This document shows, piece by piece, positions 1 to 37,383 of a stretch of 37,383 nt of DNA (the stretch's first letter is position 1; every line of letters starts with the position of its first letter). A program made the translations under genes and the position numbers. Source of the DNA: Clostridiales bacterium (GTDB lineage Bacteria > Bacillota > Clostridia > Oscillospirales > Oscillospiraceae); assembly GCA_020859945.1 (NCBI GenBank), contig JAJBVG010000094.1, positions 1 through 37,383 of the forward strand. Direction: 5' to 3'. The notes beneath the pieces are model-generated. The model was not told where the DNA came from, did no database searches, and saw only the letters and a program-made list of their open reading frames with translations.

Positions 1-1346
1 CAGTCCATCAGGGCGTCATACAGGGTCTTGCCCTGGGTGGCGTAGTAGGCGGCCATTTCCACCACGATGACGATGGCGGTGACGGCGTCCTTGTCCCGGA
101 CGTAATCGCCGAACATGTAGCCGCAGGACTCCTCGAAGGAGAAGATGACCTGGCCCTCGCCGGACTGCTCCAGCTTGTCCTTCTTCTCGCCCAGGAACTT
201 GAAGCCGGTGAAGGTGCGGGCGCACTTGATGCCGTTGGCCTCAGCGACCTTGGTAGCCATGGCGGAGGAGACGATGGTGGTGTTGGCATAGGCGTTGGCG
301 GGCAGGGTCCCGGCGCGCTTGCGGGCCTGGATCGCGTAGTCCTCCAGCAGGATGCCGGTCTGGTTGCCGGTGAGGACCACATAGTCCCCGGCGGAGTTCT
401 TGACCATGACGCCCACGCGGTCAGCGTCGGGGTCGGAGCCGACGATCAGGTCGCAGCCGTGCTCTTTCGCCAGGTCAACGGCCAGATAGAAGCCTTCGGG
501 GTTCTCCGGGTTGGGGGAGGCCACGGTGGGGAAGTCGCCGTCGATGACCATCTGCTCCGGCACGCAGTAGACCTTCTTCATGCCCAGACGTTTGAGCGCT
601 TCGGGGATGAGCTTGTGACCGGTGCCGTGGAAGGGGGTATAGACGATGCCGAAGGTGTCGGCGACCTTTTCCACGGACTCCTTGTCGATGACCTGGCCCA
701 TGACGTTGGCCAGGAACTTCTCGTCGGTCTCCGGGCCGATGATGGTGACCAGGCCCTGGGCCTTGGCTTCGTCCAGGTCCATGATTTTCACATCGTCAAA
801 GACATCCAGCTCCTTCATCTTGGCGGCCACCACGTCGGCGGGGCCGGGAGGCAGCTGGGCGCCGTCGCTCCAGTAGACCTTATAGCCGTTGTACTCCTTG
901 GGGTTATGGGAAGCGGTGATGTTGATACCGGCCTGGCAGCCGTACTCCCGGACGGAGAAGGACAGCTCCGGGGTGGGGCGCAGCTCGTCAAAGAGCTTGA
1001 CCTTGATGCCGTTGGCGGCCAGCACAGCGGCGGCCTCCTCCGCGAACTCCTGAGAGTGGTTGCGGCAGTCGCAGGAGATGGCCACGCCCTTCTCGCAGGC
1101 TTCGGGGCCTTCCGCCTTGACCACCTCGGCGAACGCCTGGGTCGCATGGCCGACCACGTGGCGGTTCATCTGGTGCAGGCCCACGCACATGGTGCCGCGC
1201 AGACCGGCCGTGCCGAACTCCAGCGGGCCAAAGAAGCGGGACTCAATTTCTTTAGGATCATCTTTGATGGCCTCCAGCTCGGCCTTCTCCTCCGGGGAGA
1301 GAGCGGGGCTGTTCAGCCATTTTTCATACGTTTCCATAAAGGACAT
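1..1346 (-). CDS. Phospho-sugar mutase (phosphoglucomutase/phosphomannomutase), 3' end missing
   Basis: This alpha-D-phosphohexomutase interconverts sugar 1- and 6-phosphates in the cytoplasm, feeding glycolysis and cell-envelope precursors. I translated 448 residues; the gene runs off the left edge. The phosphoserine loop TASHNP is at residues 144-149 (Ser146), the metal loop DPDADR at 305-310 and the sugar-binding loop EESCGY at 405-410. Members of this PGM/PMM subfamily are usually about 550-580 residues, so roughly 100-130 C-terminal residues lie outside. The start at 1346 is preceded by a strong GGAGGTGCC site. The gene has its own promoter (1404-1432) and seems to be monocistronic at its 5' end. 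The family assignment is firm; the choice between glucose and mannose as substrate is not. Confidence 0.93.
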   Translation of the reverse strand, partial: MSFMETYEKWLNSPALSPEEKAELEAIKDDPKEIESRFFGPLEFGTAGLRGTMCVGLHQMNRHVVGHATQAFAEVVKAEGPEACEKGVAISCDCRNHSQEFAEEAAAVLAANGIKVKLFDELRPTPELSFSVREYGCQAGINITASHNPKEYNGYKVYWSDGAQLPPGPADVVAAKMKELDVFDDVKIMDLDEAKAQGLVTIIGPETDEKFLANVMGQVIDKESVEKVADTFGIVYTPFHGTGHKLIPEALKRLGMKKVYCVPEQMVIDGDFPTVASPNPENPEGFYLAVDLAKEHGCDLIVGSDPDADRVGVMVKNSAGDYVVLTGNQTGILLEDYAIQARKRAGTLPANAYANTTIVSSAMATKVAEANGIKCARTFTGFKFLGEKKDKLEQSGEGQVIFSFEESCGYMFGDYVRDKDAVTAIVIVVEMAAYYATQGKTLYDALMD

Positions 1347-1403
1347 AAAAAGGCACCTCCGAAAAACTTTGATATAAATTGCAAGTGACGTTCACTAAAA
1401 TAT

Positions 1404-1432
1404 ATTATACAAAAGACCTGGCCTTTTGTCCA
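1404..1432 (-). promoter_or_regulatory. Promoter of the phospho-sugar mutase gene
   Basis: On the minus strand TGGACA (1432-1427) is followed after 17 bases by a perfect TATAAT (1409-1404). It lies about 60 bases upstream of the start codon in an AT-rich stretch. Confidence 0.75.
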
Positions 1433-1617
1433 GACAAAAATAACATAATATACAAACTTGACAAAATAATTCCCTGTTCCTGCGGAAAACCACACACAGC
1501 GGGGCGGAGCGGAGACGTTCCGCCCGCAAAAGGGCGGGTTTATGGGCAGTTTGGGGCAGTTTGAGGCGTCATTTTTAAATGGCCCATCAAAGTTTGCGCG
1601 AAAATGCTATTAACACA

Positions 1618-1690
1618 CCTGTAGGGGCGCCCGTGGCCGCCCGAAAACTGTGCTCTGGATGCGGGCGGCCGAGGGCCGCCCCTACACAGG
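1618..1690. repeat. GC-rich palindromic repeat, family R2, copy 1
   Basis: The element opens with CCTGTAGGGGCG and closes with its near inverse CGCCCCTACACAGG, with inner GGCCGCCCG / CGGGCGGCC arms. Similar elements occur at 9069-9135 and 34225-34328. It lies in the 438-base gap between the mutase gene and the glycerol operon, which otherwise holds the mutase promoter (1404-1432), a small hairpin (1520-1537) and a terminator (1741-1775). Confidence 0.75.
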
Positions 1691-1740
1691 ATTTTCCAAA
1701 CAGAGCCATAAGACTGCCTGTTCAACGGAACCTGCCGCGG

Positions 1741-1775
1741 CAAAAACCCCCAACGGCAGGGGCACCGTCGGGGCT
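1741..1775 (-). terminator. Intrinsic terminator of the glycerol operon
   Basis: On the minus strand a 9-bp stem (1773-1765 with 1756-1748) with a 8-base loop is followed by GTTTTTG. It starts about 12 bases after the stop codon of the DUF1667 gene. Confidence 0.8.
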
Positions 1776-1784
1776 GGGAGATTG

Positions 1785-2150
1785 TTACATAACTTCCTTG
1801 GTGGCGATCATATCCACGCCGGTGCCGGCCACGTCAGCCTTGACCACGTCGCCGATGTGGACGGGGGCCTCAACCGACACCCCGGCGATGTCCTTCACGC
1901 AGGCGAAGATCTTGCCCTTGGGGATATCGCTGGCGGTCTTGCAGGAGACAGCCACCGCGCCGGTGGTGCTGCCCACCACGCGGACCGTGCTGGTGACGAT
2001 ACGGGTGGGGTTGGTGACCTCTTTCCGGGCGTAAGCCGCACCACGGGGACAGGTGTTGCCGGTGACGGAGAGGACCTCGCCGTTTTCCATCGTCACTTCC
2101 AGCGGACAGCCCATGGGACAGCCAATGCAGGTTAAATTTTTGACTTCCAT
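1785..2150 (-). CDS. DUF1667 protein, small subunit of the glycerol-3-phosphate oxidation system
   Basis: A 121-residue protein with an N-terminal cysteine motif (Cys8, Cys11, Cys15, in CIGCPMGC) and a fourth cysteine at 34 in a CPRG context. This pattern is usual for DUF1667 and suggests an iron-sulfur or metal site. In many Clostridia and Thermotogae this domain is encoded next to two FAD oxidoreductases and glycerol kinase, as here, so it is probably a subunit of an anaerobic glycerol-3-phosphate dehydrogenase complex. The gene begins three bases after the stop of the upstream oxidoreductase, indicating coupled translation, and is the last gene of the operon. The family match is clear; the biochemical role is inferred from context. 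Confidence 0.88.
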   Translation of the reverse strand: MEVKNLTCIGCPMGCPLEVTMENGEVLSVTGNTCPRGAAYARKEVTNPTRIVTSTVRVVGSTTGAVAVSCKTASDIPKGKIFACVKDIAGVSVEAPVHIGDVVKADVAGTGVDMIATKEVM

Positions 2151-2153
2151 CTG

Positions 2154-3419
2154 TCACGCCTCCTCTACTTTAATGCAGATGCTGCTCAAATCGGGATGAG
2201 CTTCGAACATGGTCCGCTTCAGCTTGACTTCCTCCATCTCGCCGGGGGCCATGACGGGCCGCTTGCGGTGGATGACCCGGTCGCCGTCCAGATAGACGTT
2301 GACAAAGCGGTTCTTCATCACGCCGCCCACCCGGAACCGGACCACCAGCTCATCGCCGACCTTGGCCGGGTCGATGGTGCAGGGGACAGTGTACCGGGGG
2401 CCGCCTTCCACGGCCACGGGGATGTCGTTCCTGGCCCCGTCGGTGCAGCCGCCCGCTACGTAAGCGGCGGCGCTGCGTCCGGCGGCGGCGGCTTCCTCGG
2501 AGACGAAATCCACCAGGTCATGGACGTGCAGCACGTTGCCCGCGGCAAAGACGCCGGGGATGGAGGTCTCCAGGCTCTCGTTGACGGTGGGGCCGTTGGT
2601 GACCCGGTTCAACTCCACGCCCATGTCCCGGGACAGCTCATTTTCGGGGATCAGGCCACAGGAGAGCAGCAGGGTGTCGCAGTCGTAATGCTCCTCGGTG
2701 CCGGGGATGGGCTTGTTGTGGCTGTCCACCTCAGCGATGGTCACGCCGGTGACGCGCTCCTTGCCCTCGATGTCCACCACGGTGTGGCTCAGCTTCAGGG
2801 GGATGTCGAAGTCGTTGAGGCACTGGACGATGTTCCGCTTCAAACCGCCGGAGTAGGGCATCAGCTCGGCCACGACCTTGACCTTCGCGCCCTCCAGGGT
2901 CATGCGGCGGGCCATGATGAGGCCGATGTCGCCGCTGCCCAGGATGACCACTTCCCGGCCGGGCATAAAGCCCTCGATGTTCACCAGCCGCTGGGCAGTA
3001 CCGGCGGAGTAGATACCGGCTGGGCGATAGCCGGGGATGTTCAGCACGCCCCGGCTGCGCTCCCGGCAGCCCATAGCCAGCACGATGGCCTTGGCCTGGA
3101 TGTCAAAGAGGCCGTCCTCCCGGTTCATAGCGGTGACGACTTTCTCCGGGGAGATGTTCATGACCATGGTGGAGAGCTTGTACTCGATCTGCTTCTTGTA
3201 GACCTTCTCCGCGAAGCGGTGGGCGTACTCCGGCCCGGTCAGCTCCTCCTTGAAAGTGTGCAGGCCGAAGCCGTTGTGGATGCACTGGTTCAGGATGCCG
3301 CCCAGCTCCTTGTCCCGCTCCAGGATGAGGATGCTTCTGGCGCCCGCGTCATAGGCTGCGTTGGCCGCCGCAAGACCGGCGGGGCCGCCGCCGACGATGA
3401 CAATATCATAGTTTTTCAT
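2154..3419 (-). CDS. NAD(P)/FAD-dependent oxidoreductase of the glycerol operon
   Basis: A 421-residue flavoprotein with an N-terminal dinucleotide fold (GGGPAG, residues 10-15), a second nucleotide-binding motif (GSGDIG, near residue 160) and a C-terminal FAD contact region (AAGNVLHVHD). A Cys-containing segment (ILNQCIHNGFG, Cys47) follows the first fold. This resembles the pyridine-nucleotide-disulfide-oxidoreductase-like subunit encoded with glycerol-3-phosphate dehydrogenase in Thermotoga and Clostridia. It probably passes electrons from the partner encoded upstream to NAD+ or another acceptor. The RBS AGGAGGGAG precedes the start, and 12 bases separate it from the upstream gene. Confidence 0.88.
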   Translation of the reverse strand: MKNYDIVIVGGGPAGLAAANAAYDAGARSILILERDKELGGILNQCIHNGFGLHTFKEELTGPEYAHRFAEKVYKKQIEYKLSTMVMNISPEKVVTAMNREDGLFDIQAKAIVLAMGCRERSRGVLNIPGYRPAGIYSAGTAQRLVNIEGFMPGREVVILGSGDIGLIMARRMTLEGAKVKVVAELMPYSGGLKRNIVQCLNDFDIPLKLSHTVVDIEGKERVTGVTIAEVDSHNKPIPGTEEHYDCDTLLLSCGLIPENELSRDMGVELNRVTNGPTVNESLETSIPGVFAAGNVLHVHDLVDFVSEEAAAAGRSAAAYVAGGCTDGARNDIPVAVEGGPRYTVPCTIDPAKVGDELVVRFRVGGVMKNRFVNVYLDGDRVIHRKRPVMAPGEMEEVKLKRTMFEAHPDLSSICIKVEEA

Positions 3420-3431
3420 GGCTCTCCCTCC

Positions 3432-4871
3432 TTAGACCCGGTCTTTTGCCGTGCCGACGATGAGCTTGGAGGCCCCGCCGCACTTGGTAATGTCGCTCTG
3501 GCTGACGCCCAGCTCCCGGGCCAAAATCTCCATCACACGGGGACTACAGAAGCCCGACTGACACCGGCCCATACCGGCGCGGGTGCGGCGCTTGACCCCG
3601 TCCAGGCTCTTTGCGCCCAGGGGACGGTGAATGGCGTCCAAAATCTCGCCCTCGCTAACGCTCTCGCAGCGGCAGATGATCTGACCGTAGGCGGGCTGTT
3701 CCTTGATGAGGGCGGTGCGCTCCTCTTTGGAGAGGGTCTTGGGGTCCAAAATACCCTTGCGCTTGCCCACGTAATTGGGGTTCTCCTGCAAATTCAGCTT
3801 GTCCCGCAGCAGCTCTGCCACTTCCAGGCCGATGGCGGGGGCGGAGGACAGGCCGGGGGACTCGATGCCCGCGCAGTCGATGAAGCCGGGGGCGTCGGCC
3901 ACTTCGCCGACGAGGAACTCGTCGCCGTCCTCGTGGGCGCGCAGGCCCGCGAAGCTGGTGATGACTTGGCGGATGGGCAGGTTGGGAACGGTAGTCCCGG
4001 CCTTGGCGGTCAGGTCGGCAATGCCCTCAGCGGTGGTGTTGATGCCCTCCCGGTCCTCGATGTTGAAGGCGGTGGGACCGACGATGGTGTTGCCGTGGAT
4101 GGTGGGGCTGACCAGCACGCCCTTGCCCAGCGCGCCGGGCAGCTGGAAGATGGTGTGGCTCACGAAACCGCCGGTGGAGCGATCCAGCAGGCAGTAGTCG
4201 CCCCGGCGGGGGGTGATGTGAATCTTCTCGCCGCTGACCATGTTGTGGAAGATGTCGGCGTACACACCGGCGGCGTTGACGACGCACTTGGCGTCGAACA
4301 CGCCCTTGTCGGTCTGCACGGCCCAGCCGCCCTCTTTGCGGGGGGAGATGGCCTTGACCTCGGTGTTCAGCTTGAACTCCACGCCGTTGGTGTTGGCGTT
4401 CTCCGCCAGGGCGATGGTCAGGTGGAAGGGGCAGATGATGCCGCCGGTGGGGGCCCACAGCGCGGCCACGGCGTCGGGGTTGATGTTGGGTTCCATCTCC
4501 CGCAGGCGCTGGGCGTCGATGATCTCCAGCCCTTCGACTCCGTTTTTCAGGCCGTTTTCATACAGGGCCTGGAGCTTGGGGCGGTCCTCCTCGTTCATGC
4601 AGACCACCAGGCTGCCGTTGCGCCGGAAGGGTACGTCCAGCTCCTCCGCCAGAGCGGGCATCATCACGCTGCCCTGGACGTTGAGCCGGGCTTTCAGGCT
4701 CCCGGCGGCGGCGTCGAACCCGGCGTGGATGATGGCGCTGTTGGCCTTGGAGGTGCCGCAGCACACGTCCTCTTCCCGCTCGATGACACAGGCGTTCACC
4801 TGGTAGCGGGAAAGGAACCGGGCCACCGCGCTGCCGGTGACACCGGCGCCAATGATAATTACGTCATACAC
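3432..4871 (-). CDS. glpA: FAD-dependent glycerol-3-phosphate dehydrogenase with C-terminal BFD-like [2Fe-2S] domain
   Basis: A 479-residue protein of the DAO/GlpD-like superfamily. The FAD-binding Rossmann motif GAGVTG is at residues 8-13. The C-terminal part carries a BFD-like four-cysteine site, Cys400 and Cys402 in ICRC and Cys437 and Cys442 in CQSGFC, expected to bind a [2Fe-2S] cluster. It probably oxidises glycerol 3-phosphate to dihydroxyacetone phosphate, taking the product of the glycerol kinase encoded just upstream. The start is GTG, with GAGGAGTG about ten bases before it. The related L-2-hydroxyglutarate oxidases share the fold, but the operon context favours glycerol 3-phosphate. 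The symbol is given by analogy. Confidence 0.85.
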   Translation of the reverse strand: MYDVIIIGAGVTGSAVARFLSRYQVNACVIEREEDVCCGTSKANSAIIHAGFDAAAGSLKARLNVQGSVMMPALAEELDVPFRRNGSLVVCMNEEDRPKLQALYENGLKNGVEGLEIIDAQRLREMEPNINPDAVAALWAPTGGIICPFHLTIALAENANTNGVEFKLNTEVKAISPRKEGGWAVQTDKGVFDAKCVVNAAGVYADIFHNMVSGEKIHITPRRGDYCLLDRSTGGFVSHTIFQLPGALGKGVLVSPTIHGNTIVGPTAFNIEDREGINTTAEGIADLTAKAGTTVPNLPIRQVITSFAGLRAHEDGDEFLVGEVADAPGFIDCAGIESPGLSSAPAIGLEVAELLRDKLNLQENPNYVGKRKGILDPKTLSKEERTALIKEQPAYGQIICRCESVSEGEILDAIHRPLGAKSLDGVKRRTRAGMGRCQSGFCSPRVMEILARELGVSQSDITKCGGASKLIVGTAKDRV

Positions 4872-4951
4872 GGTTCAGTCACTCCTCATTCAATATCATA
4901 CAATATCATAAGTTGATTGCGTACAACAGGGAAAACAAATCAGCGGCTCTC

Positions 4952-6511
<1,560 letters not shown>

Positions 6512-6580
6512 TCACAAACAACATTGCAAACAAAGTTATTCGGTCATCCCTTTGCTCCGCTTGATGTTGGGAGCCGGACC

Positions 6581-6612
6581 ATTGCACATTGCTCATTGCA
6601 AATTGCACATTG
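6581..6612. repeat. Heptamer-repeat array A (family R1)
   Basis: Four ATTGCNN heptamers (ATTGCAC, ATTGCTC, ATTGCAA, ATTGCAC) plus ATTG, starting five bases beyond the glpP stop codon on the coding strand. The flank at 6540-6566 (GGTCATCCCTTTGCTCCGC) resembles 13555-13578, which suggests that the rest of the glpP-glpK gap belongs to the same element. Confidence 0.8.
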
Positions 6613-6616
6613 GGTT

Positions 6617-7183
6617 TTACATATCCCAAACGGCCTCGTTGGTGGTGGAGATGGCGGTGGCCCCGGCGTCCAGGGCGCTGATGGCGTCCTTTTTGGCATC
6701 GATCAGCCCGCCGGCCAGCAGGGGGATTTTCGTGGCGGCGTGAAGGCGGCGGATGATGTCGGGCATGACGCCGGGCAGGATCTCCAAAAAGTCCGGCCCC
6801 ACATTGTCTACGTTGCCCGCCTCCTGGAGGGACATGGAGTCCAGGATGAAGATGCGCAGCACCGTGTACATCCGCAGTTCTCTGGCCCGCAGGATGAGGT
6901 TCTGGTGGGTGGAGATGATGCCGTCCACCTTGGCGTTTTGGTGGAGGAAGTCCACGGCGATCTCCTTGGTAGCGAGGCCATAAATCAGGTCCGCGTGGAC
7001 CAGGGCAATTTTTCCCGCGTTCTGGACTGCGGCGACGATGTCCGGGATGCTGCAAATGTCGCCGTAAAGGATGAACACCACCCGAATGTCCTTCCGGCGC
7101 AGGCAGCTTTGCAGCCCCTGGTCGTCCTTCACTGCCGCGATGATGGGGTTTGCCATCACCGCGTCATAAAATCGCTGATCCAT
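6617..7183 (-). CDS. glpP: Glycerol-3-phosphate-responsive antiterminator
   Basis: A 188-residue GlpP-family protein. Members bind glycerol 3-phosphate and the leader of glp mRNAs, preventing early termination. Recognisable stretches are the N-terminal PIIAAVKD, HADLIYGL in the middle and LLAGGLIDAKKDA near the C-terminus, typical of this TIM-barrel family. It heads the glycerol operon on the minus strand and lies behind a promoter and a leader that can fold into a terminator (7211-7242), so it probably controls its own operon. In Bacillus subtilis the GlpP targets are the glpFK and glpD leaders; control of its own leader is an inference from this sequence. Confidence 0.93.
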   Translation of the reverse strand: MDQRFYDAVMANPIIAAVKDDQGLQSCLRRKDIRVVFILYGDICSIPDIVAAVQNAGKIALVHADLIYGLATKEIAVDFLHQNAKVDGIISTHQNLILRARELRMYTVLRIFILDSMSLQEAGNVDNVGPDFLEILPGVMPDIIRRLHAATKIPLLAGGLIDAKKDAISALDAGATAISTTNEAVWDM

Positions 7184-7210
7184 AAAAATACCTCAAACAT
7201 TGAAAAAAAG

Positions 7211-7249
7211 CGTAAAAAAAGACAAGGGTAATAATGACCCTTTCGGGCC
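7211..7249 (-). promoter_or_regulatory. glpP leader: terminator and competing GAAA-capped hairpin
   Basis: On the minus strand AAGGGT (7242-7237) pairs with ACCCTT (7229-7224) around a 7-base loop, and GTCTTTTTTT follows, forming an intrinsic terminator. Just upstream GGCCC (7249-7245) pairs with GGGTC (7240-7236) around a GAAA loop. The second hairpin uses the bases needed for the 5' arm of the terminator, so the two are mutually exclusive. This is the arrangement expected for GlpP antitermination. Confidence 0.75.
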
Positions 7250-7341
7250 TCTGTTCCCTTGCTCATGACTCCAAGCGGTTATTCGATTTGTAAAGGGTGT
7301 GAAAAACTTCTGGCAAGCGGTTTCTCAAATTCCTTAATGTA

Positions 7342-7369
7342 AGTATAGCACCTCTTCCGGAAAAAGCAA
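7342..7369 (-). promoter_or_regulatory. Promoter of the glycerol operon
   Basis: On the minus strand TTGCTT (7369-7364) and TATACT (7347-7342) are separated by 16 bases. Transcription would begin near 7335 and give a leader of about 150 bases that carries the glpP terminator. Confidence 0.7.
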
Positions 7370-7465
7370 CCCCTATTTTGAATATTCTACTTTTATAACA
7401 AAATCGGGCGTTCGTTTTTGGCGTTTTTTACAAATAGGAGGGGCATATCGGGTCCCCGGCGCAAT

Positions 7466-7948
7466 TTATTTGTGGTATTTCGTCCCGCCGTTGATTTGGA
7501 ACGCCCGGTACACCTGCTCCAGCACCATCACCCGCGCCAGGTGGTGGGGGAAGGTCATGGGGGACATGGACAGCCGCAGCTGGGCGGCCTCCTTCACGCT
7601 GGGGTGGAGGCCGTAGCTCCCCCCGATGACGAAGCACAGGGAAGAGCGCCCGGCGCTGCCAAAGGCGTTGATCTGCCGGGCCAGTTCCTCGCTGCTCAGC
7701 AGCTTGCCCTCCACGCACAGGGCAATCAGCGCCGCATTGGAGGGGACCTTCGCCAGGATGCGGCGGCTCTCCTTCTCCAGAGCCGATTGGATTTGGGCGG
7801 GAGAGGGAGCGTCCGGCAGCCGCTCCTCGGCCAGCTCCACGATGTCCAGACGGCACAGGCCCCGCAGCCGCTTTTGGTACTCCTCCACGGCGGCGATGTA
7901 GAATTTTTCCTTTAGCTTGCCCACACAGAGGACGGTGATAGAATACAT
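7466..7948 (-). CDS. rlmH: 23S rRNA (pseudouridine-1915-N3)-methyltransferase RlmH
   Basis: A 160-residue SPOUT methyltransferase, the usual length of RlmH. It uses SAM to methylate pseudouridine 1915 of 23S rRNA on the assembled ribosome. The N-terminus SITVLCVGKLKE, the SAM-knot region LCFVIGGSYGL and the C-terminal YRAFQINGGTKYHK are characteristic of the family. GGGGGGAAA precedes the ATG. In many Firmicutes rlmH sits close to the yycJ-type hydrolase gene, as here, although the gap between them holds a repeat element. Confidence 0.96.
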   Translation of the reverse strand: MYSITVLCVGKLKEKFYIAAVEEYQKRLRGLCRLDIVELAEERLPDAPSPAQIQSALEKESRRILAKVPSNAALIALCVEGKLLSSEELARQINAFGSAGRSSLCFVIGGSYGLHPSVKEAAQLRLSMSPMTFPHHLARVMVLEQVYRAFQINGGTKYHK

Positions 7949-8011
7949 AGTTTCCCCCCGCTTTCAACCTGGTGATTTTTTTCGCGCCAGTGCGCCCCTC
8001 AGACTTGGAAA

Positions 8012-8244
8012 AATGTGCAATGTGCAATGGACGGGTTTTCAGCCGTGTTCTCCACGGGAAGGCCGTCCGGAAACCCCTCCGCCACCGCCGAAAGGCGGCG
8101 GCCCTCCTCCCCTTTCAGGGGAGGCAAGAGGGGATAGTGCTTGCTGTTCCATCAGCATTTTCGCTCAGCATAGTACAAGTTTTCCACTGAGCATCAGCGT
8201 CTCGTTCCTATAATTGCACATTGCACATTGCTAATTGCTAATTG
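8012..8244. repeat. Complete R1 element with heptamer inverted termini (arrays B and C)
   Basis: The 233-base element fills most of the gap between rlmH and the metallo-hydrolase gene. The left arm 8012-8028 holds two AATGTGC heptamers followed by GGACGGGTTTTCAG. The right arm 8213-8244 holds four ATTGCNN heptamers and is preceded by CAGCGTCTCGTTCCTATA. The arms are inverted relative to each other. Inside are a GCCGCCTTTCGGCGG-type hairpin (about 8088-8101) and a CCTCCCC-TTTCA-GGGGAGG hairpin (about 8105-8124), which may be a separate nested repeat. Confidence 0.75.
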
Positions 8245-8247
8245 TTC

Positions 8248-9021
8248 TCAAGCTTCGTAAATTTGGCTCAGCTCATCCCTGGGCGCCAGCCCCAGCCGGG
8301 GAGAAAGCCCCTCCCGCTGTAGGGCGTTCTGAACCACGGAATAGGCCAGCTCCGGCGTGTTGTTCTCCTTGCTCAGGTGGCCCAGCACCAGCGTCCCAGT
8401 GCCTTGGCGGGCCAGGTAGACCGCCAGTTCTGCTGCGGCCTCATTGCATAGGTGGCCGATGTCGCTGAGGATGCGCTCCTGCAAATAGTAGGGATAGGGA
8501 CCGCTGCGCAGGGAGGCGACGTCGTGGTTGCTCTCCAGCAGCACCAGGTCGGTCCCGGTGAGGATGCTCCGTATGTAATCCGTCACCTGGCCCAAGTCGG
8601 TGGCCACAGCTGCGGACTTTTTCCCATCGGAGACGCGGTAGCCCACGCTGTCGGCGGCATCGTGTGGGGTGGGGAACGAAGTCACAGTCAACCCCGCCAG
8701 GTCGAAGCAGGTCCCGGCGGGGACCAGCATCAGGTGGTTCTGGGTGACAGGGTACTTCCGCACCAGGGCGGCGCAGGTCCCCCCGCTGGCGTAGATGGGT
8801 ACGTTGCAGTGCTTCATCAGCACCCCCAGCCCCGCGATGTGGTCGGTGTGCTCGTGAGTGACTAAAATGCCGTTCAGGTCCCCCGGCGTCAGGCCGCAGT
8901 CCCGCAGCCGCTGGGTGATTTTGCGGCAGGAAATGCCCGCGTCCACCAGCACAGCGGAGCTGCCGCTTTGAATCAGGATAGAGTTGCCGCTGGAGCCGCT
9001 GGCCAGCGTCCGTAGTAACAT
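8248..9021 (-). CDS. MBL-fold metallo-hydrolase, YycJ/WalJ type
   Basis: A 257-residue metallo-beta-lactamase-fold protein. The signature THEHTDHIAGL (near residue 55) supplies His and Asp ligands for two metal ions, and the C-terminal GHLSKENN stretch is typical of the YycJ/WalJ branch. That branch is associated with the WalRK cell-envelope operon and is thought to act as a nuclease linked to DNA repair and chromosome maintenance. The ATG at 9021 has GAGGTGAG just before it. No walRK genes are nearby; the neighbours are rlmH downstream and murA upstream. Family identification is strong, substrate unknown. Confidence 0.9.
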   Translation of the reverse strand: MLLRTLASGSSGNSILIQSGSSAVLVDAGISCRKITQRLRDCGLTPGDLNGILVTHEHTDHIAGLGVLMKHCNVPIYASGGTCAALVRKYPVTQNHLMLVPAGTCFDLAGLTVTSFPTPHDAADSVGYRVSDGKKSAAVATDLGQVTDYIRSILTGTDLVLLESNHDVASLRSGPYPYYLQERILSDIGHLCNEAAAELAVYLARQGTGTLVLGHLSKENNTPELAYSVVQNALQREGLSPRLGLAPRDELSQIYEA

Positions 9022-9046
9022 AGGCTCACCTCTTCTATGAGTTGTC

Positions 9047-9067
9047 AGCTGTTAGCTATTAGCTGTT
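9047..9067. repeat. Tandem AGCTRTT heptamers
   Basis: Three heptamers in a row (AGCTGTT, AGCTATT, AGCTGTT) lie just upstream of the metallo-hydrolase start and directly abut R2 copy 2. The 7-base period is shared with the R1 arrays, but the unit is different. Confidence 0.7.
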
Positions 9068-9068
9068 A

Positions 9069-9135
9069 GTAGGGGCGGCCCGTGGCCGCCCAAAAAAACG
9101 CGAAACCTGTGGGTGGCCACGCTCACGCCCTACAC
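9069..9135. repeat. GC-rich palindromic repeat, family R2, copy 2
   Basis: It opens with GTAGGGGCGGCC and closes with CACGCCCTACAC. It shares ACGCGAAACCTG and a following GGGYGG stretch with copy 3 at 34225-34328. Confidence 0.75.
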
Positions 9136-9168
9136 TTGCCAAAGACAATCGAATCACAGGTAAACATG

Positions 9169-9201
9169 AAAAAAGCGGCTGCCAGAGACAGCGGCTTTTT
9201 T
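9169..9201 (-). terminator. Intrinsic terminator downstream of murA
   Basis: An A-run and GCGGCTG (9169-9181), a 7-base loop and CAGCGGC plus a T-run (9189-9201) form a stem with one mismatch, flanked by A and T runs. It could work in both directions. It lies 100 bases after the murA stop on the minus strand. Confidence 0.75.
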
Positions 9202-9265
9202 CGACACTATTTATCTGGAAATGGGGCGGTTCAAACAGGGCCTATGAACCGCCCCGGAAATTGTC

Positions 9266-9297
9266 ATTGCACATTGCTCATTGCAAATTGCTAATTG
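9266..9297. repeat. Heptamer-repeat array D (family R1)
   Basis: Four ATTGCNN heptamers plus ATTG, starting five bases after the murA stop codon on the coding strand. No inverted partner was found close by. Confidence 0.8.
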
Positions 9298-9301
9298 AAC
9301 C

Positions 9302-10600
9302 TCACCCCGCGTGGCTCTCGGTGCGGATGTCGTCGTCGGGCACGTCCACGATGCGGATGTCCGCCCCCACGCCCTGGAGCTTGCCGGTCAGGTCGTCGTA
9401 CCCCCGCTCGATATAGTGGATGGAGCCGATTTCCGTAGTGCCTACGGCGGCCAGCCCAGCCACCACCATGGCGGCCCCGGCCCGCAGGTCACACGCCTGG
9501 AGCGGCGCGCCGGTCAGATGGTCTACGCCTTCCACCACGGCGATTTTGCCGTCCACCTGGATTTTTGCGCCCATGCGCTTGAACTCCTCCACGTAGCGGT
9601 AGCGGTTCTCCCAAATGCCCTCGTTGACCATGCTGGTCCCCTGGGCCAGGCACAGGCAGGCGGTCATCTGAGGCTGCATATCGGTGGGGAAGCCAGGATA
9701 GGGCATGGTTTTGATGTTGGTGCGCTTGAGGCCGTGCTTGCGGATGACACGGATATCGTCGCCGTCCTCCCGGATCTCCACGCCCATCTCCACCAGCTTG
9801 GCGGTGATGCAGTCCAGGTGCTTGGGAATGACGTTTTTGATGAGGACGTTGCCCCCGGCGGCGGCGACGCAGGCCATATAGGTGCCCGCCTCGATCTGGT
9901 CGGGGATGATAGAATAGGTGCCGCCGTGGAGCTTTTCCACGCCGCGGATTTTGATGACATCCGTACCGGCCCCCATGATGTCGGCCCCCATGGAGTTCAG
10001 GAAGTTGGCCAGATCCACCACATGAGGCTCTTTGGCGGCGTTTTCGATGACGGTCAGGCCCTTTGCCAGCACCGCCGCCATCATCACGTTCATGGTCGCG
10101 CCGACGCTGACCTGGTCCATATAGACGGTGGCCCCGGAGAGGCCGCCCTCCTGGGCGTTGGCATAAACAAAGCCGCCCAGGACATCCACATTGGCTCCCA
10201 GCGCCTCAAAGCCCTTGATGTGCAGGTCGATGGGGCGTACGCCCAGGTTGCACCCACCGGGCATGGAGACCTGCGCCCGGCCAAACCGACCCAGCAGCGC
10301 GCCGATGAGGTAATAGGAGGCGCGCATTTTCCGGCACAGGTCGTCGGGAACGCAGAAGTTGCGGATATGGCGGCAGTCGATTTCGACGGTATTCTTGTTG
10401 ATGGAGCGGACGCCTGCCCCCAGTTCCCGGAGAATTTCCAGGCTCAGGGTCACGTCGCTGATTTGGGGGATGTTCTCGATGCGGCAGACGCCATCCACCA
10501 GCAGGGCGGCGGGGAGGATGGCGACGGCGGCGTTCTTTGCGCCGCTGATTTCGATTTCACCAAAAAGCGGTTTCCCGCCGTGAATCACATATTTGTACAA
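9302..10600 (-). CDS. murA: UDP-N-acetylglucosamine 1-carboxyvinyltransferase
   Basis: A 432-residue MurA, the cytoplasmic enzyme that moves enolpyruvate from phosphoenolpyruvate to UDP-GlcNAc in the first committed step of peptidoglycan synthesis. Lys22 lies in the conserved GAKN motif and Cys117 in MPGGCNLGVRP is the catalytic cysteine that is the fosfomycin target in most MurA proteins. RPIDLH and the C-terminal RAGAAMVVAGLAA stretch are also typical. A consensus-like promoter lies at 10750-10778. Firmicutes often have two copies; whether this is MurA1 or MurA2 cannot be settled here. Confidence 0.97.
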   Translation of the reverse strand: MYKYVIHGGKPLFGEIEISGAKNAAVAILPAALLVDGVCRIENIPQISDVTLSLEILRELGAGVRSINKNTVEIDCRHIRNFCVPDDLCRKMRASYYLIGALLGRFGRAQVSMPGGCNLGVRPIDLHIKGFEALGANVDVLGGFVYANAQEGGLSGATVYMDQVSVGATMNVMMAAVLAKGLTVIENAAKEPHVVDLANFLNSMGADIMGAGTDVIKIRGVEKLHGGTYSIIPDQIEAGTYMACVAAAGGNVLIKNVIPKHLDCITAKLVEMGVEIREDGDDIRVIRKHGLKRTNIKTMPYPGFPTDMQPQMTACLCLAQGTSMVNEGIWENRYRYVEEFKRMGAKIQVDGKIAVVEGVDHLTGAPLQACDLRAGAAMVVAGLAAVGTTEIGSIHYIERGYDDLTGKLQGVGADIRIVDVPDDDIRTESHAG

Positions 10601-10749
10601 GGTAACTCCCTCTTTTCAATCTATTCAAAAGTCCAAAATGGACGATGTAGCCGGGAGAAGCCGCGCTCAACTGGTGCAGCCACACAGAAAAGGGCTCCGT
10701 CACCGGGGATTTTTTCGCAGAAACGACACTTACACTGTATCGCTTCTCT

Positions 10750-10778
10750 AGTATAACACATACGTCACGTAAAATCAA
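10750..10778 (-). promoter_or_regulatory. Promoter of murA
   Basis: On the minus strand TTGATT (10778-10773) and TATACT (10755-10750) have a 17-base spacer. The leader is about 145 bases. The remaining gap up to 11020 is AT-rich and holds no gene I can support; a small palindrome, TTACAG-G-CTGTAA, is at 10980-10992. Confidence 0.75.
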
Positions 10779-11002
10779 AGAAAAATTAAAAAACTTTTAA
10801 GGTTGTGCCGTTCCTTTCATTGTGCGGTTTTGCCAGAATAATGGGCGTTTTTCAGATACTGTCCGGGTCCTTTTTTGTGGCGCATCGTCCTCTTCGGTTT
10901 GTTTGGGCGGTTTTCTTTGCACTTCTATGAATATAACAGGCGAGCTGCGAAAAGGCAAGCAACAAAGAGTGAAAAATCGTTACAGGCTGTAAACTTTTCG
11001 GG

Positions 11003-11049
11003 CTTCGCATTTTCACGCGAAGAGGGGCCTGCCAAACCCGGCAGGCCCC
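11003..11049 (-). terminator. Tandem hairpins downstream of the anti-sigma gene
   Basis: GGGGCCTGCC (11024-11033) pairs with GGCAGGCCCC (11040-11049) in a perfect 10-bp stem directly after the anti-sigma stop. A second stem, CTTCGC/GCGAAG (11003-11022), follows. The T-run lies on the plus-strand side, so the direction of termination is uncertain. Confidence 0.5.
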
Positions 11050-11054
11050 CCGTT

Positions 11055-11903
11055 TTACTCATCGGTTTCTTTTTCCCAAATCAGCGTCCGTTCCTCGCTC
11101 TCCGGCACCTCATAGTGGGAGTAAACCATTTCATCCAGCTGCTCCTCCGTCCACTGGCCGCCGGAGCTGGCGGTTTCAAAGACCGTGTCGGTCAGGTCGC
11201 TCATATAGACGCTGAAGGGCCCGGTCTCCTCCTCCATGCCCGGCTGGTAGTACACCGCGACAAAGGCGTCGCTGAGAACCACGCTGTCGCAGTTGCCGAA
11301 GGCGGAGGTGTAGTCATACTGTATCCCTGTGACGTCGCCATCCTCCAGCGTCCAGGTGATGTCGTAAACGTCCATCAGCTCGTCCCGGCTATAGTAATCC
11401 CAGCCATACAACAGGCAGTAAAACCGCCAGGGCAGCAGGGACAGCCGGGTGCCGTTCTGGAGGGAAACATACGCCGTGGCGTTGCCCGCCTCGTCCTGGG
11501 TGTAAATGACGTTGAGAACGCCGCCTCTGGCCCGGTCGCTGAGCTGGAGCCGGGTCTGGCCGGTGCTGGTGGTCTCCACCAGGATGTCCGAGGCGTCCAG
11601 TTCCGCGGCGGTGTCCTGCATGACGCTGACCACCGGCAGCACCACCAGCAGCACCACCAAAATCACGGCGATAATGCTATTGCGGATGAGCCGGTTCCGC
11701 CGCTTCCGGCGCAGCCGGGCCATGATACGCTGCTCGGTCTCCGGGGGGACCGCCAGCGGCGCCTTCAATTCCTCCAGCTGGGCGGCGCAGGCGGAGCACT
11801 CCGCCAGATGCTCCTCCACCAGGGCCTGGGTGTCGGCGCTGGCCTCGCCCTCGGCGTAAAGGGGGAGCAGGTCCCGGATGATATTGCAGGTAATAGGGTT
11901 CAT
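11055..11903 (-). CDS. Anti-sigma factor with zinc-finger domain and one membrane segment
   Basis: A 282-residue protein. The N-terminal 45 residues form a zf-HC2 anti-sigma domain with the HLAECSACAAQL (His-x3-Cys-x2-Cys) motif and an upstream Cys6. A basic stretch (RLRRKRRNRLIR) leads into a single transmembrane helix near residues 73-95, and about 185 residues follow outside the membrane. It should hold the sigma factor encoded upstream inactive until an envelope signal arrives. The start at 11903 overlaps the sigma stop (ATGA), and GGAGGAAC precedes it. The outer domain is not one I recognise. A longer open frame extends upstream but overlaps the sigma gene and lacks a ribosome site. Confidence 0.87.
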   Translation of the reverse strand: MNPITCNIIRDLLPLYAEGEASADTQALVEEHLAECSACAAQLEELKAPLAVPPETEQRIMARLRRKRRNRLIRNSIIAVILVVLLVVLPVVSVMQDTAAELDASDILVETTSTGQTRLQLSDRARGGVLNVIYTQDEAGNATAYVSLQNGTRLSLLPWRFYCLLYGWDYYSRDELMDVYDITWTLEDGDVTGIQYDYTSAFGNCDSVVLSDAFVAVYYQPGMEEETGPFSVYMSDLTDTVFETASSGGQWTEEQLDEMVYSHYEVPESEERTLIWEKETDE

Positions 11904-12394
11904 GTTTGTTCCTCCTTTGCCATCTGTTGTTGCAGCTTTCGCTTGGCCCGCAGGAAAGTCACCCGCGCCCAGCCCTCCGTCCGCCCGAACAGGGCGGCGA
12001 TCTGGGCGTAGGACAGCTCCGAGAACACCCGGAGGGTGAACACTTGCCGATAGGTCTCCTTCATCCCCTCCAGGTGCTGCTGCACCCGCTGGAGAGACTC
12101 TCTGTTTTCGTAGTCCCGCTCGATGTTGGTATAGGGGTCCGGCGGGTCGAACTCCTCCGGCAGGGGGACCAGGCGCTTTTGCCGCCTGTGGTGGGAAAAA
12201 TACAGGTTTTTTGCGATTTGGCACAGCCAGGTGCGGATGTCGCAGTCGCCCCGGAACCGCTCCGCGTGGGCGCAGGCCCGGAGGAAGGTCTCCGCCGTCA
12301 GCTCTTCGGCTATGGCGGCATCGCCGGTCAGGGCTTTCAGGTACAGGTACACGTCCTTGTAGTACCGGCGGTAGAGCTGTTCCAGTTCTGACAT
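11900..12394 (-). CDS. ECF-type RNA polymerase sigma factor
   Basis: A 164-residue sigma-70-family protein with only regions 2 and 4, the normal ECF layout. Region 2 includes AEELTAETFLRACAHAERF and the RTWLCQIAKNLYFSHHRR helix that contacts the -10 element. Region 4 includes EVFTLRVFSELSYAQIAALFGRTEG-like residues near 115-140, with the helix-turn-helix. The ATG at 12394 is preferred over an upstream in-frame GTG because AAAGGGGTGAG sits just before it. It is translationally coupled to its anti-sigma gene. A TGTAAC-N16-CGTC promoter lies immediately upstream, so it probably drives its own transcription. Confidence 0.93.
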   Translation of the reverse strand: MSELEQLYRRYYKDVYLYLKALTGDAAIAEELTAETFLRACAHAERFRGDCDIRTWLCQIAKNLYFSHHRRQKRLVPLPEEFDPPDPYTNIERDYENRESLQRVQQHLEGMKETYRQVFTLRVFSELSYAQIAALFGRTEGWARVTFLRAKRKLQQQMAKEEQT

Positions 12395-12418
12395 CTTTCT
12401 CACCCCTTTCACTTATAA

Positions 12419-12444
12419 GACGCGGGGAGGGCGGGGTTGTTACA
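12419..12444 (-). promoter_or_regulatory. ECF-type autoregulatory promoter
   Basis: On the minus strand TGTAAC (12444-12439) and CGTC (12422-12419) are separated by 16 bases, matching the B. subtilis sigma-X/M/V class (TGtAAC, N16-17, CGTC). The start site would be about 20 bases before the sigma start codon. Confidence 0.75.
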
Positions 12445-12486
12445 GGGTTTAGGGAGAAATTTTTTCTTTTTCTATTCTAAAGCGAA

Positions 12487-12520
12487 ACCGCGTGACCCGG
12501 CAAGTGCCAAGTCACGCGGT
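12487..12520 (-). terminator. Terminator downstream of the DUF2798 gene
   Basis: ACCGCGTGAC (12487-12496) and GTCACGCGGT (12511-12520) form a perfect 10-bp stem. The flanking T-run is weak on the minus strand and better on the plus strand. Confidence 0.6.
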
Positions 12521-12536
12521 TTGTTCCTGTTTGTTT

Positions 12537-13040
12537 TTACTTGTCGGGGAACAGCTTACCGAACAGCCAGTGAGTGAAGGGGGCTGCGGCGAAGAAATTC
12601 CAGAAGAACGCCATGGGGAAGTTTTTCAGCACCGTCCCCACCCAAATGGCGGGGAGCTGCGTCACCGGCGCACCCGCCAGGCAGACGTTGAACAGCACCG
12701 AGGCGATGAGGCTCATGGAAGGACACATGACCGCCACCGTCGCGCCCTGGCGGAGCAGCTGGCAGACATACGGATTATCTTTTTCCGGGTCGCTGTGCTT
12801 GGCGGCGAAGGCCGCGCCGAAGCGATTGCCGTACAGGTTGGAGACGATGAACACGAACACGCCCATGTAGGACGCCTCGACGAGGGCGTCCCAGAACACG
12901 ATGTTGGTCATGTTGCTCAGGCCGCCGGCGGCCAGCGTCGCGCCCTCTTTGATGGCCACATTGTAGACCTCCATGCCATACGCCATGGCGTAGGACATGA
13001 GCAGGCCGAAAATAATTCCCTGTCCTCTTGTTTTTGGCAT
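12537..13040 (-). CDS. DUF2798-type membrane protein
   Basis: A 167-residue hydrophobic protein with about four membrane segments (near residues 9-28, 50-70, 95-118 and 130-155). Two related halves each carry a short MS-containing helix (LLMSYAMAYGMEVYN and MCPSMSLIASVLFN), the pattern of tandem DUF2798 domains. The function of this family is unknown. ATG at 13040 is chosen because AGGAGGAAAG lies six bases upstream; longer in-frame extensions run into the leader hairpin. It has its own promoter and a leader terminator (13087-13136), so expression is probably regulated by attenuation. Confidence 0.75.
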   Translation of the reverse strand: MPKTRGQGIIFGLLMSYAMAYGMEVYNVAIKEGATLAAGGLSNMTNIVFWDALVEASYMGVFVFIVSNLYGNRFGAAFAAKHSDPEKDNPYVCQLLRQGATVAVMCPSMSLIASVLFNVCLAGAPVTQLPAIWVGTVLKNFPMAFFWNFFAAAPFTHWLFGKLFPDK

Positions 13041-13086
13041 ACTTTCCTCCTGTTTCATGCAGAACCGGCGCATAGCCCGGGGCGAA

Positions 13087-13136
13087 CAAAAAAGGCGTAT
13101 TCCCCCTCCGGCAATCGGAAAAAGGGTATACGCCTT
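13087..13136 (-). promoter_or_regulatory. Leader terminator upstream of the DUF2798 gene
   Basis: On the minus strand AAGGCGTAT (13136-13128) pairs with ATACGCCTT (13100-13092) and runs into TTTTTT. An inner CCG/CGG hairpin is possible. It lies between a promoter and the gene, where a terminator would block expression unless bypassed. Confidence 0.65.
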
Positions 13137-13181
13137 GCGAACATCCTGTGTGCTACACGCAGTTATGATTTTGTACGGTGA

Positions 13182-13210
13182 TAGTATACCACGCCAAAAT
13201 CGCCGATGTA
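13182..13210 (-). promoter_or_regulatory. Probable promoter of the DUF2798 gene
   Basis: On the minus strand TATACT (about 13187-13182) is preceded at 17 bases by TTACAT, a weak -35. The leader to the gene is about 135 bases. Confidence 0.5.
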
Positions 13211-13227
13211 AGAAAAAGTTTTGCACA

Positions 13228-13266
13228 AAAATCCCGACCCCTATGCAGGGCAGTGGTCGGGATTTT
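13228..13266 (-). terminator. Intrinsic terminator of the small coiled-coil gene
   Basis: AAAATCCCGACC (13228-13239) pairs with GGTCGGGATTTT (13255-13266), a perfect 12-bp stem with A and T runs on either side. Confidence 0.85.
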
Positions 13267-13285
13267 GATAAGCAAGGGGACAGGT

Positions 13286-13513
13286 TTACGCCTCCTCAAA
13301 CAGCTCCTCCAGGGAGTGGATGGCGTCGGTGACGCTGTCATAGGCATCGTCAATGGCGTCGATGCGCTCGTCCGCCGCCTTGCGCTCCGGGCTTTTCTTG
13401 GGCAAAATCATTTTGGCGTTTTCTTCCTGCTCCTGGAGCAGCGCCAGCCGCTGGTTCAGGTCCTCCAGCTGGGCCAGGATGGTTTTCAGTTCCGTTTCTC
13501 TCTGTGGGTTCAT
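13286..13513 (-). CDS. Small coiled-coil protein of unknown function
   Basis: A 75-residue, charged, leucine- and glutamate-rich protein without cysteine, signal peptide or membrane segment. Residues 1-35 and 45-75 look helical (ELKTILAQLEDLNQRLALLQ and AIDDAYDSVTDAIHSLEELF), so it is probably a two-helix coiled coil. GAAAGGAAAC precedes the ATG and a strong terminator follows, which supports a real single-gene unit. I do not recognise the family. Confidence 0.7.
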   Translation of the reverse strand: MNPQRETELKTILAQLEDLNQRLALLQEQEENAKMILPKKSPERKAADERIDAIDDAYDSVTDAIHSLEELFEEA

Positions 13514-13620
13514 GGTGTTTCCTTTCTATAGGTCAAATGAATGGTATAAAAACTGGTTATCCCTTTTACTCCGCTTTATGCGCATGATTCACGCCCACGC
13601 ACCAGCGTTTCGTTCCCATA

Positions 13621-13651
13621 ATTGCACATTGCACATTGCTAATTGCACATT
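13621..13651. repeat. Heptamer-repeat array E (family R1), forming the 3' end of thiM
   Basis: Four ATTGCNN heptamers plus ATT. On the minus strand the thiM frame enters the array, which supplies the last residues (Met-Cys-Asn) and the TAG stop. The flank CAGCGTTTCGTTCCCATA matches the inner side of array C (8192-8212). Confidence 0.85.
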
Positions 13652-14445
13652 ATCTTCACCTTGCACAGCTCCGGCAGCCGCTCCGGCTCCAACAGGCTGG
13701 CCCCGTCGAACAGGGCGGCGTGGAACCGGCCCATGCCCGGTCCTTGTTCCTCGGCGTAGGCGGCGCAGCCCTTCCAGAAGGCCCCGGCGCAGAGGGCGGC
13801 GGCATAGGGGGAATCCGTCACGGCGGCGAAGCCCCCCAGCAGAACAGACAGCATACAGCCCGCGCCGGTGATCTGACGCATCCGGGCGGAGCCGCCGGAG
13901 AGCAGCGCCAGCCGCTGTCCGTCCGTCACCACGTCCACCGCGCCGGAGAGGAACACCGTGCAGCCCAGCGCCCGCGCCAGCCGAAGGGCGCAGTCCTGCC
14001 GCTGGGCCAGGCCCCCGTCGGAGGCGCAGTCCACGCCGCTCTCCTGACTGGCCAGCCGCAGCAGCGCCTGCACTTCCCCCAGGTTGCCCCGGAGAATGGT
14101 TGGGGAGACTTCCTCCAGCAGACGGGAGACCCGCTCCAGCCGGTAGGCCGAGGCCCCTACGCCCACCGGGTCCAGTACGACCGGGTGGCTCAACCGGTTG
14201 GCGGTCTGCCCCGCCAGGGTGCAGGCCAGGTACTTGCTGTCACTGGGGGTGCCGGTGTTCAGGACTGTAGCGGCACACTGGCCGCTGATCTCCGCCATCT
14301 CCTGGGGTTCCTGGGCCATGATGGGCCGTCCGCCCGCCGCCAGCAGCAGGTTGGCGCAGTCCTGCACCGTGACCAGGTTGGAGATGCAGTGGACCAGCGG
14401 CACCTCCCGCCGCAGCCGGGTCAGCGGGGTGCAGTCCACCGTCAC
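13639..14445 (-). CDS. thiM: Hydroxyethylthiazole kinase
   Basis: A 268-residue ThiM, which phosphorylates 4-methyl-5-(2-hydroxyethyl)thiazole for thiamine salvage. Typical features are the N-terminal PLVHCISNLVTVQDCANLLL, the VLDPVGVGAS motif and the ribokinase-like anion hole GAGCMLSVLLGGFAA, where Cys takes part in catalysis in known ThiM proteins. The start is probably the GTG at 14445, whose bases overlap the thiW stop (GTGA); a second GTG lies two codons on. The gene ends inside heptamer array E, so its original C-terminus may have been altered by the repeat. It is co-transcribed with thiW. Confidence 0.92.
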   Translation of the reverse strand: MTVDCTPLTRLRREVPLVHCISNLVTVQDCANLLLAAGGRPIMAQEPQEMAEISGQCAATVLNTGTPSDSKYLACTLAGQTANRLSHPVVLDPVGVGASAYRLERVSRLLEEVSPTILRGNLGEVQALLRLASQESGVDCASDGGLAQRQDCALRLARALGCTVFLSGAVDVVTDGQRLALLSGGSARMRQITGAGCMLSVLLGGFAAVTDSPYAAALCAGAFWKGCAAYAEEQGPGMGRFHAALFDGASLLEPERLPELCKVKIMCN

Positions 14446-14960
14446 CGTTCCACAATGGCCTGCATGGAGGCCATCGCGCCGGAGCGCTCCAGCGCCGTCA
14501 GCACCAGCCCCGCGATGATGGAGCCGCCCACGGTGGAGACCAGGAAGGGAACGATGTAGGCGTAGAAGGCGATGTCCCCGGCGGACTTGCCCATCAGGAA
14601 AATGGCCACCGGGTAGGCGCACAGCCCGCCCAGCACGCCGGTGCCGAACACCTCCGCAATCAGCGTCAGGGGAAGGTTTTTGGTTTTATAGTACATCATA
14701 CCACAGAGCAGCGCCCCGATCATAGACCCCGGAAAGGCCATTAGACTGCCCAGGCCCAGCAGATTGCGCAGCAGGCTGGCGACAAAGGCCACGGTCACGC
14801 CGTAGGCCGGGCCAAGAAATACGGCGCAGATGATGTTGACCATGTGCTGCACCGGCGCGCACCGGGACCCCAGCACCGGGAAGGAAAAGAGGCTGCCCAC
14901 GACGGCGCAGGCGGCCAACAGCGCGGCCAGGGCCAGTTTTTTGGTGGAAGAATGGTTCAT
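14442..14960 (-). CDS. thiW: Energy-coupling-factor transporter S component ThiW
   Basis: A 172-residue integral membrane protein with about five to six hydrophobic segments, matching the ThiW substrate-capture component of ECF transporters. It is predicted to import the thiazole part of thiamine, and the ThiM gene beside it fits that. Motifs include FPVLGSRCAPVQHMVNIICA and LLRNLLGLGSLMAFPGSMIGA, typical of ThiW. The shared ECF module (EcfA/A'/T) is not in the window. ATG at 14960 has AAGGAG ten bases upstream. A perfect promoter (15074-15102) and a leader terminator precede it. Confidence 0.93.
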   Translation of the reverse strand: MNHSSTKKLALAALLAACAVVGSLFSFPVLGSRCAPVQHMVNIICAVFLGPAYGVTVAFVASLLRNLLGLGSLMAFPGSMIGALLCGMMYYKTKNLPLTLIAEVFGTGVLGGLCAYPVAIFLMGKSAGDIAFYAYIVPFLVSTVGGSIIAGLVLTALERSGAMASMQAIVER

Positions 14961-14996
14961 AGTCGGTTTCTCCTTTTCTCGTTTGGAATGTTGCCT

Positions 14997-15052
14997 AAAA
15001 ACAAAGGCGTCACGAAGAATCATACCCGCGGTGGTATGCCCCTTCGTGGCGC
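14997..15052 (-). promoter_or_regulatory. Leader terminator (attenuator) of thiW-thiM
   Basis: On the minus strand GCGCCACGAAG (15052-15042) pairs with CTTCGTGACGC (15017-15007) with one mismatch. An inner CATACC/GGTATG stem (15038-15033 with 15026-15021) stacks on it, and TTTGTTTTT follows. Only about 15 bases of transcript precede the hairpin. No thiamine-pyrophosphate aptamer was recognisable. The loop region reads ACCGCGG, as in T-box antiterminators, but the rest of a T-box is absent. Confidence 0.7.
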
Positions 15053-15073
15053 TTTCGCTGTCACTCTGAGTTT

Positions 15074-15102
15074 ATTATACCGGCGGAGAGGGGGACTGTC
15101 AA
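15074..15102 (-). promoter_or_regulatory. Perfect-consensus promoter of thiW-thiM
   Basis: On the minus strand TTGACA (15102-15097), 17 bases, TATAAT (15079-15074). Confidence 0.88.
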
Positions 15103-15121
15103 GGGAAATGTCCGCCTTACA

Positions 15122-15151
15122 TTGACATCCGCCCCGGAAAAATGCTATACT
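15122..15151 (+). promoter_or_regulatory. Promoter of metY
   Basis: TTGACA (15122-15127), 18 bases, TATACT (15146-15151). Its -35 lies only about 20 bases from the -35 of the divergent thiW promoter. Confidence 0.8.
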
Positions 15152-15203
15152 CTCTGTGATAGAAAATTTTGAAATTCATCCTGTCAAAAAGAAGGTATGC
15201 ACC

Positions 15204-16490
15204 ATGAGCAACTACAAAATCAACACCAAATGCGTCCAGTCCGGCTACACCCCCGGCAACGGCGAACCCCGCCAGATCCCCATCATCCAGTCCACCACCT
15301 TTAAATATGACACCAGCGAGGACATGGGCAAGCTGTTCGACCTGGAAGCCTCCGGTTACTTCTACACCCGGCTGCAAAACCCCACCAACGACTATGTGGC
15401 GGCTAAGATCGCCGACCTGGAGGGCGGTACCGCCGGTATGCTGACCTCCTCCGGCCAGGCGGCCAACTTCTTCGCCCTGTTCAACATCTGTGAGTGCGGC
15501 AGCCATATCGTGGCCTCCTCCTCCATCTACGGCGGCACCTTCAACCTCATCTCCGTCACCATGGCGAAAATGGGCATCACCACCACCTTTGTCTCCCCTG
15601 ACTGCACCGAGGAGGAACTGGAGGCCGCTTTCCAGGACAACACCCGCGCCGTGTTCGGTGAGACCATTGCCAACCCCGCCCTGACGGTGCTGGACATCGA
15701 GAAGTTCGCCAAAGCCGCCCATGCCCACGGGGTCCCCCTCATCGTGGACAACACCTTCCCCACCCCGGTGAACTGCCGCCCCATCGAGTGGGGTGCGGAC
15801 ATCGTCACCCACTCCACCACCAAGTATATGGACGGCCACGGGGCCGCCGTGGGCGGCGCCATTGTGGACTCCGGCAAATTCGACTGGATGGCCCACGCCG
15901 ACAAGTTCCCCGGCCTCTGCACCCCGGATGAGTCCTATCACGGCATCACCTACGCCGAGAAGTTCGGCAAGGAAGGGGCTTTCATCACCAAATGCACCGC
16001 CCAGCTTATGCGGGACTTCGGCAGCATCCAGTCCCCCCAAAATGCTTACCTGCTGAACCTGGGGCTGGAGTCCCTCCACGTCCGCATGGCCCGCCATGTG
16101 GAAAATGGTCGGGCCGTGGCTGAGTTCCTCCAGAACCACCCCAAGGTGGACTACGTCATCTATTCCGACCTGCCCGGCGACCCCTACCACGAGCTGGCCC
16201 AGAAGTACCTGCCCAACGGCGGTTGCGGCGTGGTGTCCTTCGGTTTGAAGGGAGGACGAGAGGCCGCCAGCACCTTCATGAAGGGGCTGAAGCTGGCCGC
16301 CATCGAGACCCACGTGGCCGACGCCCGCACCTGCTGCCTGAACCCGGCTTCCTCTACCCACCGCCAGATGAACGACGAGCAGCTGAAAGCCGCCGGCGTT
16401 CCCGCCGAGCTGGTGCGGATGTCCTGCGGCCTGGAGGACAAGGACGACCTCATCGCTGACCTGGCCCAGGCGCTGGACGGCATCGAGTAA
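15204..16490 (+). CDS. metY: O-acetylhomoserine sulfhydrylase (aminocarboxypropyltransferase)
   Basis: A 428-residue PLP-dependent enzyme of the Cys/Met metabolism family that makes homocysteine from O-acetylhomoserine and sulfide in the cytoplasm. The PLP-binding lysine is Lys207 in THSTTKYMDGHG. LTSSGQAA (about 80-87) binds the cofactor phosphate and VDNTFPTP (181-188) contacts the PLP ring. Length and the tail LVRMSCGLEDKDDLIADLAQ are usual for MetY. ATG at 15204 is chosen over an in-frame GTG at 15156 because the latter falls at the transcription start. A terminator follows at 16519. O-succinyl donors or cysteine synthesis cannot be excluded. Confidence 0.93.
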   Translation: MSNYKINTKCVQSGYTPGNGEPRQIPIIQSTTFKYDTSEDMGKLFDLEASGYFYTRLQNPTNDYVAAKIADLEGGTAGMLTSSGQAANFFALFNICECGSHIVASSSIYGGTFNLISVTMAKMGITTTFVSPDCTEEELEAAFQDNTRAVFGETIANPALTVLDIEKFAKAAHAHGVPLIVDNTFPTPVNCRPIEWGADIVTHSTTKYMDGHGAAVGGAIVDSGKFDWMAHADKFPGLCTPDESYHGITYAEKFGKEGAFITKCTAQLMRDFGSIQSPQNAYLLNLGLESLHVRMARHVENGRAVAEFLQNHPKVDYVIYSDLPGDPYHELAQKYLPNGGCGVVSFGLKGGREAASTFMKGLKLAAIETHVADARTCCLNPASSTHRQMNDEQLKAAGVPAELVRMSCGLEDKDDLIADLAQALDGIE

Positions 16491-16518
16491 GATTCACACA
16501 AAAAACGAGAAACGATTC

Positions 16519-16561
16519 CCGCCCAAATCCAACTGATTTTGTTGGGTTTGGGCGGATTTTT
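16519..16561 (+). terminator. Intrinsic terminator of metY
   Basis: A 15-bp stem (16519-16533 with 16541-16555, one G-T pair), a 7-base loop and ATTTTTT after it. Confidence 0.9.
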
Positions 16562-16661
16562 TGCGGTCAGAGCGAAAAGAGGCGGGACGGCTGGCGGAAC
16601 CCATACAAACCCTTTACAACCGACAAACTGTAATCTCACAAAAATAATTTGTCGTATATAC

Positions 16662-16690
16662 TTGACAAAATGACAGATGAACGTTATACT
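16662..16690 (+). promoter_or_regulatory. Promoter of the small membrane protein/Xre operon
   Basis: TTGACA (16662-16667), 17 bases, TATACT (16685-16690). Confidence 0.85.
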
Positions 16691-16759
16691 ATATGTATCC
16701 TAGGAAGCGACCCCTTTCCCCTTCCGCAATACCGTATTTTGTCAAGGAGGACGACGATA

Positions 16760-17266
16760 ATGTATAATTTGGTATTTTTCGGCGCGCTGGCTGGGATCGT
16801 GGTACTTCTGGCCGTGGTCGCCCTCAGCAACCGTATCACAAAGGGCAAGTTCGGTCTGGAGATCGGCGGCGACTACGACGAGCGGCAGCAGGCCGCCCGG
16901 GGCGTGGCCTACCGCAACGCCTTTTGGACGGTGGTGGGCTACCTGGCCTTGTTCCAGCTGCTGGACATCTGGGACCCGCCGCTGTATGTGCTGTCCTTTG
17001 TGGGACTGTTCCTGGCGCTGGCGGTGTTCCTGGTCAGCTGCATTGTGCTGGACGCCTACATCGGCCTGAACGACGACCCCAAAAAGTGGGTCATCTCCAG
17101 CGCTGTCCTGCTGGTCATCAACCTGGTGGGCATTACTGCCTATGCCCCCACCTTTGAAGAGCTGCCTGTGGCCAATGTGTTCACCGCGGCGCTGCTGGCC
17201 GTCATACTGGCAGCGTTTGGCATCCGAACGCTGCTGCGCCGGACCCAGACCGAGGACGAGGAATAA
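16760..17266 (+). CDS. Four-helix membrane protein, paralogue 1 (DUF2178-like)
   Basis: A 168-residue protein with four predicted membrane helices (about residues 4-24, 58-76, 82-104, 112-132, with a further hydrophobic stretch near 140-160). A conserved cytoplasmic motif, YDERQQAARGVAYRNAFW (residues 39-56), is shared almost unchanged with the next gene. This DERQ motif, and a small Xre regulator gene alongside, recall DUF2178-type proteins of unknown function. AAGGAGG lies nine bases before the ATG. Charged C-terminus TEDEE, as in its paralogue. The family name is a tentative match. Confidence 0.75.
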   Translation: MYNLVFFGALAGIVVLLAVVALSNRITKGKFGLEIGGDYDERQQAARGVAYRNAFWTVVGYLALFQLLDIWDPPLYVLSFVGLFLALAVFLVSCIVLDAYIGLNDDPKKWVISSAVLLVINLVGITAYAPTFEELPVANVFTAALLAVILAAFGIRTLLRRTQTEDEE

Positions 17267-17295
17267 ACCCGACCCGTGACAAGGAGGATAGTAAG

Positions 17296-17808
17296 ATGAA
17301 CGTGAATTTGTATCATGCGCTGGGCTTTGCGGCGGGAATCGCCGTGACACTGCTTGTGTTCCTGCTGTTCCGCCGCCTCTGGCTGGGCAAGTGGCGCGTT
17401 CGCAGCGAGTACGACGAGCGGCAAAAAGCCGCCCAGGGCGTGGCTTACCGCAACGCCTTCTGGACGGTGGTGGGTTACATGCTGCTGGGATGGCTTTTGA
17501 ACCTCTTTGGCGTGGAACTTTCCGCCTCCCCCAGCTTCCTGTTTGCCGGGGTGGTGCTGGGGATTTTGGTCTATGCTGTCAGCTGCATCCTGCTGGACGC
17601 CTACATGGGGCTGAACGACAACCCTCGGCGGTGGGTGGCCGTCACCGCCGTCATCGCGGCGGTCAATCTGGTCTGCGCCCTGTTCAACACCCACAATGCC
17701 TCTGCGTGGACGGCCAACTTGCTCTGTGGGCTGCTGCTGGTCGCCGTCCTCATCGCCTTTGGCGTGCGGGCGCTGCTGCGGCCAAACCGGGAGGAGGACG
17801 AGGAATGA
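17296..17808 (+). CDS. Four-helix membrane protein, paralogue 2 (DUF2178-like)
   Basis: A 170-residue membrane protein with the same layout as its upstream neighbour: an N-terminal helix (about 8-25), the motif YDERQKAAQGVAYRNAFW near residues 39-56, further helices, SCILLDAYMGLNDNPRRW in the middle (SCIVLDAYIGLNDDPKKW in the paralogue) and an acidic EEDEE end. The two arose by tandem duplication. AAGGAGGATAG precedes the ATG. Its stop overlaps the start of the Xre gene (ATGA), so all three form one operon. Confidence 0.77.
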   Translation: MNVNLYHALGFAAGIAVTLLVFLLFRRLWLGKWRVRSEYDERQKAAQGVAYRNAFWTVVGYMLLGWLLNLFGVELSASPSFLFAGVVLGILVYAVSCILLDAYMGLNDNPRRWVAVTAVIAAVNLVCALFNTHNASAWTANLLCGLLLVAVLIAFGVRALLRPNREEDEE

Positions 17809-18002
17809 AGAACCTGCGCCTCAAGGCGGCACGGGCGGCCAAGGATTTGTCCCAGCAGGCCCTGGCGGACCTCGTCGGCGTTTCCCGCCAGACCATCAAC
17901 GGCATCGAAAAAGGCTCCTACAACCCCACCATCCGGCTGTGCATCGCCATCTGTAAGGCGCTGGACAAGACGCTGGATGAGCTGTTTTGGGAGGAGGAAT
18001 AA
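17805..18002 (+). CDS. Xre-family helix-turn-helix regulator
   Basis: A 65-residue Cro/CI-type DNA-binding protein consisting of one HTH_3 domain: LSQQALADLVGVSRQTINGIEKGSYNPTI-like residues occupy positions 15-43, with the recognition helix around SRQTINGIE. This compact type is often encoded with small membrane proteins that are thought to modulate it. It probably regulates its own operon. Translation is coupled to the upstream membrane gene, and the stop codon is followed one base later by heptamer array F. Confidence 0.92.
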   Translation: MKNLRLKAARAAKDLSQQALADLVGVSRQTINGIEKGSYNPTIRLCIAICKALDKTLDELFWEEE

Positions 18003-18003
18003 C

Positions 18004-18161
18004 AATGTGCAATTTGCAATGAGCAATTAGCAATGGCCGGGTTTTGAACCTTTTCCCTCACAGATTTCCCCTCAGAAAACACGCACCCTCCCTCGCCGAA
18101 GGCGACAGCACAGGGCCGGGTTCCCCATAATTGCACATAGCACATCGCTAATTGCTAATTG
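18004..18161. repeat. Complete R1 element with heptamer inverted termini (arrays F and G)
   Basis: Left arm 18004-18034 has four AATNNGC heptamers and then GGCCGGGTTTTGAA. Right arm 18130-18161 has four ATNGCNN heptamers in the opposite orientation, preceded by GTTCCCCATA. The 158-base element fills the gap between the convergent Xre and GNAT genes, each of which ends next to one arm. Confidence 0.8.
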
Positions 18162-18185
18162 AAAATCCCCCTTGCGGGAGATTTT
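18162..18185 (-). terminator. Hairpin downstream of the GNAT gene
   Basis: AAAATCCCCC (18162-18171) pairs with GGGAGATTTT (18176-18185) with one mismatch around TTGC. It lies between the GNAT stop and array G. Confidence 0.7.
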
Positions 18186-18191
18186 CCGCGT

Positions 18192-18692
18192 TTACCCCTC
18201 CACGGGGAGGGTATACACAAAGTCATCCATATAAAAGCCGCCGCCGATGTCGTTTTTGACCTCGCCGGTTTTCACAAAGCCCATGATTTCATAGACATAA
18301 ATGGCGTCGTTGTGCCGGTTGACGTTCAGCGTGACGGCGGTGAGACCGCTCTCTCTGGCCTTATCCACCACAAAGGCCAGCATCTCTCTGGCGTAGCCTC
18401 TCCCCCGCTGCTCCTTTTTCAGGTAGAACTTGCTCAGGTACAGCTCGTTTCCCCTGGGATAGAAGGCCAGAAAACCCAGCCGTTCCCCGTCGTCGCCCTC
18501 CACGAAATAATACTGATACCCCTGGGCCAGCTGCTCCCGCAGGGCGGGCACCGACTGGAACTTTTCGATCATGTAGTCGTTCTGTGCGGGGCCGATGATG
18601 GGGTCGAAGTGTTCTTTGACGATACCTGTGGCCAGGGCGGACAGCTGCCTGATGGCGGCGTCCTGGCCGGGTAAGACCTGTGTGAAAATCAT
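18192..18692 (-). CDS. GNAT-family N-acetyltransferase
   Basis: A 166-residue GNAT protein. The acetyl-CoA pyrophosphate loop is the RGRGYAREML stretch (around residues 97-106), preceded by the LYLSKFYLKKE strand, and the late strand-helix NVNRHNDAIYVYEIMGF is also typical. The acetyl acceptor cannot be predicted. Its start overlaps the AraC-gene stop (ATGA), so the two are cotranscribed and the enzyme may belong to the same response. Confidence 0.9.
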   Translation of the reverse strand: MIFTQVLPGQDAAIRQLSALATGIVKEHFDPIIGPAQNDYMIEKFQSVPALREQLAQGYQYYFVEGDDGERLGFLAFYPRGNELYLSKFYLKKEQRGRGYAREMLAFVVDKARESGLTAVTLNVNRHNDAIYVYEIMGFVKTGEVKNDIGGGFYMDDFVYTLPVEG

Positions 18693-19768
18693 GTCGCGCC
18701 TCCCTCCGCCGGGACGAACTCAAACAGCGAAAAATCCCCGGTGGTGTGGATGTCTGCGCCCTTTGTGCGATACTCCATGGGCGTCATACCGAACTGCTGG
18801 CGGAACTTGGTGTAGAAAAAGTGCAGGTTTGTATATCCGCACAGGGCGGCGATCTCCTGCACCGACAGCTCCGAGTGGCGGAGATAGTGACAGGTCTGCT
18901 CCATCCGGGCGGCGGTGACCAGGTCGCCAAAGGTGTAGCCCGTCCGCTTTTTAATGAGGGCGCTGAGGTATTTGGCGTTGTAGTGGAACTCCCGGGCCAG
19001 CTGCTCCAGATTACAGTTGGCGCAGTGGGTTTGGATATACTTCAAAACGGCCTGCATGTCCGTCCGGCTGGCGGAGACGATTTGGCTGTCCTGGCAGCGC
19101 ATGAACAGGATAAAAAAGGTCTGGATGTAGTTTTCCACCAGCTTGTCCCGGCAGGGAGAAGGGTCCAGGAACTCACAGAACAGGTCCTCAAACAGGTTTT
19201 TCATCTTGTCGTCCTGGCTGTAATCTGCGATGATGTAGGAGAAGCCGGATTTGGGGCTCATCAGCGTCCGGGTCAGGAAGGAGGCCACCGGGCCGTTGCC
19301 CGCCAGGTCGTAGAGCAGCTCCCGGCTGAGAAATTCCTGCTCCAGCTGGAGGCCCAGGATGATGTCCTCTTCCCCGGCGATTTCGAAAGCGTGGGTCACC
19401 TCGGCGTTCATCAGGTAGAATTGCCCCTCGGTCAGCACGAACTCCTTGTCCGGTAGGCGCAGCGTCAGGTGGCCGGAGTAGACGTAATTGACGCTGATGA
19501 ACTCGGTGGCGTGCATGGGCAGCCGGGTGAACCGGGTGTGGATGATGAGCCGCAGGCACTCCCCCAGCCGGGACTGGAGCCAGAGGATATTTTTCCGGTT
19601 CTGCTCCACCATCGACGCGCTGGTGAAGCGATAGGTGCCGTGCCGTCCCTTTTTGTTCAGGAAGGTGTCCTCACAGAGGGTATTTCCCTGCTGCTCCATC
19701 TGGCGTTTCAGCTCCTGTTCCCGTTCGGTCAGGGGAAAAACCGCCTGGCGGAAAGCAGCCCTGTCCAT
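18689..19768 (-). CDS. AraC-family transcriptional regulator
   Basis: A 359-residue regulator. The C-terminal ~100 residues hold two helix-turn-helix units (LEQLAREFHYNAKYLSALIK and SVQEIAALCGYTNLHFFYTKF, then GMTPMEYR), the classic AraC/XylS layout. The N-terminal part contains a cupin-like sensing region (LTLRLPDKEFVLTEGQFYLM). ATG at 19768 is chosen because GGAGGGATTTT precedes it; a longer frame continues upstream without a ribosome site. It is divergent from the UbiD decarboxylase gene, so it is the likely regulator of that locus, perhaps sensing an aromatic acid. This last point is inferred from position only. Confidence 0.92.
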   Translation of the reverse strand: MDRAAFRQAVFPLTEREQELKRQMEQQGNTLCEDTFLNKKGRHGTYRFTSASMVEQNRKNILWLQSRLGECLRLIIHTRFTRLPMHATEFISVNYVYSGHLTLRLPDKEFVLTEGQFYLMNAEVTHAFEIAGEEDIILGLQLEQEFLSRELLYDLAGNGPVASFLTRTLMSPKSGFSYIIADYSQDDKMKNLFEDLFCEFLDPSPCRDKLVENYIQTFFILFMRCQDSQIVSASRTDMQAVLKYIQTHCANCNLEQLAREFHYNAKYLSALIKKRTGYTFGDLVTAARMEQTCHYLRHSELSVQEIAALCGYTNLHFFYTKFRQQFGMTPMEYRTKGADIHTTGDFSLFEFVPAEGGAT

Positions 19769-19829
19769 AAAATCCCTCCATTTCCCAAGAAAACCGCGCA
19801 AAAACAATAAATACAGGATATCTGCCATC

Positions 19830-19857
19830 ATTATAGTGGAAAAATGTCATTTATAAA
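19830..19857 (-). promoter_or_regulatory. Probable promoter of the AraC gene
   Basis: A perfect TATAAT on the minus strand (19835-19830) with a weak TTTATA-like -35 17 bases upstream. The rest of the 340-base divergent gap is AT-rich and would hold regulator sites; I could not identify a convincing operator. Confidence 0.5.
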
Positions 19858-20019
19858 ATATACTTTTCAACTAAAATTGTTAGTATACAAGTAGTCACAA
19901 CTGTGCAAATTTACGAAGAATAGTTAGGAGCTTTCCTCTTCACCGCGCAGATGTGAGCTGCACCCAGCTTTCCCCTTTCCTTCATTCCTCTTTGGAATTA
20001 GTTCGGGGGAAAAACGGAA

Positions 20020-20048
20020 TTGCTTGTCGAATTGTTTTAAAATACAAT
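20020..20048 (+). promoter_or_regulatory. Promoter of the UbiD decarboxylase gene
   Basis: TTGCTT (20020-20025), 17 bases, TACAAT (20043-20048). The suboptimal elements fit an activator-dependent promoter. Confidence 0.65.
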
Positions 20049-20108
20049 GGGTACAAGGCCAAATCCTTTGGGCAAAAAGACGAAACAACATAAAAGGAGG
20101 ATTTCATC

Positions 20109-21584
20109 ATGTCTAAGGTCAATGATTTGCGCTCCGCTCTGGAGCTGCTGAAAACCCTGCCGGGTCAGCTGGTGGAGACCGACGTCGAAGCCGATCCCGT
20201 AGCTGAAATTTCCGGCGTATACCGCTATGTGGGTGCCGGCGGCACCGTGGAGCGCCCCACCCGTGAGGGTCCCGCGATGATCTTCAACAACGTCAAGGGT
20301 CATCCCGGCGCGAAAGTCGTCACCGGTCTGCTGGCCAGCCGTAAGCGCGTGGGCGCTCTTCTGGACTGCCCGCCCGACCGTCTGGGCTTCCTGCTGAAGG
20401 ACAGCGTCAACAACCCCATCCCGCCTGTCACCATCCCCAACGAGCAGGCCAAGTGCCAGGAAGTGGTCCATCTGGCCACCGACCCCGGTTTTGACGTGCG
20501 CAAGCTGGTCCCCGCCCCCACCAACACCGAAGAGGACGCGGGTCCCTACATCACCATGGGTATGTGCTACGCCGCCAGCCCTGAAACCGGCATCACCGAC
20601 ATCACCATCCACCGTATGTGCCTCCAGAGCGAGGATGAGATCTCTATCTACATCATGCCCGGCGGCCGCCACATCGGTGCGTTCTTCAACGAGGCCGAGG
20701 CCCGCAACGAGCCACTGCCCATCTCCATCTCCATCGGCGTAGACCCCGCTATCGAAATCGCCTCCTGCTTCGAGCCGCCCACGACTCCTCTGGGCTATGA
20801 CGAACTGCAAGCCGCCGGCGCCATCCGCAAGGAGCCTGTGCAGCTGACCAAGTGCCTGACCATCAACGGCAAGGCCATCGCCAACGCCGAGTACGTCATC
20901 GAGGGCGAGATCCTCCCCGGCCGCCGCATCCGTGAGGACGTGAACTCCAACACCGGCAAGGCCATGCCTGAGTTCCCCGGCTACAACGGACCCGCCAACC
21001 CCGCCCTGCCCGTCATCAAGGTCAAGGCTGTCACCACCCGCAAGAACCCCATCATGCAGAGCTGCATCGGCCCGTCCGAGGAGCACGTCTCCATGGCCGG
21101 TATCCCCACTGAGGCCAGCATCCTGTTCATGGTGGAGCGCGCCATGCCCGGCATGGTCAAGAACGTCTACTGCTCCACTGCCGGCGGCGGCAAGTTCATC
21201 GCCATCCTCCAGTTCAAGAAGAACCTGGCCAGCGACGAGGGCCGTCAGCGTCAGGCTGCTCTGTTGGCGTTCAGCGCCTTTGCGGAGTTGAAGTATGTGT
21301 TCCTGGTGGACGAGGACGTGGACCCCTTCGACCTGAACGACGTCATCTGGGCTATGACCACCCGGTTCCAGGCGGACACTGACCTCATCATGCTGCCCGG
21401 CGTTATGAGCCACCCGCTGAACCCCTGCAACAACCCCGCTTACTCCCCCAACATCCGCACCCGCGGCATCGCCACCAAGGTCATCTTCGACTGCACCGTG
21501 CCCTTCGACCAGAAGGACCGCTTCCAGCGCGCCCAGTTCAAGAAGCTGGACCCGAAGAAGTGGCTGCCTGACTTCGACTTTTAA
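20109..21584 (+). CDS. UbiD-family prenyl-FMN-dependent decarboxylase
   Basis: A 491-residue UbiD-family enzyme, close to the length of gallate and protocatechuate decarboxylases such as LpdC. These use prenylated FMN for reversible non-oxidative decarboxylation of aromatic or alpha,beta-unsaturated acids. The expected Glu-Arg-Glu active-site set can be placed: Arg in MPGGRHIGAF and the two glutamates in NAEYVIEGEIL. Metal and phosphate contacts probably lie in the TDITIHRMCLQ region. AAAGGAGG precedes the ATG. A ubiX homologue and an LpdD-like gene follow downstream, forming the full set for cofactor supply. The substrate cannot be read from the sequence; a phenolic acid is likeliest. Confidence 0.92.
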   Translation: MSKVNDLRSALELLKTLPGQLVETDVEADPVAEISGVYRYVGAGGTVERPTREGPAMIFNNVKGHPGAKVVTGLLASRKRVGALLDCPPDRLGFLLKDSVNNPIPPVTIPNEQAKCQEVVHLATDPGFDVRKLVPAPTNTEEDAGPYITMGMCYAASPETGITDITIHRMCLQSEDEISIYIMPGGRHIGAFFNEAEARNEPLPISISIGVDPAIEIASCFEPPTTPLGYDELQAAGAIRKEPVQLTKCLTINGKAIANAEYVIEGEILPGRRIREDVNSNTGKAMPEFPGYNGPANPALPVIKVKAVTTRKNPIMQSCIGPSEEHVSMAGIPTEASILFMVERAMPGMVKNVYCSTAGGGKFIAILQFKKNLASDEGRQRQAALLAFSAFAELKYVFLVDEDVDPFDLNDVIWAMTTRFQADTDLIMLPGVMSHPLNPCNNPAYSPNIRTRGIATKVIFDCTVPFDQKDRFQRAQFKKLDPKKWLPDFDF

Positions 21585-21614
21585 TCGGTAACAACCTGAT
21601 AAATGAGTTTCCCT

Positions 21615-21652
21615 GGCGGGCGGGGCTTGCCCGGCCCCGTCCGTCCTCGTTC
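21615..21652 (+). terminator. GC-rich hairpin between the UbiD and DUF554 genes
   Basis: GGGCGGGGC pairs with GCCCCGTCC around a short loop, without a T-run. It may protect the ubiD message or lower transcription into the next gene. Confidence 0.4.
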
Positions 21653-21693
21653 CTATCCCTTTCGCACTTATAGAGGAGAAAAGAGGTATTTTT

Positions 21694-22434
21694 ATGCCAA
21701 TCGGTGTTATCATTGACTCCCTCGCCGTCGCGTTGGGCGGTGTGCTGGGCGCTCTCTTCGGGAAGTACCTGAAGGAGGACTTCAAGGCCCAGCTGAACAT
21801 GATTTTTGGCTGCTGCTCCATGTGCATGGGCATCAGCACCATCGTCCTGATGGAGAATATGCCCGCCGTGGTGTTCTCCGTCATCATCGGCACCGCCATC
21901 GGCCTTGCCATCCACTTTGGCCAGCTGGTCAACAAGGGCGGCGTGGCCATGCAGGGTGTGGTCTCCAAGTTTGTCCACACCAACAGCGACCTGTCTGAGG
22001 AAGAGTTCACCGCCACCCTGGTGACCATCATCGTCCTGTTCTGCGCCAGCGGCACGGGCATCTATGGCTCCATCGTTGCCGGCATGACCGCTGACAACAG
22101 CATCATGATCTCCAAGTCCATCCTGGACCTGTTCACTGCCATGATCTTCGCCTGCAACCTGGGCCTGGTGGTCTCTCTGATCGCTGTTCCGCAGTTCATC
22201 ATCTTCCTGGTGCTGTTCCTCTGCGCCGGGCTCATCTACCCCATGACCACCCCCACCATGATCAACGACTTCAAAGCCTGCGGCGGCTTCCTGATGCTGG
22301 CCACCGGTTTCCGTATGATCAAGGTCAAGATGTTCCCCACCGCAGACATGATACCAGCGATGGTCATCGTTATGCCCATCAGCTGGTTCTGGGTCAACTA
22401 CGTCTCCCCTGCCGTGGCTGCCTTGGCGGGTTAA
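21694..22434 (+). CDS. DUF554 family membrane protein
   Basis: A 246-residue protein with about seven hydrophobic helices and the features of DUF554 (YdfK/YqgA-like): N-terminal GVIIDSLAVALGGVLGALFG, glycine-rich helices and the ASGTGIYGSIVAGMTADNSIM region. The function of the family is unknown; several members are guessed to be transporters. It sits between the decarboxylase and the flavin prenyltransferase genes, so it could move the acid or its product across the membrane. GAGGAGAAAAGAGG precedes the ATG. Confidence 0.88.
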   Translation: MPIGVIIDSLAVALGGVLGALFGKYLKEDFKAQLNMIFGCCSMCMGISTIVLMENMPAVVFSVIIGTAIGLAIHFGQLVNKGGVAMQGVVSKFVHTNSDLSEEEFTATLVTIIVLFCASGTGIYGSIVAGMTADNSIMISKSILDLFTAMIFACNLGLVVSLIAVPQFIIFLVLFLCAGLIYPMTTPTMINDFKACGGFLMLATGFRMIKVKMFPTADMIPAMVIVMPISWFWVNYVSPAVAALAG

Positions 22435-22452
22435 GCTCCTTTCCTTTTCGCT

Positions 22453-22484
22453 GTTGCGGTCCCTCTCCGCGGAGGGGGACCGCA
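22453..22484 (+). terminator. Hairpin 1 after the DUF554 gene
   Basis: TGCGGTCCCTCTCC pairs with GGAGGGGGACCGCA in a long GC-rich stem without T-run. A related hairpin follows at 22589-22622. Confidence 0.5.
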
Positions 22485-22588
22485 ATGAACCTACGGCGCG
22501 CAGCCCAAATCGTGTGGTTTGGCTCCGGGTGCGCCCGGTAAAATCGCAGGGAGCTTCCTCCTGCGAAAATATGCTTTGACAGTTTTCT

Positions 22589-22622
22589 GCGGCCTTTCTC
22601 TGCGGAGAGAGGCCGCTGTTTT
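22589..22622 (+). terminator. Terminator 2 after the DUF554 gene
   Basis: GCGGCCTTTCTC pairs with GAGAGAGGCCGC around TGCG and TGTTTTC follows. The rest of the 360-base gap to ubiX holds no gene I can support. Confidence 0.65.
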
Positions 22623-22762
22623 CATAATGGAGAGCCCCGCAGGAAAGGCCGCGCTGGAACACCTTTTCCGCAAAAAGCAAGGGGGTTCACCCAACAAAAA
22701 ATAATTCTCGTAAAGGTCGAAAATTGAGGAAAAATAGGGTAGGCAAATCTATTATTTTACGC

Positions 22763-22768
22763 TATACT
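22763..22768 (+). promoter_or_regulatory. Probable -10 element of the ubiX operon
   Basis: TATACT about 25 bases upstream of the ubiX ribosome site, in an AT-rich stretch. No good -35 was found, so the promoter may need an activator. Confidence 0.4.
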
Positions 22769-22794
22769 TATAGCCTAAGTTGGAAGGAGCAACT

Positions 22795-23355
22795 ATGAAA
22801 CGGATCATTGTCGGCATCAGCGGCGCCAGCGGATTCCCGCTGGCGGTCTGTCTGTTGCGGGAACTGAAAAAACTGCCGGATGTGGAGACCCACCTGGTCT
22901 TTACCCGGGGGGCGGAGCTGACCGCCAAACAGGAGCTGGGACTGGAGCCGGAGCAGATCCGGGCCATGGCGGACGTGTGTTACGACAACCGGAACGTGGG
23001 CGCGGCCATCGCCAGCGGCAGCTTCCAGACCGAGGGGATGATCGTGGTCCCCTGCTCGATGAAAACCGTCAGCGGCATCGCCCACGGCTACAGCGACAAC
23101 CTGCTGCTGCGGGCGGCGGATGTGGTCATCAAGGAAAAGCGCAAGCTGATCCTTGCGGCCCGGGAAACCCCTCTCAGCCCCATCCACCTGGACAACCTGG
23201 CTTACCTCTCCCGGCTGCAAAATGTGTACATCATGCCGCCGATGATGACCTACTACCAGGGGGCCGATACCGTGGAGAGCATGGAGCGCCACTTCACCGG
23301 CAAGCTGCTCCAGTGCTTCGGCATCGACATGGAGGGCTTTAAACGATGGAGCTGA
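22795..23355 (+). CDS. UbiX-family flavin prenyltransferase
   Basis: A 186-residue flavoprotein that joins dimethylallyl phosphate to FMN, making the prenyl-FMN needed by UbiD enzymes. The FMN-binding GISGASGFPLAV is at residues 6-17, and VVPCSMKTVSGIAHG and the later KEKRKLILAARETPLS are family hallmarks. A longer TTG start is possible, but ATG at 22795 has GGAAGGAGC five bases upstream. Its last ten bases overlap the following gene, so translation is coupled. Confidence 0.93.
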   Translation: MKRIIVGISGASGFPLAVCLLRELKKLPDVETHLVFTRGAELTAKQELGLEPEQIRAMADVCYDNRNVGAAIASGSFQTEGMIVVPCSMKTVSGIAHGYSDNLLLRAADVVIKEKRKLILAARETPLSPIHLDNLAYLSRLQNVYIMPPMMTYYQGADTVESMERHFTGKLLQCFGIDMEGFKRWS

Positions 23356-23729
23356 ACCGGCACTATGAGGCCCAGGTCTGCGGCGTCACGCTGCTGTGCG
23401 ACGTGATTTCCATGGGCCGGGACTACACCATCTGCGTCCGGGACGACCGCTGCGGCCATGTGGGGTCTGCGGCCCTGTCCGTCTCCCGGCCCAGTCTCAC
23501 CGGCCAGGGGGTCAGCGCCACCACTTCGGTGCTCAACTGCCTGGGCCACAAGGACGACGCCATCGCCTGCCGCTTTGCCGAGGCCGTGGCCGTCCAGCAG
23601 CGCTGTACGGCGGTCTGCACCTGCGGCGTTCACATCGACGGAATCACTCCGGAGCAAATTCAGGCGATACTGGAGACCTGCGAGGGATTGAAACAGCAGG
23701 TGCTGCAAGACCTGGCCGCCGACGACTGA
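23346..23729 (+). CDS. LpdD-like protein, putative prenyl-FMN chaperone of the decarboxylase
   Basis: A 127-residue cytoplasmic protein whose start overlaps the end of ubiX. The length, position and stretches such as MGRDYTICVRDDRCGHVGSA and LGHKDDAIACRFAEAVA resemble LpdD, the small third component of UbiD-type phenolic acid decarboxylase systems, thought to help load the cofactor. Cys-rich TAVCTCGVHIDGIT follows. The assignment is from memory of the family and context and is less certain than UbiD/UbiX. No terminator was found between this gene and the Mrp operon 57 bases on. Confidence 0.72.
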   Translation: MELNRHYEAQVCGVTLLCDVISMGRDYTICVRDDRCGHVGSAALSVSRPSLTGQGVSATTSVLNCLGHKDDAIACRFAEAVAVQQRCTAVCTCGVHIDGITPEQIQAILETCEGLKQQVLQDLAADD

Positions 23730-23786
23730 CCCATTTCCATTTCCACTCCGTACAACTATCATTCTAAAAACAGGGAGAGGTTGCCT

Positions 23787-24245
23787 ATGTTTCTTGTGTT
23801 CTTTTTGGTCTGGGTCATGCTCAATGGCCGATGGACGGTAGAGATCGCCCTGTTCGGCGTGGGCATCGCCGGGGCGATGTATGCGTTCATCTGTGTGTTT
23901 ATGGATTACAGCCCCGCCAAGGACCTGCAACTGGTCAAAAAGCTGCCCCTGGCGCTGTGTTATGCCTACCATCTGATAGTGGAGATCGTCAAGGCCAACC
24001 TTGCCATGCTGCCCTTCCTGTTCTCCAACGAGATGCTGCCGGAGCCGGCGCTGGTGCTGTTCTACGCCGACCTGAAAACCGACCTTGCCCGATCGGTTTT
24101 GGCCAATTCTATCACCATCACCCCCGGCACCATCACCGTGGAGCAGGAGGATAACGCGTACTGCGTCCACTGCTTCGACAAGACGATGGGCGAGGGGCTG
24201 GACACTTCCATCTTTGTCAAGCTGCTAAAGCGAATGGAGGAGTGA
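23787..24245 (+). CDS. mrpE: Mrp-type cation/proton antiporter subunit E
   Basis: A 152-residue MrpE/MnhE protein with N-terminal membrane helices (FLVFFLVWVMLNGRW and the following 20-residue segment) and the conserved C-terminal core NSITITPGTITVEQEDNAYCVHCFD. It is a small membrane subunit of the multi-subunit Na+(K+)/H+ antiporter. It opens the ten-gene operon. GGGAGAGG precedes the ATG at 23787, which is favoured over a TTG two codons upstream. Confidence 0.93.
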   Translation: MFLVFFLVWVMLNGRWTVEIALFGVGIAGAMYAFICVFMDYSPAKDLQLVKKLPLALCYAYHLIVEIVKANLAMLPFLFSNEMLPEPALVLFYADLKTDLARSVLANSITITPGTITVEQEDNAYCVHCFDKTMGEGLDTSIFVKLLKRMEE

Positions 24246-24250
24246 GAGCT

Positions 24251-24583
24251 GTGAACGAGGGATATCGGGCGTTTTTCCTGGTGTGCTGCGTGGTGCTGAC
24301 GGTGCTGCTGCTGCTGTGCCTGGTGCGGGCCATCAAAGGCCCCCGGCTGGCGGACCGCATCATCGCCACCAACATGATCGGCACCATTACCATTGCCATT
24401 ATCGCGCTGCTCTCCGTTGTCCTGGGAGAGTCGGCAGTGCTGGACATCAGCCTGATTTACGCCGTCATGAGCTTTGTGTCGGTCATCGTGCTGTCGAAGA
24501 TCTACATGGGCCGCTTTGTGGAATGGGAAAGCGAGCGCGGCGCGCTGGAAGAGGAAAAGGAGGAGGAAGAGCATGGAGCTTAG
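24251..24583 (+). CDS. mrpF: Mrp-type antiporter subunit F
   Basis: A 110-residue protein with three membrane helices and the MrpF motif IKGPRLADRIIATNMIG. The C-terminus is a charged EEEKEEEE-like tail. The start is taken as GTG at 24251, nine bases after GGAGGA at the mrpE stop. It overlaps mrpG by eleven bases. Confidence 0.92.
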   Translation: MNEGYRAFFLVCCVVLTVLLLLCLVRAIKGPRLADRIIATNMIGTITIAIIALLSVVLGESAVLDISLIYAVMSFVSVIVLSKIYMGRFVEWESERGALEEEKEEEEHGA

Positions 24584-24896
24584 TTTGATTCGGTTTGTCA
24601 TTGCCGCCGTCCTCATCGCCGGAGGCATCGCGGTGATGTGCATCGCCACCTTCGGCGTGTTCCGGCTGAACACCGCCATGAAGCGGATGCACGCCGCGGC
24701 TATGGGAGATTCCCTGGGCATTTTGTTGGTCATGCTGGGCATTATGGTGGTCTACGGCCTGTCGGCCAGCACCTTGAAGGTGGTGGCGATTTTGGCGCTG
24801 TTCTGGTGCGCTTCACCGGTCTGCTCCCACCTGCTGGCCAAGCTGGAGGTCATGACTAACCTGAACCTGGAAGACGAATGTGAGGTGCCGGAATGA
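24573..24896 (+). CDS. mrpG: Mrp-type antiporter subunit G
   Basis: A 107-residue three-helix membrane protein of the MrpG/MnhG family, with the characteristic FGVFRLNTAMKRMHAAAMGDSLG (split here as GVFRLNTAMKRMHAAA and GDSLGILL) early in the chain. It overlaps both neighbours, as expected for stoichiometric translation of complex subunits. Confidence 0.92.
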   Translation: MELSLIRFVIAAVLIAGGIAVMCIATFGVFRLNTAMKRMHAAAMGDSLGILLVMLGIMVVYGLSASTLKVVAILALFWCASPVCSHLLAKLEVMTNLNLEDECEVPE

Positions 24897-25204
24897 TGAC
24901 CATTCTGCGAATCGTGCTGCTGGCGTCTCTCATCATCTGCGCCATCTCGGTCAGCCTCTCCCGGAACCTGCTGACCTCGGTGGTCATCTACATGGCGTTC
25001 AGCCTGACCATGACCAGCATCTGGCTGCTGTTGGAGTCGCCGGACCTGGCTATCACCGAGGCGGCGGTGGGTGCCGGCGTGACCAGTATCCTGTTCTTCG
25101 TCACGCTGCGGAAAATTCACTCCATCCAGACAGAAGCGGCGGAAGAAATAGAAGAAATAGAAGAAAAGGAGGAGGACCATGAGCAAGCCGAATCCAAACT
25201 ATAA
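24893..25204 (+). CDS. DUF4040/MbhD-type antiporter subunit
   Basis: A 103-residue membrane protein with three helices and the MbhD-like region ITEAAVGAGVTSILFFVTL. In classical Mrp complexes this domain is part of the C-terminus of MrpA; here it is a separate gene, as in Mbh/Mbx-type and group 2 Mrp operons. The C-terminus is acidic and encoded by a short direct repeat (EEIEEIEEKEE, 25139-25172). It overlaps the next gene by 26 bases. Confidence 0.87.
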   Translation: MMTILRIVLLASLIICAISVSLSRNLLTSVVIYMAFSLTMTSIWLLLESPDLAITEAAVGAGVTSILFFVTLRKIHSIQTEAAEEIEEIEEKEEDHEQAESKL

Positions 25205-26135
25205 GGGCAGCGCCTGGGACAAGTTCACCCGCTGGGCGAAGGGCACCTATGACCCCGCCGACGGCAAATTGGAGTCCACGCCGCCCAAGGACCGCCTCTC
25301 CCCCGGCGAACGGGCGGAGCGGATGCTGCGGGAGTACGACCAGAGCCGCTTCGAGGAGGGCGTCGCCAAGGAGATCGGCGCGTTCCAAATCATCAGCCGC
25401 ATTTTCTTCGTGCTGATGGCCCTGTTTATGGTCGTCGTCCTGCTGTACACCGTCAGCTTCCTCCCCGCCTTTGGCGACCCCAACTCTCCGGTGAACAACG
25501 AGGTCTCCCAGCGGTACATCGAGCAGGGCCTGGAGGAGACCGGCGCGATGAACATCGTGGCGGGCATGATTCTGGACTACCGTGCCTTCGATACCTTCGG
25601 CGAGTCCTGCGTGCTGTTCGTGGCCTTGTGCTGCGTGACCATCCTGCTCCGGGCGGACAAAAAGGACGAACTTCGTATGCGCGCCCGGGAGGAGCGCGAA
25701 ACGCTGGAATACGAACCCCAGGAGGACAACATTCTCCAGCAGGCGGCCAGGATATTGGTGCCGCTGATTATCATTTTCGGCATATACGTGGTGCTCAACG
25801 GCCACATCTCGCCGGGCGGCGGCTTCTCCGGCGGGGCCATCATCGGCACCGGCCTGATTCTGCACCTGACCGCCTTCGGCATCAAGCGCACCCGCCGGTT
25901 CATGAACGAGCGGGTCATCAAGACCCTGACGGTGTGCGCCCTGACCTTCTACTGCTTCGCCAAGAGCTACTCCTTCTACACCGGAGCCAACGGCCTGGAG
26001 AGCATTATCACCACCGGAACGCCGGGGGCTATCCTCAGCGCCGGACTTATCGTCTACCTGAACATCTGCGTGGGCATCGTGGTGGCCTGCACCATGTATT
26101 CCTTCTATATTCTGTTTCGGAGGGGGGCAATTTGA
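25179..26135 (+). CDS. Fused MbhE-MnhB antiporter subunit
   Basis: A 318-residue protein in three parts. Residues 1-70 are a charged cytoplasmic extension of unknown role. Residues 70-165 form an MbhE-like domain with PVNNEVSQRYIEQGLEETGA and the signature LDYRAFDTFGESCVLF. From about 185 there is an MnhB domain with several helices and the motif NGHISPGGGFSGGAIIG. MbhE normally lies in MrpA, so MrpA is split here between this gene, the MbhD gene and a NuoL-like gene. Confidence 0.87.
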   Translation: MSKPNPNYKGSAWDKFTRWAKGTYDPADGKLESTPPKDRLSPGERAERMLREYDQSRFEEGVAKEIGAFQIISRIFFVLMALFMVVVLLYTVSFLPAFGDPNSPVNNEVSQRYIEQGLEETGAMNIVAGMILDYRAFDTFGESCVLFVALCCVTILLRADKKDELRMRAREERETLEYEPQEDNILQQAARILVPLIIIFGIYVVLNGHISPGGGFSGGAIIGTGLILHLTAFGIKRTRRFMNERVIKTLTVCALTFYCFAKSYSFYTGANGLESIITTGTPGAILSAGLIVYLNICVGIVVACTMYSFYILFRRGAI

Positions 26136-26136
26136 C

Positions 26137-26510
26137 ATGCTGGGCAACCTTTTGACCAACTATGAGGACGTGGCGGCGGTGATCCTGTTCGTCATCGGCA
26201 TGGGCAACCTGCTGCTCCAGTCCAATTTGGTGAAGAAAATCATCGGCCTGGACATCATGGACTCTGCCGTTTATCTGTTCCTGGCCTCCAAGGGCTACAT
26301 CGAGGGGGCGCGTCTCCCATCTATGTGGACGGCATCATGGATGCGTCCTATTACATCAACCCCATCCCTGCGGGACTGGTGCTGACCGGTATCGTGGTGT
26401 CTGTCAGCGTCAGCGCGCTGATGATGGCGCTGACCATCTGCCTCTACCGGGAATACCACACCCTGAACCTGGATGAGATCATGTTGAAGCTCGGCAAGGA
26501 GGAGATGTAA
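26137..26510 (+). pseudogene. mrpC: Antiporter subunit C (NuoK-like), interrupted by a one-base frameshift
   Basis: The first frame (26137-26385) encodes 64 good MrpC residues, ending at ASKGYIEG, and then leaves the family. The C-terminal half (IYVDGIMDASYYINPIPAGL and on to the stop at 26510) continues in the -1 frame, with LTGIVVSVSVSALMMALTICLY as expected for MrpC. The switch falls at a run of five G (26304-26308). One extra G would give IEGGASPIYVDG, the normal family sequence, about 124 residues in total. It may be a real mutation, a sequencing error in the G-run, or -1 slippage on GAG-GGG-GCG. All neighbours are intact. Confidence 0.85.
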
Positions 26511-28007
26511 ATGACGCTGGTGCAAAATTTCCCCTTCTTCTGCATCATCCTCTCCATGTTCTCCGCCATCATCTCCTTCCCCATGAATCACCGGTGGGCC
26601 ATGCGGGTCCACCTGATTATGGTGACGGTAGTGCTGGCGCTGTCCCTGTGTGTGCTGGGCTACACCGTCTCCACGGGGGAGAGCTACACCTTCATGATGG
26701 GCCACTTCCCGGCCCCCTGGGGCAACGAAATTCGCATCGGCGTACTGGAGGCGCTGATGGCGGTGTTTTTCAGCCTCATCATGCTGCTGTCGGTGCTGGG
26801 CGGTCTGGCCCACATCGGACGGGAGCTGAAAAATTCCCGGAAGAATCTGTTTTTCATCCTGCTGGACCTGCTGATGAGCTCGCTGCTGGCGCTGATTTAC
26901 ACCAACGACCTGTTCACGGCCTACGTGTTCATCGAAATCAACACCATCTCTGCCTGCGGCCTCATCATGATCAAAAAGGAGGGCCGGACCTACGTCTCCG
27001 CCCTGCGGTATATGGTCATGAGCCTGGTGGGTTCCAGTCTGTTCCTCATCGCGCTGACGCTGCTGTACACCATCACGGGTCAGCTGCTGATGACCCCCGC
27101 GAAAGAGGCGCTGGCGGAGCTGGTGGCTGCGGGCGAATACGAGGTGCCCATCCTGGTCATCATCTCCCTGGTGACGGTGGGCCTGGGCATCAAGAGCGGC
27201 CTCTACCCCTTCCACACCTGGATTCCCGACGCCTACGGCTACACCACCCCTTCCGCCAGCGCGATTTTGTCCTCGCTGGTGTCCAAGGGCTATCTGTTCC
27301 TGCTCATTAAGATTTTCTACCGGGTGCTGGACTTCGAGTTCGTGGTCAGCAGCCAGGTGGTGAACCTGCTCTTTATGCTGGGCATCCTCGGCATGATTAT
27401 GGGCTCCTGGCTGGCCATTAAGACCCAGAACATCCGGCGCATGGCGGCCTTCTCCTCCGTGGCGCAAATCGGCTACATCTATATGGGCATCGGCCTGGGC
27501 ACCACCGCAGGTGTGGTGGCCGCCCTGTTCCACATCATCTCCCACGGCGCCATGAAGTCCCTGCTGTTCATCAGCATCTCCGGCCTCTCCGAGGTGTCCG
27601 ACGACAAGTCGGACTTCGAGTCGCTGAAGGGCGCGGGCTTCCGCAACAAGCTGGCTGGCGTGGCCTACACGGTGGGGGCCATGTCGATGATCGGTATGCC
27701 CCTGCTGACCGGCTTCATCTCCAAGTATATGTTCGCCTCCGCCGCCACCACTGCCATGCAGGGCAAGATGGTGATCGCCTGGATCGCGCTGGCCATCAGC
27801 ACGATTTTAAACACCGTGTACTTCATGGGCAGCGTGCTGACCATCTACCACTCGGTCCCGGCGGAGCAGCGCAAGCCCCACGGCATGATGCCCTCCCGCG
27901 TGGAGTCTGTGGGAACGGTGGGACTGATTGCGCTGAACGTCGGCCTGGGCGTGGCAGCCACGCCGGTCATTCAGGCCATTCAGACTGGCCTTGCCATATT
28001 CGGCTGA
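26511..28007 (+). CDS. mrpD: Proton-conducting antiporter subunit D (NuoL/M/N-like 1)
   Basis: A 498-residue protein with about 14 membrane helices of the complex I/Mrp antiporter family. The proton path residues can be placed: Glu in AYVFIEINTISACG, Lys in GIKSGLYPFHTWIPDAY, Lys in SLVSKGYLFL and Lys in SHGAMKSLLFIS. It begins directly after the mrpC stop codon. MrpD is one of the two large ion-translocating subunits in usual Mrp complexes. Confidence 0.92.
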   Translation: MTLVQNFPFFCIILSMFSAIISFPMNHRWAMRVHLIMVTVVLALSLCVLGYTVSTGESYTFMMGHFPAPWGNEIRIGVLEALMAVFFSLIMLLSVLGGLAHIGRELKNSRKNLFFILLDLLMSSLLALIYTNDLFTAYVFIEINTISACGLIMIKKEGRTYVSALRYMVMSLVGSSLFLIALTLLYTITGQLLMTPAKEALAELVAAGEYEVPILVIISLVTVGLGIKSGLYPFHTWIPDAYGYTTPSASAILSSLVSKGYLFLLIKIFYRVLDFEFVVSSQVVNLLFMLGILGMIMGSWLAIKTQNIRRMAAFSSVAQIGYIYMGIGLGTTAGVVAALFHIISHGAMKSLLFISISGLSEVSDDKSDFESLKGAGFRNKLAGVAYTVGAMSMIGMPLLTGFISKYMFASAATTAMQGKMVIAWIALAISTILNTVYFMGSVLTIYHSVPAEQRKPHGMMPSRVESVGTVGLIALNVGLGVAATPVIQAIQTGLAIFG

Positions 28008-28022
28008 CGGGAGGGAGAAAAG

Positions 28023-29486
28023 ATGATTGCTTTGCTGATTCCCGTGTTAATGCCCATCGCGGTGGGCGTGCTGCTAATGGCGTTCCCGCCCCGGCAGCGG
28101 AAAATCATGCTGGCCGTTGTGTTCGCGGCGCTGGCTATTGGGCTGGCCCTGGCGATTGGAGTGGCCCTCCAGCCGGAGGACGCCCTGCGCCTGACCCTGG
28201 GCACCGTGGCGGAAGGGTTGACCTTCTATCTCCAGGTGGACGCCGTGGGCAAGCTGTTCTCAGTGCTGGTGGCCTTTGTCTGGCTGCTGGTGGGGCTGGC
28301 CGCCTTTGAGTACATGAGCCACGAACACGACGAACCCCGGTTCTTCGGCTTTTACCTCATCGTGGAGGGTGTGCTGGCGGCCCTGTGCTACTCCGGCAAC
28401 CTGTTCACCTTCTATGTGTTCTTTGAACTGATGACCCTGACCTCTGTCCCGCTGGTCATGCACGAGCTGACCCACGAGGCGGTTATGGCGGGCCTGAAAT
28501 ACCTGTTTTACTCGGTGGGCGGCGCGTTTTTGTCGCTGTTCGGCCTGTTTCTGTTCACCGCCCAGGGCGCTGAGCTGACCTTCACGGCGGGCGGCGTGCT
28601 GGACAGCACGTCTGCCTCCGGCGTGGCGCGGCTGGCGGTGTTCCTGATGATTTTGGGCTTCGGCACCAAGGCGGGCATGTTCCCCATGCACGGCTGGCTG
28701 CCCACCGCCCATCCGGTGGCCCCGGCCCCGGCCAGCGCGGTGCTGTCCGGCGTCATCACCAAGGCCGGTGTGCTGGGTATCCTCCGCACCGTGTACTATG
28801 TGGCGGGGCCGGAGCTGATTCGGGACACCTGGGTGCAGTACGCCTGGATCGGTCTGACGCTGATCACCGTCTTTATGGGGTCCATGCTGGCCTACCGGGA
28901 GAACGTGCTGAAAAAGCGGCTGGCCTATTCCACCGTCAGCCAGGTCTCCTATGTGCTGTTCGGCCTGTCGCTGCTCCAGCCGGTGGCCTTTGTGGGAGCG
29001 CTGCTCCATGTGGTGTTCCACTCGCTGGTGAAGAACGGCCTGTTCCTCTCGGCGGGCGCCATCATCTGCAAGACCGGCAAGACCAAAGTGGACGAGCTGA
29101 AGGGCATCGGCAAGGAAATGCCCGTGGTCCTGTGGTGCTTCACCCTGGCGGGTGTGACTTTGGTAGGTATCCCGCCCACCAGCGCCTTTGTCAGCAAGTG
29201 GTATCTTGCCACCGGTTCGCTGGCCTCCGGCATCCCGGTGGCCTCCTGGCTGGGGCCGGTGGTGCTGCTGGTCAGCGCCCTGCTGACGGCGGGCTATCTG
29301 CTCACCGTCTCCATCGACGCATTCCTGCCGGGCAGCGACTACAACTATGCCGCGCTGGAGAAACACGAACCCACCTGGCAGATGCTGGTCCCCATCGTGA
29401 CGCTGACCGCGCTGGCGGTGCTGCTTGGGGTCTGGCCCGGCGGATTGACCTCGTTGCTCACCGGCATCGCCGGCAGCGTGCTTTGA
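28023..29486 (+). CDS. Proton-conducting antiporter subunit (NuoM-like 2)
   Basis: A 487-residue polytopic membrane protein of the same family. The key residues are again present: Glu in FYVFFELMTLTS, Lys in GTKAGMFPMHGWLPTAHP, Lys in SGVITKAGVLG and Lys in FHSLVKNGLFLSAG. All four suggest an active ion channel rather than a degenerate copy. GGGAGGGAGAAAAG precedes the ATG. Confidence 0.92.
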   Translation: MIALLIPVLMPIAVGVLLMAFPPRQRKIMLAVVFAALAIGLALAIGVALQPEDALRLTLGTVAEGLTFYLQVDAVGKLFSVLVAFVWLLVGLAAFEYMSHEHDEPRFFGFYLIVEGVLAALCYSGNLFTFYVFFELMTLTSVPLVMHELTHEAVMAGLKYLFYSVGGAFLSLFGLFLFTAQGAELTFTAGGVLDSTSASGVARLAVFLMILGFGTKAGMFPMHGWLPTAHPVAPAPASAVLSGVITKAGVLGILRTVYYVAGPELIRDTWVQYAWIGLTLITVFMGSMLAYRENVLKKRLAYSTVSQVSYVLFGLSLLQPVAFVGALLHVVFHSLVKNGLFLSAGAIICKTGKTKVDELKGIGKEMPVVLWCFTLAGVTLVGIPPTSAFVSKWYLATGSLASGIPVASWLGPVVLLVSALLTAGYLLTVSIDAFLPGSDYNYAALEKHEPTWQMLVPIVTLTALAVLLGVWPGGLTSLLTGIAGSVL

Positions 29487-29505
29487 GAGGGGAGGGAAAC
29501 GCTGT

Positions 29506-30981
29506 ATGAGTCCTTATTTCATCCTGGTGCCCATTCTGGTCCCCATCCTGGCGGGAATCTTGCTGATGACCTTCCCTATCCAGGACTACAAAACCAGAGC
29601 TGCGGCGGTGGAGACGGTGGTCATCCTCAACACCATTTTGGTGTTCGTGCTGCTGCTGAACCGCCCGGCAGAACGGCTGTATCTGTTTTCCTTTGTGGAG
29701 GGCCTGCCTCTGACGCTGAACATCGACGGCATGGCCACCTTCTTCGGCGGCCTGGTGGCCTTCCTGTGGCCCCTGGCGACCCTGTACACCTTTGAGTATA
29801 TGCGCCACGAGGAGCGGGTCAACACCTTCCTCTCCTTCTACACCATCACCTATGGCGTGACGCTGGGGGTGGCCTTCGCGGGCAACATCGTCACCATGTA
29901 CCTGTTCTACGAGGCGCTGACCATGGTGACGCTGCCGCTGGTCATCCACACTATGACCGAGGAGGCCCAAAAAGCCACCCGGAAGTATTTGAACTACATG
30001 ATCGGCGGCACCGCCTTCGCCTTCATCGGCATCGTGTTCTACTCCCTGTTCTGCACCGACATCGAGTTTGTGCTGGGGGGCAACCTGGACGTTGCCAACC
30101 TGGGGGAGTACGCCAACATCGCCCTGCTGGTCTACGTGCTGGCCTTCTTCGGCTTCGGCGTCAAGGCGGCGGTGTTCCCCTTCCACGGGTGGCTGCCCAC
30201 GGCGTCGGTGGCCCCCACGCCGGTCACTGCCCTGCTCCATGCGGTGGCGGTGGTCAAGTCCGGCGTGTTCGCCATTATGCGCCTGACCTACTTCTGCTTC
30301 GGCGCGGACTTCCTGAAAGGCACCTGGGCGCAGACCGTGGTGGTTATCGCTGCGATGGTCACCATCGTCTACGGCTCTACCATGGGCGTGCGGGAGAACC
30401 ACTTTAAACGCCGCCTGGCCTACTCCACCATCGCCAACCTGTCTTACATCTTGCTGGGTGTCACGATGATGTCCCCCCTGGGGCTGATGGCGGGGTTGTG
30501 CCACATGTTCGTCCACGCCATTATGAAAATCAGCGGCTTCTTCTGCGCCGGTGCGGTGATGCACCAGACGGACAAAAATTACGTCTACGAGCTGGATGGG
30601 CTGGGCTACGCCATGCCCGCCACCTTCACGGCGCTGCTGATCTCCGGCCTGTCGCTGACGGGTATCCCGCTGTTCGCTGGGTTCGTCAGCAAGTGGAGCA
30701 TCGTCCAGGCCCTGTTGGAGCAGCCCTCCATGATGGGCTATGTGGGGGTGTTCGTGCTGCTCTATTCGGCGCTGATGACGGGCATTTATATGCTGTCCCT
30801 CAACGTGCGGGGCTGGTTCTCCGGCGGAACTGTCGCCCGGGAGGCCAACGCCAAGTTCCACGACCCCAGCTGGCTGATGCTGCTGCCGCTGGCGATCTTC
30901 TCGGTGATCACAGTGGCCCTGGGCCTGAACGCCCAGGCGTTGCTGGTGTTTGTCCAGAGCATCGCCACCGGAACGTTCTGA
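29506..30981 (+). CDS. Proton-conducting antiporter subunit (NuoM-like 3)
   Basis: A 491-residue member of the same family with Glu in MYLFYEALTMVT, Lys in GVKAAVFPFHGWLPTASV, Lys in AVVKSGVFAIM and Lys in VHAIMKISGFFCAG. It is clearly diverged from its two upstream relatives, so the set did not arise from a recent duplication. AGGGGAGGGAAAC precedes the start. Confidence 0.92.
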   Translation: MSPYFILVPILVPILAGILLMTFPIQDYKTRAAAVETVVILNTILVFVLLLNRPAERLYLFSFVEGLPLTLNIDGMATFFGGLVAFLWPLATLYTFEYMRHEERVNTFLSFYTITYGVTLGVAFAGNIVTMYLFYEALTMVTLPLVIHTMTEEAQKATRKYLNYMIGGTAFAFIGIVFYSLFCTDIEFVLGGNLDVANLGEYANIALLVYVLAFFGFGVKAAVFPFHGWLPTASVAPTPVTALLHAVAVVKSGVFAIMRLTYFCFGADFLKGTWAQTVVVIAAMVTIVYGSTMGVRENHFKRRLAYSTIANLSYILLGVTMMSPLGLMAGLCHMFVHAIMKISGFFCAGAVMHQTDKNYVYELDGLGYAMPATFTALLISGLSLTGIPLFAGFVSKWSIVQALLEQPSMMGYVGVFVLLYSALMTGIYMLSLNVRGWFSGGTVAREANAKFHDPSWLMLLPLAIFSVITVALGLNAQALLVFVQSIATGTF

Positions 30982-30997
30982 GAGGAGGATGTGTGTT

Positions 30998-33100
30998 ATG
31001 ACTGGAAATCCCATTCTCCTGCTGCTGGTGCTCGGCCCCATGGCGGCGGGTATCGTCAGTTACCTCATCGGGCGGCGAAACAAGGCCCTCCGGGACGGCT
31101 TCGCCATCGCCGTCACCTCGGCGGAGGCGGTGGTCATGCTGCTGCTCGTGCTGATGGGCGGGGAGGTGTCCCTGTCTGTGCCAGGGGTCTGCGGTATGGG
31201 CCTGTCCTTCCAACTGGACGGCTTCCGGGGCATTTTTGCCACCGTCACCGCCTATATGTGGATGATGACCACCATTTTCTCCAGAGAGTACCTGGCCCAC
31301 TCCCGCAACCGGAACCGGTATTACCTGTTCCTGCTGATGACCTTCGGGGCAACGATGGGGGTGTTCCTCTCCGACGACCTGTTCACCACCTTCGTGTTCT
31401 TTGAGCTGATGAGCATGGCCTCCTACGTCACCGTCATCCACGACGAGAAGCCGGAGACCCTGTACGCCGGCGGCGTCTACCTGGCGGTGGCGGTCATCGG
31501 TGGTCTGGTGGCGCTGATGGGCATCTTCATGCTCTACAGCGTGACCGGCACCCTCCAGCTCTCTGAGCTGCTGGCCGCTTGTCAGGCGGCGTTCCCCGGC
31601 AACGAGGCGTGGTTCTACGTGCTGGGCGGCTGCATCCTCTTCGGCTTCGGCGCGAAGGCGGGCATGTACCCCCTCCACGTCTGGCTGCCCATGGCCCATC
31701 CCGTGGCCCCGGCCCCGGCCAGCGCCCTGCTGTCCGGCATCATCACTAAGTCGGGCATTTTCGGGGTGCTGGTGCTGTGTACCCGCATCTTCGCCGGGAA
31801 CGCCTACTGGGGCTTTGTCATCCTGCTGCTGGGCGTTGTGACCATGCTGCTGGGCGGCCTCCTGGCTATCTTCTCGCTGGATTTGAAGCGAACGCTGGCC
31901 TGCTCCTCCATGTCCCAGCTGGGCTTTATCTTCGTGGGCATGGGCATGATGGACCTGCTGGGCGAGGAAAACGCCCTGGCGGTCCGGGGGACCATCCTCC
32001 ACATGTTCAACCACTCCAATTTGAAGCTGGTGCTGTTCATGGCCGCCGGTGTGGTGGTGATGAACCTCCACAAGCTGGACCTGAACGACATCCGCGGCTT
32101 TGGCCGCAAAAAGCCCCTGCTGTGCTATGTGTTCCTGATGGGCTCCCTGGGCATCGGCGGCATCCCCCTGTTCAACGGCTACATCAGCAAGACGCTGATC
32201 CACGAGAGCATCGTGGAGTACATCGAGCTGCTGGAGGAGGGCCACAGCGTGGTCAGCTTCGCCGCGGCCAACAGCGCCACCCTGTTCCACGTCATCGAGT
32301 GGCTGTTTATCATCACCGGCGCTATGACGGTGGCCTATATGACCAAGCTGTTTGTGGTGCTGTTTGTGGAAAAGAACCGGGACCGGCAGGTGCAGGCGTC
32401 CTTCGAGGCCAATACCCACTACTGCAACAAGGCCACCGCCGCTGTGCTGGCGGTCAGCGCCACAGTGCTGCCCATTTTGGGTGTGCTGCCCTACCTGACC
32501 CTGAATAAAATCGCTGACCTGGGGCAGGGCTTCCTGAACGGCGTCTCCCCGGAGCACGCGGTCAACTACTTCTCCCTGACCAATTTGAAGGGCGGTTTGT
32601 ACTCCATCGTCATCGGCGCGGCCATCTACCTGGTGGTCGTCCGGCTGGGGATGCGGGTGAAGCAGCCGGACAGGACCTATGTCTATGTCAACCGCTGGCC
32701 CAAGCACTTGGACCTGCTGGAGCTGGTTTATCGCCCGCTGGTGCTGGGCCTGCTGCCCACTGTGGCCGGGTTCCTGTGCCGGTGCCTGGACTATGTGCTG
32801 GACGGCATAGTCCTGCTGGGCCGAAAGACTACCCACAAGCAGCTCCGGGAGGGCCGCCTGTTGCCCAAGGGCTTCGAGCTGGCCTACGTGGTGGGCAGTC
32901 TGCTGGACGGCGGAGTGGCCCTGCTGAACGCCACCTTCTGCAAGCGCAACCCCATCCAGGCGGACTTTGTGCGGTTCTTTGCCGACCAGAGCCGCATCTA
33001 CGAGGAGACCAAGCGGGAGGTCATGTCCGGCGTGTCCTTTAGCCTGATGATGTTCGGTGTGGGCATTATGCTCGTGGTCATTTACCTGCTGGTGGTGTGA
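30998..33100 (+). CDS. Proton-conducting antiporter subunit (NuoL/MrpA N-terminal-like 4)
   Basis: A 700-residue protein. The first ~500 residues are the antiporter core with Glu in FVFFELMSMASYV, Lys in GAKAGMYPLHVWLPMAHP, Lys in SGIITKSGIFG and Lys in NHSNLKLVLFMAAG. About 200 further residues include more helices and a cytoplasmic segment (near 600-680), ending in a last helix. It is probably the counterpart of the NuoL-like part of MrpA or of HyfB-type subunits. ATG at 30998 lies nine bases after AGGAGG; an ATG three codons upstream touches the ribosome site. The operon ends here. Confidence 0.9.
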   Translation: MTGNPILLLLVLGPMAAGIVSYLIGRRNKALRDGFAIAVTSAEAVVMLLLVLMGGEVSLSVPGVCGMGLSFQLDGFRGIFATVTAYMWMMTTIFSREYLAHSRNRNRYYLFLLMTFGATMGVFLSDDLFTTFVFFELMSMASYVTVIHDEKPETLYAGGVYLAVAVIGGLVALMGIFMLYSVTGTLQLSELLAACQAAFPGNEAWFYVLGGCILFGFGAKAGMYPLHVWLPMAHPVAPAPASALLSGIITKSGIFGVLVLCTRIFAGNAYWGFVILLLGVVTMLLGGLLAIFSLDLKRTLACSSMSQLGFIFVGMGMMDLLGEENALAVRGTILHMFNHSNLKLVLFMAAGVVVMNLHKLDLNDIRGFGRKKPLLCYVFLMGSLGIGGIPLFNGYISKTLIHESIVEYIELLEEGHSVVSFAAANSATLFHVIEWLFIITGAMTVAYMTKLFVVLFVEKNRDRQVQASFEANTHYCNKATAAVLAVSATVLPILGVLPYLTLNKIADLGQGFLNGVSPEHAVNYFSLTNLKGGLYSIVIGAAIYLVVVRLGMRVKQPDRTYVYVNRWPKHLDLLELVYRPLVLGLLPTVAGFLCRCLDYVLDGIVLLGRKTTHKQLREGRLLPKGFELAYVVGSLLDGGVALLNATFCKRNPIQADFVRFFADQSRIYEETKREVMSGVSFSLMMFGVGIMLVVIYLLVV

Positions 33101-33101
33101 C

Positions 33102-33136
33102 AATGAGCAATTTGCAATGAGCAATGTGCAATGAGC
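33102..33136. repeat. Heptamer-repeat array H (family R1)
   Basis: Five AATNNGC heptamers beginning two bases after the stop codon of the last antiporter gene. It is the longest single array in the window. Confidence 0.82.
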
Positions 33137-33177
33137 CGTTGACGGTTCGCGTGTTGCTCCGTTCCTGAAAAGCATTT

Positions 33178-33211
33178 CCCCACCCGTGGCGTGGCCGCGG
33201 GTGGGGATTTT
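33178..33211 (+). terminator. Intrinsic terminator of the antiporter operon
   Basis: CCCCACCCGTGG (33178-33189) pairs with CCGCGGGTGGGG (33195-33206), one G-T pair, followed by ATTTTTA. Confidence 0.88.
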
Positions 33212-33215
33212 TACG

Positions 33216-33542
33216 TCAATTCATGTTGTCAGTGTGGGGGTTCGCCCCTTGTTGTTCCTTTTGATAGAGGACCCCGTAGTCAAACATTTTCAGCGACAGG
33301 CGGCGGCTGATATGGAGCATTAACTGAATGATACAGTCAACGTCAGGGTCCTCCTGGGTGCCCAGCCGCTGGTTCAGGCGGTCAGCCGCTTCATACACTG
33401 CATCATACCACTCTCCACAGGGCTTTCCCAAACGAAACTCGTCCTCCACATAAGCGGGAACGCTGGCAGAAAAAGGAGCGTTCTCGTCCAGCAGACCACA
33501 TAAATAGTCGTAGAGCTGCTCCTTCCATTCCTGATAATCCAT
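33216..33542 (-). CDS. Hypothetical acidic protein, 108 residues
   Basis: A 108-residue soluble protein, rich in acidic and aromatic residues (MDYQEWKEQLYDYLCGLLDE at the start, later GEWYDAVYEAADRLNQRLG). No signal peptide, membrane helix or catalytic motif is seen, and I do not recognise the family. GGGAGG precedes the ATG. It is divergent from a Cro-like regulator gene, and an inverted repeat overlaps its -10, suggesting control by that regulator. Confidence 0.75.
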   Translation of the reverse strand: MDYQEWKEQLYDYLCGLLDENAPFSASVPAYVEDEFRLGKPCGEWYDAVYEAADRLNQRLGTQEDPDVDCIIQLMLHISRRLSLKMFDYGVLYQKEQQGANPHTDNMN

Positions 33543-33559
33543 TGTTGTACCTCCCAGAG

Positions 33560-33581
33560 TAGTGTCATTATACGGACACTA
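33560..33581. promoter_or_regulatory. Inverted repeat over the -10 of the 108-residue protein gene
   Basis: TAGTGTC (33560-33566) and GACACTA (33575-33581) form a perfect 7-bp inverted repeat with an 8-base centre. The centre holds a perfect minus-strand TATAAT (33572-33567). It is a likely operator. Confidence 0.6.
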
Positions 33582-33648
33582 TTTATCTTCTGATTTTACT
33601 CGCATAATAAAGATAATGCAAGTGCAACCTCAGAAGCTGGGAGAATCG

Positions 33649-33864
33649 ATGATTAAATACGACAGATTATGGGTGACAATGAAGGAAAAGGGCGTTTCAC
33701 AGTACGACCTTTACACCCATTATGACATTGGCCGGTCCCAGCTGGACCGGCTGCGAAAAAATAAAAACGTGGAGACTAACACCATTGACCGGTTGTGCAG
33801 CATCCTCCACTGCAACGTGGAGGACGTAATGGAATACGTCAGCGACCCCGAACAGGAAGAATAG
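33649..33864 (+). CDS. Cro/CI-type helix-turn-helix regulator
   Basis: A 71-residue single-domain regulator of the HTH_26 (YozG-like) type: IKYDRLWVTMKEKGVSQYDL at the start, the turn and recognition helix around GRSQLDRLRKN and the typical end TIDRLCSILHCNVEDVMEYV. ATG at 33649 is chosen because the family begins here and GGGAGA lies just upstream; a longer in-frame extension is not part of the fold. It is divergent from the 108-residue gene and followed by a strong terminator. Confidence 0.9.
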   Translation: MIKYDRLWVTMKEKGVSQYDLYTHYDIGRSQLDRLRKNKNVETNTIDRLCSILHCNVEDVMEYVSDPEQEE

Positions 33865-33866
33865 AC

Positions 33867-33906
33867 CCGCCTGCCCACAGAGAAGCACTGGGGCAGGCGG
33901 TTTTTT
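33867..33906 (+). terminator. Intrinsic terminator of the Cro-like gene
   Basis: CCGCCTGCCC (33867-33876) pairs with GGGCAGGCGG (33891-33900), followed by TTTTTT. Confidence 0.9.
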
Positions 33907-33950
33907 CGTCCTTGACGAAATTATTTGCTCAAATTTTCAATAAATTGTCA

Positions 33951-33980
33951 TTGACAGGCCATATATGGGTGTGGTATAGT
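33951..33980 (+). promoter_or_regulatory. Promoter of the repeat-bearing RNA
   Basis: TTGACA (33951-33956), 18 bases, TATAGT (33975-33980). Transcription would start near 33987, about 15 bases before the first repeat. Confidence 0.8.
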
Positions 33981-34001
33981 AAAAGTACACAAATGGTTGT
34001 T

Positions 34002-34154
34002 GTGTTTTCTTACCTCTAAGGGATTGATACAGCGAGGTGCTGTCCTCTCAAGCTTATCCATAACTGCCTCGAGTGTTTTCTTACCTCTAAGGGATTGATA
34101 CATTCCTCCTGCTTCCATTGCCAAGTCTTTGACTGTGTTTTCTTACCTCTAAGG
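34002..34154 (+). CRISPR. CRISPR-like mini-array, two full repeats and one truncated
   Basis: Repeat copies lie at 34002-34031, 34073-34102 and 34135-34154. The first 20 bases, GTGTTTTCTTACCTCTAAGG, are identical in all three. Copies 1 and 2 continue identically with GATTGATACA, while copy 3 diverges, as terminal CRISPR repeats often do. The unique segments between them are 41 and 32 bases. The repeat resembles type I-B/III repeats of Clostridia, which carry a TTACCTATGAGG-like core and end in ATTGAAAC. The small number of repeats, unequal spacers, absence of cas genes and flanking inverted repeat leave the call open. Confidence 0.5.
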
Positions 34155-34178
34155 ACTCCGCACACAACAACCAAAAAC

Positions 34179-34217
34179 CGGGACAGACGAACCAACCACG
34201 TCTGTCCCGGTTTTTGC
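34179..34217 (+). terminator. Strong intrinsic terminator of the repeat-bearing RNA
   Basis: A 14- to 17-bp stem (AAAAACCGGGACAGACG with CGTCTGTCCCGGTTTTT) around a 9-base loop, ending in a T-run. It is symmetric enough to act on both strands. Confidence 0.92.
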
Positions 34218-34224
34218 ATTTTTC

Positions 34225-34328
34225 TGTAGGGGCGGCCCTTACCGTCAAGCGGTACTTCCGCTTTGCTCCCTGTGGCCGCCCGAAAACCCACGCGAAACCT
34301 GCGGGCGGCGGAGCGCCGCCCCTACACA
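34225..34328. repeat. GC-rich palindromic repeat, family R2, copy 3
   Basis: The longest copy (104 bases) opens with TGTAGGGGCGGCC and ends with GCGCCGCCCCTACACA. It shares ACGCGAAACCTG with copy 2 and GGCCGCCCGAAAAC with copy 1. It has an extra insert near the left arm (about 34240-34268) with its own ACCG/CGGT pairing. Confidence 0.78.
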
Positions 34329-34378
34329 AACGAAGATGTTCACAGCGTGGTAAAGCGCTGATTTGGAACTTCTTCTTT

Positions 34379-34565
34379 GCTTCGGGGGAACCCCCACCGT
34401 CAGGCGGCGCCCCACCCGGAGCGCCGCCTTTTCCGGGCCAGCTCCTGCCGACCCCTATTCCAAGACAGCCGGCGCGGGGCCTCTGGGGGACATCCCCCGC
34501 GCCGCTGCGGAGGGCTGGCCACCGGAAGCGCGGCCTCTTTGGAGAGCCGCCGCCTTGCCGTCTGA
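34379..34565. other. GC-rich, highly structured intergenic stretch
   Basis: Three strong hairpins follow one another: GGCGGCGC/GCGCCGCC (about 34403-34429, then TTTT), CGGCGCGGGG/CCCCGCGCCG (about 34469-34504) and GCGGC/GCCGC (about 34530-34555). No convincing gene was found here. It lies between R2 copy 3 and yaaL. It could be an RNA gene, a regulatory leader, or further repeats. It lacks the GGAAG-type tetraloop helix expected in SRP RNA. Confidence 0.45.
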
Positions 34566-34709
34566 CAACAGTATGGCCCGACCCGCCGGTGTTATCCCTG
34601 GCAAAAGCTGTTTAACCTGGCACATATTGGGGCATACTGTGGGCATAGGATAAGCTATCCGGGGCCTGCATGCCCCTGTAAATCTGAAAAGGTGGAAGGA
34701 GAAACGGCT

Positions 34710-34964
34710 ATGACAGAAGTATTACGCTGGCTGCGCAGACCGCAGGAGACGGAGGAGGAGCGAGAGCGGGCTGTCCTGACCAACCAGCTCCACGAGACGC
34801 GATGCGCCATTCAGCGCACCTATCTACAGTTCAACTCCACCGGCGACCCGGACCTGATCGACGCGGCAGTGTTCGACCTGAAAGCGGAGCAGGCCCGGTA
34901 TTCCTACCTGCTGCGGCGGCTGAAAAGCCTGGACCGCTCCAACCAGGCGCTGAAAGCCGAATGA
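34710..34964 (+). CDS. yaaL: DUF2508 (YaaL-like) protein
   Basis: An 84-residue, highly charged helical protein (TEEERERAVLTNQLHETRCA, then AAVFDLKAEQARYSYLLRRL) that fits the DUF2508 family, called YaaL in Bacillus. Its function is unknown, but it is conserved directly upstream of bofA in many spore formers, as here. GGAAGGAG precedes the ATG. A GGGGC-CTGCAT-GCCCC hairpin (34662-34677) lies just before the ribosome site. Translation is coupled to bofA by an ATGA overlap. Confidence 0.87.
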   Translation: MTEVLRWLRRPQETEEERERAVLTNQLHETRCAIQRTYLQFNSTGDPDLIDAAVFDLKAEQARYSYLLRRLKSLDRSNQALKAE

Positions 34965-35230
34965 CGGACGAGCAGGTATTGCTGGCGGGGCTGGGGCTGT
35001 TCGCGGCGCTGTTTCTGGCGATTCTGCTGCGGCGAGTGCTGGCCCTGCTGTGCCGGGTGGCCCTGCGGACGGCGGTGGGCGGCGGCGTGCTGGCGGCGCT
35101 GGAGCCCTTCGGCGGTTTGCTGGGACTGCACCTGGGGGTCAACCTGTGCAACGCGCTGGTCATTGGCGTACTGGGCGCGCCGGGGCTGGGGCTGCTGCTG
35201 ATGCTCAACTGGCTCATGGCCGGTGGCTAG
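34961..35230 (+). CDS. bofA: BofA-type inhibitor of pro-sigma-K processing
   Basis: An 89-residue membrane protein with three hydrophobic segments, matching BofA. In Bacillus BofA sits in the outer forespore membrane and, with SpoIVFA, holds back the protease SpoIVFB until sigma-K is needed. The C-terminal region LHLGVNLCNALVIGVLGAPG is the conserved BofA signature. Together with yaaL it marks the organism as a likely spore former. BofA also occurs in clostridia that lack SpoIVFA, where its role is less clear. Confidence 0.9.
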   Translation: MTDEQVLLAGLGLFAALFLAILLRRVLALLCRVALRTAVGGGVLAALEPFGGLLGLHLGVNLCNALVIGVLGAPGLGLLLMLNWLMAGG

Positions 35231-35240
35231 GGAAAAGGAA

Positions 35241-35275
35241 CGCTGCGGGACGATGAGAACCGCAGCGCTTTTTTT
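35241..35275 (+). terminator. Intrinsic terminator of yaaL-bofA
   Basis: CGCTGCGG (35241-35248) pairs with CCGCAGCG (35260-35267), followed by CTTTTTTT. Confidence 0.9.
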
Positions 35276-35334
35276 GCGCCAGGCAGTCATAAAGCGCGCT
35301 TCCGACCGCTAAGGGGTCAAAATTGGGGTAAAAC

Positions 35335-35375
35335 AAAAAATCCGCTCGTAGAGATTGAACTTTACGAGCGGATTT
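35335..35375 (-). terminator. Second terminator of tmRNA
   Basis: AAATCCGCTCGTA (35338-35350) pairs with TACGAGCGGATTT (35363-35375). On the minus strand TTTTTTGTTTT follows. Confidence 0.85.
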
Positions 35376-35390
35376 CTGTTCAATAAAAGC

Positions 35391-35425
35391 AATTTCCCGC
35401 CGAATGAAAACATTCAGCGGGAAAT
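35391..35425 (-). terminator. First hairpin after tmRNA
   Basis: ATTTCCCGC and its inverse GCGGGAAAT enclose GAATG-AAAA-CATTC. It begins a few bases past the tmRNA 3' end and is followed on the minus strand by TGCTTTTATTG. Confidence 0.7.
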
Positions 35426-35429
35426 GATT

Positions 35430-35805
35430 TGGTGGAGGCGACGGGAGTTGAACCCGTGTCCGAAAACGCATCCTCAGGACCTTCTCCGGGCGCAGTCAGT
35501 TGTTTCCATTCCCTTACCGCGCCGTGAACTGACACACTGCGCGGTTTGGTAGCTTCATAAATTCATGGAGCCGTCAAAGCTTTCGGCCCTCACGTTTCCC
35601 ACTAAAAGGCATCACCCAGCCCGGCCCGTGGGCCTTCCGGGATCGGCGTCCGCGCACATTGGGCGGAGGTCGCAGAGCCTAATTAGGCCGCGACAGCAAC
35701 GTATTCGTCGTTGTTCTTTGATTTATAAGTGCCCATTGATAAGCGGCTGGGCGCCGCTGCCCGCTAGTCCGGCCTCAACGTCCCCGTCGAAACCGGTACG
35801 CCCCC
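35430..35805 (-). ncRNA. ssrA: Transfer-messenger RNA
   Basis: A 376-base tmRNA. The 5' end GGGGGCG (35805-35799) pairs fully with CGCCTCC before the encoded ACCA 3' end (35430), forming the tRNA-like acceptor stem. TTTCGACGGGG near the 5' end and the T-arm CGGGTTCAACTCCCG near the 3' end are typical. The tag reading frame ends with NNDEYVAVAA and TAA (35685-35683); with an upstream resume codon it would be about 14-16 residues, possibly from GTYKSK. It rescues stalled ribosomes together with SmpB, encoded 1.2 kb away. Tandem terminators follow. Confidence 0.95.
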
Positions 35806-35863
35806 ATATGTGGCCCGCAAACGCAGGCCAGACACCGGCAGGGGCGGGGAAACCTCTGCCGGA

Positions 35864-36009
35864 AATTAGCAATTAGCAATGTGAAATGTGCAATTATAAG
35901 GAAAACAAACGCTGACAGCTCTCTGCGGGACGTATTGTTTTTCGTCTGCGTTGCGGTCATGTAGCTGCATCTGAAAACCCATTCATTGCTCATTGCAAAT
36001 TGCACATTG
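35864..36009. repeat. Complete R1 element with heptamer inverted termini (arrays I and J)
   Basis: Left arm 35864-35896 (four AATNNGN heptamers, then AATTATAAGG) and right arm 35985-36009 (three ATTGCNN heptamers plus ATTG) are inverted. On the minus strand the element begins four bases after the ppiB stop and shows the same order as the other copies: heptamers, GGGTTTTCAG, body, CAGCGTTTGTTTTCC, ATAATTGCAC heptamers. It ends about 60 bases before the tmRNA 5' end, so it may carry or displace the tmRNA promoter. Confidence 0.8.
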
Positions 36010-36011
36010 AT

Positions 36012-36533
36012 TCAGACCTTCTCCGGCTCAGGATATTCCACGCCGAAGGTGTCCACCGTGACCTTTTTCATCATCTGCTTCTGGCGGGGCTTGTCGTTCC
36101 AGTCCCGGCGGGTGGAGATGATCTGGTCGGCCACGTCCATGCCCTCGATGACCTTGCCGAAGGAGGCGTACTGGCCGTCCAGATGAGGTGCGTCCGCCAC
36201 CATGACGAAGAACTGGCTCCCGGCGGAGTCCGGCGCCATGGTCCGGGCCATGGACAGCACACCGCGGCTGTGTTTCAGGTTGTTGGTGAAGCCGTTGGCG
36301 GAGAACTCGCCCTTGATCTCATAGCCGGGGCCACCCATACCGGTGCCCTGGGGGTCGCCACCCTGGATCATAAAGCCGGGGATGACCCGGTGGAAGATGA
36401 CGCCGTCATAAAAGCCCTTTTTCACCAGGGAGATGAAGTTGTTGACGGTGTTGGGGGCGATTTCGGGGTAAAGCTCCGCCTTCATCACGCCGCCGTTTTC
36501 CATTTCGATGGTCACAATGGGATTCTGTGCCAT
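36012..36533 (-). CDS. ppiB: Cyclophilin-type peptidyl-prolyl cis-trans isomerase
   Basis: A 173-residue single-domain cyclophilin. The catalytic arginine is in IFHRVIPGFMIQGGDPQGTG, and SAGSQFFVMVADAPHLDG and YASFGKVIEGMDV are the other signatures. There is no signal peptide, so it folds proteins in the cytoplasm. ATG at 36533 has AAGGAG eight bases upstream; a GTG three codons earlier is less likely. It lies 48 bases after smpB and is probably cotranscribed with it. Confidence 0.95.
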   Translation of the reverse strand: MAQNPIVTIEMENGGVMKAELYPEIAPNTVNNFISLVKKGFYDGVIFHRVIPGFMIQGGDPQGTGMGGPGYEIKGEFSANGFTNNLKHSRGVLSMARTMAPDSAGSQFFVMVADAPHLDGQYASFGKVIEGMDVADQIISTRRDWNDKPRQKQMMKKVTVDTFGVEYPEPEKV

Positions 36534-36581
36534 GTTGAACACTCCTTCGCTGTTGTCAATTCTGCCCGCAAGTCCGGCGGG

Positions 36582-37064
36582 TTATTCCCTGTAGCGGCCC
36601 CGGTTCCGGGATTTCATCTCCCGGTCCATGTCCCGCTTGGCGGCCCGCTCCGCCATGGCCTCCCGCTTGTCGTAGAGCTTTTTGCCCTTGGCGAGGCCCA
36701 CTTCCACCTTGACCCGGCTGTTTTTGAAGTACAGGGACAGGGGGATGAGGGCGTAGCCGTCCTGCTTGACGTGGGCGTAGAGCCTGCGGATCTCCTGCCG
36801 GTGCATCAGCAGGCGGCGGTCCCGCATGGGGTCTTTGTTGAAGATGTTGCCCTGCTCATAGGGGGAGATGTGCATCCCGTAGACGTACAGCTCGCCGTTT
36901 TTCACCTGGCAGAAGGCGTCTTTCAGGTTCACCCGCCCTGCGCGGATGGATTTTACCTCGGTGCCGGCCAGTTCGATGCCCGCCTCGTACTTTTCCAGAA
37001 TATAATAGTCGTGGTAGGCTTTGCGGTTGCTGGCAACCACTTTGATTCCCTTTTGACCCGGCAC
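36582..37064 (-). CDS. smpB: SsrA-binding protein SmpB
   Basis: A 160-residue SmpB, which binds tmRNA and brings it to stalled ribosomes. The oligonucleotide-binding core shows [36 protein letters not shown] and [10 protein letters not shown]. The basic C-terminal tail ([20 protein letters not shown]) enters the decoding centre in known SmpB proteins. The start is GTG at 37064, seven bases after AAAGGAGG; longer in-frame ATG starts lie upstream of this ribosome site. A perfect promoter precedes it. Confidence 0.96.
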
Positions 37065-37097
37065 AGGACGCCCTCCTTTCTGAACAGGTATCATGTT

Positions 37098-37126
37098 ATT
37101 ATATAGAAACGGGGAACTTTTGTCAA
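37098..37126 (-). promoter_or_regulatory. Perfect-consensus promoter of smpB-ppiB
   Basis: On the minus strand TTGACA (37126-37121), 17 bases, TATAAT (37103-37098). Confidence 0.9.
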
Positions 37127-37168
37127 CTGTTTTTTCGTTGGCGTATCCCCACGGAACTTTTTCGACAA

Positions 37169-37203
37169 AAAGCAACCCTGCCAGACATTTCATCTGACAG
37201 GGT
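37169..37203 (-). terminator. Intrinsic terminator of a unit upstream of smpB
   Basis: ACCCTG (37175-37180) pairs with CAGGGT (37198-37203), extended by inner CAGA/TCTG pairing with one bulge, and on the minus strand TGCTTTTTG follows. The unit it ends must lie to the right; only the tiny reading frame at 37210-37239 is visible. The last ~120 bases hold nothing else I can support apart from a possible start codon (ATG at 37377) preceded by AAGGAAAGG. Confidence 0.7.
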
Positions 37204-37383
37204 CACTTTTGATTCTTGATATCTAACATCATTACAGTTACCTCTCTTTCTACGGAATGAAAAACATTCACTTCACTCTAAACTGTCGCTCTTTCACAGC
37301 GGCTTGCCTCTTGGCTTCCCGAAAACTGTGCGGGGTGCTGCGGGTACATATCTAAAGTTGAAGGAAAGGTTGACGTATGATAC

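Follow-up and report, generated by a model that had tools for sequence, protein, structure and literature searches.

The window, by which we mean the whole stretch of 37,383 nucleotides analyzed here, carries a mini-CRISPR unit at positions 33951-34217, 3′ of a small open reading frame (33562-33864) that by eye resembles an HTH regulator. The unit is arranged in the order promoter, 29-nt repeat, 42-nt spacer, repeat, 33-nt spacer, 20-nt terminal repeat and terminator. The length of the repeat, GTGTTTTCTTACCTCTAAGGGATTGATAC, was set by comparison with sister units. A preliminary description of this DNA had counted three copies of a 30-base repeat separated by unique segments of 41 and 32 bases. 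The three copies and the shortening of the third to 20 nt were confirmed, but the repeat length and both segment lengths had to be corrected by one nucleotide: the 30th base is common to the copies because both spacers start with A, and thus the spacers are 42 and 33 nt long. The features of the locus are as follows.

33907-33950, + strand: upstream block beginning CGTCCTTGACGAAAT..., common to several sister units (comparison of the leaders of 17 units, by eye)
33951-33980, + strand: promoter with -35 TTGACA, an 18-nt spacer and -10 TATAGT; 11 of 12 consensus positions match
33994-34005, + strand: left arm of the inverted repeat that encloses the array; it overlaps the first 4 nt of repeat 1
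34002-34030, + strand: CRISPR repeat 1 (29 nt), the reference copy for identities
34031-34072, + strand: spacer 1 (42 nt), absent from the orthologous unit of genome G001
34073-34101, + strand: CRISPR repeat 2 (29 nt), 100% identical to repeat 1
34102-34134, + strand: spacer 2 (33 nt), absent from the orthologous unit of G001
34135-34154, + strand: terminal repeat, with the first 20 nt retained and the 5′-handle part ATTGATAC gone; 80% identical to repeat 1
34162-34173, + strand: right arm of the enclosing inverted repeat, pairing perfectly over 12 bp with 33994-34005
34172-34216, + strand: intrinsic terminator with a perfect 18-bp stem (34172-34189 with 34199-34216), a 9-nt loop and a T-rich 3′ side

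The promoter is the one that had been reported earlier, and the terminator mentioned there is confirmed as well. This terminator was not listed by the terminator scanner because the scanner accepts loops of up to 8 nt. An imperfect inverted repeat adjoins the array (arms 34221-34239 and 34312-34330), and the segment 34221-34330 has matches at many places in the genomes of the genus.

Units with the same repeat were found elsewhere in the window's own genome (G000, in which the window contig is C90), in the relative G001 and in other genomes. A search of 59 genomes gave matches in seven, three of which (G020, G027 and G031) matched in the terminator only. G000 holds seven units with 23 spacers, namely the window unit, two on C29, two on C67, and those on C22 and C30, and G001 holds five units with 20 spacers; a sixth G001 match, located at one end of C6, duplicates the C80 unit and was not counted. 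One unit with eight spacers is present in G029, a single repeat with no spacer in G015, and three units with six spacers in the C.5_7 MAG, as found by an exact repeat scan of named genome contigs. A search with the repeat did not find it in viral contigs. The total is 17 units and 57 spacers, with spacers in 16 of the 17 units and a mean spacer length of 36.8 nt; one listed C29 spacer (44 nt) includes a piece of a duplicated repeat, its true length being about 37 nt.

The 29-nt repeat is exact in 43 of the 57 non-terminal copies. The 5′-handle ATTGATAC is missing from all 17 terminal repeats (in G015, from its only repeat) and is present in 50 of the 57 others. A promoter of the searched form lies 21-22 nt upstream of the first repeat in 15 of the 16 units tested, G015 being the exception; the first unit in L061 was excluded from the promoter and inverted-repeat comparisons because its first repeat is degenerate. 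One type of terminator is common to all nine satellite units, seven of which lie at five G000 sites or their orthologues, and the cas-proximal units use others. By eye, the palindrome CCATATATGG occurs in the promoter spacer of seven of the nine satellite units and in none of five units of the cas-proximal type.

The window unit and the C78 unit of G001 occupy the same locus, as shown by flanks of about 1.4 kb each with identities of 92% and 94%. The promoter, repeats, inverted repeat and terminator of these two units are alike, and their spacers, two in each, are completely different. The C22 and C80 units, with flanks 95% and 97% identical, have four and two spacers, respectively, and none in common. 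When all 57 spacers were compared pairwise, none was related above the shuffled level except one borderline pair, both members of which are in G000 (score 15, compared to shuffled maxima of 11-14 in 20 runs of a control that compared one strand only). The mean G+C content of the spacers is 46%, compared to 60% for the window. The preliminary description had proposed that turnover or covariation in relatives would tell the readings apart. The spacers turn over while the repeats and the leader remain constant, which is what CRISPR predicts and not what a structured RNA family predicts. With near-identical direct repeats and unique spacers of similar length, the window unit is a genuine CRISPR array and not a new RNA family.

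Two other readings of the locus had been raised before. One was a family of structured small RNAs in which a closing stem encloses three protein-binding motifs. The perfect 12-bp stem speaks for it, as does the folding of the predicted transcript, which is more stable than that of shuffled sequences when the terminator is included (z = -5.5; matched by none of 200 shuffles) and less clearly so when it is left out (z = -2.3; matched by 3 of 200). However, the segments between the repeats vary freely across orthologous sites, to the point of being completely different. In addition, the units hold anywhere from 0 to 9 spacers, and no Rfam family reaches its gathering score at the unit (the sole match in the window is the tmRNA at 35430-35805, minus strand), so that we consider such a family extremely improbable. 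The other was an array co-opted for host gene regulation through its repeat-spacer RNA, for which one can cite the tiny size of the unit, its own promoter and its position 3′ of the HTH-like frame noted by eye. This would be very improbable too, since the orthologous site of G001 has different spacers and, in a search of G000 and 31 other genomes of the genus with E values up to 1, the window spacers matched nothing above chance outside arrays. The best non-array match was in G014 (E = 0.028, 26 nt, 88%), and the best within G000 had an E value of 0.19.

Searches for targets covered viral contigs, phages, plasmids and genomes of the genus and the order, each with subsets of the 57 spacers, and no protospacer was found in them. 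Exact patterns from seven spacer cores had no matches in viral contigs. Seven array queries, out of the 16 spacer-bearing units, were compared with phages; six gave no match and the seventh gave two at chance level (E = 0.04 and 0.5). The window array had a single chance-level match among plasmids (E = 0.4). A G001 array searched against 295 genomes of the order matched the G000 arrays and, weakly, two other places (E = 0.006 and 0.009), and three G000 arrays searched against the 32 genus genomes gave array matches and weak ones, the best non-array E values being 0.02-0.05.

No cas genes had been seen in the window, and its contig has no match to Cas1, Cas6 or Cas10. The whole-genome search that had been suggested revealed a type III-B operon on contig C30 of G000, with corA, cmr1, cas10, cmr3, cmr4, cmr5 and cmr6 in one direction and an array with the same repeat just past cmr6 on the opposite strand. 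All six genes of the III-B set (Cas10/Cmr2, Cmr1 and Cmr3-6) are matched by PADLOC models in G000, as is corA (733-2328 of L043; E = 5.6e-67). CorA and Cmr1 had gone unrecognized by Pfam and NCBIfam before PADLOC recognized both; the NCBIfam cut-offs are passed by two G000 proteins (Cmr2 and Cmr6) and by the G001 Cmr4, but not by the G001 Cmr3. The same operon is found on C43 of G001, where arrays with the same repeat lie on both sides of cmr-corA-cas6 and an intact Cas6b gene (L041 14965-15702; PADLOC E = 3.3e-55) diverges from corA, with an array beyond it. In G000, Cas6 is represented by two partial matches to TIGR01877, located at contig ends (C30 and C67) and scoring 46 and 38.9 bits, short of the family cut-off of 58.65; an earlier reading of Cas6 as missing, from a search with PF10040, was dropped on this account.

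Close relatives of this Cas10 occur in two of the 32 genus genomes, G000 and G001, which are those with multi-unit arrays; G029 and the C.5_7 MAG carry the same repeat but no close Cas10 relative. In translation, the Cas10 of both G000 and G001 contains GGDD and has no HD in its first 50 residues. No Cas1 match was found at the III-B operon when the genomes were searched for Cas1. The Cas1 matches of G000 are on C54 and C60, in loci of type I-C (Cas3c in both, Cas7c on C54) whose repeats are unrelated to the III-B repeat. These are draft assemblies, whose contigs are linked to one another through binning, though the same set is seen in G001. Several other defense-like genes were noted in passing. 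G029 has a type III-D-like Cas10 with a Csx10/Cas7-like gene on C44 (L120 195-3200), although the trailer of its single array with this repeat is of the type seen in the III-B array next to the cmr genes. Some 2.8 kb away from the long III-B array, C43 of G001 has a 1143-aa open reading frame (L041 111-3542) whose first residues, read by eye, look zinc-ribbon-like at the start and TIR-like after that; it is possibly another defense gene. On C45 of G001 (L055 14636-18787) there is a 1383-aa Cas9, adjoined by a short Cas1 match in a 128-aa open frame.

Among the earlier suggestions, these results favor a supply of crRNA for Cas proteins encoded elsewhere, and they narrow the guess of a clostridial type I-B/III repeat to III-B. 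The unit is an orphan in position only, as its cognate operon is on another contig of the same genome. We are confident that it is a satellite mini-CRISPR array of this type III-B (Cmr) system, with its own promoter and terminator, and it probably supplies guide RNAs to the III-B complex encoded on the other contig. Four direct observations point this way: the anatomy of the array, the difference in spacers between orthologous units, the presence of this repeat next to the cmr operon as well, and the gene content. In the mechanism that we propose, the promoter would drive a short pre-crRNA ending at the unit's own terminator, and Cas6b would probably cleave within every complete repeat, 8 nt upstream of the spacer, so that the handle AUUGAUAC remains. 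The two resulting crRNAs would load into the Cmr complex, and pairing of a crRNA with invader RNA would cause the HD-less, GGDD-bearing Cas10 to synthesize a nucleotide second messenger. This messenger, which may be SAM-AMP if the analogy with Bacteroides fragilis applies, would activate the CorA-like membrane effector.

The array might instead be a dead, decaying remnant, once part of III-B and no longer acquiring spacers or used. Decay would fit the small number of spacers in the window unit (two), the lack of a Cas1 match at the III-B operon, the single repeat of G015 with no spacer, the G031 site that has no unit, and the related terminators that stand in other genomes without any repeats. 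On the other hand, the promoter and the two complete repeats agree with the consensus, the terminator stem pairs without mismatch, G000 and G001 have completely different spacers at their orthologous sites, and the reading frames of corA and the cmr genes are open in both. We therefore regard a remnant as unlikely and favor a satellite array that serves the Cmr system.

We also asked whether the satellites share a form of their own. The preliminary description had pointed to the 12-bp inverted repeat enclosing the array, and its perfect arms are indeed present. Pairing of 11-12 bp with the unit's own right arm is seen in C90, C22, C78 and C80, which represent two sites, and 0-2 of 500 shuffled right arms pair as well there. 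Pairing is weaker in the remaining five satellite units (45-254 of 500 as good), and in seven cas-proximal and other-genome units it is not above that of shuffles (211-500 of 500 as good). The inverted repeat was at first taken as strong covariation evidence, which was scaled down since it is clear at two satellite sites only; the permutation value of p = 0.009 ignores the relatedness of the units. Between C90 and C78 one G-C pair of the inverted repeat is replaced by T-A, with both sides changed, which is suggestive rather than conclusive; the pairing may act at the level of RNA or of DNA.

For C29a, C30 of G001 and C104 of G015, about 100 nt upstream of the leader are shared and the surrounding DNA is not, which places these units at non-homologous sites. 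They had been considered as orthologous sites, which was dropped because only short scattered matches occur beyond the ~100 nt upstream; the downstream comparison for C104 was limited to the 278 nt of existing DNA. G031 has the window's locus without the unit, and the upstream block 33907-33950, which is probably part of the cassette, is missing from that site as well. By eye, related terminators persist in G020 and G027 at sites where G000 has units. No target duplication was seen at the satellite sites. From these sequence comparisons we infer that the satellites may move as cassettes, made up of the shared upstream block, promoter, array and terminator. The fuller proposal, that they are mobile cassettes of about 300 bp that have spread to non-homologous sites and whose leader-trailer pairing closes the pre-crRNA into one domain, is tentative, and we hold it to be possible rather than likely. 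If true, leader-trailer pairing would be a processing or insulation device of arrays that act in trans, and the closed domain together with the handle-less terminal repeats would suppress useless guide RNAs.

In this clean natural example a single III-B operon, with no Cas1 beside it, is accompanied by numerous tiny arrays, and the spacers are nonetheless completely different between two relatives, G000 and G001. Two questions thereby become testable: which Cas1-Cas2, if any, writes into III-B satellite arrays, and does leader-trailer pairing shape type III crRNA production.

The system resembles the type III-B CorA systems of B. fragilis and Clostridium botulinum, as described in excerpts of PMC10600005 and PMC11229360, in having cmr1-6, a CorA effector and Cas6. 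According to the excerpt of PMC10600005, the B. fragilis Cas10 lacks HD, has an intact cyclase and works with CorA through SAM-AMP; the Cas10 described here likewise has no HD and keeps the cyclase motif, as judged from sequence. In contrast to what those excerpts describe, Cas6 is divergent here, the operon lacks a Cas1 match, and the arrays are broken up into numerous small units at dispersed places. Several arrays with identical repeats per genome are reported to be frequent, and III-B arrays to vary in their distance from cas genes (PMC12814883, in part), and therefore the general arrangement found here is known in kind; seven units per III-B operon exceed the average of 1.48 arrays per locus given in that excerpt and are within its reported range. 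The less ordinary features, which are unproven, are the cassette form and the leader-trailer pairing. Among the titles and abstract openings listed by searches of open-licence literature, none concerned a leader-trailer helix in type III. Excerpts of PMC13187072 and PMC12080349 report leader-repeat hairpins that limit extraneous crRNA in types II-A and VI-B, and mutated extra repeats, upstream terminators and hairpins in type II-C. The pairing found here is like the II-A and VI-B hairpins of those excerpts in that base pairing of the leader could affect pre-crRNA processing, and unlike them in that the leader can pair with the trailer past the last repeat, across the whole array.
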